From positions 55,332 through 119,331 of the forward strand of contig JAJXYF010000013.1 of assembly GCA_021780755.1 (NCBI GenBank): a DNA stretch of 64,000 nt. Reading direction: 5' to 3'. The position numbers and the translations under genes are program-made. The DNA is from Deltaproteobacteria bacterium. Lineage in GTDB: Bacteria > Desulfobacterota > Binatia > Binatales > Binataceae. Under the pieces are notes generated by a model. It did not search any database. It was not told the DNA's origin and saw nothing but the letters and a program-made list of their open reading frames with translations. Of this stretch, positions 1-64,000 are shown one piece after another. Position 1 is the stretch's first letter. Each line of letters starts with the position of its first letter.

Positions 1-18
1 CATCATTCAGGTTCCACA

Positions 19-105
19 GGGCGCAGCCCGCATCTTCACAAATGGGAAGTCTGAAACCTCTATGAGGTTTCAGAAAGCTATAGGTTTTGAGTTCCTCAAC
101 CACTG
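19..105 (-). repeat. Dispersed intergenic hairpin repeat, copy 1 (3' of the CaiB gene)
   Basis: Contains CTGAAACCTC-TAT-GAGGTTTCAG (51-73); near-identical 87-nt layout to 54236-54322; same family at 15362, 28979 and 51003. Confidence 0.85.
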
Positions 106-122
106 CCTCATGCTCCGATCGC

Positions 123-1361
123 CTATCCCGGATGGGTCTCGGTGACGACGCCTTCGCGCAGCAGCGTTTCGATCTTGTCGGCCGGATAGCCGCATACCGT
201 GCGCAGCACTTCGCTGGTGTTCTCGCCCAGTGCCGCCGCCGGCACCGGATCGGTCGGCGGCGTCTTCGAGAACTTGTGCGGCGACTTGAGCAGCAGCATC
301 TCGGTGCCGTCCGCCGTGGGCACTTTCGCGACCATGCGGCGGCTCAGAATCGGATCGCGCGCGAATTGCCCGACCGAGAGCACGCGCGCCGCGGGCAGCC
401 GCAACTCGTCGGCCATAATCCGGATCGCCGCGTCGTCGTCGGGCAGCGTCGCGAACCATTCCTCGATTATCTGCTTGAGCGCGGCCTGGTTCTCGAAACG
501 GCCGCCGGGCGTTTTGAACTCCTCGATTTCGAGCAGGTCCGCCCGCCCCATCCGCCGCACCAGCGCTTCCCATTGCGGCTCGGTGAAGATGCCGATGCCG
601 ATATAGCCGTCCTTCGACTTGAACACGCCGTAAGGGAACGCGCCGGTGCGCTGAGTGCCGCCGCGCTGCGGATCGAGTTCGCCGCCGGAGGTGCTGAACG
701 CCGCCAGTTGCCAGTCGTGCGAGTTGTAGGTGCAATCGACCAGCGCGAGATCGATATGCTGTCCCTCGCCGGTGCGCGCGCGATGGAACAGGGCCGCCGA
801 GATCGCGCCAAACGCGTTCACCGCCGTCATGTGGTCGGCGATCGCCGACGCCGGATATACCGGATGGCCGTCGGGTTCGCCGATCATGTGCAGGAAACCG
901 CCCGCCGCCAGCGCCACCAGGTCGTTGCCGATCCGCTGCGCGTGCGGACTGTCCTGCCCGTAGGTCGAGACCGAGCACATCACGATGTTCGGATTGACCG
1001 CCGCGATGTCGCCGTAGCCGAGCCCATAGCGCTGGAGCACGCCGGGCGTATAGTTCTCGAGCAGGACATCGGCGCTCTTCGCCAGGTCCTTGACCACGGC
1101 GGCGCCAGCGGCGCGTTTGAAGTCGATACAGACGCAGCGCTTGCCGCGATTGTGCATCGCGAAGTAGGTCGCCGCCGCGCCCTTGCGGCCGTCGCCCGCG
1201 CTGAAACGCAACCGTCGCGAGCCCTCGCCGCTCGGCGGCAGTTCGACCTTGATTACCTCGGCGCCGAGATCGACGAACAGCCGCGTCGCGACCGGCCCGG
1301 CGAGGTACTGCGTTACGTCAATTATCCGAACGCCTTCGAAGATGCGCTTGTGTGGGGCCAT
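123..1361 (-). CDS. CaiB/BaiF (family III) CoA-transferase
   Basis: 412-aa ORF; FEGVRIIDVTQYLAGPVATRLFVDLGAEVIKVE N-terminus typical of CoA-transferase family III. Confidence 0.93.
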   Translation of the reverse strand: MAPHKRIFEGVRIIDVTQYLAGPVATRLFVDLGAEVIKVELPPSGEGSRRLRFSAGDGRKGAAATYFAMHNRGKRCVCIDFKRAAGAAVVKDLAKSADVLLENYTPGVLQRYGLGYGDIAAVNPNIVMCSVSTYGQDSPHAQRIGNDLVALAAGGFLHMIGEPDGHPVYPASAIADHMTAVNAFGAISAALFHRARTGEGQHIDLALVDCTYNSHDWQLAAFSTSGGELDPQRGGTQRTGAFPYGVFKSKDGYIGIGIFTEPQWEALVRRMGRADLLEIEEFKTPGGRFENQAALKQIIEEWFATLPDDDAAIRIMADELRLPAARVLSVGQFARDPILSRRMVAKVPTADGTEMLLLKSPHKFSKTPPTDPVPAAALGENTSEVLRTVCGYPADKIETLLREGVVTETHPG

Positions 1362-1743
1362 CGCGAGGATCCTTTCATGCCGCGGCGATTGCCGCGCGCA
1401 CCGGCCTTGAATCGTTGAAACAGATCACTCGGCGGCGATGCGCGGCGGGTTGCGCCCACGGTTAACACAAATCCAAATGATTCGGTTAGCGCGTCGCCGA
1501 CGCTCGCGCGCGCCCCGCAGTGGTGCGCCGCCTTCATTGCGAAGTGCGGACGCGGCGCGGATGAGCATACGGACGAGGTGCGGATAAGAAGGACTTCATC
1601 CGTTCGCGATTTGCATCGGCGGACGGCCAGGGCGGGCGGCGCGGAGCGTAGCGTGGAGCGCGGCGGTGCGGGTGGTGGACCGATGCGAGAGGTTAGCCGG
1701 GCTTTACGCTAGAGCGGAAGGGTGTTGATGCGGCGGCGGGTAG

Positions 1744-1751
1744 GAAACCTT
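1744..1751. repeat. Left 8-bp target site duplication (GAAACCTT) of IS element A
   Basis: GAAACCTT at 1744-1751 and 5319-5326 immediately outside the inverted repeats. Confidence 0.93.
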
Positions 1752-1878
1752 GGAGATTATGCTAATGTTGACTCCAAATCCCGAATTTCATAAGGTTGTG
1801 CTACGTGACAGGCCGGTTAATCATGGCAAAGCTGTTTATCGAAGGCGACGATGCTTCGACGGAGATGAGCCTGAAATT

Positions 1879-3438
1879 ATGGCCAAACGTGTAACGCTTG
1901 ATGCGATGATCCCGCGCGAGGATTTTGCAGTCGAAGCAGAAGATCGGACCGCCGAAATTCTGTTCGGAGATTTCCCGATCAGTTATCTATTGCCGGAATC
2001 TCCGATTTTCAAATTGTTGCGTAAACCAGACTTTCAGAGAGAAACGAACCACTGGAGTCCAGAACAGGTTGCAACCTTTGTCGCGAGTTTTCTGGACAAT
2101 GAAGTAATACCCTCATTGATCCTTTGGAAGTCTAGGAGCTTTATTTTCGTAATCGATGGCGGTCATCGATTAAGCGCGCTTCGAGCTTGGGCGCTGGACG
2201 ATTATGGTGCGGGCGCTCATTCGAGCGTGTTCTTTGGCACCAACATTTCGAAACAGCAGATAGCTGTCGCTAAAAAGACCCAGAGGGCATTGGAAGATAG
2301 TGTCGGTCGTTATACAGCCCTGAGCGACCTAGTTGGCAAAAAGGTAGGCGACGAACTAAAGCAGAGTCGAGCTACGCGGCTATTTACCAGAAGTATCCCG
2401 GTACAGTGGATTCAGGGCAGTGCGGCAGTAGCTGAAACCTCGTTCTTCAAGATCAATACCCAGGGAACCCCACTTGACGAAACTGAAGAAATGCTCATCA
2501 GAAACAGAGACAAACCTATCGCGATCGCTGCAAGAGCGATAGTTCGCGGTGGGACGGGCCATCAGTACTGGTCGTCGTTTCCAGAACCGCAGAAGACGAC
2601 AATCGCAGATCTGGCGACTAGAGCCAATGAAATCCTTTTTGAACCCGAAGCGGACGTGCCCATCAAAACAATCGACGTTCCATTGGGCGGCTCTGCGTCT
2701 CCAGTAGACGCCTTGGCCCTCTTGATTGAATTTCTCACGTTAGCGGGAACTCGCGACCAGGTGCCTAAAGGCATCGCCGAATACGCCGCTGATGATAAGA
2801 ACGGTGCAGTAACAATTGGGGTTATCGAGAAATCGCTAGAAATCGTGAATCGGATAACCGGCAACGGCCCAGCAAGTTTAGGGCTCCATCCTGCGGTCTA
2901 CTTTTACAACGAGAAAGGAAAATATAGTCGATTCCTTTTCCTCGGAATGATTCGTCTGATAACAGAGCGTGTTCGTAACAACGATGATGGTTTCTTCAAA
3001 AAATTCACGTATGCGCGCGCTAAAGTCGAACGATTCTTGATTGAAAACAAATCTCTAATCGGCGTCATCTTGCAGAATTTGGGTAAATACAAACGCGTGC
3101 CCAAGATGCACGATCTCTTTGCCTTTCTCATAAAGGAAGTAACGGATGGGAAGGAATTGAAGCCAGAAGATGCCATCAAGGAATTGGGGCTCAAAGGACG
3201 AATTTTTGATATTGTAGGCTCGTCGACAAAAAAGGAATTTTCCGATGATGCCAAATCAATAATCCGAGTAAGAGAGGAGTTAAAGAAAGCCCTTATATGC
3301 CCCATTTGCCAGGGCCTTCTCGATATAAGAAAATCCGTGCAGTTCGATCACGTTGTGCGAGTTCGAGAAGGCGGACTGAGCGATCCTGAGAACGGTGCTC
3401 TAGTGCATCCATATTGTAATAGCGGAATCAAAAACTGA
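1879..3438 (+). CDS. Cargo protein: DUF262/DGQHR(ParB-like) N-terminal domain plus C-terminal HNH endonuclease motif
   Basis: FVIDGGHRLSALRAW motif in N-terminal half; C-terminal CPICQG...FDHVVRVREGGLSDPENGALVHPYCNS HNH signature; in-frame ATG at 1879 (ORF track opens at 1750 inside the IR). Confidence 0.8.
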   Translation: MAKRVTLDAMIPREDFAVEAEDRTAEILFGDFPISYLLPESPIFKLLRKPDFQRETNHWSPEQVATFVASFLDNEVIPSLILWKSRSFIFVIDGGHRLSALRAWALDDYGAGAHSSVFFGTNISKQQIAVAKKTQRALEDSVGRYTALSDLVGKKVGDELKQSRATRLFTRSIPVQWIQGSAAVAETSFFKINTQGTPLDETEEMLIRNRDKPIAIAARAIVRGGTGHQYWSSFPEPQKTTIADLATRANEILFEPEADVPIKTIDVPLGGSASPVDALALLIEFLTLAGTRDQVPKGIAEYAADDKNGAVTIGVIEKSLEIVNRITGNGPASLGLHPAVYFYNEKGKYSRFLFLGMIRLITERVRNNDDGFFKKFTYARAKVERFLIENKSLIGVILQNLGKYKRVPKMHDLFAFLIKEVTDGKELKPEDAIKELGLKGRIFDIVGSSTKKEFSDDAKSIIRVREELKKALICPICQGLLDIRKSVQFDHVVRVREGGLSDPENGALVHPYCNSGIKN

Positions 3439-3444
3439 ATCCCG

Positions 3445-3714
3445 TTATGGCGGCAAGTTGAAACCGAATTCTATCGGATCGATGCGAAGCTGATCGCAGA
3501 TTGACTGAATCTCGGAAGGTGCCATGAGGGCCGAATCATTCAATTCGTCCATTATGGCATCCCAAGGTAACGAGGAATCGGGATTGTCGCGCTCGAAATA
3601 GATTTTCGGGCGAGATGATTTGACGTTGACTAATTTGCCGTACCGACATCCTAGCCACAGGACATGATCGCGGAATTCCCGAAACGTGGTTTCGCGAGCG
3701 ACAGGGACGGGCAC
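3445..3714 (-). CDS. Small protein, candidate HicA-like partner
   Basis: 89 aa, 11 bp downstream of the HicB-like ORF on the same strand; TFREFRDHVLWLGC...PKIYFERDNPDSS pattern; family assignment by eye only. Confidence 0.45.
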   Translation of the reverse strand: MPVPVARETTFREFRDHVLWLGCRYGKLVNVKSSRPKIYFERDNPDSSLPWDAIMDELNDSALMAPSEIQSICDQLRIDPIEFGFNLPP

Positions 3715-3725
3715 GGCACGCGTAT

Positions 3726-4046
3726 CTACGCTGCCTGCGCGTACTGACGGGGGTGCACAGTAAGATCGCGCCCTAGTCCTTCTTCATCAAGAAAATCGAG
3801 AGGCAGAGGTTTAGCGTGTTCGTATGCTTGCCAATACCATTCGGGTGCGCGCCGCTTCCCCTCGAATGGCGAACGTCCGCGTTTGGCGTCCAATGCCAAT
3901 TGGCCCTCTACCGTGGCTTTGAGAGCGCGCCATGCAGCCTTGATGTTTTGTTCCTGAGCGGCAATGTTTGTCTCAAGCCAAAGCGCAACCCACAGATTGC
4001 CCTCTTTCAGGAAAAGGACGCTTCGTTGTCCGGGCAGATCGTCCAT
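3726..4046 (-). CDS. HicB-like antitoxin-type protein
   Basis: 106 aa; LWVALWLETNIAAQEQNIKAAWRALKATVEGQLALDAKRGRSPF...APEWYWQAYEHA resembles HicB-like domain followed by the GR-PF..PAP..YW tail. Confidence 0.6.
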   Translation of the reverse strand: MDDLPGQRSVLFLKEGNLWVALWLETNIAAQEQNIKAAWRALKATVEGQLALDAKRGRSPFEGKRRAPEWYWQAYEHAKPLPLDFLDEEGLGRDLTVHPRQYAQAA

Positions 4047-4133
4047 TTTTTGCGCTCCTTTGGATTGGGCTCACTTCATATCGTGATGCCCGTCTACCAC
4101 CATTATAGGGGATGGCGCAAGAAATGATGCAAA

Positions 4134-4280
4134 CTATTTGGAAGTCGGTTTAGCCTTAGGCTTCTTCTGACCAGCGGACGTTAGCACGTTGATTACCTTT
4201 TTTAGCTTTTCTGGATCGACGTGCTTTAGTTCTTCGCGCAACTTCTCGTCTGCTTCCCGTGTCTTTTCGGTAATAGCCAC
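4134..4280 (-). CDS. Short ORF (48 aa, GTG start), MAITEKTREADEKLREELKHVDPEKLKKVINVLTSAGQKKPKAKPTSK
   Basis: Read from the minus strand between transposase A and the HicB-like gene; not in the ORF track because of its length; charged helical composition. Confidence 0.45.
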   Translation of the reverse strand: MAITEKTREADEKLREELKHVDPEKLKKVINVLTSAGQKKPKAKPTSK

Positions 4281-4312
4281 GCTTCCATTTTAGCGCGGCG
4301 AGGTTCGGCCGC

Positions 4313-5266
4313 CTAGCGATCGACAGATTGAAGCATTTTCTCGAACATCTCAGGGTCTTTCCTGTGGTTGAAGCGGAACGAGAATTCGTTCAGATAGAGC
4401 GGCAGATACGCATCCGAGACGTGGTGATATGAGCCGAGAATCCCGCGCTTGAGCAAGCTCCAGAACGATTCAATCGTGTTCGTGCCGACAGTGCCGACAA
4501 CGTACTGATGCTGCTTGTGGTTAACGGTCTTGTGCTCATAACCGTACTTCTTCAAATTCCGATAGCCCGGATGCTCATCGGTCGCGACCAGGCGGGCGCG
4601 CGTCGATACTGCCTGCTTCACGAAGTCTTCCTGAGTCCGGAAACCGAGTCCGTCAACGGCTTTGCAGATCACGTTCCCCTTGCGGGCGATCGCGCCGATG
4701 ACGGTCGCCTTCTGTGCGTGCGCGCCAGCCTTTCCAAGCCGCTTATCCCAATGTTTGTTTTCTTCGATTCCGCCAATGTAGGTTTCATCGATTTCAACTT
4801 CGCCGCCGTCGCTTCCCAAGGGCGGAATGACATCGCCCTGCATCGCGGCTCGCAAGCGCATCGCGACGTACCACGTCGTCCGATAGGCGTGCGTGGAATC
4901 TTCCCCGAAGATGACGCGATGAAGCTGTAGAGCGCTGATTCCTTTCTTCGCGGTCAGAATCAGATAGCCGATCTTAAACCACAGCTTGAGCGGGATTTTC
5001 GTATTCTCAAATATCGTGTGCGTGATGACTGAGAATCGATAGCCGCCGTTCTTCGCGCACGTCAGGACTTCGCCAGTCTGGTCGTCCATCGTCTGCGCGC
5101 CGCTCTTGCAGACCCAGTGATACGGCTTCGAGGGCATCGCCCAGACCTTGACGCTACCGCAGCGAGGGCATTTTACGACGCCATCCGGCCACCGCTGAGC
5201 CATTATCGCCTTCTTGCAGGCGTCTTCGTCGGGAAGCAGGGCATCGAATTCAGCTAACGTCTTCAT
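4313..5266 (-). CDS. IS1595-family (ISXO2-like) DDE transposase, element A
   Basis: N-terminal zinc ribbon (CPRCGS...), GEVEIDETYIGG, ATDEHPGYRNL, NTIESFWSLLKRGILGSYHHVS..LPLYLNEFSFRFNHR. Confidence 0.95.
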   Translation of the reverse strand: MKTLAEFDALLPDEDACKKAIMAQRWPDGVVKCPRCGSVKVWAMPSKPYHWVCKSGAQTMDDQTGEVLTCAKNGGYRFSVITHTIFENTKIPLKLWFKIGYLILTAKKGISALQLHRVIFGEDSTHAYRTTWYVAMRLRAAMQGDVIPPLGSDGGEVEIDETYIGGIEENKHWDKRLGKAGAHAQKATVIGAIARKGNVICKAVDGLGFRTQEDFVKQAVSTRARLVATDEHPGYRNLKKYGYEHKTVNHKQHQYVVGTVGTNTIESFWSLLKRGILGSYHHVSDAYLPLYLNEFSFRFNHRKDPEMFEKMLQSVDR

Positions 5267-5318
5267 GCCTTAAATAATAGCGAATTCGGGATTTGGAGTC
5301 AACATTAGCATAACTCCC

Positions 5319-5326
5319 GAAACCTT
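5319..5326. repeat. Right 8-bp TSD of element A
   Basis: GAAACCTT, identical to 1744-1751. Confidence 0.93.
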
Positions 5327-5340
5327 TACACGAAGGAGAG

Positions 5341-5370
5341 GCGAAGATGTTTCACGTGAAACATCTTCGC
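5341..5370. promoter_or_regulatory. parS-type centromere site (16-bp core 5348-5363) in a 30-bp perfect palindrome
   Basis: GCGAAGATGTTTCACGTGAAACATCTTCGC is self-complementary over 30 nt; core TGTTTCACGTGAAACA equals the canonical ParB-binding consensus TGTTNCACGTGAAACA. Confidence 0.85.
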
Positions 5371-5374
5371 GGTC

Positions 5375-5390
5375 TGTTTGCCGTGAAACA
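5375..5390. promoter_or_regulatory. Second parS-like site (14/16)
   Basis: TGTTTGCCGTGAAACA, two mismatches to TGTTTCACGTGAAACA; overlaps the left TSD of element B. Confidence 0.5.
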
Positions 5391-5393
5391 GTT
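5386..5393. repeat. TSD AAACAGTT, left of element B
   Basis: AAACAGTT at 5386-5393, 7581-7588 and 9688-9695. Confidence 0.92.
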
Positions 5394-5432
5394 GGCGATT
5401 GTAACGGACTTGACACCATTGCTCGGAAGTCC

Positions 5433-6353
5433 CTATTCTGGCTGCGACAGGCCGGTATTTATGGGGTCGTTATTCTGCTTGTGGTAGTTGTACTCTTTGG
5501 GACCGAGAAAAAAGGCTATGCCGTACCTCAACTGATAACGTCTGGGCAGATAGAACATCGCAAACCCGGTCTCATAGGAGTTCTCGAATATATCCGTATA
5601 ACGAATGATTCCGTACACAGCCAAGGTCACCAGCGATTCTTGGATGCGCGCGGCGTCGCGCTCCGGCAGAAAGAGGACGATTTTCCCGTCTCTATACCGA
5701 ATAAAGCAGTCCGCTGCGTCACCTGCGCCTATAACGGTCTGCTTGATTGGCATAGGGCTGCATTCTCGAAAGTCTGGCGGCAGCGGCAACTCGTCTACCA
5801 GCCGGAGGTCCCCTATAAATTCGGTTATTATCGCGGGACCCTTCCCGCAATTTCTAATTTTCAATTCCACGAGCGTCGCGTCCAAATAGTAATCCGCCCG
5901 GTCGTTGATGTTTCGTCCCACGAATGCCTCGGCGATCAGCAACGGCCTGTCGGCTTGCAGGGCCAATTTAGCGGCTTTCGCGCTGTCGTTCGCCGCCTGC
6001 GCCGCTTTACGGGTAGCCCATGCAGCGAGTCCGCTGGCACCGAATTGAAGGAAGGCCGCGAGGACAAGGAGCCTAGTCAGTCCGGCAATTTTCTCTTCTA
6101 TCCTTGTCTGCTCATCGGGCTTGGGGCTGAGGTTGTCGCGTATTGGGGTTTGTGTCTTTGGAGTGCTGGTAGACGTCGGATGGCTGGCATTCTGCTCAGT
6201 TACTCGCTGGGTAGTCTCTGGGTGGCTCTGAACGCCGCCGCCTTCAGTTCCTGGTGGGCTTGGATTTGGCCTTGGGCTTGGTTGTGGGGTTGGGCTTCCG
6301 GCGCTTAGGAGTAAGGCCGATGCGACAAGGATCGATGAGGCCAAACGCCTCAT
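5433..6353 (-). CDS. Cargo protein B: membrane-anchored protein of unknown function
   Basis: 306 aa; hydrophobic N-terminus, Pro/Ser/Thr-rich linker, TM (LTRLLVLAAFLQFGASGLAAWA), then ADRPLLIAEAFVG..LKIRNCGKGPAIITEF domain; TAATG overlap with the upstream small ORF. Confidence 0.75.
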   Translation of the reverse strand: MRRLASSILVASALLLSAGSPTPQPSPRPNPSPPGTEGGGVQSHPETTQRVTEQNASHPTSTSTPKTQTPIRDNLSPKPDEQTRIEEKIAGLTRLLVLAAFLQFGASGLAAWATRKAAQAANDSAKAAKLALQADRPLLIAEAFVGRNINDRADYYLDATLVELKIRNCGKGPAIITEFIGDLRLVDELPLPPDFRECSPMPIKQTVIGAGDAADCFIRYRDGKIVLFLPERDAARIQESLVTLAVYGIIRYTDIFENSYETGFAMFYLPRRYQLRYGIAFFLGPKEYNYHKQNNDPINTGLSQPE

Positions 6354-6499
6354 TAGGGCTTTCTCGTCTTTCCCCGTTTAGTGCGACGGGTCTTTCGTTG
6401 CGCTGGATTCACTGGCGGAGTCTTGAGCATGCGTTTCAGTGCATCCTCAAAGGTTAGCGGATGAAGCACGATAGGCTTGTCATCTTCTTTTTTTGGCAT
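6353..6499 (-). CDS. Small cargo ORF B (48 aa), MPKKEDDKPIVLHPLTFEDALKRMLKTPPVNPAQRKTRRTKRGKTRKP
   Basis: ATG at 6499-6497, stop TAA overlaps next ATG (TAATG) at 6355-6351; basic C-terminus; missed by the 60-aa cutoff. Confidence 0.65.
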   Translation of the reverse strand: MPKKEDDKPIVLHPLTFEDALKRMLKTPPVNPAQRKTRRTKRGKTRKP

Positions 6500-6596
6500 G
6501 TTTCCACCAATGGCGTGGTCGTGCAAAGCCGAACTCCAATTGCTTTGGTCTGGTCTGGCGATGCAGAAGCGCCCGCCAGCTCGGGCGCTTCAGCAT
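6480..6596 (-). CDS. Micro-ORF B (38 aa) overlapping the transposase stop: MLKRPSWRALLHRQTRPKQLEFGFARPRHWWKHAKKRR
   Basis: Same position and sequence pattern as the micro-ORF in element C (MLKRPNWRMLLHHSSKPTQLDLFPRARRYC). Confidence 0.45.
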   Translation of the reverse strand: MLKRPSWRALLHRQTRPKQLEFGFARPRHWWKHAKKRR

Positions 6597-6597
6597 C
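6560..6597. other. Conserved hairpin at the 3' end of transposase B
   Basis: GATGC-A-GAAGCGCCCG-CCAGCT-CGGGCGCTTC-A-GCATC; counterpart at 8568-8605 with structure-preserving substitutions. Confidence 0.6.
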
Positions 6598-7528
6598 CTG
6601 CTATTGCTGCCTTGAAAATGTCAGGGTTCTTACGGTTATTGAAGCGCCACGCGAACTCATTCAGGTAGAGCGGCAGATATTTCTTGGAGACGTTGTGGTA
6701 CGTCCCAATGACGCCGCGCTTCAAGAGCGACCAGAAGTTTTCGATGTTGTTCGTGTGGACGGTGCCACGAACATATTCGCCCGCTTTGTGGTCAACTGTT
6801 TGATGCGGATAGAAGTGCTTCAAGTCGCGATAGCCACCGCTCTCATCGGTCGCGATCAGGCTGACCTTATCCGCGACGGCCTTTTCGACAAACGTGCTAA
6901 GGGTATCGGCGCTCGTATCCTCGATCATCTGGCAGACGACGTTCCCTTTGCGCGCGATCGCGCCGATGACCGTCAGCTTGCCAGTGTTGGCCGCGCCGCC
7001 GCCGTGATATTTGGCGCGCACCTTCGCGTGGCGATTCTTCTGCTTGCCACCGAGAAATGTCTCGTCAACTTCAACTTCGCCCGTCAATTGGGCTTCGTCG
7101 TTGCCGAGCATCGCACGGACGCGGTGGCAGATATAGAAAGCGGTCTTGTACGCGGTTGGCCTGCCGTCTTCTTTGAGCATTCGTTGGACTTGAAGGGCGC
7201 TCATTCCCTTCTTGCTCTGGCAAATCAGGTAGATGACCTCGAACCAGATCGGCAGCGGATAGTTAGTGTTCTCGAACACCGTGCCGACGAGAGCGGAAAA
7301 GCGATAGCCGTTCTTCTTGTGGCATACCGAGACAAGGCCGGTATCCTCGTTCACGCTTTCCTTGCCGCTCTTGCAGACCCAAGTCCAATTGCGCTTCGTG
7401 ATCTTGAATACCTTGTCATTGCCGCATCGCGGACAGCGCACGCCGTCAGGCCAGCGCATCTCAACGAGCAACCCCATGCAGGCTTCTTGAGTGTTGTACT
7501 GTTCGTGAATCTGTCGAAGGCTGATCAT
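6590..7528 (-). CDS. IS1595-family transposase, element B
   Basis: CPRCGNDK zinc ribbon, GEVEVDETFLGGKQKNRH, ATDESGGYRDLKHF, NNIENFWSLLKRGVIGTYHNVS. Confidence 0.95.
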   Translation of the reverse strand: MISLRQIHEQYNTQEACMGLLVEMRWPDGVRCPRCGNDKVFKITKRNWTWVCKSGKESVNEDTGLVSVCHKKNGYRFSALVGTVFENTNYPLPIWFEVIYLICQSKKGMSALQVQRMLKEDGRPTAYKTAFYICHRVRAMLGNDEAQLTGEVEVDETFLGGKQKNRHAKVRAKYHGGGAANTGKLTVIGAIARKGNVVCQMIEDTSADTLSTFVEKAVADKVSLIATDESGGYRDLKHFYPHQTVDHKAGEYVRGTVHTNNIENFWSLLKRGVIGTYHNVSKKYLPLYLNEFAWRFNNRKNPDIFKAAIAGC

Positions 7529-7580
7529 GAACTGACTTTACACCCATTTCGCGCGTGGTGTCAAGTCCGTTACAATCGCC

Positions 7581-7588
7581 AAACAGTT
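7581..7588. repeat. Shared TSD AAACAGTT between elements B and C
   Basis: Third identical copy of AAACAGTT, exactly between the two IS ends. Confidence 0.92.
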
Positions 7589-7621
7589 GGCGATTATGCC
7601 AGACTTGACTAACAACCGTTC

Positions 7622-8575
7622 GTGCGCTATATCTTTTATATGGACACGAAAGTCGAGGCTGGCGAACCGAAAATCACCCGACAGATGACGCTGGCGGAGT
7701 TTGATCGGATGTTTCCCGATGAAACGTCCTGCAAGTCGTACCTGATGGCACAACGCTGGCCGAAAGGCGTGCGCTGCCCGCGCTGCGGCAATGAGAAGGT
7801 TTACGCCAACAAGACGCGGCCGTTTACTTGGCAGTGCATGAAGTGCGGAGCGGCGAAGCGGACGCCTTATCGGTTCTCGGTGACGGTCGGGACGATCTTT
7901 GAGAATACGAACTATCCGCTTCTGGTCTGGTTCAAGGTTCTCTACTTGATGCTGACGAGCAAGAAAGGCATCAGCGCGCTCCAAATCCATCGGATGATCG
8001 GAAGCGGCTCGTATCGCACCGCTTGGTTCATGTGCCATCGCTTGCGCGCCGGAATGGCCGAACCTGAGTTTCGTCAACTCATGGGAATCGTTGAAGTCGA
8101 TGAAACCTATATCGGCGGCAAGCAGAAGAATCGGCACGCGGACGTGCGCGCCAAGTATCACGGTGGTGGTGCGGCCAATACGGGCAAAGCTACAGTCATC
8201 GGCGCGATCTCGCGCAAGGGCAATGTCGTTTGCAAGATAATCGAGAACGCCACCGCTGAGACGCTTAGCCACTTTGTCGAAGATACTGTTTCGGATCGCG
8301 TCAGCTTGATAGCCACCGACGAGAGCGGCGGCTATCGCGACTTGAAGCACTTCTATCAGCACAAGTCGGTTGATCATAAGGCGCGCGAGTACGTGCGCGG
8401 CGAGGTTCACACGAACAACATCGAAAACTTCTGGTCGCTCTTGAAGCGCGGCGTCATCGGCACCTACCACAACGTAAGCAAGAAATATCTGCCGCTCTAC
8501 CTGAATGAGTTCGCGTTCCGCCACAACAATCGCAAGAACTCGGACATCTTCGGGAGCGCCGTAGCAGGATGCTGA
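7622..8575 (+). CDS. IS1595-family transposase, element C
   Basis: CPRCGNEKVY..CMKCGAAKRTPYRFS zinc ribbon, GIVEVDETYIGGKQKNRH, ATDESGGYRDLKHF, NNIENFWSLLKRGVIGTYHNVS; start may be the downstream ATG (MTLAEFDRMFPDE). Confidence 0.95.
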   Translation: MRYIFYMDTKVEAGEPKITRQMTLAEFDRMFPDETSCKSYLMAQRWPKGVRCPRCGNEKVYANKTRPFTWQCMKCGAAKRTPYRFSVTVGTIFENTNYPLLVWFKVLYLMLTSKKGISALQIHRMIGSGSYRTAWFMCHRLRAGMAEPEFRQLMGIVEVDETYIGGKQKNRHADVRAKYHGGGAANTGKATVIGAISRKGNVVCKIIENATAETLSHFVEDTVSDRVSLIATDESGGYRDLKHFYQHKSVDHKAREYVRGEVHTNNIENFWSLLKRGVIGTYHNVSKKYLPLYLNEFAFRHNNRKNSDIFGSAVAGC

Positions 8576-8605
8576 AGCGTCCGAACTGGCGGATGCTTCT
8601 GCATC
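8568..8605. other. Conserved hairpin at the 3' end of transposase C
   Basis: GATGC-T-GAAGCGTCCG-AACTGG-CGGATGCTTC-T-GCATC, same 38-nt length as 6560-6597. Confidence 0.6.
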
Positions 8606-8661
8606 ATTCCAGCAAGCCCACGCAGTTGGATTTGTTTCCGCGCGCACGGCGTTATTGCTGA
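8569..8661 (+). CDS. Micro-ORF C (30 aa) overlapping the transposase stop: MLKRPNWRMLLHHSSKPTQLDLFPRARRYC
   Basis: ATG overlaps the transposase TGA (ATGCTGA); pattern shared with element B. Confidence 0.45.
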   Translation: MLKRPNWRMLLHHSSKPTQLDLFPRARRYC

Positions 8662-8816
8662 GCCTCTTGCGCGGCTTTGGCTTCTTTTGCCTTGCGCCGG
8701 AGCGCCGCGCGACGCTTCATGGCACGATAGTGCGGGTGCGTTTTCAAGTGGTATTCGGCGCACGGTCGGCAATAGAAATGTATGATTCTCTTCTTCTGCT
8801 CGCCGATTTTAGACAT
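8652..8816 (-). CDS. Small cargo protein C: MSKIGEQKKRIIHFYCRPCAEYHLKTHPHYRAMKRRAALRRKAKEAKAAQEAQQ
   Basis: 54 aa from internal ATG; Cys/His-rich then basic; overlaps 8 bp with the upstream cargo gene. Confidence 0.6.
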   Translation of the reverse strand: MSKIGEQKKRIIHFYCRPCAEYHLKTHPHYRAMKRRAALRRKAKEAKAAQEAQQ

Positions 8817-9609
8817 TTTCTTTTTTCTCAGTGGGTACGTCACACGACCCGCCAGCCTTTAACACCAAGCAGAATAGCTGGGGGCCGTTGCGTAAGTCGG
8901 GGTCAGCAAATACTGAACCATATAAGATCACATCCGGCGCTTCGCCGCCCATTTCTGATCCCCACATGGACGTATATACAGCAGGGGTATCCTTGGGTCC
9001 GCGCTCGTTTGTCGAATATATGTGCCATTGGGCCGCTATCCACGGCTGCACTCTAAAATCCCAATCTAACTTCCCTAAGAGAATGCGACACGTCTGCGCC
9101 TTGACGATCCTTGTTTTGGGAGAATCCGTATGCGCCCAGCGACCAAAAAGAGCACTTCGTTCGCCAGAAACCAATCCATCGATATCGAACGTGATCCAAA
9201 ACTCAGCAGCGTCACCATCGTTTGTCACTTCGACACAGGGTTCGTTTCCATAAACGATCCGTAATCTAGCTATTGGGCCACTAGGAATCTTCGCGTCGGT
9301 CGCTGCACGCAAGCTCTGCGTCCGCATTTCCCGCGTAAGTTCTTCGAGTGCTTGAGTATGCCGTCGTCGGTCAATCAATTCCGGCGAATCGATCTCAAGC
9401 TGCTTAACCTTCTGGTGCTCATCGCGCCACGCCAGATACATGGCATAAAACACAAGTACAACCGTCGCCAACTCATAGATGCGCGGCGGAACTGTTATAC
9501 CCGTCAAATCCGAGATAAGCGCCAACGCGCCTATGAGCGCACCGCCTAGCAATTCTTTTTTCCAATTTCTAAGGACGGCGCGCAGCCACACTCTAACCAT
9601 GAGACGCAC
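8809..9609 (-). CDS. Cargo protein C: membrane-anchored protein of unknown function
   Basis: 266 aa; N-terminal TM segments, coiled segment, then a probable beta-rich domain (LRIVYGNEPCVEVTNDGDAAEFWITFDI). Confidence 0.75.
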   Translation of the reverse strand: MRLMVRVWLRAVLRNWKKELLGGALIGALALISDLTGITVPPRIYELATVVLVFYAMYLAWRDEHQKVKQLEIDSPELIDRRRHTQALEELTREMRTQSLRAATDAKIPSGPIARLRIVYGNEPCVEVTNDGDAAEFWITFDIDGLVSGERSALFGRWAHTDSPKTRIVKAQTCRILLGKLDWDFRVQPWIAAQWHIYSTNERGPKDTPAVYTSMWGSEMGGEAPDVILYGSVFADPDLRNGPQLFCLVLKAGGSCDVPTEKKENV

Positions 9610-9687
9610 CCCCGCGTCGCGACATTCAGCCGTTCACAAAGGGTGTAACATTTGGCCACCGTGTTAGTCAAATACGGCATAATCGCC

Positions 9688-9695
9688 AAACAGTT
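9688..9695. repeat. TSD AAACAGTT, right of element C
   Basis: Identical to 5386-5393 and 7581-7588. Confidence 0.92.
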
Positions 9696-9967
9696 CACCC
9701 GAAATGGGTGAACTGTTTCACCCGTTTTGGGGAAAGATTTCATCCTTGCGCGGAGGGGCCGAAGCGTGCGTCGCGGATGGTCGTTGGGATGCGCTTCGCC
9801 CCGCCAACGAGAAGGCAAACACGGGCGGGAACGGTAGTCGCCGCGGCGGCGGGTGCTAATGGAGGGGCGAGTCGCTGATGGTTTCGGGTGAGTCAGGTGA
9901 GATTGCAGTAGAACTCCACACAAAGCATTTGGCAATTAAATATAGTCAATATCATTTAACAACTTAA

Positions 9968-10139
9968 CAGATTCATCAAAACACACCGGAGTGTCATAAA
10001 ATACATTCGCTTTTTTTGGGTGAGCCAGGTGTCGGTCTCGGGTCATAAGCGGGGATGTGCGATGGGCAAACATTATGCTCGGGTCGGCGCAATAATTGGG
10101 ATTGCGTTTCTTCTCATGTGTCTTGGCTCGGGGTCGGTG
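9968..10139 (+). repeat. Direct duplication, copy 1 (promoter region and 5' end of the Cys-rich gene)
   Basis: About 172 nt, near-identical to 10570-10740. Confidence 0.93.
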
Positions 10140-10502
10140 GGGGCCGGACAGGGCGGCCTCGGAGCGAGTTGTAAGACTGAAGATGACTGTGTGGGTTCGC
10201 TTCAGTGCCAAAGCATTGAGGGCAAAAAAGTCTGCGACTTTCGTGAAATGCCGGCTTTCGCCGCCCCGCCGCCCGAGCCCAATTTCAAACGCTGCCATGT
10301 CGATGCCGACTGCGACCCCGGCTGGACTTGCGGTGGACCGGGGGCCGTCGTGCTCCCGAGTGGAGGAGACTGCGTTCTCATGGGCCGCGACTGCTTTACC
10401 CAAGCGGACTGCCCGGCGCCGCTGGTCTGCTATTGGCCGGCAGATTCGCCACGCCACGGCGACTGCACGGATGCTCGTTTCATCCCGAAATCCCACCAGT
10501 GA
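10062..10502 (+). CDS. Small secreted Cys-rich protein of unknown function
   Basis: MGKHYARVGAIIGIAFLLMCLGSGSVGA signal-like N-terminus, then repeated C-x-x-D-x-D-C / C-F-T-Q-A-D-C type motifs. Confidence 0.7.
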   Translation: MGKHYARVGAIIGIAFLLMCLGSGSVGAGQGGLGASCKTEDDCVGSLQCQSIEGKKVCDFREMPAFAAPPPEPNFKRCHVDADCDPGWTCGGPGAVVLPSGGDCVLMGRDCFTQADCPAPLVCYWPADSPRHGDCTDARFIPKSHQ

Positions 10503-10569
10503 GAAGTGACATTTTAAGCCACCCGCGTTCGCGCACTGTGAACGCGCTGTGAAAAATAAGGGGGGATCC

Positions 10570-10740
10570 CAGATTCATCAAAACACACTGGAGTGTCATA
10601 AAATATATTCGCTTTTTTGGGTGGGCCAGGTGTCGGTCTCAGGTCATAAGCGGGGGATGTGCGATGGGCAAACATTATGCTCGGGTCGGTGCAATAATTG
10701 GGATTGCGTTTCTTCTCATGTGTCTTGGCTCGGGGTCGGT
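10570..10740 (+). pseudogene. Direct duplication, copy 2: truncated 5' end of the Cys-rich gene
   Basis: Near-identical to 9968-10139, ends abruptly before the convergent LLM gene. Confidence 0.85.
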
Positions 10741-10752
10741 ATGGGCGGGGGG

Positions 10753-11835
10753 TTAGCGCATGAGGGGCATGACCATTTCGGAGAAGTCGCGGAAGACCTT
10801 GCGCTGAAATTCGGCGGGCGGCAGCAGGCTGATGCCGTGAATGCCGATGCGTTCCAAATCATTAAGCTGATGGACGATCTCCTCGGGGGTGCCGACGAGG
10901 CAGGTGCCCTTGATGGCCTCGGGGGTCATGAACTTGCGCTCGCCGGGCTGCAGGAAGGTGCAGTGGCCCTCGTGGATTTGGCGGAAGCGCGCCTGCTCGG
11001 GCAGGCTCATGTCCTCGACGCGGGCGAGGTACTGATCCCAGACGTTGGCGAAGTACGGCGGAATCAGCGCGTCCTGCTTGCCCATGTCCTTCCAGATTTC
11101 GTAGGCGAAGTGGAGCACGGCGGAGACGAAGGAACCGGTCTCGTCGATGACGCGATCGTCGGTGAGCTTTTCGCCGGGCCTGAGGACACATCCGCCGATG
11201 AGGGCGGTGGTGACGAACGGGTTGGGCAGTTTGCGGCCGGCCTTGCGCGCGCCCGCGTCGATCATCGCACGCTGCGCGTTAACCTCGGCGGGACTGCCGA
11301 CGGCGGTGATCCATCCGTCACCGAATTCGCCGACGATTTCACAAGCCTTGGGGCCGTTGGCGGCAACGTAGATCGGGATGGGTTGTTCGAGGTTCAAGTA
11401 GTGGAGGTCTTGATGGAGGAACTGGATTTCGCGGGTGCGTCCGCCGTAGGTGTAGTCGACCGCGTCACCATTGAGGAGCGTGCGCACGATGCGGAGGTAC
11501 TCGTGGAAGTCCTTGATGCGCATCGGATGCTGGCCCATCACGCGCATCGCGGTGTGGCCGGTGCCGATGCCGAGGAAGGTGCGGCCGGGCGCGATTTGAT
11601 TGATGCTGGCGATGGAGTGGGCGGTAACGGGGGCGAGGCGGGTGCCGGGAATGGCGACGCCGGTGCCGATCTTGATGCGTTTGGTGGCTTGCGCCGCCAG
11701 CGCCATCACGGCGTAGCAATCCGACCAGATCATCTGCGAGTCGGGCACCCAGGCGCGCTCGTAGCCGAGTTCCTCGGCGTAGCGGACGAGTTCCCATTTG
11801 TCGATGTGGGTGTCGAAACAGATGCCGAATTCCAT
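10753..11835 (-). CDS. LLM class (F420-type) flavin-dependent oxidoreductase
   Basis: MEFGICFDTHIDKWELVRYAEELGYERAWVPDSQMIWSDCYAVMALAAQATKRIKIGTGVAIPGTR. Confidence 0.92.
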   Translation of the reverse strand: MEFGICFDTHIDKWELVRYAEELGYERAWVPDSQMIWSDCYAVMALAAQATKRIKIGTGVAIPGTRLAPVTAHSIASINQIAPGRTFLGIGTGHTAMRVMGQHPMRIKDFHEYLRIVRTLLNGDAVDYTYGGRTREIQFLHQDLHYLNLEQPIPIYVAANGPKACEIVGEFGDGWITAVGSPAEVNAQRAMIDAGARKAGRKLPNPFVTTALIGGCVLRPGEKLTDDRVIDETGSFVSAVLHFAYEIWKDMGKQDALIPPYFANVWDQYLARVEDMSLPEQARFRQIHEGHCTFLQPGERKFMTPEAIKGTCLVGTPEEIVHQLNDLERIGIHGISLLPPAEFQRKVFRDFSEMVMPLMR

Positions 11836-12089
11836 GATCGATACTCCGCGAAGCGAACGACGTGAGACGCGGAACATTCCATAGCGTGGCGCGAGGGTCA
11901 ATCGCGCGCGCGGAAGGGGCGCGGGACAAAGATTTCGCGCGAGGCGGTTGCAACCCGGCGATTGTGATAATTTAATGTGAGGCTTCGCAGTTTGGGCGCA
12001 CGGACGGATTGGGTGTGACGCCCGAAGCGGCCGGACGCCGCAAGCGCGGAGCCGCGACGATTTGCAAATGATGAAACCCTGCCCGCCGC

Positions 12090-12193
12090 TGATAGCCGGG
12101 TCCTGCGCAAGGGAAGGCCGCGAACCCCGCCAGGTCCGGAAGGAAGCAACGGTACCGGCTCAAACCCTGTGCCGCAGGGGTGCCTGGCTATCA
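12090..12193 (+). ncRNA. ffs: Bacterial small SRP RNA (4.5S)
   Basis: Contains CCAGGTCCGGAAGGAAGCAACGG; 5' TGATAGCC pairs with 3' GGCTATCA; directly upstream of dnaX as in many bacteria. Confidence 0.92.
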
Positions 12194-12225
12194 TTCGACG
12201 GGCAGAGTTTCTAGCAAGCGCAGGC

Positions 12226-14289
12226 ATGGCAGCGACCCCCTCATCTCATCTGGTATTGGCGCGCAAATGGCGGCCGGAACGCTTTGGCGAACTGGTCGGG
12301 CAGGAGCACGTGACGCGCACGCTGGCGCAGGCGCTGAAGAGCGGGCGAATCGCGCACGCGTTTTTGTTCACGGGGATTCGCGGGGTGGGCAAGACGACGG
12401 CGGCGCGGATCATGGCGCGGTGTCTCAACTGCGAGCAGGGGCCGACGCCGGAGCCGTGCGGGACGTGCGCGGCGTGCGTGGAGATACGCGGCGGGTCGGC
12501 GCTCGACGTGGTGGAGATCGACGGGGCGACGTATCGGAAGATCGACGACGCGCGGGCGATAATCGAGAACCTGAGCTATCGGCCGGCGCGCGACCGGTTC
12601 AAGATTTACATTATCGATGAGGCGCATCAGCTAACCGACCAGGCGTTCAACGCGCTGCTGAAGACGCTCGAGGAGCCGCCGGCGCACGTCAAGTTTATCC
12701 TGGCGACGACCGAGCCGCAGAAGATGCCCGAGACGATCCTGTCGCGGCTGCAGCGCTACGACTTCCGGCGCATCCCGTTCGCGGTGATCTTCGAGCGGCT
12801 GAAGGAACTCGGCGCGCGCGAGGGGATCGGCGCGGACGAAGCGGCCTTGCGAATGCTGGCGCGGGAGGCGGGCGGGAGCATGCGCGACGCCGAGCGGATG
12901 CTCGAGACGGCGATCGCGTCGTTGGACGGCAAGGTGGTGGAGAGCGAGGTCGCGGCGATCCTGGGGGTGGCGAGCCGCAGCCGGGTGTTCGGGATCGTCG
13001 AGGCGATACTGGGCAAGGACGCGGCAGGCGCGCTGGGCACGGTGCGCGAATTACATCGGAGCGGCGCGAATCTGGAATCGCTCGGCCGCGACATCCTGGA
13101 GTTGCTGCGCAATCTCGCGGTGGCGAAACTGCCGGACGCGAGCGGCCCGCAGAGTCCGCTGGCGGAGCTGCCGGATCAGGAAGCGGCGGAATTGAAACGG
13201 GTCGCCGCGACCACGAGCAATCGGGATCTGATGCGCCTGTTTCGCCTGATGGCGGACGCGCAGGAGCAGTTGATTCGATCGCCCTACCCCGACCTGCTGC
13301 TGGAAATGGCGGTGATCCGGATGGCGACGATCGCGCCGGTGATCGATGCGGACGAACTGCTACGCGCGATCGGCGCGGGGGGTTCCGGCGGTCCCGCGAG
13401 AGGGGCCGGCGGCGGCGGTAGCACGTCAGGCACGGCGGCGCATCCGGGGCCATCGGCGGGCGTCACCAGCCCGCTCGGCGGAGCGCTCAAGGCGGCGGCC
13501 AGCTCGGCGTTATCAGAATCGACGCTGGCGCCGGCAGCCTCGCGCCGAATCAAGGTGGAGGGCGAGGTCAAGGCGGAGGCACCGGCGCGTCGGAGCGAAG
13601 CGGGACAGACGGTCCATCGCGCCGCGCCGTCCCCAATCGCAGCAGCCCCCCCGGGCGCCTCGGCGACGGCAAACGCCTCGGCGGGACTGTCCGAGCTACG
13701 CGACTTTATTCGCAGCCGCCGCGCCGCGCTGTTCGGCTTCATGGAGCAAGGCGCCGCGCTCGAATTGAATGGCGACGTGCTGACGATCGTCCCGCGCAAC
13801 GATATTTATATCCGCTACCTGAGCGACAATCGCGGCACGATCGCCGAGTTGGCGTCCGAGCTGTACGGGCGGCGGATCCGCGCGGAGATCTCGGCGGTGG
13901 GCGCGCCGATGCCGTCGGCAAAGGCGGTGGCGACGGTGGCCGGCGACGCGCCGGTACGAGCGCAGGCGTCATCGGAAGGAGCGGCGGCCGGCGGGGTTAT
14001 CGATGCGGCCGAGGCCCGCGCGGAGCGCGCTGACGATACACAGCCGGGCGGCGCCGCGATCGACGGTGGAACGACGGCGCCTGCGGAACCGGCGCGATCA
14101 ACCGACGGCGCGACGGGAGCGGCGGTCAACGGCGGCGCGGCCGGAATGTCGCAAGCCGAACTCAAGCAAAGTGTGTATGGCGACCCGGTCGTCAAGCGTA
14201 TCTTCGATGAATTTCAGGCGCGGCTGGTCGAGGTGCGCGCGCATCCGGCCGACGCATCCGGCGCCGGCGCCCTCGGGCGCAAGCCTTAG
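12226..14289 (+). CDS. dnaX: DNA polymerase III subunit gamma/tau
   Basis: LVLARKWRPERFGELVGQEHVTRTLAQAL, GIRGVGKTTAARIMARCLNC, IIDEAHQLTDQAFNALLKTLEEPPAHVKFILATTEPQKMPETILSRLQ; ATG at 12226, because upstream in-frame codons lie in ffs. Confidence 0.97.
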   Translation: MAATPSSHLVLARKWRPERFGELVGQEHVTRTLAQALKSGRIAHAFLFTGIRGVGKTTAARIMARCLNCEQGPTPEPCGTCAACVEIRGGSALDVVEIDGATYRKIDDARAIIENLSYRPARDRFKIYIIDEAHQLTDQAFNALLKTLEEPPAHVKFILATTEPQKMPETILSRLQRYDFRRIPFAVIFERLKELGAREGIGADEAALRMLAREAGGSMRDAERMLETAIASLDGKVVESEVAAILGVASRSRVFGIVEAILGKDAAGALGTVRELHRSGANLESLGRDILELLRNLAVAKLPDASGPQSPLAELPDQEAAELKRVAATTSNRDLMRLFRLMADAQEQLIRSPYPDLLLEMAVIRMATIAPVIDADELLRAIGAGGSGGPARGAGGGGSTSGTAAHPGPSAGVTSPLGGALKAAASSALSESTLAPAASRRIKVEGEVKAEAPARRSEAGQTVHRAAPSPIAAAPPGASATANASAGLSELRDFIRSRRAALFGFMEQGAALELNGDVLTIVPRNDIYIRYLSDNRGTIAELASELYGRRIRAEISAVGAPMPSAKAVATVAGDAPVRAQASSEGAAAGGVIDAAEARAERADDTQPGGAAIDGGTTAPAEPARSTDGATGAAVNGGAAGMSQAELKQSVYGDPVVKRIFDEFQARLVEVRAHPADASGAGALGRKP

Positions 14290-14331
14290 AGCGAGCGGCA
14301 GTATGATCATCGCGCGAAGGAGCTAAAGCCC

Positions 14332-14676
14332 GTGTCAGACCCATCAGGATTCGATATTTCGGCATTGATGAAGCAGGCGCAGGCCATGCAGGAACAGCTC
14401 AAGCGGATGCAGGAGGAGGCGGCGCAGAAGACGGTCGAGGCGAATTCCGGCGGCGGGATGGTGCGGGCGGTGGTTGACGGCTCGATGCGGGTGCGCCGGA
14501 TCGAAATCGATCAGTCGCTGCTGGCGTCCAACGACAAGTCGATGATCGAGGACCTGGTGGTGGTGGCGGTCAACGACGGGCTGCGGCGGGTGCAGGAGAT
14601 GGTCGCCGAAGATATGCGCAAGCTCTCGCCGCTGGGCGGGCTGAATCTGCCGGGCCTGTTCGGCGGGAATCAGTAG
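14332..14676 (+). CDS. YbaB/EbfC family nucleoid-associated protein
   Basis: ALMKQAQAMQEQLKRMQEEAAQKTVEANSGGGMVRAVVDGSMRVRRIEID; located between dnaX and recR. Confidence 0.95.
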   Translation: MSDPSGFDISALMKQAQAMQEQLKRMQEEAAQKTVEANSGGGMVRAVVDGSMRVRRIEIDQSLLASNDKSMIEDLVVVAVNDGLRRVQEMVAEDMRKLSPLGGLNLPGLFGGNQ

Positions 14677-14717
14677 GTCGGCGCGGAAGCCCCGGGCATC
14701 CCGATTACCGGCAGACG

Positions 14718-15344
14718 ATGGCGGAAAATCTCAAACGCAACGACGGTCTGCCGCCGGCGATGACGCGGCTGGTCAAGGAACTTTCGCGGCTGCCGGGGAT
14801 CGGAGAAAAGACCGCGTCGCGGCTCGCGTTCAATTTGCTCAACCGGCCGCGCGATGAAGTGATCGCGCTGGCCGAGTCGCTGCTCGAAATGAAGGAGCGG
14901 GTCGGACTGTGCGCCGAGTGCTTCGGGCTTTCCGACGCGCCGCGCTGCCGCATCTGCGACGATCCGCAGCGCGAGCACGACCTGATTTGCGTGGTTGAGG
15001 GGCCAGCCGATTTGATGGCGATCGAGCGCGCGCGGACCTTCGGCGGGGTGTATCACGTGCTGCACGGCGCGATTGCACCGCTGGACGGAATCGGCCCCGA
15101 CGACATCAAGATCGGCGAATTGCTGGCGCGGCTGCGCAACAGCGAAGCGGCGGTGCACGAAGTGATAATCGCAACCAATGCCACGGTCGAGGGCGAAGCG
15201 ACGGCGCTTTACCTGGCGAAGATGCTGAAGCCGATCGGGGTCATGGCGACGCGGCTGGCGCGGGGACTGCCGGCGGGCGGCGACCTGGAATACAGCGATT
15301 CGGCGACGCTCAGCAGCGCGCTCAGCGGACGGCGGGAGCTGTAG
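14718..15344 (+). CDS. recR: Recombination mediator RecR
   Basis: LPGIGEKTASRLAFNLL, CAECFGLSDAPRCRICDDPQR, GVYHVLHGAIAPLDGIGPDDI. Confidence 0.97.
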   Translation: MAENLKRNDGLPPAMTRLVKELSRLPGIGEKTASRLAFNLLNRPRDEVIALAESLLEMKERVGLCAECFGLSDAPRCRICDDPQREHDLICVVEGPADLMAIERARTFGGVYHVLHGAIAPLDGIGPDDIKIGELLARLRNSEAAVHEVIIATNATVEGEATALYLAKMLKPIGVMATRLARGLPAGGDLEYSDSATLSSALSGRREL

Positions 15345-15361
15345 AGCGATCAGTTAGAAAT

Positions 15362-15450
15362 CAGTTGTTGAAGAACTCAAAGCGGTAGTTTCTTCTGAGA
15401 CCTCACAGAGGTTTCAGACTTCCCTGTGGTAAAGATGCGGGCTTCGCCGT
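15362..15450 (+). repeat. Dispersed intergenic hairpin repeat, copy 2 (3' of recR)
   Basis: CAGTTGTTGAAGAACTCAAA...CTGAGACCTCACAGAGGTTTCAGACTTCCC...GATGCGGGCTTCGCC. Confidence 0.85.
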
Positions 15451-15541
15451 GAGAAAACGTGGTCATGATTGACATGTGTTTCGCCGATTGACGCTCGCGA
15501 TGCTCGGGTGAGAGGTCACGCGGAATTACGCGCAGACCGCA

Positions 15542-15747
15542 TTAGTGGGAAGCGGGGGCGAAGTGGGATTGCGCGATCGAGACCGTTGAGACGAAGGTTC
15601 CGGAGGCAGGGTTATACACTTCGGCTGACCACAGCACGCTGAACGGAACGCTAGCGCCGCCGATCGTGCCTTGGGCCGCGAGCACGCGGCGGCGAGCATT
15701 AGCGCGAGGGCCGCCGATAAGAAGACGCGGGCTTTGCTCGGATTCAT
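15542..15747 (-). pseudogene. Frameshifted remnant of a Kelch-repeat lipoprotein
   Basis: Frame 1: MNPSKARVFLSAALALMLAAACS (lipobox); other frame: SAEVYNPASGTFVSTVSIAQSH (Kelch-like repeat). Confidence 0.55.
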
Positions 15748-15768
15748 CGGGCGGGGCCGCGGGGCCGG

Positions 15769-16989
15769 TCAGCGATCGCTGGTGGAGGAAATGCCGCGGC
15801 CGAACGCGGTAACCTCTGTTTGCCATTGAGAGCCGAAGGCGAGGATGAGCACCTGCTGATTGATGTGCTGGTCCTTGGTGAGGCTGTGCCAAGCGCCGCC
15901 GCCCGCCGAGGCCATCGCCTGGTAGGCATGCTGGGTCTGTAGATAGAAGCTCGGCAGGCCGGTGTCAGCGGGCAGGGCACCGCCGTGGCTTTTGGCCCAT
16001 TCCTCGAGGAAACGCTGGTGCTCCTCGACGGTCACATCGACGGTATTGAAGGCGCCGTTCTCCTCGTGGAATTGGCGAATCTCCTGCATGACCGGTTCGT
16101 TGTCCTCATCGAAGGGTGGCGTGTCACCGACCAGAATGATGACCTTGTGCGCCTGGGGCCGCCATCCCATCCGATCGACGGCGGTGCGCACGGCGCCGAG
16201 TGTATCCTCCTGCCATTCGCCGCCGTCGCGAGCGACAATACCGTTGAGGAAGGCAATCAGGCGTTCGGGCGAGACGGTCGGCGGTTCGGTCTCGATCGGT
16301 TCGCCGCGGCCGCCGAAGACCACGATGCCGATGCGGGCGGTCGGGACCAGCCGGTGAATCGAGAGCACCAACTGCTTCATGCGGTTCTTGACCGAGTCAA
16401 TGATGAGACTCATCGAGCCGGTGCCGTCGATGACGAGGACGACATCGAGACCGCTTTTGCGCAGGCCGCCGATGAAGCCGCCGAAGCCGGCGCCGACGCC
16501 GGCACCATAGCCGGAGCCGATGCCGCCGCCACGGCCGATGCCGATGCCGCCACCGCCGCTGATTTCGCGCATATAGTGAGTAGCGGTGGCGACGGCCTGG
16601 GTGCCCGCGGTGGCGATGACGGGCCGTTCGATCGGCAAGGGCGCGGCCATCTCGGGCAACGGCATTTCAGGGAGGTTGAGTTGCTTCAGCTCATCGCCGG
16701 CGCCGTGGCTGCCGCCACCGCCGGAGCGAAAGTCCACCGAGATGAGATTGCGGCCGGTCTCGAAATGAACGCCCCAGAGGAGGGCGAGCAAGAGGAGGGC
16801 GTGGAGGGCAATCGAGATCGGCAGCGGGCCTTCCATGAAACGCAGGGCGTTGCGGATCGCGCGCCATCGTTCGGCGGGTTGTCCGGATGCGTCGGCGATC
16901 GCATTACGATTTCGGGTGGTGAGCGCGAAGAGCACAAACGCCACCACGACGGTCGAGATACCGATCACGATGAGAATGGATTCGCTCAT
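15769..16989 (-). CDS. Membrane-anchored von Willebrand factor A (vWA) domain protein
   Basis: N-terminal TM segments, Gly-rich linker, MIDAS-like LDVVLVIDGTGSMS, ARIGIVVFGGRGE. Confidence 0.88.
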   Translation of the reverse strand: MSESILIVIGISTVVVAFVLFALTTRNRNAIADASGQPAERWRAIRNALRFMEGPLPISIALHALLLLALLWGVHFETGRNLISVDFRSGGGGSHGAGDELKQLNLPEMPLPEMAAPLPIERPVIATAGTQAVATATHYMREISGGGGIGIGRGGGIGSGYGAGVGAGFGGFIGGLRKSGLDVVLVIDGTGSMSLIIDSVKNRMKQLVLSIHRLVPTARIGIVVFGGRGEPIETEPPTVSPERLIAFLNGIVARDGGEWQEDTLGAVRTAVDRMGWRPQAHKVIILVGDTPPFDEDNEPVMQEIRQFHEENGAFNTVDVTVEEHQRFLEEWAKSHGGALPADTGLPSFYLQTQHAYQAMASAGGGAWHSLTKDQHINQQVLILAFGSQWQTEVTAFGRGISSTSDR

Positions 16990-17085
16990 GACGTCCGATG
17001 CCTTCGACCAGACTTAATCCTACCGCGGGGAGACTTTAGAATCCCTTAGAGATTCGAGTTGCGCTTGTCGCGTAGTCATCACGGT

Positions 17086-17586
17086 TCAAGGCATGCCGCC
17101 TTCGGCGGGAGCCACCGATTCGGGCTCGGGCTCGGCCGGCGCCGTCTCTGGTTCACCGGCGGATTCCGATCGACCGCCGCTACCGGCGGCCACCGCGAGC
17201 GCGACTTTGTCGGCCCCGGCGCCCTTGGCGATATCGAGAATCCGGACCATATCGCCGAGAATCACGCGGGCGTCGCCGTCGAAGACCACGGTCTTGTCGG
17301 TCGCCGCGACGAGTGCGTCCTTGAGCGCCGGCCCGAGTTGTTCCTCGCTGACCGGTTTCGCGTTGAGGAAAATCTGATGCGTAGCAGTGTAGGTCACGGT
17401 GATGCCCTTGGGCTGACTGGTCGAGGGCGCCTGCAGTTTGGGCAGGTCAACATGGGCCGCGGATTCGATGGTGACGGCGGTCGCGACCATAAAGATAATG
17501 AGGAGGACGAGGAAGATATCGGTGAGCGGCGTGATGTTGATGGAAGCGAAGATGCCGCCCTGCTGGTTGCCCGCCTGAATCGCCAT
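17086..17586 (-). CDS. ExbD/TolR family protein
   Basis: INITPLTDIFLVLLIIFMVATAV with conserved TM Asp. Confidence 0.92.
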   Translation of the reverse strand: MAIQAGNQQGGIFASINITPLTDIFLVLLIIFMVATAVTIESAAHVDLPKLQAPSTSQPKGITVTYTATHQIFLNAKPVSEEQLGPALKDALVAATDKTVVFDGDARVILGDMVRILDIAKGAGADKVALAVAAGSGGRSESAGEPETAPAEPEPESVAPAEGGMP

Positions 17587-17595
17587 CGCGGTGCC

Positions 17596-18036
17596 TCAAC
17601 TCCCGGCGGGTGCGACGGCAGGTTGGCCGACGATCCGCTTGGCGGCGATCGCAATCTGGTCGGCGCCGGCCGCCTTGGCGACATCGAGAATCTTTACCAT
17701 GTCGCCCAGCAGCACGGTGCGGTCACCCTGGAAGATGACGATTTTGGCATCGACGCGCCCCAGCGCTTCGGACAGCGCGGGTTCGAGGTCGCGCTCGGGC
17801 ACGTCCTTGGAATTAACGAAAAGCTCGTGGTTGGCGGTATAGGTAACAATGACGCCTTTGTTTTCCGGCGAGGTATTTTGCGCCTGCGGCAGATCGACGT
17901 GGGTGGCGGATTCGATCATCACGGAGGCGGTGACCATGAAGATGATCAGCAGGACGAGGAAGATATCGGTAAGCGGCGTGATGTTGATTTCCCAAAACAT
18001 CCCGCCACCGCCGCCGGACGGCGTGCTAACTGCCAT
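17596..18036 (-). CDS. ExbD/TolR family protein (paralog)
   Basis: INITPLTDIFLVLLIIFMVTASVMIESATHVDLPQA. Confidence 0.92.
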   Translation of the reverse strand: MAVSTPSGGGGGMFWEINITPLTDIFLVLLIIFMVTASVMIESATHVDLPQAQNTSPENKGVIVTYTANHELFVNSKDVPERDLEPALSEALGRVDAKIVIFQGDRTVLLGDMVKILDVAKAAGADQIAIAAKRIVGQPAVAPAGS

Positions 18037-18667
18037 TGGACTTCTGGCCCTGGAGGGCGGCGTCGATCAGGCGGGCGGCGCAGATATGGATAGTGGCGTT
18101 GATGCGCTCGACCTTTTGCGAGAAGTAGTTGTAGAAAATGACGGCGATGATTGCGACGGCGAGGCCCAGCGCGGTCGAGATGAGCGCCTCGGAGATGCCG
18201 GCGGCGACCACTGAGAAGCCGCCGGTGCCCATGATGGCCATCGATTGGAAGGCGGCGAGGATGCCGACGACGGTGCCGAACAGGCCGATAAAGGGGGCGG
18301 ATGCACCGGAGGTCGCGAGGACCCAGATGAGGCCGCGCAACTGGAGCAGTTCGGCGAAGCGCCGTTCCTCGTCGACGTCTTCGAGCCGGCCGCGCTCAGA
18401 GGAAGCGGCCTCGGCGATCAAGTCGTGAAAGACGCGCTCGCCGGGGTTTCGGGGGCTTTCGACCTGCTTCAAGGCTTCGTTGAATTTGCCTTGGCGCAGC
18501 GGTCCGATGAGAGCTTCGGCCTTGCTGGAGGCGCGCGCGCCGAGGCCCCAGAGCGCCCAAATCCGCTCGATAATAATGGTAACGCAGACCACCGAGATCA
18601 GCAGCAACGGGTAGGTTGCGTACCATCCCTGCATGATCATCGTGATGATGCTGAACTGACTCTGCAT
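18026..18667 (-). CDS. MotA/TolQ/ExbB proton channel family protein
   Basis: GLIWVLATSGASAPFIGLFGTVVGILAAFQSMA...GISEALISTALGLAVAIIAVIFYNYF. Confidence 0.93.
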   Translation of the reverse strand: MQSQFSIITMIMQGWYATYPLLLISVVCVTIIIERIWALWGLGARASSKAEALIGPLRQGKFNEALKQVESPRNPGERVFHDLIAEAASSERGRLEDVDEERRFAELLQLRGLIWVLATSGASAPFIGLFGTVVGILAAFQSMAIMGTGGFSVVAAGISEALISTALGLAVAIIAVIFYNYFSQKVERINATIHICAARLIDAALQGQKSNGS

Positions 18668-19054
18668 TCGATAGTCCCCGCGCGGAAGAAGATTTCGAGC
18701 GACGCTTGCGCATCGTTTTCCCCCAAGCTAGGTCAAGTGCTCTGAAATGGATGAACTTGTCAAGTACGTTTTTTTAACCGCGGGTGGCATTAACGAGGCC
18801 GGCGTACCGGGTATGCGCCCCACTCCAATTGACGCTTTGACGCGGCGAATATTCGGGATTGCGCCGACGCCGGGCAGCGGTACGACCGCGCAGCAGGGTT
18901 GACGTTAAACCAATGTTGCGGGAACACTGCATTGCCTTGACATTGGGTAGAGGGCGCTGCAAAGCTCGACGGACCCGATATTGCTGAGGTTAAAGACGGG
19001 CCCCGGCGGTCCGCAGAAGAATCGGAAACCCGAAAGAAAGAGGAACCATTCAAG

Positions 19055-19996
19055 ATGGCATTACTAGAAGGCAAAGTCGCTGTTGTCACGGGCGCTGGCC
19101 GGGGAATTGGCCGGGAAGAGGCGTTGCTGCTGGCGAAGCAGGGCGCGAAAGTGGTGGTCAACGACCTGGGGGGGCATTTCGACGGCACCGGGCAGTCGCG
19201 TTCACCGGCCGAGGACGTGGTGAAGGAGATTCGCTCGGCGGGCGGCGAAGCGGTGGCGAACTTCGAGAGCGTGTCGGACTTCAAGTCGGCCAAGCGGATT
19301 ATCGATTGCGCGACGGACAATTTCGGCAAGATCAATATCGTGGTCAACAACGCGGGCATCCTGCGCGACCGCATGATCTTCAATATGAGCGAGGAAGATT
19401 TCGACGCGGTGCTCGCGGTACATCTGAAGGGCACGTTCAACCTGGCGCGTCATGCGTGCTCGTACTGGCGCGAGCAGCATAAGAATGGGAACCAGCTCAA
19501 CGGGCGGCTGATCAATACGAGCTCGGATTCCGGCCTGCTGGGCAACGCGGGACAGAGCAATTACGGGACGGCGAAGGCGGCGGTGGCGACCTTCGCGATC
19601 ATCGTGGATCGCGAAATGGCGCGCTACGGGGTGACCGCCAACGCGATCGCGCCGGTCGCGCGCACGCGGCTGACGATCGACGCGACTCCGCAGACCGCGG
19701 CGACGATGCCGACGCCGAAGACCGGCGAAGTCGATCGCTTCAGCCCGGCGCACGTGGCTCCGCTGGTCGCGTGGCTCGGCAGCGACGACGCCAAGGACGT
19801 GCACGGTGAAGTATTCCGCGTCGGCCTGGGCAACGTATGGCTGATGAAGGGATGGCATTCGGCGGCGAAAGTAACGCAGTCGGGACCGCTCAAGTACTGG
19901 GACCCGGCGGAGCTTGGCGCGCACATCAAGGAGCAGTTGGCCAAAGGCGTGACCAGCAAGGAAGGGCTGGCCGAGGTGTTGACCGGCAAGGTCTGA
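19055..19996 (+). CDS. SDR family NAD(P)-dependent oxidoreductase
   Basis: GKVAVVTGAGRGIGREEALLLAKQGAKVVVNDLGG, YGTAKAAV. Confidence 0.93.
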   Translation: MALLEGKVAVVTGAGRGIGREEALLLAKQGAKVVVNDLGGHFDGTGQSRSPAEDVVKEIRSAGGEAVANFESVSDFKSAKRIIDCATDNFGKINIVVNNAGILRDRMIFNMSEEDFDAVLAVHLKGTFNLARHACSYWREQHKNGNQLNGRLINTSSDSGLLGNAGQSNYGTAKAAVATFAIIVDREMARYGVTANAIAPVARTRLTIDATPQTAATMPTPKTGEVDRFSPAHVAPLVAWLGSDDAKDVHGEVFRVGLGNVWLMKGWHSAAKVTQSGPLKYWDPAELGAHIKEQLAKGVTSKEGLAEVLTGKV

Positions 19997-19999
19997 GGG

Positions 20000-20536
20000 G
20001 TGAGTTCCAGCAATTCAAACGGGAGCGCGGCCCACAGTCGGCCGCGCTTTCGATCCGTCCTCCTGATCTGCGCCGCGAACACGGCGCGCAGCGTGATGGC
20101 CGAACATCTGATGGTGCGCGAACTGGATGCGCGCGGTCTGACTGAGCACGTTCGCGTGCGATCGGCGGGAATCGCGCCGTATGCGCGTGACGGTGCGCTG
20201 GTGTCGCTCGATACGCGGATGACGCTGCGCGAAATCGGCATCGAGATCGGCGAGGAAGCGACCTCGACCGACCTCAAGCGCCATCCGGAGTTGCTCGAGG
20301 AGGCCGACCTGGTGATCGCGATGACCGATCAGCAGGCACGCGATCTCGCGGCGCGTTTTCCGATCGACGAAACGATCACGGTACACACGCTGCGATCATT
20401 TGCGGGCGAGGCGGGCGATATCGACGATCCGTTCGAGCAGGGCGACCTGGTGTTCAGCGAATGCCGGCGCGAAATCGAACGGCTGATACCGCGGGTGGTC
20501 GATCGGCTGGTCCGCGGGGCGCTTGAGGAGATATAG
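20000..20536 (+). CDS. Low-molecular-weight phosphotyrosine phosphatase / ArsC-like protein
   Basis: VLLICAANTARSVMAEHLM (CX5R-like loop), RSAGIAPYARDG. Confidence 0.82.
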   Translation: MSSSNSNGSAAHSRPRFRSVLLICAANTARSVMAEHLMVRELDARGLTEHVRVRSAGIAPYARDGALVSLDTRMTLREIGIEIGEEATSTDLKRHPELLEEADLVIAMTDQQARDLAARFPIDETITVHTLRSFAGEAGDIDDPFEQGDLVFSECRREIERLIPRVVDRLVRGALEEI

Positions 20537-20545
20537 AGGGCATCG

Positions 20546-20974
20546 ATGGAAGACGTCAATCCACCGGACAGCGAGATTCGCGCGATATTGGCGCGGCCGA
20601 CGACGGTCGCGGTGATGGGCTGTTCGGACAATCCGGCACGCGACAGCCTGATGATCGCGAGGTTGCTGCGGGAGAAGGGCTTTCGCGTGATCCCGGTGAA
20701 TCCGCAACTACGACCCGATGCGCTGATGAGTACGCTCGGCGAGCGCTGCTACCCGGACCTGGCGTCGATACCGGACGCGGTGGAAATCGTCGATGTGTTT
20801 CGGCGATCCGAGTTCGTCGCCGAGATTGCCGAGCAGGCGATCGCGAAGGGCGCGCGGGTACTCTGGTGCCAACTGGGCGTAATCGATCTCGAGGCGGCGC
20901 GACACGCGCGGGCGGCGGGATTGACGGTGGTGATGGACCGCTGTCCAGCGATCGAGTATCGCCGCTTATTTTAA
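20546..20974 (+). CDS. CoA-binding protein (YccU type)
   Basis: TVAVMGCSDNPARDSLMIARLLREKGFRVIPVNPQ, RRSEFVAEIAEQAIAKGARVLWCQLGV. Confidence 0.92.
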   Translation: MEDVNPPDSEIRAILARPTTVAVMGCSDNPARDSLMIARLLREKGFRVIPVNPQLRPDALMSTLGERCYPDLASIPDAVEIVDVFRRSEFVAEIAEQAIAKGARVLWCQLGVIDLEAARHARAAGLTVVMDRCPAIEYRRLF

Positions 20975-21260
20975 TGATTGACGAGCAGCCCAACATTCTT
21001 GACCTGACTTTTCGGACTGCTCGCGATGCTTGGGTAAGCGGCTAAGTTACGCGGGGCCGAGAAAGCGAGCGATAAAAGACCTTACCCCCTGGCCCCCACC
21101 CTACTTTGAACGCACCTCGGAGACTCATTTGCTCGCCTGGTTGAAGCGCGGAGGTTTCGTAGTGAGTTTCCTCGAAGGCGGAAACCGGCGAGAATCATCC
21201 CACGACTGAACGGGCGGCCGCTCATCGCGCGGCCGCCGCGGTTGGGGAGGACGAAATTCG

Positions 21261-21833
21261 TTGAAAGCGCGCAAATGGCGGATGCTCGGCACCGAGCGGG
21301 TGTACGCGACTCCGATCTTCGATCTGCATAAACGGCGTTCGGCCCATCCCCGGCGCGGCGAGCGCGACTTTTTCGTGATCGACCCGTCGGACTGGGTCAA
21401 TATCATTCCGGTAACGGCCAAGCGCGAGGTCGTGATGGTGCGCCAGTTCCGGCACGGGATCGACGCGTTCACGCTCGAGATACCGGGCGGGATGATCGAT
21501 CCGGAAGATGCGAACCCAGCGGCGGCGGGGCGGCGCGAGATGCAGGAGGAATGCGGCTACGACACCGAGGAAATCATTCCGCTGGGGCGAGTCCATCCGA
21601 ATCCGGCGATACAGCCGAATTTTTGTTACTCGTTCCTGGCGCGCAACGTGAAGAAGGTGCGCGAGCCGCACTCGAATCCGGGTGGTTCGGAAGAGACCGA
21701 GGTGGTGACGGTGCCGCTCAAGGGCGTGAAGGAGTTAATCGCGAGCGGTAAGATCACGCATGCGCTGGTGATCGCGGCGTTTTCATTTCTGGATGTATAT
21801 AATCCGCCGCCGCGTGCGGTGCGCCGCCGCTGA
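21261..21833 (+). CDS. NUDIX hydrolase (ADP-ribose pyrophosphatase-like)
   Basis: GGMIDPEDANPAAAGRREMQEECGY Nudix box. Confidence 0.93.
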   Translation: MKARKWRMLGTERVYATPIFDLHKRRSAHPRRGERDFFVIDPSDWVNIIPVTAKREVVMVRQFRHGIDAFTLEIPGGMIDPEDANPAAAGRREMQEECGYDTEEIIPLGRVHPNPAIQPNFCYSFLARNVKKVREPHSNPGGSEETEVVTVPLKGVKELIASGKITHALVIAAFSFLDVYNPPPRAVRRR

Positions 21834-21875
21834 TCGACGTGCGCACAAAGGGAGCGCGTGCGTGCGAGGCGATAT

Positions 21876-23252
21876 CTAGAGAGTGGCGGGAGGGCCGCCA
21901 TAGCGGCGGCGCAGAATCGCATAGGCGGGCCACGCGCCGGCCGCGAGCACGATCGAAACGATCAGGCTGCGCGCGCCATCGTTATGCGAGACGGCGAGTC
22001 CGAAGGTCGCGAGCCAGGTGAGGATTGGCGCAGCGACGACGGCGAGTATCGCCGGGCGTCCGCCAGCGACGACGAACAGGCCCGCGCGATCGGGGCGTAA
22101 TTTTCGCAGGCGCACGAGCGCCCACATCTCGAGCACGAGCGCGCCCATATAGAAGAACACGTCGAGCACGACGAGGGCGACGAAGCCGAGCGGCATCAGG
22201 AGCGAAAAGACCACGCAGCAGGCGACGATGGAGGTGGCGGGGGTCGCGCGATCGGCCCAGACGCGGGCGAGTTGCGGCGGCAGGTAGCCCTCGCGCGCGA
22301 GGACATAGGGCATCCGCGAGACCCAGAGCATCGCGGCGTCGAAGATCGAGAAGGCGGAGACCGCGCCGCCAGCGGCCAAGGCGAAGCCGAGTATTGGGCC
22401 GCCGAGATGGCGTCCGACGTCAACGAAGTAGCCGAGACGCCAGGCGGCGGTCGAGCCGGCGCCCGAGAGCGCGACGGTCAGCGGCATCAGATAGCCGAGG
22501 GTGACGAGCGGCAAGGCGATGGCGATGGCGCGCGCATAGTTGCGGCGCGGATTTTCGATTTCGCCGGCGACCATGCTCAGATTTTCCCATCCGCTGAAGT
22601 TCCAGATGACCACGGTGAGGGCGCCGCCGAGCGCGCCGAGCAGATCGCCGCCGTGCGGCGACGGTGCCGGCACGGTCCAATGGAGGAGCCGGGGAAACCC
22701 GGCGATGACGAGCGCCGCGAAAGGGACGGTGATCGCGGCCATCAGGGCGATAGAAGTATTACCGACCGGACGCGCGCCGAAGATATTGAGCGCCCCCGAG
22801 AGCCAAATCAGCGCGACGCCGACGGCCACTTGCGCCGCTGGTCCGAGCGGCAGGACGAAGGCGAGGTAGGCCGCGATCAGTACCGGATAAATCGCCATGT
22901 CGGTCGCGGTATAGAGGATCGTCAGGTAGGCTTCGACGAAGGCCGCGAAGGGGCCGAGCGCCTCTTTGACCCAGTAGTAGAAGCCGCCCTCGACGGGCAT
23001 CAGCGCGGTCAACTCGGCGGCCATCAGGGCGGTGGGCAGGCTGAGCGTGAGCGGGACGATGAGACAGAGGGCGAGCGTGAGGCGCGCGCCCGCGATCCCG
23101 ACCGCATCCTCGAGACCGTAGGCCCCACCGCTGACGACGAGGTAAACGAGGGCGACGAGAGCGAGGAGTCCGACGCGGCGGGAGGCGACCGGCGCGAGCG
23201 TATCGAAATGAGAGGGCCGATCGGTCGGGGCGGGCTCGCCGGAGAGGTTCAA
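21876..23252 (-). CDS. APC family amino acid permease
   Basis: RVGLLALVALVYLVVSGGAYGLEDAVG, multiple TM segments, VEGGFYYWVKEALG. Confidence 0.92.
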   Translation of the reverse strand: MNLSGEPAPTDRPSHFDTLAPVASRRVGLLALVALVYLVVSGGAYGLEDAVGIAGARLTLALCLIVPLTLSLPTALMAAELTALMPVEGGFYYWVKEALGPFAAFVEAYLTILYTATDMAIYPVLIAAYLAFVLPLGPAAQVAVGVALIWLSGALNIFGARPVGNTSIALMAAITVPFAALVIAGFPRLLHWTVPAPSPHGGDLLGALGGALTVVIWNFSGWENLSMVAGEIENPRRNYARAIAIALPLVTLGYLMPLTVALSGAGSTAAWRLGYFVDVGRHLGGPILGFALAAGGAVSAFSIFDAAMLWVSRMPYVLAREGYLPPQLARVWADRATPATSIVACCVVFSLLMPLGFVALVVLDVFFYMGALVLEMWALVRLRKLRPDRAGLFVVAGGRPAILAVVAAPILTWLATFGLAVSHNDGARSLIVSIVLAAGAWPAYAILRRRYGGPPATL

Positions 23253-23490
23253 TTGGGAGCATTCCGAGGCGGCATTTCAGGCGCGTAACCGGGGCCGCGA
23301 AAGCAGGAGCGTGTCGGGATTATCGCCGCGGGGGATTGCGCCATAGCGGCAAGCGGCGCAAGACTAATGATCGCAGCGGGCCGCTCGTTATTGAGATCGC
23401 GTCGCGCAGTGCTCAAACCTGTTACGTTGACGGTCAGAAGTCGCTATGTTAGCTAGATCGCGCGCACACTCGCAAGGTTCTCATCCCCAT

Positions 23491-25263
23491 ATGAAGTTTT
23501 CCGCCAAATTGGCGCTGGCGATAATTGCGGCGGTGGCAACGTCACTGACCGGATGCGCCGCAGGCTCGTCGAAAAGGCAATTGATTCAGGCCGACAGCGA
23601 TGACGGTGGTCGTCCATTTGGAGGGAGGCCGGCGGTCAATATCCCGTCCGCGGCCTACGCGATGGGCGCCTATCTGAAGGCCGAGGTGGCGAGCGAGAAC
23701 GGCGATCGCAAAGAGGCGCTGAAACGATACGAGGAAGCGGCGAAGTTCGACCCGCATAACGCGGCCCTGCACGTTCAAATCGCGACGCTGTACGTTCGCG
23801 ATGGACGGCTCAAGGAGGCGCTCGATCAGTCGCAGGATGCGATCGCGCTCGATCCAAAATACGTGCGGGCGCGGCTGCTGGCGGCCGGAATCGAGACCGC
23901 GCAGGGCGACGATGGGGCGGCGGTCGCGCAATACCAGGAAGTGATGACGCTCGCGCCGAAGAACCAGGAGTCGTACCTGTTTCTCGGCACGCTTTACGCT
24001 AAGCAGGGCGACTATCCGAAGGCTGAAGCGACCTTCAAACAGCTAATCGCTCTCGACCCGACCTCGTTCCTTGGCTACTACTACGCGGGCCGCGTGATGG
24101 TGGGCGCGAAAGATTACGCGGGGGCGGACGCCTATTATCAGAAGGCGCTGAACCTCAATCCGAACTCGCCGCTGGTGCTGCTGGATATCGCGGTGCTGCG
24201 CGAATTGCAGGGTCAGCCGAAAGAGGCGATCGCGCTGTACGAAAAGATCCTTCAAGTCGATCCCAACAACAGCGAAGTGCATAAGCGGCTGGCCGTGCTA
24301 TACGGGGGCGACAAGAGCGTGGATACGGCGGTGGGCCAGCAGTTGCAGCGCGAGGAGCAGCTCGAGACCAATCCGGCGGACACGCGGACGAAAATCGGGC
24401 TGCTGTTTTTCGAGCGCGGCGATTTCGACCGGGCGGCGACCGAGTTCAACCTGGTGCTGGGATCGGAGCCGAAGAACTACCGGGTGCATTACTACCTGGG
24501 CACGGTTTATACCGAGCTGAATGAAAACGACAAGGCGCTGGACGAGTTCAAAGCGATACCCGACACCGACGAGCATTATGTGGAAGCGCAGTTGCAGCTC
24601 GCGTATCTGTACGACAAGCAGAGCGATTACAACGCGGCGATCACGAGTCTGAACCTGGCGCTGGCGAAGAAGCCCAACGATCCGGAAATCATGGGCTACC
24701 TGGTCGGCGTGTACGAGGAAAAGAAGGATTATCCTAACGCGATCGATCTGGCGAAGAAGATGGTCGCGCTGGAGCCGCGCAACGACAAGTATCATTTCAC
24801 GCTGGGCGCGCTCTACGACGAAGACAAGCAGAAGCAGATGGGCGTCGAAGAGATGCATAAGGCGATTGCGATCAATCCGAGCAATGCGCCTGCGCTCAAC
24901 TACCTGGGCTACTCGTATGCGGAGTCCGGGAAGCATCTGGATGAGGCCGAAAAGCTGATCCGGCGCGCACTGATAATTGAGCCCGAGGACGGTTTCTACG
25001 TTGACAGTCTCGGCTGGGTTTACTACCAGAGAGGCGAATATCAAAAGGCGGTCGATCAATTGGAGCGCGCGGTCAACCTGACCGGCAGCGACCCGACGAT
25101 CACAGAGCACCTGGGCGACGCTTACGCCAAGATCGGCAAGGGTCGCGATGCCCTGCACCAGTACGAGGATGCGCTCAAAAAGGCCCAGGATGCGGAACAG
25201 ATCGAACGCCTCAAGCTCAAGATTGCAGCTCCAATCGCGAACGAACAGCACGCGCAGCATTAG
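23491..25263 (+). CDS. TPR-repeat lipoprotein
   Basis: MKFSAKLALAIIAAVATSLTGCAAG lipobox at internal ATG, then many TPR units. Confidence 0.92.
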   Translation: MKFSAKLALAIIAAVATSLTGCAAGSSKRQLIQADSDDGGRPFGGRPAVNIPSAAYAMGAYLKAEVASENGDRKEALKRYEEAAKFDPHNAALHVQIATLYVRDGRLKEALDQSQDAIALDPKYVRARLLAAGIETAQGDDGAAVAQYQEVMTLAPKNQESYLFLGTLYAKQGDYPKAEATFKQLIALDPTSFLGYYYAGRVMVGAKDYAGADAYYQKALNLNPNSPLVLLDIAVLRELQGQPKEAIALYEKILQVDPNNSEVHKRLAVLYGGDKSVDTAVGQQLQREEQLETNPADTRTKIGLLFFERGDFDRAATEFNLVLGSEPKNYRVHYYLGTVYTELNENDKALDEFKAIPDTDEHYVEAQLQLAYLYDKQSDYNAAITSLNLALAKKPNDPEIMGYLVGVYEEKKDYPNAIDLAKKMVALEPRNDKYHFTLGALYDEDKQKQMGVEEMHKAIAINPSNAPALNYLGYSYAESGKHLDEAEKLIRRALIIEPEDGFYVDSLGWVYYQRGEYQKAVDQLERAVNLTGSDPTITEHLGDAYAKIGKGRDALHQYEDALKKAQDAEQIERLKLKIAAPIANEQHAQH

Positions 25264-26092
25264 TGCGGCGCCGCCTGGCGCAAGGCTGGCGAAAAGGGCG
25301 ATCGTCGCCTTGTTCGCGGTGAACATCTGGGCCTGCGCGACCAGTCACGCGGTGAACGTACCGCTGATGGAGGCGCACGATCTGACGGCATTTCTGAGCG
25401 ACCGCGACACCGCGATTCATTCGATGGAATCGGCGGCGTTGATGGAATATAGCGGCGGCGGGGAGCATTTCAAGGCGCGCGAAAATATTATCGTGCGCCG
25501 CCCCGCGAGCATGCGCGTCGAAGTGATGTCGGCGCTGGGTGTCGCGCTGGTGGTCGCGGCGGACGCGGGGCAGGTCGCGGTATTCGACCCCGGCAAGAAT
25601 ACGCTGATGCGGGGGCCGGCCAGCGAAGCGACGCTGCAACGCTACGCGCGTATCCCGATGACGCCCGACGCGGCCGTGCGCCTGATGCTCGCGCTCGCGC
25701 CGGACAGTGCGATGCTGGCGTTCGCGCCGAATTCGATGACCGAGGTCGGCGGCGGCAAAGTGCTCACCTATCACGAGCCGGGCGGCGTGATTGACGAGTT
25801 GGGATTCAGCGGGGAAGGGAATCTCGAGATGGTCCGCGAGCGGCTGGCCGACGGGCGTATCGGCTACGAGGTGCATTACAGCGACTATCGCAAGCTCGGT
25901 GACGGCTTCATTTTTCCGGGGCAGGTTGACGCGAGTTTTCCGAAGACCGGCGCCACGGTGAAGTTTCGTTACGAGAATCCGTCGCTTAACCAGGATGTTC
26001 CAGATTCGACGTTCGTGCTCGCGCCCGCCCCGGGCACGAGGAAACTCGACCTGGGGATGGATAGCGGCGCGGGCGGCGCCGCGCGGGGTTGA
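25148..26092 (+). CDS. LolB/DUF4292-like outer-membrane lipoprotein candidate (start uncertain, probably after 25263)
   Basis: ALFAVNIWACATSH, ARENIIVRRPASMRVEVMSALGVALVVAADAGQVAVFDP. Confidence 0.6.
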   Translation: MPCTSTRMRSKRPRMRNRSNASSSRLQLQSRTNSTRSISAAPPGARLAKRAIVALFAVNIWACATSHAVNVPLMEAHDLTAFLSDRDTAIHSMESAALMEYSGGGEHFKARENIIVRRPASMRVEVMSALGVALVVAADAGQVAVFDPGKNTLMRGPASEATLQRYARIPMTPDAAVRLMLALAPDSAMLAFAPNSMTEVGGGKVLTYHEPGGVIDELGFSGEGNLEMVRERLADGRIGYEVHYSDYRKLGDGFIFPGQVDASFPKTGATVKFRYENPSLNQDVPDSTFVLAPAPGTRKLDLGMDSGAGGAARG

Positions 26093-26098
26093 GCACGC

Positions 26099-27811
26099 GT
26101 GAGGGTTTTCGGCACGCGGCTGGCGACGGCGATCGCCGCGTTCGCCGTGACCTCGGCGATGGCGCTGGCGGGATGCCGGGTAAATCGACCGCCCAACGAT
26201 CACGCGACGACGCAGACGCTGTATCAATCGACGATCAGCGATCCGCGCACCTTCAATCCGATCCTGGTGACGGATAGCGCTTCGGCGCAGGCGGTCGGCG
26301 ATCTGTTCGAAGGCCTGATCCGCATCAATCCGGTGACGACGCTGCCGGAACCCGGGCTCGCGCAGAGCTGGGAGCTGGGCGACGGCGGCAAGACGATCAC
26401 GTTTCATTTGCGGCGCGACGTGAAATGGTCAGACGGCGTACCGTTTACCGCGCGCGACGTGCTCTTCACGATGCGGGTGATTTACGATCCGAAAATTCCC
26501 AACAGCTCGGTGTTTTCGATGACCGTGGACGGCCAGCCGATCAAGGCCGAGGCGCCCGATGACTACACGGTGGTAATGCGCTTGCCACGGCCGTTCGCGC
26601 CGATTTTCTATTCGATCGGGTTCGGCATAATTCCCGCGCACGCGCTCGAGGCGGCGTACGCGGCGGGCAACTTCAATCACACCTGGGGGATCGACACGCC
26701 GGCGGACAAGCTGGTTTCGATCGGCGCTTACCGGATGGATCGCTACGTCGCGGCGCAGTTGATCGCGTTCAAGCGCAATCCGAGGTATTGGATGCGCGAC
26801 GAGCACGGGGGCCAATTGCCGCGGCTGCATGGACAGGTGCTGTTGATCGTGCCGGATCAAAACGCGCAATACCTGCGCTTCAAGGGCGGACAGACCGATG
26901 TTTATTCGCCGCGGCCCGAGGAGGTGTACGGCCTGCGCGAGGACGCCGACCGCCTGAAAGTGACGCTGAAGAAAGTCGGAATCGATACGGGGTCGCTGTT
27001 CTTCGCCTTCAATCGCAACCCGCGGCATTACATTCAAAAGGGCGTAACGGACCCGCGCTACCGGTGGTTCACCGATCTCAACTTCATGCGGGCGATGGCG
27101 CACGCGATCGACAAGCGCGGGATTATCAACCTGTGCTTTCGCGGGCTGGCGGTGCCGGCGGTCTCGGACGTATCGCCGGAGAACAAAATATTTTACGACC
27201 CCAACCTGAAGGACTACGACTACGATCTCGATTTGGCGCGCAAGATTCTGGACGAGGCCGGCTACCGGATGCTGCGACCGGGCGTGCGCGGCGATCCTGA
27301 GGGACATCCGCTGGTCTTCAACCTGACGACCAACAGCGGCGTCGCGGTGCGCGATCAGATGTGCGCGATCTTCAAGCAGGACCTGGCGAGCCTGGGGATA
27401 ACAGTGAACTACCGTCCGCTCGAATTCGTCACCCTGGTCAAGGCGCTCGATTCGTCCTTTGACTGGGACTGCGTACTGATTGGATTCACGGGCGGGCTGG
27501 AACCGAACGACGGGGGGGACTTCCTGCGCTCCTCCGGCAATCTGCATCTGTGGAATCCGTCGCAGCCGAAACCCGCGACGCCGTGGGAGGCCGAGATCGA
27601 TCACCTGATGGATGAGGGGACCACGGTGATGGACCAGCATCAGCGCGCGCCGTATTACTGGCGAATCCAGGAGATCCTGCACGACCAGCTGCCGATAATC
27701 GAAACGGTGCGGCAAATCGATTACGTTGCGTATCGGAACACCCTGGAGAATTACGATCCAACGGTGTGGGGACTCGACAAACCGGAATGGGTTCAGTTTC
27801 GCGCGCAATAG
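26099..27811 (+). CDS. ABC transporter substrate-binding protein, family 5 (peptide/nickel type)
   Basis: SDPRTFNPILVTDSASAQAVGDLFEGLIRINPVT..PEPGLAQSWELGDGGKTITFHLRRDVKWSDG. Confidence 0.95.
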   Translation: MRVFGTRLATAIAAFAVTSAMALAGCRVNRPPNDHATTQTLYQSTISDPRTFNPILVTDSASAQAVGDLFEGLIRINPVTTLPEPGLAQSWELGDGGKTITFHLRRDVKWSDGVPFTARDVLFTMRVIYDPKIPNSSVFSMTVDGQPIKAEAPDDYTVVMRLPRPFAPIFYSIGFGIIPAHALEAAYAAGNFNHTWGIDTPADKLVSIGAYRMDRYVAAQLIAFKRNPRYWMRDEHGGQLPRLHGQVLLIVPDQNAQYLRFKGGQTDVYSPRPEEVYGLREDADRLKVTLKKVGIDTGSLFFAFNRNPRHYIQKGVTDPRYRWFTDLNFMRAMAHAIDKRGIINLCFRGLAVPAVSDVSPENKIFYDPNLKDYDYDLDLARKILDEAGYRMLRPGVRGDPEGHPLVFNLTTNSGVAVRDQMCAIFKQDLASLGITVNYRPLEFVTLVKALDSSFDWDCVLIGFTGGLEPNDGGDFLRSSGNLHLWNPSQPKPATPWEAEIDHLMDEGTTVMDQHQRAPYYWRIQEILHDQLPIIETVRQIDYVAYRNTLENYDPTVWGLDKPEWVQFRAQ

Positions 27812-27915
27812 TGTATTTCACATATCGAGAAACCGCTGAATTATAGATCGCGGCGAAACATCCGCGCGGACCGTGTCGGACACCCGTCCACGCGTAGCGG
27901 TGAAGGAGAAAGTTC

Positions 27916-28959
27916 ATGAAGCTGGCATTGGCGATTGGCTATTCAGGGGCGAGTCTGCGGCTGCCGGTCGAGCGTATCCTGAGGGCGGAAGAGTTGGGCT
28001 ACGACTCGATCTGGACGGCGGAGAGTTATGGCTCCGACGCGGTCACCCCGCTGGCGTATATCGCGGCGCTGACGAAGCGAATCCGGCTGGGCACCGGGGT
28101 GATGCAGCTGGCGGCGCGCACGGCGGCAAATGCGGCGATGTGTGCGGCGACGGTTGACGCGCTGGCGGGTGGCAACCGGTTTATCGCGGGGCTCGGCGTG
28201 AGCGGGCCGCAGATCGTGGAGGGATGGTACGGGCAGCCGTGGGGACGGCCGTACTATCGCCTGCGCGATTACGTCGCGATCATGCGCAAGATCTTTCGGC
28301 GCGACGAACCGGTTAGCCATGCGGGCAAGGAAATCTCGTTGCCGTACACAGGACCGGGATCGGTGGGACTGGGTAAGCCGCTCAAATCGATTCTGCATAC
28401 CAACCCGAACATTCCAATTTTCCTCGGCTGCGAGAACGAAGCGACGGTCAAGCTGTGCGCGGAGGTATGCGACGGGTGGCTGCCGCTCGGCCTGATCCCG
28501 GGCACGTTTTCGCGCTACCGGCCGTGGCTCGAAGAGGGATTTCGGCGCAGCGGCGGCGGCAAATCGCTCGATCGCTTCGAGATCTTCGCGATGTTGCCGG
28601 TCGTGATCGACAACGATGTGCAGGCCGCGCTGGATCGTATGAAGCCCGAGATCGCGCTGTACGTGGGCGGGATGGGCGCGCGCTCGAAGAACTTCCATAA
28701 CGACCTGATGATCCAGCAGGGCTTTCCCGAGGCCGCGGCGCGGATTCAGGAGTTGTATCTCGCGGGCCGCAAGCAGGAGGCGACCGCGGCGGTGCCGGAC
28801 GAACTGGTTGACCTGCGCGCGCTGGTCGGTCCGCCCGAGCGGATCAAGGCACGCTATCGCGGATGGGAGAACTCCGGGGCGACCGGCCTGCTGCTGCGCA
28901 CCAACGACGATCGCGCGGTCGATTTGATGGCGGAAGTGGCGGGCCTCGAGCGCGGTTGA
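27916..28959 (+). CDS. LLM class (F420-type) oxidoreductase
   Basis: LPVERILRAEELGYDSIWTAESYGSDAVTPLAYIAALTKRIRLGTGVMQ. Confidence 0.93.
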   Translation: MKLALAIGYSGASLRLPVERILRAEELGYDSIWTAESYGSDAVTPLAYIAALTKRIRLGTGVMQLAARTAANAAMCAATVDALAGGNRFIAGLGVSGPQIVEGWYGQPWGRPYYRLRDYVAIMRKIFRRDEPVSHAGKEISLPYTGPGSVGLGKPLKSILHTNPNIPIFLGCENEATVKLCAEVCDGWLPLGLIPGTFSRYRPWLEEGFRRSGGGKSLDRFEIFAMLPVVIDNDVQAALDRMKPEIALYVGGMGARSKNFHNDLMIQQGFPEAAARIQELYLAGRKQEATAAVPDELVDLRALVGPPERIKARYRGWENSGATGLLLRTNDDRAVDLMAEVAGLERG

Positions 28960-28978
28960 GCGTGCGACAGATCGAGGA

Positions 28979-29050
28979 AGTTGTTCAAGAACGCGGAACT
29001 ATAGTTTTTCCGGACACTGAAACCTCATAGAGGTTTCACGGCATTCCATG
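28979..29050 (+). repeat. Dispersed intergenic hairpin repeat, copy 3
   Basis: GAAGTTGTTCAAGAACGCGGAACTATAG...TGAAACCTCATAGAGGTTTCA. Confidence 0.8.
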
Positions 29051-29072
29051 CCATCGGTCGGCTACGCTCGCG

Positions 29073-29810
29073 ATGCTCGATTGTCGGCACAGACGCGCGG
29101 GCTTCGCCATCATGATTGACGTTCGCGTTGCTCGGGTAGGCCGCCAGAACTTGAGACTCGCCACACTAGCGGGGTTGCTGATCGTGATGGCGATTGCTTC
29201 GTGCGTGCTGGCCGACCAACGGCAGACGATGGCCGGCGAACGGGAACCGTTGACGATCGAGTTGGTGAACCAGGCGGGCGACGTGCCGGGCGTATGGGAC
29301 GCGAAGATTCGCGCACGCGCAGTGGAGGCGCTGACGCGCAACGCGAACGACGTCAGCCGCTATTGGATGGGCGGAAAGCCGGTGAAGGTCGAGCGCGGCA
29401 GGCCGGCCGGGTTTCGGCTGATCGCGGTGAATCGGCGCCTCGATTACGGGGGCATCCCCGCCAGCGGCTATCACGATCACGATCAAACCGGCCCGTATGG
29501 GATAGTCAATATCGGGGCCGCGCACGGCAACGTCGTGATGGTTTACCTGCTGCTCAGCCACGAGCTGGCGGAAGCGATGGTGAATCCGGATGACGATCGC
29601 ACGCTCAACGGCTATGCGCTCGAGATCGTCGATCCGGCGGTGTGTTGCAGCTACGAAATTGGCCTGAGCGACGGCAGCCGGGTCCGGCTCAACACCTTCG
29701 TGTTGCCGCATTGGTTTACCGGGGGCGCGGGGCCTTATAGCTATCCCCCCACTAAATATATCGACGCACCGTTACGGACCGGTCCGGGCGGGTTCAAATC
29801 TCCACCATGA
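29073..29810 (+). CDS. Hypothetical protein with hydrophobic N-terminus and SHELAEAMVNP motif (start uncertain)
   Basis: LATLAGLLIVMAIASCVLA; YLLLSHELAEAMVNPDDD; first codons lie in repeat-derived sequence, so the start may be TTG at 29151. Confidence 0.6.
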   Translation: MLDCRHRRAGFAIMIDVRVARVGRQNLRLATLAGLLIVMAIASCVLADQRQTMAGEREPLTIELVNQAGDVPGVWDAKIRARAVEALTRNANDVSRYWMGGKPVKVERGRPAGFRLIAVNRRLDYGGIPASGYHDHDQTGPYGIVNIGAAHGNVVMVYLLLSHELAEAMVNPDDDRTLNGYALEIVDPAVCCSYEIGLSDGSRVRLNTFVLPHWFTGGAGPYSYPPTKYIDAPLRTGPGGFKSPP

Positions 29811-29994
29811 GAATGGCGGGTGCCGCTGACGGTGAACCGCGGAAGCCGACCCGCACGGCGGGTTGCGTCGGCCGGCGGGGCGCGGCGTTTCACATTATGC
29901 ACTCCGCTGTTACATCTGATACGGATCACGCAAGAATAAGGCTCTCAGGGCAGATCATTCGATCGGCGACGAAAATCGAGAGCAGGAGAAAGTC

Positions 29995-31227
29995 ATGAGT
30001 GAAGCATGGATTATCGATTGTGTTCGGACTCCGCGAGGCCGCGGCAAGAAGGACGCGGGTGCGTTGTACAACATCCATCCGCAGGAACTGTTTGCGCAGA
30101 CGCTCAACGCACTGGTCGATCGCAATAGCCTGGATCCGCGCGACGTCGAGGACGTGGTGGTGGGCACGGTGAGCGAGATCGAGGACCAGGGCGGATGTAT
30201 CGCGCGGATGTCGGTGCTGGCGGCGGGATGGCCGGCGGAAGCGACGGGAGTATCGCTCAATCGATTTTGCGGTTCGGGACTGCAGGCGGTGAATTTCGCC
30301 GCGATGGGAGTGTTGTCAGGTCAGCAGGAACTGGTCATCGGGGGCGGCGTCGAGAGCATGTCGCGGGTGCCGCTGGGTTCCGACAAGTCGGGCCTGGACG
30401 GCCACAATCGCCATCTGCGCGAACTGCATCCACTGGTGCCGCAAGGCGTATCGGCCGACCTGATCGCCACGCTCGAGGGGTTCTCGCGAGAGGACTGCGA
30501 TCGCTTCGCGCTGGAATCGCAGAAGCGCTGCGACCACGCGATCAAAAGCGGCTACTTCAAAAAGAGCGTCGTGCCGGTCAAGGATCTTGATGGCAAGGTC
30601 GTACTCGATCGCGAGGAATATCCGCGTCCGGAAACCACGCTGGAGGGGCTCGGCAAACTGGAACCGTCGTTCCTCGGGATGGGCGCGTATCGGATGAAGG
30701 ACGGCCCGCTGACTTTCGACCAGAAGGCCAAATCGCGCTATCCGCAAATCGAATCGGTCGATCACGTGCATACGGCGGGCAACTCGAGCGGAATCGTGGA
30801 TGGCGCGGGGGTGGTGCTGCTCGCGTCGCCGGAGTATGCGAAGAGCCGGGGATGGAAGCCGCGCGCGCGGATAATCGCGACCGCGACTTACGGTGACGAG
30901 CCGATTATCATGCTGACGGCGCCGGTTCCGGCGACGCGCCGGGTGCTGAAGAAGGCGGGGATGTCGGTCGGTGACATAGACCTGTTCGAGATCAACGAGG
31001 CCTTTTCGGCGGTGCCGCTGAAGGTGATGAAGGACCTGGAAATCCCGCACGAGAAGGTCAATGTGAACGGCGGCGCGATCGCGATGGGCCATCCGCTGGG
31101 GGCGACGGGCGCGATGCTGGTGGGCACGGTGCTCGACGAACTCGAACGGCGCGACAAGCGCACGGCGCTGGTGACGATGTGCATCGGCGGCGGGATGGGA
31201 ATTTCGACGATCCTCGAACGCATTTAA
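29995..31227 (+). CDS. Acetyl-CoA C-acetyltransferase (thiolase)
   Basis: [68 protein letters not shown]. Confidence 0.96.
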
Positions 31228-31468
31228 AACGATGCGGCGCCGCGGCAATTGAAGCCCGGACGCCGCGGTCTTCGACCGCATCGGGCACCCTGCCGTGTCG
31301 CATTCGCGGCGCGGCGGGGTGCGGAGCCATCACGGACTTGATCGGGGAACAATAACGGTTCCCGTTCCACTACCGGAATACTCAGTTGTAGGCCGGAACC
31401 CCCAGTCGTTCACATAATCTCAGTTCGCGCGACGATCTCAAGCAATAGTCATAAGCGCGCGTTCGCGA

Positions 31469-31717
31469 TTACCAGATGAACCAGCTACTACGTGCGGTGG
31501 TAGTGTGCTCGCAATTATTGCTGTTCGCGTCGCAGGTGGTGCAATGGTAACCATTGCTGTCGCAGAGCGTACGGTCGGAGGAATTATTATATCCATACTG
31601 GGGATCGGCGGATTGATAACCCTGACCGCCCCAGCGGCCGGGGCCACTATAGAAACAGGCCTGTAGACCCGTCATCGCGAGAGCCAACCCGACCACCAGA
31701 AGCGTTTTTGTGTACAT
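31469..31717 (-). CDS. Small Gly/Tyr/Cys-rich lipoprotein candidate
   Basis: MYTKTLLVVGLALAMTGLQACFYSGPGRWGGQGYQ. Confidence 0.5.
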   Translation of the reverse strand: MYTKTLLVVGLALAMTGLQACFYSGPGRWGGQGYQSADPQYGYNNSSDRTLCDSNGYHCTTCDANSNNCEHTTTARSSWFIW

Positions 31718-32042
31718 AGCCTTATACGAACCTCAGTTTCATGGTGGTCGCATAGGCGGATAGTACAAAGGGCAGGAGCGGGAAATCGGACCGTGCGGTG
31801 CCGCGAAGCACGAAATAGATAAGAGCGAATATAATCCCGAGCCTGCAACCGACTCATCTCTGGCAGGGTAATTTTGGAGTCCTAATAGATAGTCAAGTCC
31901 CGGGAATGGTTCGTGGTGCTTGAACGGGGAGCCGCGCGAGAGTCTTCATTTCGTTCAGGATGCGGTGCGGGCCGCTGATGAAGTTGGTAGCCGATTAATA
32001 CTCGGGACGTTGGAGCAGGCCTGTGGAATTAGTCGGCGCAGG

Positions 32043-33140
32043 CTATGACCATCGCGCGGAGCGGGGCTTGCCGCCGGGACCGCTGTAGGTAGCGGTGAAG
32101 CCCGGTTCGCGGACGAACTTGACGTGGGGCATTTGAGCGCGGAGGGATTTCCAGGCGGCGATAAGTTCGTCTTCCGCGCGATAATCGAACGGGTCTTGCA
32201 GGATTTTTTCGTCGGGACCGTTGGGTTCCGGGGGATGATCCTTGAGCCATTGGGCAGTGATAGCGAGGCCGCGTTCGGGTGAGACGACGTCGGCGTAGCC
32301 CAATTGGGTACGGACTTTGGAGAGGTCGAGGACGCGATGAGTGGTCCACGGCTGAGCCATCAGGGGGCGCGCGGGGACGGCGAATTCGGCGGGCATCGAG
32401 ACAATTTCCAATTCGTGGCCGAGGGCGTGCGCGATAATTTCGATGACCTGGCGCAGGGTGAGGAGGCGTTCGTCGCCGCAATTGTAGATCTGACCGCGCG
32501 AGGCGTCCGGGCGATCGACGGCGAGCAGGATGGCATGGGCGGCGTTTTCGACGTAGCAGGAATGATTAAGTGAGAGGCCGTCTTCGGGGACGATGATCGA
32601 GCGGCGGCCGTCGAGAATACGGCGCACGACACACCATTCGCGCGGCGCGATCTGGTAGGCGCCGTAGAGAAACGGATAGCGAAAGTGGGCCGCGCCGGGG
32701 TGTCGTTCAAAGACGGCGCGTTCGGTTTGGGCGACACGCCAGCCCTTGGCATCTTCCTCTTCGACGGGAACGACGGGGGCATCCTCGGCGGTCGGCACCG
32801 GCATGCCAGGCGGCTGCAAAACGGTGGGGTTCATGTAGCCGCGATAGGCGGGGACGCCGCCGATCGAGATGAAGCGGGCGGTGCGGCCGACCATGATTTC
32901 CGCGATACGCCGGAGGCGGCCATAGGCGGCGATAGTCAGATCGAAAGTACGATTACCGAGTGCGCCGCGCAGCGCGTCTTCGGAAAACGGGTCGGTGTGA
33001 AGGTGTTCGACGGTGGCGGGGATCTCGTCGAGTTCGTGGCGGCCGCTGTGGAGCATCGCGACCTGATAGCCGCGGCGCAGGAGACCGTTGACGATGTAAT
33101 GGCCGCTGGGTCCGGTGCCGCCGATGACGAGGGCTTTCAA
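32043..33140 (-). CDS. NAD-dependent epimerase/dehydratase family protein
   Basis: MKALVIGGTGPSGHYIVNGLLRRGYQVAMLHSGR. Confidence 0.9.
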   Translation of the reverse strand: MKALVIGGTGPSGHYIVNGLLRRGYQVAMLHSGRHELDEIPATVEHLHTDPFSEDALRGALGNRTFDLTIAAYGRLRRIAEIMVGRTARFISIGGVPAYRGYMNPTVLQPPGMPVPTAEDAPVVPVEEEDAKGWRVAQTERAVFERHPGAAHFRYPFLYGAYQIAPREWCVVRRILDGRRSIIVPEDGLSLNHSCYVENAAHAILLAVDRPDASRGQIYNCGDERLLTLRQVIEIIAHALGHELEIVSMPAEFAVPARPLMAQPWTTHRVLDLSKVRTQLGYADVVSPERGLAITAQWLKDHPPEPNGPDEKILQDPFDYRAEDELIAAWKSLRAQMPHVKFVREPGFTATYSGPGGKPRSARWS

Positions 33141-33175
33141 TGTTACCTACCTCGCTGAGAATTAACGAATCGCGA

Positions 33176-33991
33176 TCATTTGTCGCGTTTGGTGCCGATT
33201 TTGGATTTAGCATAGGCCGCCCCGGCGGCCTTGGCCTCTTCTTCGGCGGCGACACCGCGCGCGAGGTCGCCGTCGGCGTATGAGGTAGTGCCGGCGCTCA
33301 TCACGCGGGTGATGGCGTTGACGTGATCCTTGGTGATCATCATGGGAACGGAGGGCTTGGCGGCGAGTTCGCGAGCGAGCTGAGCGACCTCGGTGTCGAG
33401 GCGATCGAGCGGGACGACCCGATTGATCCATCGCCACTCCCTGGCTTCCTCGGGGGTGAAGCGGCGGCAGGTCATCACGAGTTCGCGAGTAAGGGCGGGA
33501 CCGATTTCGCGGACCATGCGGGGGATAGCGCCCCACGAATAAGGCGCGCCGAGATCGACCTCGGGGATGAACATGACGGTGCCGAGCGCGACGATGCGCA
33601 GGTCGCAAGCGACCATCAGGAGGACACCGCCGCCAACGGCGGCACCGTGGACCTGGGCGATGGTGACGGCCTGCATCTGCTCGATCGCGTCGAGGAGGCG
33701 AGCGCCAATTTGCCCTGCCCTGCGCCGCGCGAGCCAACTTTTGCCGCTTTCGACGCGGGTATCGGCGCCGGGAAGACTCTTCAAGTCGGCACCCGCGCTG
33801 AAGGCGCGACCGAAGCCCTTGAAAATGACCACGCGGAGTTCGGGATGGCTATCGAGCCAGCCGATCGCTTCGAGCATCTCGGACATGAAAGCGTCGTTAA
33901 TCGCGTTGAGGCGCTCGGGCCGATTAAACACGAGATGGCCGATGGGGCCGTTTACTTCGGCATATAAGGTAGTGAATTCGCGCTTTTCCAT
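33176..33991 (-). CDS. Enoyl-CoA hydratase/isomerase family protein
   Basis: GHLVFNRPERLNAINDAFMSEMLEAI, GRAFSAGADLKSL, VHGAAVGGGVLLMVACDLRI; start at internal ATG. Confidence 0.94.
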   Translation of the reverse strand: MEKREFTTLYAEVNGPIGHLVFNRPERLNAINDAFMSEMLEAIGWLDSHPELRVVIFKGFGRAFSAGADLKSLPGADTRVESGKSWLARRRAGQIGARLLDAIEQMQAVTIAQVHGAAVGGGVLLMVACDLRIVALGTVMFIPEVDLGAPYSWGAIPRMVREIGPALTRELVMTCRRFTPEEAREWRWINRVVPLDRLDTEVAQLARELAAKPSVPMMITKDHVNAITRVMSAGTTSYADGDLARGVAAEEEAKAAGAAYAKSKIGTKRDK

Positions 33992-34401
33992 TTTACCTTT
34001 TTCAGTATCGTCGTTGCCAACGGCCCCGGCGATGGTGCTGGCGCTGGACCTCAAGAGACTTGGTTCTATGCCGGTTTGAGAATTTCCTCAACCTCAGCGG
34101 GGCGGGGTGGGCAGGAGATTTTTGCGCGGGCGGGCGCAACCTGAAACGCATTGCGAGCACAGACGTCGATGAAATGCGGATTATGCGCCAGAGTTTTGCG
34201 CAGGGCAGGCTTTCGGGACGCCGCAAGAGGCGGCGGTTCTCCGCGGAACATAACTCGCCATTTGCTGATCCGGCGCCGAGAGCGATTCGGCGGAAGCGCC
34301 GGTCGGTGGGCGCATTGACCGGCCGACTCAGCGCGAAACAGGTATAAATAGTTACACGGAAAAAGTCTCACCATGCGACGCGCAGCTTCCGCAAATGACC
34401 G

Positions 34402-35640
34402 ATGTTAAAATCAGACGAAATGATGGATACAAGCACGGTGCCGGAAGGGGAAGCGAAGAGTGTAGCGGCCCCACGCCGGCCCGGATTAGGGCGGTGGGTG
34501 TGGGTCGCGACAATCGCGGTACTGGTCATCGGCGGATATGCATTAGTCAGTCGGCTAGTCGGAGAGCATAGCGCGACGGCGCGAACGGCCGCGGCCCATC
34601 CGGGAGTGCCGGTAGGGGCGGTGGCGGCGAAGCGCGGCGATTTGAACCGCTATCTGTCGGCGATCGGGACGGTGACCGCGTTCAACACGGTGACGGTAAA
34701 GACGCGGGTGGACGGTCAGATCGTGAAGGTGGCGTTCAAGGAAGGGCAGACGGTCAAGCAGGGCGACGAGTTGGTGGAAATCGATCCGCGGCCATACGCG
34801 GCGGCATTGTCGCAAGCCGAGGGGACGTTGGCGAAGGATCGGGCGACGCTGAAGAACGCGCAGATCACGCTGGAGCGGGACCGATCGTTGTTCAGCCAGG
34901 GCGTAATCGCGGCGCAGGACTATGACAATCAGCAGGCGCTGGTGGGCCAATCGGAGGGAGCGGTAGAGAGCGACCAGGCGAACATCGAGGCGGCGAAGGT
35001 GCAGGTGGACTATACGCGAATCACGGCGCCGATCACCGGGCGGATCGGGCTCCGGCTGGTGGACGTGGGGAACATCGTGCATGCGGCGGACACGACGGGC
35101 CTGGCGGTGATTACGCAGTTGGAACCGATCGCGGTGGACTTCAGCATCCCGCAGGACGATCTGCAGCAGGTGATCCAGGACATGCGGAAGGGGCAGGAGC
35201 TGCCGGTGTATGCGTACGATCGGGAGCTGAAGGCGCGGCTCGCGACAGGATCGCTGGAGACCTTCGATAGCCAGATCGATCAGACGACCGGGACAATCAA
35301 GCTGAAGGCGATATTTCCGAACACTGACTATTCGTTGTTCCCCAACCAATTCGTCAATGTGAGATTGCTGGTCGATACGCTGCGCGATGCGGTACTGGCG
35401 CCGGCGGTGGCGATCCAGCGGAATACGCAGAACGCGTATGTGTACGTGGTAAAGCCGGACCATACGGTCGAGGTGCGAGTGGTGACGGTGGCGGCGACGC
35501 AAGGGGACGTCGTGGCGCTGGAATCCGGGGTGGCGGCCGGGGATCTGCTGGTGACGGACGGGGTGGACAAGCTGTCGGCGGGGACCAAGGTGATCGTGCA
35601 GGTGGCGTCGAACGCGCCGGCGCGAAAGAGCAGTCCGTGA
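34402..35640 (+). CDS. RND efflux periplasmic adaptor (MdtA type)
   Basis: [48 protein letters not shown]. Confidence 0.95.
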
Positions 35641-38600
35641 ACCCATCGCGCGTGTTCATCCTGCGGCCCGTGGCGACGTCGCTAATGATGGCGGCGATCA
35701 TGCTGGCGGGGATCGTGGCGTACCGGCAGTTGCCGGTGTCGGCGCTGCCGGAGGTGGACTACCCGACCATCGAGGTGCTGACGTTTTACCCGGGTGCAAG
35801 CCCCGACGTGGTCGCGTCGTCGGTAACGTCGCCGTTGGAGCGCCAATTCGGCCAGGTGCCGGGGCTGAACCAGATGACGTCGAACAGTTCGTTCGGCTGT
35901 TCGGTAATCACGCTGCAGTTCGTGCTCACGCTGAACATCGATGTGGCGGAGCAGGAGGTGCAGGCGGCGATCAATTCGGCGTCAACGTATCTGCCGGCGG
36001 ACCTGCCGAATCCGCCGATATACAGCAAGACCAATCCGGCGGACGCGCCGATTCTGACGCTGGCGCTGACGTCAACGGAAGTGCCGCTGACGCAGGTGGA
36101 GGACCTGGCGGACACGCGGCTGGCGCAGAAGATATCGCAGGTGTCGGGAGTCGGGCTGGTCAGTATCAGCGGCGGGCAAAAGCCGGCGGTGCGGGTGCAG
36201 GCGAACCCGACCACGCTGGCGTCTTACGGGCTGAGCCTGGAGAACCTGCGCAGCGCGATCGCGGCGGCGAACGTGGACGAGGCGAAGGGGAACTTCGACG
36301 GCGCGCATCAGGCGTACACGATCGGGGCGAACGACCAGTTGCTATCGAGCGCGGCCTATCGGCCGTTGATCGTGGCGTATCACAATGGCGCGCCGGTGCG
36401 GCTGAGCGACGTGGCGAACGTGATCGACGACGCGGAGAACGTGAAGCAGGCGGCGTGGATGAATACGGTGCCGGCGGTGATCCTGAACGTTCAGCGGCAG
36501 CCGGGCGCCAATATCATCACGGTGGTGGACAAGGTGAAGGCGCTGCTGCCGCGGCTGCGGAGTTCGCTGCCGTCGTCGGTGCAGGTGACGGTGCTGACGG
36601 ATCGCACGACGACGATCCGGGCGTCGGTGCAGGACGTGGAATTCGAGCTGATGCTGACGATCGCGCTGGTGGTGATGGTGATCTTCGTGTTCCTGCGCAG
36701 CGTATCGGCGACGATCATCCCGAGCATCGCGGTGCCACTGTCGCTAGTCGGAACATTCGGCGTGATGTACCTGCTGGGGTACAGCCTGAACAACCTGACG
36801 CTGATGGCGCTGACGATCTCGACCGGATTCGTGGTGGACGACGCGATCGTGATGATCGAGAACATCACACGGTATATCGAGGCGGGCGAGGCGCCGCTGG
36901 CAGCGGCGCTGAAGGGCGCGGAACAGATCGGCTTCACGATCGTGTCGTTGACGGTGTCGCTGATCGCGGTGCTGATCCCGCTGCTGTTCATGGGCGACAT
37001 CGTGGGGCGGCTGTTTCGGGAATTCGCGGTGACGCTGGCGGTAACGATCCTGGTATCGGCGTTCGTGTCGCTGACGCTGACGCCGATGATGTGCGCGAAG
37101 CTGCTGAAACATACGCCGGCGGCAGAGCAAGGGCGGTTTTATCGCGCGACCGAGCGGATGTTCGAGGCCACGATCGAGCGCTACGGGAGGACGCTGCGAT
37201 GGGTGCTGCGCCATGAGAACGCGACGCTGCTGGTAGCGGTGGGCACGCTGGTGTTGACGGTGGTGCTCTATATCATCGCACCCAAGGGCTTTTTTCCGGT
37301 GCAGGACACGGGAGTGATCCAGGGGGTATCGGAATCGCCGTCGTCGGTTTCGTTTCCAGCGATGGTGCAGCGTCAGCAGGCGTTGGCGCGGGTGATCCTG
37401 AAGGATCCGGCGGTGGAGAGTCTGTCGTCATTCATCGGCATCGACGGGACCAACACGACGATCAATAGCGGCCGCTTCCTGATCAACCTGAAGCCGCTGG
37501 CGGAGCGCAAAGCAAGTATCAGCGCGGTAATCCGCCGCTTGCAGCCGGAACTGGGGAAGGTCCCGGACATCACGCTGTTTCTGCAACCGGTGCAGGACCT
37601 GACGGTGGAGGACCGGGTCAGCCGGACGCAATATCAGTACAGCCTGGAAGATCCGAACATCGAGGAATTGAACACGTGGACGGCGAAGCTGCTGGCGAAG
37701 CTGCGCACACTGCCGCAACTGAGCGACGTCGCGAGCGATCAGCAGGACGACGGTTCGCAGATTGAGCTGGTGATCGATCGGGCGACGGCCTCGCGGCTGG
37801 GGATCACGCCGCAGATGATCGACGATACGCTGTACGACGCGTTTGGACAGCGGCAGGTATCGACGATGTTCACTCAGTTGAACCAGTATCACGTGGTGCT
37901 CGAAGCGGATCCGGCGTTCCAGAAGAATCCGCAGGCGCTCAACGAGATTTACCTGCCTTCGACGACCGGGGGCGAAGTGCCGCTGGCGACCTTCGTGCAG
38001 TTCCAGCCGAGCAAGGTGCCGTTGATGGTGAGCCATCAGGGGCAATTTCCGGCGGTCACGATCTCGTTCAACCTGGCGCCGGGATACGCGCTGGGCGACG
38101 CGGTGAACGCGATCGAAGCGGCAAGCCGGGAGATTGGGATGCCGGCGAGTATCGCGACGGCGTTTCAGGGCACGGCGCAGGCGTTTCAGGCTTCGTTGAG
38201 CAATGAACCGCTTTTGATCCTGGCGGCGCTGGTCACGGTGTACATAGTTCTGGGCGTGCTGTACGAAAGCTACGTCCATCCGATCACGATTTTATCGACG
38301 CTGCCATCGGCGGGCGTGGGAGCGATTCTCGCATTGCTGCTGTGCGGCAATGACCTCAACGTAATCGCGCTAATCGGTATCATTCTGCTGATTGGGATCG
38401 TGAAGAAGAACGGAATCATGATGGTTGACTTTGCGCTGGAAGCGCAGCGCAAGGAGGGCAAGCCGGCGCGCGAAGCGATTTACCAGGCCTGCCTGTTGCG
38501 GTTTCGGCCGATCATGATGACGACGATGGCGGCGCTGCTGGCGGGTCTGCCGTTGGCGCTGGGGACCGGCACGGGCTCCGAGTTGCGCCGGCCGCTCGGG

Positions 38601-38750
38601 ATCGCGATGGTCGGAGGGTTACTCCTCAGTCAACTTTTGACGCTGTACACGACGCCGGTGATCTATCTCGCGTTTGAGCGGCTGGCGGAACGGACGGCGG
38701 GACCGTCGGATGACGCGGAATACCAGGAACCGGTTGCGGCGCGGGCCTGA
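35637..38750 (+). CDS. RND efflux permease (MdtB/C type), first of two
   Basis: 1037 aa; [41 protein letters not shown]; overlaps the adaptor stop. Confidence 0.96.
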
Positions 38751-41700
38751 TGAACTTTTCCGAGATCTTCATTCGCAGGCCGGTCGCGACCACGCTGTTG
38801 ACGGTGGCAATCGCGCTGGCGGGCGCGGTCGCGTTTCGACTGCTGCCGGTGGCGCCGCTGCCGGAGGTCGATTTTCCGACGATCCAGGTTAGCAGCAGTC
38901 TGCCCGGCGCGAGTCCCGAGACGATGGCGTCATCGGTGGCGACTCCATTGGAGCGCCAGTTCGGGCGCATCGCGGGACTGACCGAATTGACGTCAACGAG
39001 TTCGCTCGGATCGACCAACATCGTGCTGCAGTTCGATTTGAACCGGAATATCGATGCGGCGGCGCGCGACGTGCAGGCCGCGATCAACGCGGCGCGGAGC
39101 GAACTGCCGACGAATCTGCCGAGCAACCCGAGTTACAAAAAGGTGAATCCGGCGGACGCGCCGATCCTGATCCTGGCGCTCACGTCGAAAACCCTACGGC
39201 GCGGCCTGATTTACGATGCGGCGTCGTCGATCCTGGCGCAGAAGCTGGCGCAAATCCAGGGCGTCGGGCAGGTTACGGTGGGCGGCAGCGCGCTGCCCGG
39301 GGTCCGCGTTGAGCTGAATCTAACCGCGCTGAACAACTATGGAATCGGACTCGAGCAGGTTCGCACGGCGCTCAGCAACGCCAACGCGAACCGACCCAAG
39401 GGCGAGGTGGCCGATGCGACCACATCGTGGGCGCTCAGTACGACCGACCAGCTCCTGAGCGCCGACCAGTACCGACCGCTGATCGTGGCGTACAACAACG
39501 GCGCCCCGGTGCGCCTGGGTGACATCGCGGATGTGCAGGATTCGGTCGAAGACGTGCGCAACGCGGGGATGGTCGATGGCGTCGCGTCGGTAATGATCAT
39601 CATTTTCCGGCAGCCGGGCGCCAATATCATCGACGCGGTCGATCGGGTGTTGGCGGACCTGCCGCAATTGCAGGCCGCGATCGCGCCGGCGATCAGGATG
39701 TCGGTAGTGCTCGATCGCACGACGACGATCCGGGCGTCGGTGCATGACGTGGAGGTTACGCTGCTCATCTCGATCGTACTGGTCATCCTGGTGGTTTTTC
39801 TTTTTCTGCGGAACTGGCGCGCGACGCTGATTCCCGGGGTGGTAGTCCCGGTTTCGCTGATCGGCACCTTCGGCGTGATGTACTTGTGCGGATACAGCCT
39901 GGACAACCTGTCGTTGATGGCGCTGACGATCTCGACCGGCTTCGTGGTTGACGACGCGATCGTGGTAATCGAAAACGTCTCGCGGTATCGGGAACAGGGC
40001 ATGGCGCCGTTCGAGGCGGCGGTGCGCGGGGCGCGCGAAATCGGCTTCACGGTGGTGTCGATCAGCGTCTCGCTAGTGGCAGTGTTCATCCCGATATTGA
40101 TGATGGGCGGAATCGTCGGCCGCCTGTTCCGCGAATTCGCGGTCACGCTGTCAACGGCGGTCGCGGTCTCGCTGGTGGTATCGCTGACGACGACGCCAAT
40201 GATGTGCGCCCGGCTGTTGCGGCCGGAAGCGGAGGAGCGGCGCGGGCGCTTTTACCGGATGAGCCAGGGGATTTTCGACCGAGCGCTAAGTGGCTATTCG
40301 GCGGGTCTTGAATGGGTACTGCGGCATTCGCGCCTGACGTTGGGAGTGGCGCTGGCCACGCTGGGATTGAGCGTGTATCTGTTCGCGGTCATTCCCAAAG
40401 GATTTTTCCCGCAGCAGGACACCGGGCGCCTGATGGGCGCGATTCAGGCGGACCAGGACACCTCCTTTCAGGCGATGCGCGATCGGCTTACCCAATTCGT
40501 TGGAGTGATTAAAGACGACCCGGCGGTCGATCACGTGATTGGATTTGCGGGGGGCAGCGGTGGCGCCAGCAGCACCAATTCGGCACGGATGTTTATCGCG
40601 CTGAAACCGCTGGCGCAGAGGAAGATCGGCGCCGACCTGGTGATCGCGCGGTTGCACAAAGAGACCTCGCACATCGCGGGGGCGACGCTGTATCTCCAGG
40701 CCGTGCAGGACCTGCGGATCGGTGGCCGAGCGAGCAACGCGCTCTATCAATACACCGTGCAGGGATCCGATTTGGCGGAACTGAATCTATGGGCGCCGCG
40801 GCTGCTGCAGAAAATGCGGAGAATGCCGACACTGACCGACGTAAATAGCGATCAGCAGAACAGCGGCCTGCAGGCCGCGCTGGTGATGGACCGCGACGTG
40901 GCCTCGCGGCTCGGCCTGACGCAGCAGGTCATTGACGATACCCTGTACGACGCGTTCGGCCAGCGGCAGGTCTCGACCATGTACACGCCGTTGAACCAAT
41001 ATCACGTGGTGATGGAGGCGGCACCGCAGTATTGGCAGAACCCGGCGTCGCTCTCACAGCTATACGTGCGATCGCCGACCAACGCCGAGGTGCAGCTGAG
41101 TACATTTACGCATTACGCGCTGGACACCACAGCGCTTTCGGTGAACCACCAGGGGCAGTTTCCGAGCGTAACGATCTCGTTCAACCTGGCGCCGGGCGTG
41201 GCGTTGGGGCAGGCAGTCGAAGCGATCGATGCGATGCAGCGCAAGATCGGGCTGCCGAGCGGCATTCACGGCAGTTTTGCTGGAACGGCACAGGCCTTTC
41301 AGGACTCGCTGGCAAACGAGCCGATGCTGGTGTTGGCCGCATTGTGCGCGGTGTACATCGTGTTGGGGATTCTGTACGAGAGCTACGTTCATCCGATAAC
41401 GATTCTCTCGACGCTGCCGTCGGCAGGGGTGGGGGCGCTGCTGGCGCTGATGATTTGCCGCATCGACCTGACCGTCATCGCGCTGATTGGAATCATCCTG
41501 CTGATCGGTATCGTCAAGAAAAACGCGATCATGATGATCGACTTCGCACTGGAGGCGGAGCGCAAGCATGGCAAGTCTTCGCTGGAAGCTATCGAGGAGG
41601 CGTGCCGCTTGCGATTTCGGCCGATCATGATGACGACGATGGCGGCGCTGCTCGGGGCGTTACCGCTGGCGATCGGGATCGGCACCGGATCCGAACTGCG

Positions 41701-41869
41701 GCGGCCGCTCGGAATCGCGATTGTCGGCGGTTTGATCGTGAGCCAGATGCTCACGCTTTTTACTACGCCAGTGATTTACTTATACATGGACCGGCTTCGC
41801 CTATGGGGCGAGAACCTGCGCCGGCGACCTTCACGAAAGCCAGCGATCGCGCCGGGGATCGCGACCTAA
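38750..41869 (+). CDS. RND efflux permease (MdtB/C type), second of two
   Basis: 1039 aa; FIRRPVATTLLTVAIALAGAVAFRLLPVAPLPEVDFPTIQV; translationally coupled to the previous gene. Confidence 0.96.
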   Translation: MNFSEIFIRRPVATTLLTVAIALAGAVAFRLLPVAPLPEVDFPTIQVSSSLPGASPETMASSVATPLERQFGRIAGLTELTSTSSLGSTNIVLQFDLNRNIDAAARDVQAAINAARSELPTNLPSNPSYKKVNPADAPILILALTSKTLRRGLIYDAASSILAQKLAQIQGVGQVTVGGSALPGVRVELNLTALNNYGIGLEQVRTALSNANANRPKGEVADATTSWALSTTDQLLSADQYRPLIVAYNNGAPVRLGDIADVQDSVEDVRNAGMVDGVASVMIIIFRQPGANIIDAVDRVLADLPQLQAAIAPAIRMSVVLDRTTTIRASVHDVEVTLLISIVLVILVVFLFLRNWRATLIPGVVVPVSLIGTFGVMYLCGYSLDNLSLMALTISTGFVVDDAIVVIENVSRYREQGMAPFEAAVRGAREIGFTVVSISVSLVAVFIPILMMGGIVGRLFREFAVTLSTAVAVSLVVSLTTTPMMCARLLRPEAEERRGRFYRMSQGIFDRALSGYSAGLEWVLRHSRLTLGVALATLGLSVYLFAVIPKGFFPQQDTGRLMGAIQADQDTSFQAMRDRLTQFVGVIKDDPAVDHVIGFAGGSGGASSTNSARMFIALKPLAQRKIGADLVIARLHKETSHIAGATLYLQAVQDLRIGGRASNALYQYTVQGSDLAELNLWAPRLLQKMRRMPTLTDVNSDQQNSGLQAALVMDRDVASRLGLTQQVIDDTLYDAFGQRQVSTMYTPLNQYHVVMEAAPQYWQNPASLSQLYVRSPTNAEVQLSTFTHYALDTTALSVNHQGQFPSVTISFNLAPGVALGQAVEAIDAMQRKIGLPSGIHGSFAGTAQAFQDSLANEPMLVLAALCAVYIVLGILYESYVHPITILSTLPSAGVGALLALMICRIDLTVIALIGIILLIGIVKKNAIMMIDFALEAERKHGKSSLEAIEEACRLRFRPIMMTTMAALLGALPLAIGIGTGSELRRPLGIAIVGGLIVSQMLTLFTTPVIYLYMDRLRLWGENLRRRPSRKPAIAPGIAT

Positions 41870-41975
41870 CGCCGAGCGACGCAACATGGGCCGATCGTCC
41901 TCGACCACGATCGGACTATACATTCAGTATTATCGATAACCTTCAGTTCCGCATGCCGAGTGGCTAATCAGAAAA

Positions 41976-41996
41976 CCGCGACGGGATTCGTCGCGG
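41976..41996 (+). terminator. Hairpin 3' of the RND operon
   Basis: CCGCGACG-GGATT-CGTCGCGG preceded by AAAA; no strong T-tract. Confidence 0.5.
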
Positions 41997-42149
41997 CCTC
42001 ATAACGGATCGATCTTCCACTTACCTGTGAAGTAATTGCGGGCGCGGAGGAATCGGCGACATTTCACGGTGGGGCCGGGTGCGAGCTTTTGCGACCTTGT
42101 AGTGTGCCCAGAAATTATGCAACTGAGTTAGTAGCACGAGTCTACTGCG

Positions 42150-42995
42150 GTGGATAACCGGCGGCCCGAGGCGTTCGGTGGCCAGTTGGAGGTTATGATG
42201 CAGCGCGCACGCATAAACGGAACTGAACTCGCCTACGAAATCCGCGGAGCGGGTGACCCACTGGTGATGATTCACGGCGCGCAAGGCGATCAAACGATGT
42301 TCACCGGCCTCGCATCCGCGTATGCGAGTCACTTTCGTGTGCTCACATTCGATCAACGCGGTTCGGGACTGAGCGAGAAGCCGGACATGGACTACAGCAT
42401 CGCGATGCTGGCGGATGACACCGCGGCACTGATGGAGCATGCGGGGTTCAGCGCCGCGCACGTAATTGGGGTCTCGATGGGCGGAATGATCGCGCAAGAG
42501 TTTGCGCTTCGTCATCCGCACAAGGTCAGATCGCTGGTGCTGGGATGCACCACGGCGGGTGGCCCCCGGGCAATTCGGATGGGCGGTGAGGCGTTGGCGG
42601 CGGCCTATTCGACCGCAGCGATTTCAGCCGAAGAGCGCGGCCGAGCGTTGGCCGAAGCGGCGTTTACGAAAGGCTATATCGAGCGCCATCCGGAGTTGAT
42701 TCCGGCGATGATCGAGGCGCGCCGTCAGCGGCCAATCGATCCGGTGGCGCTGGAACATCGGATGCAGGCGGTGTTGAAGCATGACACCTACGATCGACTT
42801 CCGCGGATTAGCTGCCGCACCCTGGTCATTACCGGCAGGGACGATTTGCTCATCTCGTGGGAAAACTCGCGGATGCTGGCGCAACGGATTCCCGGCGCGG
42901 AACTGATAATACTCGAACCGGCGGGACATTGTTTCTGGCTCGAGCAACCCGCGGAGGCGTCGGCGGCGATTCTGCATTTTCTGCAAGCGGACTGA
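42150..42995 (+). CDS. Alpha/beta hydrolase
   Basis: PLVMIHGAQGDQTMFTGL, RVLTFDQRGSGLSEKPD, VIGVSMGGMIAQEFA; true start may be an internal ATG. Confidence 0.92.
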   Translation: MDNRRPEAFGGQLEVMMQRARINGTELAYEIRGAGDPLVMIHGAQGDQTMFTGLASAYASHFRVLTFDQRGSGLSEKPDMDYSIAMLADDTAALMEHAGFSAAHVIGVSMGGMIAQEFALRHPHKVRSLVLGCTTAGGPRAIRMGGEALAAAYSTAAISAEERGRALAEAAFTKGYIERHPELIPAMIEARRQRPIDPVALEHRMQAVLKHDTYDRLPRISCRTLVITGRDDLLISWENSRMLAQRIPGAELIILEPAGHCFWLEQPAEASAAILHFLQAD

Positions 42996-43175
42996 GAAAG
43001 CGGCAAGCAGTCAGCGCAGACGCGGATGATCACATTCAGAACGGCGACCGCATTCCACGCCGGGGCCGGACCACGAATCCGCATGTCACACGCGTGGGTT
43101 CATCGCCCCGGTTAGGTGAGGTCGGGACGCGCCGCTGCCGTCGCGCGGCACGCAGCGCCGCGGCAAACACGACGG

Positions 43176-44792
43176 TCAATGGCCGGAAATACCGTCCGCT
43201 GCGCGATTGCGCTGCAACAGCAGGAAGGATGGGATCAGGAATATCATGACGATGGCCAGCATCCGGTAAATATCGTTGAACGAGAGCATCGCCGCCTGCG
43301 CCTGGATGGCGCCGTAGATCATCCCGAGTCCCTGTTTTTGTCCGGACACGATTTGCGGCAGGTAGTTGAAACTCGGCGACCCCGCCTGGGGCCGCGCCAT
43401 GTTACTCAGTCGCCAGGCGTCGAATACCGAGAAGTGTTCGACGAGGGTCGATTGATGGATCTGTTGTTGGCTGATTAGTACGTTCGTCATGTAGGCAATT
43501 CCGACGGCTGCGCCGGTATTGCGCATCATGTTGAAGAGACTGGAGGCATAGCCCATCCGCTCGCGCGCCACGCATGAGAGGGCGGCCGCGGACGCGGTGG
43601 GGAAAATCATGCCGAGGCCCAGGCCCATGATCGCATTCGGCCAGATCACCGCCCACATGCTGACCTGCAAGTTCCATCCGGACATCGCCCAGAGTGATAT
43701 AGCCACGAAGGTGAATCCGACGCCGATAAACTTGCGGGTGTCGATGCGAGTGCGGGCCAATTGCCCCACCATCATCATCGAGAACATCGAGCCGAGACCG
43801 CGTGGGGCCTGGACCAGGCCGGCCCTCCAGGCGTTGTAGCCCATCAGTTCCTGCAGAAAGACGGGATTGAGCAAGAGGCTGCCGAAGAGCACGAAACTCA
43901 TACCGACGATAACCACGACCGCGATCGTAAAGGAGCGCTCGCCGAGGATGCGCAGGTCAACGATCGGATCGGAGAAGTGCAACTCACGGTGGGCGAGCGT
44001 GATAAATGAGAGCGCCGATATCGCGGTCGCATAGACCACCCAGGGGGACGCGAACCAATCGGCGCGCTGGCCGCGGTCGAGCACGATCTGGAGCAACCCG
44101 AGGCTGAGCACCAGTGAAATAATTCCGAGATAGTCAACGTGGCCGCCGCGGGCTCGGCGTTCGCGGAGGAAGGGCGGATCGTGGACGAAGACGAAGACCA
44201 TCAGGAAGGCGATCGCGCCGAGGGGCAGGTTGATGTAAAAATTCCAGCGCCAGTTCCAATTGTCGGTGATCCAGCCGCCGAGCGTGGGACCGAGAATCGG
44301 CGCGGTCATCAGCCCCATCCCCCACACGGCCATGCCCATCTGCTGCTCTTCGGGCGGAAAGGTCTCCATCAGGATGGCTTGCGAGGAGGGAATCATGGCG
44401 GCGCCGGCGGCGCCCTGGAGCAGGCGAAAAATCACCATCTGGGTGAGCGAGTGGGCCGCGCCGCAAAGCGCGGAGGCACCGACGAATACGGACATGGAGA
44501 ACAGGAAATAACGCTTGCGGCCGAAGCGCGAGGAAATCCAGCCGGTCATCGGAATCATGACGCCGTTGGCGACGAGATAGCTGGTGAGTACCCATGCAAT
44601 CTCATCGACGCTGGCGGAAAACGTCCCCTGCATGTGGGGCAGCGCGACATTGATTATCGAAGTATCGAGCACCTCGAGCGTGGTGCCGAGCATGACCGCG
44701 AGCGCGATTAGCCATTTGTGCGGCGATGCGGCATGCGCCGCGGCCGTGAGACCAGGATCCGGCGCCTGCGCTGCCATATCATTCAATTCCAT
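43176..44792 (-). CDS. DHA2 family (EmrB/QacA) MFS transporter
   Basis: LIALAVMLGTTLEVLDTSIINVALPHMQGTFSASVDEIAWVLTSYLVANGVMIPMTGWIS. Confidence 0.94.
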   Translation of the reverse strand: MELNDMAAQAPDPGLTAAAHAASPHKWLIALAVMLGTTLEVLDTSIINVALPHMQGTFSASVDEIAWVLTSYLVANGVMIPMTGWISSRFGRKRYFLFSMSVFVGASALCGAAHSLTQMVIFRLLQGAAGAAMIPSSQAILMETFPPEEQQMGMAVWGMGLMTAPILGPTLGGWITDNWNWRWNFYINLPLGAIAFLMVFVFVHDPPFLRERRARGGHVDYLGIISLVLSLGLLQIVLDRGQRADWFASPWVVYATAISALSFITLAHRELHFSDPIVDLRILGERSFTIAVVVIVGMSFVLFGSLLLNPVFLQELMGYNAWRAGLVQAPRGLGSMFSMMMVGQLARTRIDTRKFIGVGFTFVAISLWAMSGWNLQVSMWAVIWPNAIMGLGLGMIFPTASAAALSCVARERMGYASSLFNMMRNTGAAVGIAYMTNVLISQQQIHQSTLVEHFSVFDAWRLSNMARPQAGSPSFNYLPQIVSGQKQGLGMIYGAIQAQAAMLSFNDIYRMLAIVMIFLIPSFLLLQRNRAADGISGH

Positions 44793-44911
44793 GGCACCGG
44801 ATCCAATTTGCGTTTCGCCGCCTGGGTTGGGTAGCCGACAAATGAGATACACGGGCGCGGATGCGCCGCCGGTAGCACACGGTCGATGCGAATCTCACTC
44901 CGACGACGTGC

Positions 44912-45988
44912 TTACAATCCCGCGAAATGCGGCATGACCTCTTCCATCAGCATGCGCTGCGAATTCGCCCACCCCTCGGAATTTTCCAATTGATCGAAAG
45001 TGAGTACGAGCAGGCATCCGAAGCCGCCGGTATCCTGGTGCATTCTGCCGAGCTTCTCAACCACGGTATTGGGCGAACCGACGAGCCAGCAGTGGTCGGC
45101 CATGTACTCAATAGTCACATCGGAATCCGGCACTTCAGGATGATGTTTGAACAAACTGACCATGCCGAAGGAGCGGAATAGCGGGAGCAGGTACTCGCGA
45201 TAGACGCGGCCGAGCATGCCGTTGACGGCCTGCTTTCGCGCCTCCTTGTCAGTCTCCGCAATATATACTTCACGCGAGACCCGCCAATCGGCGCGCGACG
45301 GCGTGCGGCCGGCTTTTTCGGCACCGGCAACTACCGCCTGCCAGTGAGTCTTCAAATAGCTATCGCTAAGCGCGACGCTCATCGGCATGAAGCCGCGTTC
45401 GCCGGCGAATTTCAGAGTATCCGAGCCCGGCGTCAGACCGGCAATTCCGATCGGCGGATGCGGTTTCTGAAACGGGCGGATGTGGAACTTCAAGACGTCG
45501 AGCATCGTATCGATGCGGTTTACGGTCCAATACTTGCCGACGTATTCGAAGGGCTCGGTGCTTTCCCATAGGCGCAGGATGATGTCGAGGGCCTCGATCA
45601 TCATACGGCGATTTTCACCGCCGACGCCATCGACGTTGAAGAGCTTCCAATCGCTCGGCAGCCCGCTGGTGCCGACACCGAACATGAATCGTCCCTGCGC
45701 CAGGTGGTCGAGGAACGCGACGCGATGGGCGAGTTCGACCGGGTGATGATAAGGGAGCAAGTGGGCACCGGGGCAAAGCTTGATCTGTTTGGTACGGAGC
45801 AAGCCCTGCGCAATGAGCAAATCGGGAGCCGGATTGGGCTCCCACGGGGCGGTGAAGTGTTCGCCCATCCAGGCTTCATGGAAGCCGAGCTGGTCGCAGA
45901 GTTCGAGATGTTGAAGGTCCCACTGATGACCCGCGTAAAGATCCCTCTCCGGCGGATGGGAGGGCATCATGAAGACACCGGCTTTCAT
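44912..45988 (-). CDS. LLM class flavin-dependent oxidoreductase
   Basis: MKAGVFMMPSHPPERDLYAGHQWDLQHLELCDQLGFHEAWMGEHFT. Confidence 0.92.
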   Translation of the reverse strand: MKAGVFMMPSHPPERDLYAGHQWDLQHLELCDQLGFHEAWMGEHFTAPWEPNPAPDLLIAQGLLRTKQIKLCPGAHLLPYHHPVELAHRVAFLDHLAQGRFMFGVGTSGLPSDWKLFNVDGVGGENRRMMIEALDIILRLWESTEPFEYVGKYWTVNRIDTMLDVLKFHIRPFQKPHPPIGIAGLTPGSDTLKFAGERGFMPMSVALSDSYLKTHWQAVVAGAEKAGRTPSRADWRVSREVYIAETDKEARKQAVNGMLGRVYREYLLPLFRSFGMVSLFKHHPEVPDSDVTIEYMADHCWLVGSPNTVVEKLGRMHQDTGGFGCLLVLTFDQLENSEGWANSQRMLMEEVMPHFAGL

Positions 45989-46216
45989 ATCAGGCTCCTT
46001 TCGACAACTCCTTTTTGCATAGCACATCGACCGGGAAAGATCGTGGCGCGGGCGAAGATCGGCAGGCGCCCCCAGCCGGGCGGTTTTATCGAGGATTCCC
46101 TTTTGGCTCGGAGGCGGACTTAACTTCCTGTTGCAAACGGGGCGCGGTCCGCGCGAGTCTAAGTCGGTTTCGAGAGGGAAAATATCGGTTCATTTCGACA
46201 TAGGACGGAAACAATC

Positions 46217-46978
46217 ATGGCAGGAATAATGAAAGGCAAAGTCGCACTGGTTACCGGCGGGGGCTCGGGTATCGGACGCGCGACCGCACTGCGCCTGGCG
46301 CGGGAAGGCGCGAAGGTGATGATCGCGGATTACGTGCCCGAGGGCGCGGAGCGCACCGTCAAACTGATTAAGGACGCGGGCGGCGAGGCGAGCTGCCTGG
46401 TGGCCGATGTGGCGGTGACGCGGCAGGTCGAGATGATGGTCAACAAGACCGTCGAGACCTATGGCCGCATCGACGGCGCATTCAACAACGCCGGCATCGA
46501 GGGCGCGATGGGCGATACGGCGGCGTGCACGGAGGAGAATTTCGACCGCGTAATCGCGATCGATCTCAAGGCAGTCTGGCTGTGCATGAAGTACGAGATT
46601 CCCCAGATGCTCAAGCAGGGCGGCGGCGCGATCGTCAATACCGCCTCGATCGCGGGGCTGCTCGGCTTCAATAACATCCCGGCCTACGTCGCGGCGAAGC
46701 ATGGGGTGGTGGGTCTAACGCGGACCGCGGCGCTGGAATTCGCGCAGAAGAACATCCGCGTGAATTGCGTATGTCCGGGGGTCATCCGAACGCCGATGGT
46801 CGAACGGGCGATCGACAAGGGCGGCTTTACCGAGGCGGAAGTGATCGCCGGGGAGCCGATCGGGCGCCTTGGACAACCCGAGGAGATCGCCGAGGGCGTG
46901 CTGTGGCTGCTCTCCGACGCGTCTTCATTTGTCACCGGCCATCCGTTGACGATCGACGGCGGCTGGGCGGCGCGATAG
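46217..46978 (+). CDS. SDR family oxidoreductase (tandem copy 1)
   Basis: [50 protein letters not shown]. Confidence 0.95.
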
Positions 46979-47015
46979 TTCGGCACCCAATCGAAAGGGA
47001 CACGGAGAAAAAATC

Positions 47016-47777
47016 ATGGCGGGAACGTTGCAGGGTAAAGTTGTACTAGTCACCGGCGGCGGATCGGGAATCGGCCGCGCGACGTCGCTCAGGCTCGCGC
47101 AGGAAGGGGCGAAGGTCATGATCGCCGACTACGTCGCCACGGGCGCGGAACGGACGGTAGCGATGATCAGGGAAGCCGGCGGCATCGCGAGCTGCGTGGC
47201 CGCGGACGTCTCGGTGACCAGCCAGGTCGAGATGATGGTCAACAAGACGGTCGAGACTTACGGCCGCATCGACGGAGCGTTCAACAACGCCGGGGTTGAG
47301 GGTCGCATGGCGGATACGGTCGCCGCAACCGAGGAAAATTTCGATCGGATAATCGCGATCAACCTCAAGGGCGTGTGGCTCTGCATGAAGTACGAAATTC
47401 CGCAGATGCTCAAGCAGGGCGGCGGCGCGATCGTCAACACCGCGTCGGCGGCGGGACTGGTGGGGGTGGAGGGGCTGTCAGCCTATAACGCCTCGAAGCA
47501 CGGCGTGATCGGCTTGACCAAGACGGCGGCGCTCGAGTTTGCGCAGAAGAACATTCGCGTGAATTGCGTCTGCCCGGGGCTAATCAACACGCCGATGGTC
47601 GCCCGCATGATCGATAGCGGCGGGATGAACGAGCAGGATTTCGTGGCGGCCGAGCCGGTCGGGCGGATGGGCAAGCCCGAAGAGATCGGCGAGGGGGTGG
47701 TGTGGCTGCTGTCGGATGCGGCGTCGTTCGTCACGGGCCATTCGATGGCGATCGACGGGGGCTGGGTCGCGCGTTAG
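47016..47777 (+). CDS. SDR family oxidoreductase (tandem copy 2)
   Basis: [33 protein letters not shown]; same length (253 aa) and highly similar to 46217-46978. Confidence 0.95.
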   Translation: MAGTLQGKVVLVTGGGSGIGRATSLRLAQEGAKVMIADYVATGAERTVAMIREAGGIASCVAADVSVTSQVEMMVNKTVETYGRIDGAFNNAGVEGRMADTVAATEENFDRIIAINLKGVWLCMKYEIPQMLKQGGGAIVNTASAAGLVGVEGLSAYNASKHGVIGLTKTAALEFAQKNIRVNCVCPGLINTPMVARMIDSGGMNEQDFVAAEPVGRMGKPEEIGEGVVWLLSDAASFVTGHSMAIDGGWVAR

Positions 47778-48193
47778 GCATTTCCGGGTTCCCGCGTCGA
47801 GCGGCGCGGGAATCCGCCTGGGCGTCACAATCCGAGGCCGCCACCTTCAAACACTTCAGCAACGGCACGTTGGGCATCGGTACCGTGCCGACGGCGTGGA
47901 CGGTAGCGGCGCTAGCGGTAAGCAGGTCGGCGGTTGACTGGATCATGGTGTAGCGCGCATTGGCGAGAATACAACTCGCTGATCGAATTGCGCGTGGTAC
48001 TCGAATTCCCCGTCGCAAGGGGACTGAAACCAAGTCCTTACAGACCTGTTGTTGCGAGGATTTTCATGAATCTTCGATCAGCTTTGAACGCTTGAAGCGC
48101 GGATCGTCCGCTTCGTTTCAGGCGCTCACCGGATGCGCCGTTTCTATGCTAGCCTCGCGACCGCCTCGATCACTTTTGAGGAGGGATTTGGTT

Positions 48194-49501
48194 ATGGCGG
48201 CAAACGACGCTGTTGACTATGACGCCCTCGTGCGGGAAGACCGTGTACATTCACGCGTCTATACCGACCCTCGCGTCTTCGAAGACGAAATGGAGCGGGT
48301 CTTTCATCGCGGCTGGGTCTTTGTCGGCCACGCGAGCGAAATCCCCGAACCCGGCGATTACCGGCTGGCCTGGGTCGGACGCTATCCGATCATCATGGTG
48401 CGCGGCGACGACGGCGAGGTGAAGCTGCTGTCGAACCGCTGCCGACATCGCGCGAACACGGTGTGCCAGATCGAGCGGGGCAACGCGCGGTTCTTCCGCT
48501 GCGATTACCATGGGTGGATCTATCGCAACAACGGCGATCTCGCTTCGGTCAGCTACGCGGAAGCCTACGATCGATCTTTCCGCAAAGAGGATTACGGACT
48601 GATACCGCTGCCGCGGATGGACAGCTATCGCGGCTTCGTCTTCGGCAGCATAGCGCCGTCGGGGATGAGCCTGCGGGACTACCTGGGCAAGGCCGCCGAA
48701 CAGATCGATTTGTTCGTTGACCTTTCGCCGGAGGGTGAGATCGACGCACGCGGCGGCATCCACAAGTACAGCTATCGCGGCAACTGGAAGCTCCAGATCG
48801 AAAATTCGATGGATGGGTATCATCCGAACTTCGTGCACAAGACCTTTTTCGGGATGCTACGGCGCAAGGGCATGCAGAACGCGACCGCGAATTTCGGCGG
48901 GCGCTCGATCGCGGTCACGCGCGATTTTGGCCACGGGCATGTGATGCTCGATTACCGCGAATGTAATCGCAAGGCGCCGATTCTGAGCGTTGCGCCGGGC
49001 GCGCCGGAATACCGCGCGAGCATGGTGGCGCGCTACGGTGCCGAACGTGCCGCGGAAATTATCAGCAGCGGCGGCACGCATCTGCTGGTCTTTCCCAACC
49101 TGGTCATGATCGGCGTGCAGCTCCGTGTGGTGCGGCCGATCAGCGCCGACCAGACCGAAGTCTATCTGTATCCGACGCTGCTCAAAGGCGTCAGCCCGGA
49201 TCTGAACCAATGGCGCCTGCGCGGCCATGAGAGCTTTTTCGGGCCGGCCGGCTTTGGCGCGCCTGACGATCTCGAGATGTTCGAGCGGCTGCAGATGGGA
49301 CTCAAGAACGAACTCGATCCGTGGCTGATTCTTTCGCGCGGAATGCATCGCGAACACCGCGAGCCCGACGGCACGCGCGTCGGCCATGTCACCGACGAGG
49401 TCACGCAGCGCGGCATCTTCAGGGAATGGAAACGGGTGATGACCGGACGCGAGGACGAAACGGAGCACGCTGAGAACGCGCGGCTGGCGGCCGTCGATTG
49501 A
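48194..49501 (+). CDS. Aromatic ring-hydroxylating dioxygenase, Rieske alpha subunit
   Basis: LLSNRCRHRANTVCQIERGNARFFRCDYHGWIYRNNGDL Rieske motif; ATG at 48194. Confidence 0.94.
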   Translation: MAANDAVDYDALVREDRVHSRVYTDPRVFEDEMERVFHRGWVFVGHASEIPEPGDYRLAWVGRYPIIMVRGDDGEVKLLSNRCRHRANTVCQIERGNARFFRCDYHGWIYRNNGDLASVSYAEAYDRSFRKEDYGLIPLPRMDSYRGFVFGSIAPSGMSLRDYLGKAAEQIDLFVDLSPEGEIDARGGIHKYSYRGNWKLQIENSMDGYHPNFVHKTFFGMLRRKGMQNATANFGGRSIAVTRDFGHGHVMLDYRECNRKAPILSVAPGAPEYRASMVARYGAERAAEIISSGGTHLLVFPNLVMIGVQLRVVRPISADQTEVYLYPTLLKGVSPDLNQWRLRGHESFFGPAGFGAPDDLEMFERLQMGLKNELDPWLILSRGMHREHREPDGTRVGHVTDEVTQRGIFREWKRVMTGREDETEHAENARLAAVD

Positions 49502-49986
49502 GCGGGGGCAGCGCGGTGGATAGTCAACGCGAGCGCATCGAGTCGTTCCTCTATTATGAGGCGCGGCTGATCGACGAACATAAGTACGACGAGTGGCTAT
49601 CGCTCTGGACGAAGGATGCGCTCTACTGGATACCGTGCAATTCCGACGACGCGGATCCCGCCCGGCAGGCGATGATCATTTACGATAATCGCGATCGGCT
49701 GGAAGAGCGCGTGCTGCGCCTGACCAGCACGGCGGCGTGGGCGCAACAGCCGCGCTCGCGCACGCGGCGGCTGCTATCGAATATCGAGTTCCGCCCGATC
49801 GAGAGCGGTTACGCGGTCGAAGCGAATTTCATCCTGGCGGAATTGCGTCGTTCGACGCAGGACATCTTTGCGGGCCGCGTGATTTATACGTTGCGCGCCA
49901 ACGGCGACAGTTTCAGCATCGCGCTCAAGAAGGTGCTGCTGCTGAACAATGACGAGGCCATCGGTAATCTTACATTCCTCGTTTGA
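49498..49986 (+). CDS. Aromatic ring-hydroxylating dioxygenase, beta subunit
   Basis: IESFLYYEARLIDEHKYDEWLSLWTKDALYWIP; overlaps the alpha subunit stop. Confidence 0.92.
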   Translation: MSGGSAVDSQRERIESFLYYEARLIDEHKYDEWLSLWTKDALYWIPCNSDDADPARQAMIIYDNRDRLEERVLRLTSTAAWAQQPRSRTRRLLSNIEFRPIESGYAVEANFILAELRRSTQDIFAGRVIYTLRANGDSFSIALKKVLLLNNDEAIGNLTFLV

Positions 49987-50055
49987 ACGGCCGCGGCGCG
50001 CCAATAGTCACTGGCGTTCCGGGTTCATCAAATGAGTGATGGGCGGCGGTGAATG

Positions 50056-50655
50056 TTAGCCGCGCGCCATCATCCGGTTCGACGGCAGTTTCGGATCGAG
50101 CACCTTGCGCGCGGTCTCGATACCGGCGACCGGCAGCGTGGTGGAATCGAGCAATCCAAGCTGCACCAGCACCGACGCCTGGTCCCAGTAGATGTGTTCG
50201 TGCGCGAGCTTGCCGTCGCGGAAATTCACGATCACGACGGTCGGAATCTCGACGCGCTTGCCGGTCGGCGCGACCCCCGGCAGCATCCAGTCCATCGCGA
50301 TCGTGTGGGTGAACGTAAAGACCATCTCGTCAACGATCCGATCGTCGCCAACCGTGCGCGAAATCAGTGTGATATTCGTGTCCGGGGGCATGTGCGGAAT
50401 GAAGTGATGGCCATAGAATTCGCGCAGTTCCTGCTTGCCGACGCCGCCGGTGAGCACCGGGACGTGGTTCACATACGCGTCCTCGACCATGGTGGTGAGC
50501 GTGGCTTCGGTGTCTCGCGTCGCGAATTCGAAATCAAGATGTTTTTCCCAGATATCGATCAGCGCGGATTTGTCCATTTGCGCACCGTCCCTTCGAGAAT
50601 TGTCTCCGGCATCGGTCTCAACTCTGCATTTCGCCGCGGGTTGCCGCAAACGCAT
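50056..50655 (-). CDS. SnoaL/NTF2-like polyketide-cyclase family protein
   Basis: IWEKHLDFEFATRDTEATLTTMVEDAYVNHVPVLTGGVGKQELREFYGHHFIPHMP. Confidence 0.82.
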   Translation of the reverse strand: MRLRQPAAKCRVETDAGDNSRRDGAQMDKSALIDIWEKHLDFEFATRDTEATLTTMVEDAYVNHVPVLTGGVGKQELREFYGHHFIPHMPPDTNITLISRTVGDDRIVDEMVFTFTHTIAMDWMLPGVAPTGKRVEIPTVVIVNFRDGKLAHEHIYWDQASVLVQLGLLDSTTLPVAGIETARKVLDPKLPSNRMMARG

Positions 50656-51002
50656 TCGACCAAGGAGACCTCACCCTGCCCTCTCCATGGACAAGTAGAG
50701 GGTCGCCCGGCAGCCCTATCGCACTACACCAGATTGAAAGAGGCAAGGTCATTGGTTCCCACCTTCGGTCGTTCGCCCGTATCGCCTATTCGCTGCCACT
50801 CCCGGGTGCTCCTTCGCGAATTCACGCGCCATCGCGGTTGTTGAAGGGTTTAGAGGAGTTCGTTTTGTAAAAAAAATATTTTGCAGGATTACGCTGTATG
50901 AGGTGTCTGAGCGGTTCAAGGGTCGCCCAGGGGCAGAATATCGGAATTGGCGCGTGTGAAATTTGCCACATTGGCGACGACCTTCAGAGCGCAGAGAGGA
51001 AA

Positions 51003-51085
51003 GTGGTTGAGGAACGCGGAAGCACGGTTTTCAGGAGCACAGAAACCTTTGAAAGGTTTCTGACTTCCCACGGGGTGAAGCCGGT
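51003..51085 (+). repeat. Dispersed intergenic hairpin repeat, copy 4 (diverged)
   Basis: GTGGTTGAGGAACGCGG...AGAAACCTTTGAAAGGTTTCTGACTTCCC; stem preserved. Confidence 0.8.
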
Positions 51086-51541
51086 AAGCAGGTCATACGG
51101 ATCGCGTCCTCGAGACCTCAGGTGGCCGCGTACGCAGCGTTGGCCAGAGCAGGGCGGCACATCGAGGGGTGGCCTTTGAGTCGCGAGATGGTGTGGCCAT
51201 GATGTAGCAGTGTACTCCTTTTGGGAGGCGCGCGGTATCGACCGGGTCGTCCTGAACGCAGCGCAGAATCCGAGGAACGCTCGCGCGGCGGGCGCAACGA
51301 GCCGGCATATCGGCTGCGCAAAATTCGCATGCGCTTGGCGCAATAGCTCTCCGCATAGACGAGAACACCTCGCTAATGCTGGGGAATTAGGGCGACCCGA
51401 CGATTCATTGTCTTCGTGTCGAGCGACTAAATGCGCGGGAGGGCGACGCGCCCGACGAAGGGTTGGCTGACTGATTTGCCTCTTGATAAACGACTTCATT
51501 TCGTTCGAGGCAGGTGAACGAATCCGATAATATCGCACTTG

Positions 51542-52351
51542 ATGGAAGCGGTTGCGGATTTGGTGGTGTCTCGAACGACACCGAAACCCCCTCTCAAGTG
51601 GGCGGGCGGGAAGCGTTGGCTCGTTCCATACCTCGCGCGGCTGTGGAAGCCGCATGGACACAATCGGCTCGTGGAACCCCTTTGCGGAGGCCTCGCGATT
51701 TCGCTGGGATTGACGCCTCAAGTGGCGCTCATCAACGACATAAACCCGCACGCCATAAATTTCTATTCTTGGTTAAGGAAGGGCCTGAAAATAAGCATCA
51801 AGATGAAAAACGAGGCGACCTACTATTACACGCGCAGGGTCCGCTTCAATCTGCTTATCCGTTCGGGTAGGGCTCAAAGTAAAGAGGCCGCAAGTCTCTT
51901 CTATTATTTGAATCGAACGTGTTTCAATGGTCTTTGTCGATTTAATCGGAAGGGCGAGTTCAACGTCCCTTTTGGCAAATACAAGAAGATCAATTATAAG
52001 ACTGATTTTAGCGAATATGTCGATGCCTTCGCCAACTGGGAATTTAGCTGCAAGGATTTTGAGCGCCTTGACATTCGAGCCGACGATTTCATCTACGCCG
52101 ACCCACCCTACGATGTTGAATTCACTCAGTATTCTATGGAGAACTTCGACTGGGACGATCAGGTCCGGCTCGCGAATTGGTTAGCGCACCATACAGGTCC
52201 GGTTGTCCTATCAAACCAGGCGACGCAACGAATTCAGGAACTATATGCCGGACTTGGATTCAAGGTCATAATTCTCAATGCACCGCGATTAATAAGCTGC
52301 ACCGGCGATCGCACCCCGGCAAAGGAAGTATTGGCACTTAGGAATTTGTAG
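51542..52351 (+). CDS. DNA adenine methyltransferase, Dam/D12 class
   Basis: PPLKWAGGKRWLVPYL (FxGxG-like motif) and DDFIYADPPYDVEF (DPPY motif). Confidence 0.93.
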   Translation: MEAVADLVVSRTTPKPPLKWAGGKRWLVPYLARLWKPHGHNRLVEPLCGGLAISLGLTPQVALINDINPHAINFYSWLRKGLKISIKMKNEATYYYTRRVRFNLLIRSGRAQSKEAASLFYYLNRTCFNGLCRFNRKGEFNVPFGKYKKINYKTDFSEYVDAFANWEFSCKDFERLDIRADDFIYADPPYDVEFTQYSMENFDWDDQVRLANWLAHHTGPVVLSNQATQRIQELYAGLGFKVIILNAPRLISCTGDRTPAKEVLALRNL

Positions 52352-52355
52352 AAAC

Positions 52356-52769
52356 GTGGCCCGAGATACAGGGACCGGCGCAGTTTTAGAACGGATGATA
52401 CTTCCGGCCTTGGAAATGGGTGGGTATTCCTACCAAACTCAAGTGCGCATCGGAACCCGAATCGGCGGTGGATCTCATGTGGTTGACCTCATAGCCAGCA
52501 AGAATGCCGCGACTTTCTTGATTTCAGTTAAGTGGCAACAGGTATCGGGAACCGCTGAGCAAAAGGTCCCCTTTGAAGTGATTTGCCTTGAAGAAGCTCT
52601 GAGAACGGGGAAATACGACAAAGCCTATGTGGTTTTGGGGGGCGATGGGTGGAAGCTCCGAACTTTTTATGCGTCCGGGGGTCTGACCCAATATCTCCGA
52701 ATGTCTGGAAAAGTGCAGATTCTGACATTAGAATCTTTCATTGCGAAGGTAAATATGGCTAATCTGTAG
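52356..52769 (+). CDS. Candidate PD-(D/E)XK nuclease-fold protein
   Basis: 137 aa; HVVDLIASKNAATFLISVKWQ; starts 4 bp after the methyltransferase stop. Confidence 0.55.
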   Translation: MARDTGTGAVLERMILPALEMGGYSYQTQVRIGTRIGGGSHVVDLIASKNAATFLISVKWQQVSGTAEQKVPFEVICLEEALRTGKYDKAYVVLGGDGWKLRTFYASGGLTQYLRMSGKVQILTLESFIAKVNMANL

Positions 52770-52771
52770 CA

Positions 52772-53629
52772 ATGGGGAATACCGAGAACCAGCGTAAAGT
52801 TTTCGATTTCTTTGTAGCCCACTTCAAGTCCCAAGAGCCTTTCAAAAAAAGTGACGTTGAGGACGAAACTGACTGGAGCGGCGCCTCATTCGGCACCTAT
52901 TGGTCCAAGCAGTTCAAGCAATTCGTCCTCCCGGCCGGTACAAATTCTTTCAGAGTTAGCGATGCGTTCCGACCCTTCGCGAAATGGGAGGCCTTTCAGC
53001 GACACGTGACGCAGGTTCGTCGCGTTTCCTCCGACTATACGCTCTTTCGTCACGACGCGGTCCTGGTCTTCGAGTTCTTCATGCCGCTGACGAACGAGAC
53101 CCATCTTAGAACGGCTCTTGATGCTCTATTTTATGAAGATACTATCCGCTCGCGATTGCGGGCGATTGGGCGAAATACCCTGACCGTTCATTTCCCGGAA
53201 GATCGGGGTGAGACTGAGGATAGATACTTCGCAAGATTATGTGAGTGGCTCGCTACCCGATTCCAAGGGTATTCCGTTAGCAATGTCAGCGGGCGCTTTC
53301 GAGCGCAGAATTTGATGACGATAACCGATGCGGCGATCATTGAGGAGAATGGCGATCGGTACTTGATTGATGAGACCACGGCCATCGTAAGATTCATTTT
53401 TCCTTGCGGCACGCCAGTCAAAAGTGCGGTAGGCGCGGCCGACTCCTTTGAAGATCTGGACTCAGATCCGAACGATAAAAGCGGCGAAGAAGAAGCCAAG
53501 AGAATCCGTTGGTTTTTTAATGCCCTTTTCGTTCAAAGCATCATACAAGTGGTCAACGGCGAAGCTGAGATCTGGATGGTCGAAAGCGGAATACGGACAA
53601 GACTTCATATCTGGAGAGTTGAGGGCTGA
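52772..53629 (+). CDS. Unknown protein, possible N-terminal winged-helix domain
   Basis: 285 aa; QRKVFDFFVAHFKSQEPFKKSDVEDETDWSGASFGTYWSKQF; 2-bp spacing from the previous gene. Confidence 0.7.
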   Translation: MGNTENQRKVFDFFVAHFKSQEPFKKSDVEDETDWSGASFGTYWSKQFKQFVLPAGTNSFRVSDAFRPFAKWEAFQRHVTQVRRVSSDYTLFRHDAVLVFEFFMPLTNETHLRTALDALFYEDTIRSRLRAIGRNTLTVHFPEDRGETEDRYFARLCEWLATRFQGYSVSNVSGRFRAQNLMTITDAAIIEENGDRYLIDETTAIVRFIFPCGTPVKSAVGAADSFEDLDSDPNDKSGEEEAKRIRWFFNALFVQSIIQVVNGEAEIWMVESGIRTRLHIWRVEG

Positions 53630-53647
53630 CAACAACGAATAAAGCCT

Positions 53648-54043
53648 ATGGCTGAACATGACCTTCGACAGTGGTTGCGCGATAGCGGTTACGATCAGAT
53701 CGCGGACTCAATTGATGGGATTATCGAGAAATGGAAGGTCGAGGGAAAGCGAACTCGAAGAAATTGGTGGGAAATTCTCGCCGGCGGAAAGTCAGGCCGA
53801 CCGCGGACCATTGATGGTATCGTCTTTCCCGTACTCAAAGCCGCGCAAGAGCGGCAACGGGTACCAATCACCGCCAATGCGCTTTCGCGCAGCGGGGAAA
53901 AAGCGCCGCCCCCAGTTCTCGAATCCGGCCGTTGGCCGAAGCGGCGCCGGAAGGTTACCCTTCGGTCTGTAAAGAAAAAAAAGGACGTTCTCAAGGCGCG
54001 GAGCACCGGTAGAGTGATGGGAGATTTTCCACGCAGCGCCTAG
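53648..54043 (+). CDS. Hypothetical protein, last gene of the methyltransferase cassette
   Basis: 131 aa; LRQWLRDSGYDQIADSIDGIIEKWKVEGKRTRRNWWEILAGGKSGRPRTIDGIVFPVLKAAQERQ; 18-bp gap. Confidence 0.6.
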   Translation: MAEHDLRQWLRDSGYDQIADSIDGIIEKWKVEGKRTRRNWWEILAGGKSGRPRTIDGIVFPVLKAAQERQRVPITANALSRSGEKAPPPVLESGRWPKRRRKVTLRSVKKKKDVLKARSTGRVMGDFPRSA

Positions 54044-54128
54044 CACTTGATAAAGGCAATTTTTGGCGATGCCGAAACGCGTGCGCAGGTCGCCCGATTT
54101 ATGGGAGCTATGCACTCAACTATGCAGT

Positions 54129-54154
54129 GATTATGCACCCGCATCTGCATAATC
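54129..54154 (+). terminator. Hairpin downstream of the methyltransferase cassette
   Basis: GATTATGCA-CCCGCATC-TGCATAATC, 9-bp perfect stem, no clear T-tract. Confidence 0.4.
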
Positions 54155-54235
54155 GCGCGTTTTCGACGGTCCCCTTGTCCCGGAAACGCCTTGATTTGTT
54201 GAGATCATCCGCAATGGCCACGGATTGAGTACCCT

Positions 54236-54322
54236 GGGCGCAGCCCGCATCTGATTAAAAGGGAAGTCTGAAACCTGTGTGAGGTTTCAGAAAAACTTAA
54301 GTTTTGAGTTCCTCGACGACTG
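54236..54322 (-). repeat. Dispersed intergenic hairpin repeat, copy 5
   Basis: GGGCGCAGCCCGCATC...GGGAAGTCTGAAACCTGTGTGAGGTTTCAG...GTTTTGAGTTCCTCGACGACTG. Confidence 0.87.
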
Positions 54323-54346
54323 ATTGTTTCGGCGGCGGTTGGGCGC

Positions 54347-55405
54347 TCATGACCCGCGCTGTTTCGGATGGGCTAACGCGTCGGGGTTCGCCACCCGGAT
54401 TGGCGCGCCGTCCGCGAAGGCGACCACCGCCTCCAGCGTATCGGTATAGAAGGCGACCAGGGTCTCGCGCGTGACGTAGCCGAGATGGGGCGTGAGCGTG
54501 ACGTTATCCATCGAGCGGAAAGGATGATCGGCCGGCAGCGGTTCGAGATCGAAGACGTCGATACCTGCGCCCGCGATGCGGCCGGCGCGCAGCGCCGCTA
54601 TCAGATCGGCCTCGACCACGATCGGTCCACGCGACGTATTGATGAGATAGGCGGTCGGCTTCATCAGGGCGAGTTCGCGCGCCGTGACCAGACCGCGCGT
54701 ACGATCGCTAAGCTGCACATGGACTGACAGCACGTCGGCCTGGCGGAACAGATAGTCTTTTTCGACGCGCCGCGCGCCGACGGCCGTGGCAGTTTCATCG
54801 GTGAGATTCTGGCTCCACGCGATCACCGGCATCCCGAAGGCGTGCGCGTAGGCGGCCATCCGCTTGCCGATGCGACCGAGGCCCAACAGGCCGAGCGTGC
54901 GTCCGGCCAGGATGGTGCCCACCGTGCTCTGCCATTCCCCGGCGCGCATCCGCCGGCCCTCGAGCGCCATGTGGCGAACCGTCGCGATCATCAGGCCCCA
55001 GGTCAGTTCCGGAGTCGCATTGAAGACGTTGGCGTAGATCGGGTTGGCGAAATTGGAATGCGCGACGATCACACCATGGGCAGTGGCCGCCGCCATGTCC
55101 AGGTTGGGCAGCGACATCCCGATGATGGTGACCAGTTTCAACTGGGGCAATCGCTCGAAGAGGCTGCGCGGCAGACTCATGCGCTCGCGCACGGTGCAGA
55201 GGACGTCGAACGGTTGGAGCAGCGCTGCCGCCTCGTCGTGCGACAAATGCCGATCGAAGACCGTGATCTCCGCCCTACCCTTAAGCACGGACCAGTCGGC
55301 CGACCGCAGAGCGATGTTGGCATAATCGTCGAGGATGGCAATTTTGAGCATTGGAGGAGTCCTTGGGGTCAGGTTGTCAATAGCCGCAGACCTTTCAAGC
55401 GGCAA
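54347..55405 (-). CDS. D-2-hydroxyacid dehydrogenase family protein
   Basis: GRTLGLLGLGRIGKRMAAYAHAFGMPVIAW, LMKPTAYLINTSRGPIVVEADLIAAL. Confidence 0.95.
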   Translation of the reverse strand: MPLERSAAIDNLTPRTPPMLKIAILDDYANIALRSADWSVLKGRAEITVFDRHLSHDEAAALLQPFDVLCTVRERMSLPRSLFERLPQLKLVTIIGMSLPNLDMAAATAHGVIVAHSNFANPIYANVFNATPELTWGLMIATVRHMALEGRRMRAGEWQSTVGTILAGRTLGLLGLGRIGKRMAAYAHAFGMPVIAWSQNLTDETATAVGARRVEKDYLFRQADVLSVHVQLSDRTRGLVTARELALMKPTAYLINTSRGPIVVEADLIAALRAGRIAGAGIDVFDLEPLPADHPFRSMDNVTLTPHLGYVTRETLVAFYTDTLEAVVAFADGAPIRVANPDALAHPKQRGS

Positions 55406-55492
55406 TCCCGCGTGCGCGAAATCGGGTTACGCGAACCGCACGACCTCGAGGAACCCGGCGGCGAAGGTCCCCGCTGATGGTCGCCGCGCGCG

Positions 55493-56422
55493 TCAACGTC
55501 CCTTGAACTCAGGCTTGCGGCGCTCGCGCCACGCGCGATGACCCTCGACTTTGTCTTCCGTCATCTCGAGCGCCATGAAGCGATATAAATCGGCGTGCGC
55601 GGCGTCGTCGAGCGGCAGGTTCAGCCCCGAGTTGAGCGACTCCTTGGCCACGCGCGCCGCCAAGGGCGAGAGGCCAGCGATGTGATCCGCCACCTGGAGT
55701 GCCTGCGTCATCAGATCCGCGTGCGGCACGAGCCATTGCGCCAGCCCGATGCGATAGGCCTCCTCAGCCGGCAGCGGAAATCCCAATGCGAGGCGCATGG
55801 CCTGCCCCTTGCCAATCCATCGCGAAGCTCGCAGCGCCCCGCCCTGCGCCGGGATGATGCCGAGCGCGACTTGCGGCAAACGCCATTCGGCCCGCTCCGA
55901 CGCGACGATCAGGTCGCAGCAGAAGGTGAGAATGCAGCCGATGCCAATCGCGTAACCGTTGACCGCCGCCACGATCGGCTTGGCGAACTCCGAGATCATA
56001 ACGATCGGACTCGAACGGCGGCGCCGCGGGAGTCCCTCGATAAAATTCGCCACGGAACTTTCGGTGTGTGTGCGCGGATTCTTGAGGTCGGCGCCCGCGC
56101 TGAACGCGCCGCCCCGCTCGTCTCCGGTGAGCACGACGCAGCGCACGTCTTTGTCGTCCTCGATTTCGGGCAGCCGTTGCTGCAGGCCGGTCGCGAAATC
56201 ATTGCTCCAGGCGTTGCGTGCTTCCGGCCGGCTCAAGGTCAGGACAGCGACCTGACCACGCTTCTCGTACAACAATGGCATCGAAGTTCCTCCCCGGGTT
56301 ATTCGGCCGTCGATTGACCGCCGTGGCGCGTTGATGGGCGTTCGTCGGGCGGCGTCTTTTTCCGGTGTCATCTTTTTGTTGTCAATTTTCAAGCAAGTCG
56401 CATAGATTCCGTGACCACGCAT
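55493..56422 (-). CDS. Enoyl-CoA hydratase/isomerase family protein
   Basis: VAVLTLSRPEARNAWSNDF, AFSAGADLKNPR, AAVNGYAIGIGCILTFCCDLI; true start probably MPLLYEKRGQ. Confidence 0.94.
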   Translation of the reverse strand: MRGHGIYATCLKIDNKKMTPEKDAARRTPINAPRRSIDGRITRGGTSMPLLYEKRGQVAVLTLSRPEARNAWSNDFATGLQQRLPEIEDDKDVRCVVLTGDERGGAFSAGADLKNPRTHTESSVANFIEGLPRRRRSSPIVMISEFAKPIVAAVNGYAIGIGCILTFCCDLIVASERAEWRLPQVALGIIPAQGGALRASRWIGKGQAMRLALGFPLPAEEAYRIGLAQWLVPHADLMTQALQVADHIAGLSPLAARVAKESLNSGLNLPLDDAAHADLYRFMALEMTEDKVEGHRAWRERRKPEFKGR

Positions 56423-56445
56423 CTTTCGATAAATGAGGTGAAGTC

Positions 56446-57276
56446 ATGGGCAAGCTCGACGGAAAAGTCGCCGTTATAACCGGTGCCGCCAGTGGCATGG
56501 GGCGCGCAACCGCTCTGCGCTTCGCGAAGGAAGGCGCCGCAATCGTGGTCGCCGATCTGAATTCGCAGGCGGGTGAAGCAACCGTCTCGGAAATCGCGGC
56601 GAGCGGCGGTCGCGCGGTTTTTCAGCATACCGACGTCGCCAGCGACGCTGCCATCAAGGCGCTAATCAATCGCGCCGTGAGCGAGTACGGCCGCCTCGAC
56701 ATCACGTACAATAACGCCGGCATCGGCGGCGCTACTGGCCGTCTCGAGGATCTCACCGCGCCCGATTGGGACAAGAGCTTCGTCATCCTCACGCGTGCCG
56801 TATTCTTGGGCATCAAGTACTCGGTCGCGCCGATGCGCAAGGTCGGCGGCGGCTCGATTATCTCGACCTCTTCGGTGGCCGGTCTCCGTGGAGTTGCCGG
56901 ACTGCACGCCTACAGCGCCGCCAAAGCGGCGGTCGTCAGCCTGACCGAAAGCGCCGCGATCGAACTCGGCCACGATCGCATTCGGGTCAACTGCATCTGT
57001 CCGGGCGGCGTCGTCACGCCGCTGGTTTACCGCGGGATGCGTGGTGGCGAGGACGCGGCGCGTAGCGCGATGGCGCGGTCGCAGCCGATTCCGCGCGCGG
57101 GCCGTCCCGAGGACATCGCGGCGATGGCGCTGTTTCTGGCGAGCGACGACGCCGAATGGATCACCGGCACCGCGATGGTGGTTGACGGCGGAATGAACAC
57201 CGGCAACACCCGCATCAAGTTCGGCAGTGGTTTCTCGGGTCCCTCTTTCGAACGGCCCGATCGAACCAATAGCTAG
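56446..57276 (+). CDS. SDR family oxidoreductase
   Basis: GKVAVITGAASGMGRATALRFAKEGAAIVVADL. Confidence 0.95.
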   Translation: MGKLDGKVAVITGAASGMGRATALRFAKEGAAIVVADLNSQAGEATVSEIAASGGRAVFQHTDVASDAAIKALINRAVSEYGRLDITYNNAGIGGATGRLEDLTAPDWDKSFVILTRAVFLGIKYSVAPMRKVGGGSIISTSSVAGLRGVAGLHAYSAAKAAVVSLTESAAIELGHDRIRVNCICPGGVVTPLVYRGMRGGEDAARSAMARSQPIPRAGRPEDIAAMALFLASDDAEWITGTAMVVDGGMNTGNTRIKFGSGFSGPSFERPDRTNS

Positions 57277-57290
57277 TGGCGGTTGCGGTT

Positions 57291-57914
57291 CTAAGTCGCC
57301 GCGCGGTTTGGACTGGTCGCTGCTCGAGACCCGCTGCTTGCGCTCGCCGGTGTCCGCGTTCGATTTCCGCCGTGGAGTCGCGGCGGATGCCGGTGCGGAT
57401 GGATCCGTTGGAAGAAGGCAACCGCCAGCCGCAGAAAATCCACCCCCGCGAGAATCTGGGCTTCGGATAGATGGTGCCTCAGGTCTCCGATTAGCTCCTG
57501 CACGACCTGCCGGCCGCGGGCCGTCATGGCAAGGACAAAGCGCTCGCCCTTCGCGGTCAGCAGCACCCGCTTTTCCCGCCCGGAATCCGCGCTCTCGATC
57601 AACCGCACCAGCCCGAGCGGCGGCCGCGCCATCGATTGCAGCGCACTGGTGATCGCGGGACTACTCAGTTCGAACCAATCATGCAGCCGTTGAGCAATTT
57701 GCTTGCGCGGCAGACTGCGGCCATGCTCGCCCTCTGCCCGAATCAGCCACAGGATCCCCGATTGTGTCCGCGTCAGTTCCGCGCGCATCACGTCTCCAAG
57801 CGCCGAGATGCCCTTGTCGTAAACGAAATAGATCAGTTCGAGTAGCTCAGCCGCGTGCTCCTCGACCTGCATCTTGCGAGCTTGCGCTGTCGTCTCGTTT
57901 GCGGAATTCTTCAA
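57291..57914 (-). CDS. MarR-family-like transcriptional regulator
   Basis: LTRTQSGILWLIRAEGEHGRSLPRKQIAQRLHDWFELSSPAITSALQSM..GLVRLIESADSGREKRVLLTAKGE wHTH pattern. Confidence 0.75.
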   Translation of the reverse strand: MKNSANETTAQARKMQVEEHAAELLELIYFVYDKGISALGDVMRAELTRTQSGILWLIRAEGEHGRSLPRKQIAQRLHDWFELSSPAITSALQSMARPPLGLVRLIESADSGREKRVLLTAKGERFVLAMTARGRQVVQELIGDLRHHLSEAQILAGVDFLRLAVAFFQRIHPHRHPPRLHGGNRTRTPASASSGSRAATSPNRAAT

Positions 57915-58245
57915 TCGCCGCCCCCTGCCGGAAGGAACCTGTCCTTGACAAACTCACCGGTTGTTCATTAGCAATGAAAAACTTTTTATGACTGAACAAT
58001 TAAACCGCTTAACAGTTTGCCGGAATTAACACGAGCGAGTGGCAAATGAAAATGCGCCGGAGACTCCACGGATTTGGCGAACGATCGTCATCGTCGCGCG
58101 CGACTCGCGAAATATTCCATTCGCGGAGCGGAGATGGCGAGCCACATGTATGGACGCGGCGGCCTCAATTGAATTACGGTCAAGCGCGGCTTGCGACGAG
58201 TGCGGGCCGACCCGCGGGAATTGCGGCGGTTAGAAGGAAGGGAGC

Positions 58246-59301
58246 ATGAACAGGGGACAATTTCGGGGGATTCTGGGCTTGACGTCGGCCTGGTTGGCGG
58301 TTTGTGCCTGCCTTGGTTTCGCCGCCCTCTCCAGCACGGCAGCCGCAGCACCGGCCGCGCCGCAAGCGACGACGCAGCCGGCGAGGTCCTGGGAGAACTA
58401 CTTCGGCGTCGCGATCCTGCCCTCGGGTCGCGCGGTGGTGGTGGGCGATAAGGGCGTGGTTATGGTCTCCGACGATCAAGGCAAGACCTGGGCGCGCCGG
58501 CAACTCAGGCAGGGCGTCCGCTACGACAACCTGTACAGCGTCGCATTTGCCCCCGACGGCGCCAGCGGATGGGCGGTCGGCGACAACGGTGCGATTTTCC
58601 GCACCACCGATCGTGGCGCCACCTGGACCGAACAAAAGGCCCCCGCGAACAGCGCCCTGATGACGGTTGCGGTGATCGACGCGCAAAAGGCCTGCGCGGC
58701 TGGCGATCACGGCAACATCGTCTGCACCACTGATGGCGGCGCCACCTGGAACCTGCACAATGTTGGTGGGGATATCGGAATTTTCGATCTGACCTTTACC
58801 GATGCGAACAACGGCTGGGCGGTAGGTGAGTTTCAGACCGTGCTCCATTCAAGCGACGGGGGCGCGAGTTGGAAGATCGCCCTCGGCGGCGACCGCATGA
58901 AGGCCTCCGATCCCTATTTCGCGATCGCTTTCGGTGGCGGACACGACGGCTTGGCGTTAGGACTGTCGGGCACTGCCCTTCAAACCAGCGACGGCGGCGT
59001 GACTTGGAAACCGATCAGGCTCGCGATCGCGCAGAGTTCGTTTTATGCGGTGGCGACGGTTCCTGCTCGTGCTGACTCCTACTATGCGGCCGGCGAGAAC
59101 GGCGTCGCGGCGCTGCTGGCCGGCGGCCAGTTGTCGCAAGTCCAAAGCGGCACCTCAAATGCAATCGCCGCGCTCGCGTTCTCGGACCATTTCGCGATGG
59201 CCGTTGGTTTATACGGTACCCTCCTGCTTAGTGACGATGGCGGCCAACATTGGCATTCGCTAAATAACTCGGAGCTGGCGCTCCAAAACCAGGCGCAATA
59301 A
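58246..59301 (+). CDS. YCF48/BNR-repeat (photosystem assembly factor-like) secreted protein
   Basis: Repeated GWAVGDNGAIFRTTDRGATWTEQ / VCTTDGGATWNLH units. Confidence 0.9.
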   Translation: MNRGQFRGILGLTSAWLAVCACLGFAALSSTAAAAPAAPQATTQPARSWENYFGVAILPSGRAVVVGDKGVVMVSDDQGKTWARRQLRQGVRYDNLYSVAFAPDGASGWAVGDNGAIFRTTDRGATWTEQKAPANSALMTVAVIDAQKACAAGDHGNIVCTTDGGATWNLHNVGGDIGIFDLTFTDANNGWAVGEFQTVLHSSDGGASWKIALGGDRMKASDPYFAIAFGGGHDGLALGLSGTALQTSDGGVTWKPIRLAIAQSSFYAVATVPARADSYYAAGENGVAALLAGGQLSQVQSGTSNAIAALAFSDHFAMAVGLYGTLLLSDDGGQHWHSLNNSELALQNQAQ

Positions 59302-59309
59302 GCGGTCAA

Positions 59310-61751
59310 ATGAAAACTTCGTTCAACGTTGGCAAAACGATTCTTCGTTTCCGCGCGCCGATCGGCGCTGTCCTCGTGTTGATCACCGTGTTCATGATCT
59401 ACGCGTCGTCAAAGGTGCAGGTCGGAACCCGTTTCGTCGATTTCTTCCCGAGCTATCATCCCTACGTCCAGCTCAACGGCAGGTACGCCCGCTCCTTCGG
59501 CGGCGCCGAAACTCTCGCGATCATGATCCGGGTAAAGGACGGCGACATCTTCAACCCCACTACGCTGCAGAAGATCCAGGACCTTACCCGCGCGATGGAC
59601 GGGTTGCCGGGTGTCAATCACGAAGAAGTCTTCTCGCTCGCGTCGTTTCGCGTGACCTTCGTACAAGCGCAATCGGGGGCCCTGATCACTACTCCGTATA
59701 TGTTCCCTGATGTGCCGAAAACGGCGGCTGGGATCGCGCTCTTAAAGGCCAACGCGGTCGCGCATTGGGACGCGCTCCGCCAACTGATCAGCTCGAATTA
59801 CAAGAGCGCGATGGTCACGGCGTCGTTCAACGACCAGCAGATCAACTACAAGGAATTTTTCCAGGACGTACAGCGTATCGTCCAGCAGAACCAGGACGAC
59901 AATAATCAAATCTTTGTCGCCGGCGAACCGATGGTGCGCGGCTGGGGATATCATTATCTCCCGCGACTGCTCACCATCATCTTCGTTTCGCTCTTAGTAA
60001 TCGTTCTCATTCACTACTATGGCATTCGCGGGATCGCCCGCTGGTGGGCGCCGCTGATGACCGGAACCTTCTCGGCCTTGTGGGGCATGGGTTTCACCGG
60101 CGTCATCGGCTATCAGCTCGACCCGGTGATGTTGGTCATCCCGTTTATTCTCACTGCGCGCGACGTCAGTCACGGTATTCAGTGGCAAAGGCGCTTCTAT
60201 AGTGAGATCGAACGATCGGGCGGCGATGTCCATGCCTCCGTTGTATCCACCACCAACCTCATGTTACCGCCGGGCCTGGTTTCGATCCTGGCCGACATCT
60301 TCGGCATTATCTTCGTCTCCTTCAGCGGCATCCCGGTACTGCACCATATAGCCCTCACCGGCGCGGTGTGGGTCGCGGCGAGCCTGCTGATGGTCTTCGT
60401 CTTTCAGCCGATCGTAATGAGCTATCTGCCGCCGCCCAAGGCCGAGCTCAAGACCGACGAGTACCTGGCGGCGGGGTTCGAAGGGATGCTCGAGCGATCA
60501 ATCGAGCGCTTCGTCGAATTTCCAATCCGGCCCGGTCGGGCGCGCACGCTGATCCTCACGGGCGCTGCCGCGTTCATTATTTTCGGCCTGTTGTCAGGCC
60601 AGCGCGCGGCAATTGGCTATCGCACGATCGGCACCCCGCTCTATCGGTCCAACGCGAAGGTGAACACGGACATCCAGGCGATCGCCCAGGACTTCCCGGT
60701 TGACGAGGCCTGGGTCGTGCTCGAAACGCCATCGTTTCCGAGTAACCAATCCGTTTTGGGTCCGAATCCGTTGCAGGTCGCGGACGATCTTCGTTACTAC
60801 CTGCGCGAACGCGATCCGAACGTAATCCAGGTGGTGTCGTTCGCCTCCGACATCGAAAAGCCCTTCAATCAGATGTTCCATTACGGGCATCCGAAGTTCC
60901 AGCGCATTCCCGAAAGTACAATCCTGTCTGGCAACCTGTGGTACCTGTACCTGTCCGGGACGGCGCCCGGCGAGATGGAACGGTATATCCCGACCTCGGC
61001 GGCCGAATCCACTTGCATCCGCGTACTATTGCGCAACCACACTTACGATACCCTGAACCATCTGCTAGCCGAGATCGATGAGTTCAAGAACTCGCGAGTG
61101 CGTCCGGATTCTTCGGTGAGCCAGGTTAAAGTACTGGTGCTCGGCGGTATTGGCGGACTGTACGCCGCTGCCAATCAGGTTCTGAAATATACTGACTTCT
61201 TCAACCTGACACTGACCCTGATCGCGGTCGGCATCTGCTGCGCCTTCGAGTTCCGTTCGATTCCCGCGGGACTCCTGTTCATCGCCGCCAGCGTACTCGG
61301 CAACTTCGGGGCGTTCATCTACATGAACCTCCGCGGACTTACACTGACTATTGATACTATCCCGGTCGTCTCCCTCGGTATCGGTCTCGGAATCGATTAC
61401 GGCATTTATACGATGGCCGCGATTCGCGATGAGGTGATCAGAGGAAAGGATGTCGAGGATGCTATCACGACCGCAATGAGAGGCACGGGAGGGGCCGTTC
61501 TCAATACTCTGTTCGTGATGATCGGCGGTCTCTCGGTGTGGTTGTTCTCGCCGGTCGAGTTCCATGTGCGCATGGCGCAGTTGCTGATCTTCCTGATGAT
61601 CACCAACGCGATCACGGGCGTGGTTATCCTGCCGAGCTTCGTCTCGGCGTTTCGGCCGTGGTTCATCCGCCGCTACGTGCCGGTCAACGGCGGTGCAGCC
61701 GCGGGGAACCACCACGACGCGACGGCCTCAACTGGAGGTGGCGGCGCATAA
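59310..61751 (+). CDS. MMPL/HAE3-type RND superfamily exporter
   Basis: 813 aa, two TM bundles with a large loop; VVSLGIGLGIDYGIYTMAAIRDEV. Confidence 0.93.
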   Translation: MKTSFNVGKTILRFRAPIGAVLVLITVFMIYASSKVQVGTRFVDFFPSYHPYVQLNGRYARSFGGAETLAIMIRVKDGDIFNPTTLQKIQDLTRAMDGLPGVNHEEVFSLASFRVTFVQAQSGALITTPYMFPDVPKTAAGIALLKANAVAHWDALRQLISSNYKSAMVTASFNDQQINYKEFFQDVQRIVQQNQDDNNQIFVAGEPMVRGWGYHYLPRLLTIIFVSLLVIVLIHYYGIRGIARWWAPLMTGTFSALWGMGFTGVIGYQLDPVMLVIPFILTARDVSHGIQWQRRFYSEIERSGGDVHASVVSTTNLMLPPGLVSILADIFGIIFVSFSGIPVLHHIALTGAVWVAASLLMVFVFQPIVMSYLPPPKAELKTDEYLAAGFEGMLERSIERFVEFPIRPGRARTLILTGAAAFIIFGLLSGQRAAIGYRTIGTPLYRSNAKVNTDIQAIAQDFPVDEAWVVLETPSFPSNQSVLGPNPLQVADDLRYYLRERDPNVIQVVSFASDIEKPFNQMFHYGHPKFQRIPESTILSGNLWYLYLSGTAPGEMERYIPTSAAESTCIRVLLRNHTYDTLNHLLAEIDEFKNSRVRPDSSVSQVKVLVLGGIGGLYAAANQVLKYTDFFNLTLTLIAVGICCAFEFRSIPAGLLFIAASVLGNFGAFIYMNLRGLTLTIDTIPVVSLGIGLGIDYGIYTMAAIRDEVIRGKDVEDAITTAMRGTGGAVLNTLFVMIGGLSVWLFSPVEFHVRMAQLLIFLMITNAITGVVILPSFVSAFRPWFIRRYVPVNGGAAAGNHHDATASTGGGGA

Positions 61752-61884
61752 GTTTAACGTTCGTGGGAACAAAGGGCTGGCCGCGGTAGAGTCGCGAAGG
61801 GAAAAAGGCGAGACCGCCAATTTCCCACAAGAGGTGCAACACGATGGCCGCGACATATCTGTACGCAGAATGATAGAAAGACCA

Positions 61885-61908
61885 CGGCCCGCCATCGCTG
61901 GCGGGCCG
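61885..61908. terminator. Bidirectional intrinsic-terminator-like hairpin
   Basis: CGGCCCGCC-ATCGCT-GGCGGGCCG followed by TTATCCTGATT, between convergent genes. Confidence 0.75.
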
Positions 61909-61940
61909 TTATCCTGATTAGACAGTGATTGAGTTGCGCG

Positions 61941-63068
61941 CTACTTGCTCGCTCCCGCGTGTGTTTGACCGATCTTATCGTGCGGATAGGCGAAGGCCGG
62001 ATCGTTCTTCAATACCGGCAGCACCTTCTCGGAAAAGAGCTTGAAGCTGCGCTCGAGTTTCGGGAACGGCAATCCACCGAAGGCGAACGTCCCGATGACA
62101 TGCTCAAGCGCGACGGTCTGGTGGATGTAGCGCAATTTTTCGAGGACCTGTTCAGGGGTTCCCGCCGCGTGCAGGCTCCGGAAGAACTCGATAGCCTTTA
62201 CCTTCGCCTCGGCATCGGCCTGCAACTTACTATAGGTCTTCTCCAACTTGGCATAAAACTCATAACCCTTAACGCCCCTCAAGTGGCCGTCGGAGAAGTG
62301 ATAGTGGGTATCAATCGAGTCCCACATCGCTTCGAGATGGGTACTTCCCAGCTCGGCAGCCTCACGCGCATCGTCAGAGACCAGGATGTTGAGCAAACCG
62401 ATCGGAGGCCTCGGCCTGATGTTGTTCGCGATCGCGGTTTCACGATACCGCGCATAATCCGCGGCCGTGTCTTCCCAACTGCGCTGCGCGATGATCAATA
62501 CGCCCAACCCGAGTTTCGCCATGATCTCAGCTGATTCGGGACTCACGCTGGACGCATAGAAGCGATTCTCCGGATGGGAGATCGGCCGTGGGCGGATTTG
62601 GATTTCCGGAATCTTGTAGTACTTGCCGTCGAACGAAAAGCTGGGCTGCGTCAGACCCTTACGAATGATAATCGCGCTTTCAACGAACCGATCGCGCGCC
62701 TCTTCCATGTTGATCCGGAAGCCATTGTACTCGACCGTCGCCGCGCCACGGCCGAACCCAAAGATCGTCCGGCCACCCGAGACCACGTCCAGCAGAGCGA
62801 TCTTTTCCGCGATCGCGACCGGGTCATGCCAGGGCAGCACGATGACCGCGGTGCCGAGCTGCACGCGCTTGGTGCGGCCCGCAACATAGGACAACAGTTG
62901 AGTTGGATCGGGCGACATCACGTAGCCGGTGAAGTGATGGTCGAGCGCCCACACCGAATCGAAGCCGACCGCTTCGGACATCTCCATCAGGGACAATTCG
63001 TCCTGATAGGTCTCGATATCCGGCTTATCGCCGAAACTGGTCAATTGGAGCGTCATGCCGACTTTCAT
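61941..63068 (-). CDS. LLM class flavin-dependent oxidoreductase
   Basis: MKVGMTLQLTSFGDKPDIETYQDELSLMEMSEAVGFDSVWALDHHFTGYVMSPDP. Confidence 0.94.
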   Translation of the reverse strand: MKVGMTLQLTSFGDKPDIETYQDELSLMEMSEAVGFDSVWALDHHFTGYVMSPDPTQLLSYVAGRTKRVQLGTAVIVLPWHDPVAIAEKIALLDVVSGGRTIFGFGRGAATVEYNGFRINMEEARDRFVESAIIIRKGLTQPSFSFDGKYYKIPEIQIRPRPISHPENRFYASSVSPESAEIMAKLGLGVLIIAQRSWEDTAADYARYRETAIANNIRPRPPIGLLNILVSDDAREAAELGSTHLEAMWDSIDTHYHFSDGHLRGVKGYEFYAKLEKTYSKLQADAEAKVKAIEFFRSLHAAGTPEQVLEKLRYIHQTVALEHVIGTFAFGGLPFPKLERSFKLFSEKVLPVLKNDPAFAYPHDKIGQTHAGASK

Positions 63069-63269
63069 TTGCGTCTCCTTTTATCTGCCCCACCGAATTT
63101 CCCCACTCTAGAGGCGGGGCAATCCAAAAAGCAAAGCGCCTCCACCTCGAAATGAACGAGGGTTCACGAAGCGATGTGGTCGGCCAAGTTCATCCGTGGG
63201 CCGATTGAATACCTCGACCGGGAGCGCAACGGATCGGGAAGACCCCGGCAATCGGAGTCCCGTTAAATA

Positions 63270-63911
63270 CTATTTCGACTGTCGTGATGTACCCTCGAGT
63301 ATATTAACCTTTCCAGCAAAATCCTCCAGATCGACTTCAATCGTTTCGAGAATACTCGCGGTCTGCCGCCAGTGGCCGATTACTATGAGCAATTCGATTA
63401 TTTCGCCCGGGCTCACATGCCTCTTCAGGCCTTCGACGATTTCGCGACTACCCTTGACGTTGAGGTTGACCTCGTCCGTCAATCGCAGCACGAGGCGTTC
63501 AAGCTCGCTGAAGCAGTTCGCATTGGACCACTTCTCGATCGCCGCAATCTGTTCGTCGGTCACTCCGACATGCTTCGCCGCCGGCACATGCTGCGTCCAT
63601 TCGTAGATTGAACGGCAAACCTTCGCGGTGCGCAGTATCGCGATCTCGCGCAGCCTCGGATCGAGCTTGATCTTCGTAAAGAGCGCATTACTCAGTTTGC
63701 TGCGAAACGGAAAGATGCCCTGCGCATTGGCGGTCATCCGCTGAACGTTGAGCACCAGCGAACGGGCATCGAGGATTTCCAGCACCTCGGGCGAGGCGTC
63801 CTTGTTGTCGAGATATGGTAATAGCGCCATTTCCGTTCCTCCCCGCGGTATCAGCCAAGCTGCCTGGCGCGGCGCGACTAGTGGCTTGTAACAGTGACAT
63901 TGGTATCGCAT
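63270..63911 (-). CDS. Carboxymuconolactone decarboxylase (AhpD-like) family protein
   Basis: LDPRLREIAILRTAKVCRSIYEWTQHVPAAKHVGVTDEQIAAIE; likely start MALLPYLDNKD. Confidence 0.9.
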   Translation of the reverse strand: MRYQCHCYKPLVAPRQAAWLIPRGGTEMALLPYLDNKDASPEVLEILDARSLVLNVQRMTANAQGIFPFRSKLSNALFTKIKLDPRLREIAILRTAKVCRSIYEWTQHVPAAKHVGVTDEQIAAIEKWSNANCFSELERLVLRLTDEVNLNVKGSREIVEGLKRHVSPGEIIELLIVIGHWRQTASILETIEVDLEDFAGKVNILEGTSRQSK

Positions 63912-64000
63912 TCATGTATCATGAGGCATGCGTGAAGGGGAGTTTCGATTGACGGCGAGCGAGCGCAGAGAACTGAGGGACAGGCTGCGCTCGCGCACGT

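Follow-up and report, generated by a model that had tools for sequence, protein, structure and literature searches.

Defence genes of bacteria are usually traced to islands, prophages or large transposons. The locus described here lies in a 64,000-nucleotide stretch of a Binataceae genome (hereafter the window; positions 55,332 to 119,331 of contig JAJXYF010000013.1, assembly GCA_021780755.1). It raises the question of whether a restriction-type nuclease can travel in something far smaller, an insertion sequence with a single transposase gene, and what such a nuclease would do there. A preliminary description of the same DNA had proposed a minimal single-transposase defence transposon with an addiction module. 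We consider it probable that the locus is an IS1595 passenger IS carrying a single-protein restriction nuclease of the GmrSD/BrxU-like kind, with a small gene pair that probably serves addiction or dormancy. The earlier proposal stood as far as the presence of a restriction-type nuclease in an intact IS1595 element is concerned; the HicAB identity that it gave to the small pair gained no significant match.

The element, here called element A, occupies positions 1752-5318 of the window and is a complete IS1595-family element of 3.57 kb. Perfect 31-bp inverted repeats lie at 1757-1787 and 5283-5313, and the ends reach outward to 1752 (GGAGATTATG...) and 5318 (GGGAGTTATG...) through an outer 5 bp with three mismatches, giving terminal repeats at 1752-1787 (forward strand) and 5283-5318 (reverse strand). 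On both sides the element is flanked by the 8-bp target site duplication GAAACCTT (1744-1751 and 5319-5326). When the flanks were joined without the element (...GTAGGAAACCTTTACACGAAGGAGAGGCGAAGATGTTTCACGTGAAACATCTTCGC...), 62-78 of 89 positions agreed with further copies of a repeat that is dispersed in the genome. Because the joined flanks recreate a copy of a repeat that is present at about ten other places, the insertion is real, and the inverted repeats and duplications reported earlier were borne out by the sequence. The remainder of the interrupted repeat follows at 5327-5391 (forward strand), with a parS-type 16-mer inside it. The inverted-repeat sequence of element A occurs at just these two sites in the whole 3.9-Mb genome, and the element is therefore present in a single copy. 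The G+C content of the locus is 48%, against 61% for the window. Between the ends, a gene for a 519-aa protein on the forward strand (1879-3438) faces four reverse-strand genes, encoding proteins of 89 aa (3445-3714), 106 aa (3726-4046) and 48 aa (4134-4280) and a transposase of 317 aa (4313-5266); the three small ORFs of the preliminary description are all present. Each of these component kinds is known. Their combination, and the landing in a parS-bearing dispersed repeat, are unusual.

The transposase is intact and matched the IS1595 zinc ribbon (1.4e-8) and the ISXO2-like DDE domain (1.8e-38) in Pfam as well as an NCBIfam model (4.4e-50). IS1595 elements with passenger genes ('tIS') have been described (Siguier, Gagnevin and Chandler 2009, as cited in PMC7986276), and element A shares with them a transposase with a zinc ribbon and an ISXO2-like DDE domain, inverted repeats about 30 bp long, an 8-bp duplication and genes placed between the ends. 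Related genomes routinely show this layout. A set of related transposases (about 50-58% identity) was collected within the family and class of this bacterium, and ends were delimited for most of the elements with sufficient flanks. These elements measure 1.8-3.3 kb, about half have exact 8-bp duplications, and nearly all hold at least one extra ORF; DUF4145, DUF3800 and RusA-like proteins (the last below cut-off) are among the products, as are membrane-like proteins without assignment. In this bacterial family, IS1595 elements commonly carry cargo. Element A differs in adding a restriction-type nuclease and a two-gene toxin-antitoxin-like unit, and it is larger than the other complete IS1595 elements delimited in the family. 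Across loci L137-L154, most IS1595 elements of the family contain about 1 kb of varied cargo, and a small basic ORF often stands beside the transposase gene. The 48-aa ORF of element A, itself basic and directly downstream of the transposase gene, resembles by eye a 51-aa ORF (L140 6680-6835) that holds the equivalent place after another transposase gene. On the strength of this likeness and position we assign it to the IS backbone and reject it as part of a defence module. Two further IS1595 elements with inverted repeats of their own, B (5392-7582) and C (7587-9689), directly adjoin element A, and each encodes a passenger protein without assignment, of 306 aa in B and 266 aa in C.

The 519-aa protein had been described as a nuclease with a DUF262-like DGGHR motif and a C-terminal CPIC...FDHV...N..L.H..CN signature. 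Both motifs are present, and Pfam agrees with the domain assignment: GmrSD_N (DUF262) was matched at 1.2e-11 (45.5 bits, cut-off 33.2) and HNH (PF01844) at 6.1e-6, also over its cut-off. The DGGHR motif comprises residues 93-97, and the HNH/zinc residues are C474, C477, H491, N505, H510, C513 and N514. In an alignment of 51 homologues with 34-61% identity, D93, G94, H96, R97 and all seven HNH/zinc residues are invariant; the motifs are intact. A PHROG entry without function, phrog_29172, matched the protein over its full length (residues 3-519 against 6-531 of 531, 5.6e-159), and by this match the protein is a member of that family. Viral GmrSD_N proteins also matched it (E 2e-5), and PADLOC returned a partial match to NsnA. 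The AlphaFold model is confident (pLDDT 84.8), and in the PDB its best structural match is BrxU, a type IV restriction enzyme (Foldseek, 496 columns, probability 0.85, E 0.013). The modest E-value and a low overall TM-score of 0.20 indicate that the domains are placed differently relative to each other than in BrxU. ParB CTPases were the next structural matches, and the C-terminus of the model matched a Gme HNH nickase with probability 0.98.

In predicted architecture the 519-aa protein resembles GmrSD, BrxU and SspE, in which DUF262 with a DGQQR motif is combined with a DUF1524 nuclease (PMC10952713). Like GmrSD and BrxU, it is a single chain with an N-terminal DUF262 domain and a C-terminal His-Me finger nuclease (PMC10952713), and with SspE it shares DUF262 followed by a C-terminal nuclease domain. 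Unlike GmrSD and BrxU, it has DGGHR in place of DGQQR and a PF01844 HNH of the CxxC...HxxC type in place of DUF1524, and its HNH likewise separates it from SspE. Pfam found no DUF1524 nuclease in the protein, and DUF1524 membership was ruled out. The motif (I/V)DGQQR is likewise missing from the protein, DGxHR with invariant D, G, H and R in the 51 homologues standing there. Phosphorothioation genes were absent from element A and from the annotated homologue neighbourhoods inspected. Because both the motif and the nuclease domain differ, we do not file the protein as a member of GmrSD, BrxU or SspE, and our literature search found no experimentally characterized homologue of this DUF262-HNH subfamily.

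Is element A an isolated case? The preliminary description had named the lack of homologues inside IS1595 ends as an outcome that would speak against it. That outcome did not arise: among the 80 genomic loci retrieved, at least two other complete IS1595 elements hold homologues. In a Beijerinckiaceae genome (L065), the homologue, a 62-aa ORF and an IS1595 transposase gene lie inside 24-bp ends with flanks of CTTAAAA(G). In a Chitinophagaceae genome (L117), the homologue and three more ORFs lie inside 24-bp IS1595 ends with an exact duplication; the three ORFs stand behind the nuclease gene (L117 9741-11169), and one has a weak DUF6941 match. A Methylovirgula locus (L059) is very likely a third IS1595-borne homologue besides these two, with a fragment of an IS1595 transposase downstream of the homologue and a left-end sequence as in L065, on a contig that stops before the right end of the element. 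The transposase of element A is 34% identical to that of L065 and 28% identical to that of L117, and those of L065 and L059 are 85% identical to each other. On the homologue tree, the four IS-borne genes require four label changes. These changes imply that IS1595 elements captured the DUF262-HNH gene on separate occasions.

Relatives outside IS1595 elements bear on what the nuclease may do. When public genomes were scanned with an alignment of relatives, 283 loci were confirmed and 80 of them kept. These 80 belong to Pseudomonadota, Bacteroidota, Cyanobacteriota, Actinomycetota, Armatimonadota, Acidobacteriota and others, and most lie outside IS1595 elements. The phrog_29172 family is widespread and transferred. 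Several homologues have defence genes as neighbours: in phage KL3 the gene stands beside an EcoRII methylase-Vsr-EcoRII set, on a Burkholderia glumae plasmid it adjoins CBASS genes, and a distant homologue on an Acinetobacter plasmid lies near BREX. A full-length DUF262-HNH homologue is also encoded by filamentous phage Pf8 (L018 8523-10061), where it is annotated as repressor C protein. An uncontrolled census of the genes closest to homologues in genomes and viral contigs (127 neighbours) counted EcoRII-C four times, a C5-methylase three times and a phage integrase seven times. EcoRII-type methylases place 5-methylcytosine on CCWGG, and we infer that the repeated adjacency to such methylases speaks against simple cleavage of that mark. 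Taken with the Pfam models, the BrxU match, the invariant residues and the recurrence of the gene within further complete IS1595 elements, the defence-type neighbours agree with the identification of a DUF262-HNH nuclease, for which a role in defence is likely.

Two other readings of the nuclease have to be set against this one. Homing-type HNH proteins favour their own spread, and HNH nucleases are common selfish genes. The protein might likewise serve the mobile element and not the host, attacking competing mobile DNA or cutting element-free sites for spread or retention. Homologues do occur on phages, plasmids and IS elements, and the HNH part is weakly like the HNH domains of intron maturases and Cas9. 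Yet in most genomes the gene sits outside IS elements, beside several unrelated defence systems, and the DUF262 half is typical for restriction enzymes, not for homing nucleases; we regard service to the element as improbable. The gene might instead be a functionless hitch-hiker between IS ends, intact just through recent insertion. Its single copy in the genome would fit this, as would the exact duplications and perfect repeats, which suggest recency, and the state of a homologue in the same genus (G006; L136 5665-7289), which a stop splits into two ORFs and around which no IS ends were found. Against it, every active-site residue is kept, and the family recurs, by separate capture, in further complete IS1595 elements, at least two in number, whose transposases are clearly different. 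We give the hitch-hiker reading little credence and retain the restriction nuclease as the preferred one.

The small pair is harder to place. Neither the 89-aa nor the 106-aa ORF matched Pfam, NCBIfam or PADLOC, the 89-aa ORF had no HicA_toxin match in family-model searches, and neither had a PDB profile match. Viral contigs yielded no match to either ORF, and plasmids none to the 106-aa ORF. For the partial RNase H fold of HicB in the putative antitoxin, a profile comparison with 19 ORFs chosen at HicB-like sites gave the expected register and no significance, and the AlphaFold model of the 89-aa ORF is poor (pLDDT 54). These searches gave no direct match to HicA or HicB for the window's own proteins. 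Relatives were nevertheless found in two genomes. In G039, of the same bacterial family, a relative of the 106-aa ORF (33% identity, E 3.9e-7) is followed by a relative of the 89-aa ORF (L025 1818-2117; 29% identity). There the HicB-like/HicA-like pair, with a 364-aa ORF, is cargo of an IS1-family element (L223 942-4167), as it lies between perfect inverted repeats of 18 bp that are bordered by an 8-bp duplication. A two-row profile reached a further pair in G069, which follows a fragment of an IS1-type transposase; the second member of this pair matched HicA_toxin at 1.2e-4, below the curated cut-off. With HicAB the window pair shares two short co-oriented ORFs, HicB-like then HicA-like, and it differs in that its own two proteins have no significant match. 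Weak and indirect support for the HicAB label comes from the gene order kept in these two genomes and from the match of the G069 partner.

These data leave room for a different reading, that the two ORFs are transposase regulators or other IS accessory proteins. In 3/3 cases (window, G039, G069) both genes follow the transposase gene on its strand, the HicB-like one first and the HicA-like one second, and a position behind the transposase is also that of the small accessory ORFs of related elements; the lack of a significant HicA/HicB match for the window pair points the same way. The G069 match to HicA_toxin, together with the retained antitoxin-then-toxin order and typical sizes, argues for a toxin-antitoxin. 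We hold an accessory role to be a serious contender, though somewhat short of an even chance. A toxin-antitoxin-like unit is plausible, with the 106-aa protein as putative antitoxin and the 89-aa protein, in the HicA position, as putative toxin.

Where element A landed is a separate matter. The repeat that hosts it contains a perfect parS-type 16-mer, TGTTTCACGTGAAACA, at 5348-5363. This 16-mer occurs at 19 sites in the genome, or 22 when up to two mismatches are allowed, and at about ten of the sites the longer repeat is matched with an identity of at least 86%. A probable origin-type cluster of the 16-mer on contig 16 has a context that differs from the dispersed repeat, and in the other six genomes of the genus only short stretches of the repeat were matched, mostly its palindromic core. 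Element B sits in this dispersed repeat at almost the same point as element A, and so do the related IS1595 copies of contigs 5 and 30; the parS-bearing repeat appears to be favoured for landing. The hypothesis that parS itself attracts IS copies had to be narrowed, the 16-mer being part of a longer repeat and the contig 16 cluster lying in another context. A broader proposal, which we find rather unlikely, would make the lineage's IS1595 elements a class of minimal cargo transposons with a single transposase, gathering stand-alone defence nucleases and addiction pairs. With the parS-bearing repeat as landing pad, they would shuttle defence genes to fixed, apparently harmless sites, perhaps by recognizing ParB-bound DNA or the repeat itself.

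The mechanism that we infer for element A, comprising nucleotide gating, DNA cleavage, an anti-phage role and toxin-antitoxin activity, would run as follows. The transposase (4313-5266) would act on both inverted-repeat ends and insert the element with an 8-bp duplication. The N-terminal DUF262 module, of the ParB/sulfiredoxin fold, probably binds and hydrolyses nucleotide and would thereby gate the C-terminal HNH nuclease, which would then cut or nick invading DNA. The co-oriented HicB-like and HicA-like genes behind the transposase gene would probably favour retention of the element, through addiction or dormancy. With 283 relatives confirmed in one pattern scan, the nuclease belongs to a large conserved family whose motifs are unlike those of GmrSD, BrxU and SspE. 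Members of this one DUF262-HNH family were found in the simplest of mobile elements, several times independently, and the IS1595 passenger element may thus offer a small, testable vehicle for the movement of defence genes.
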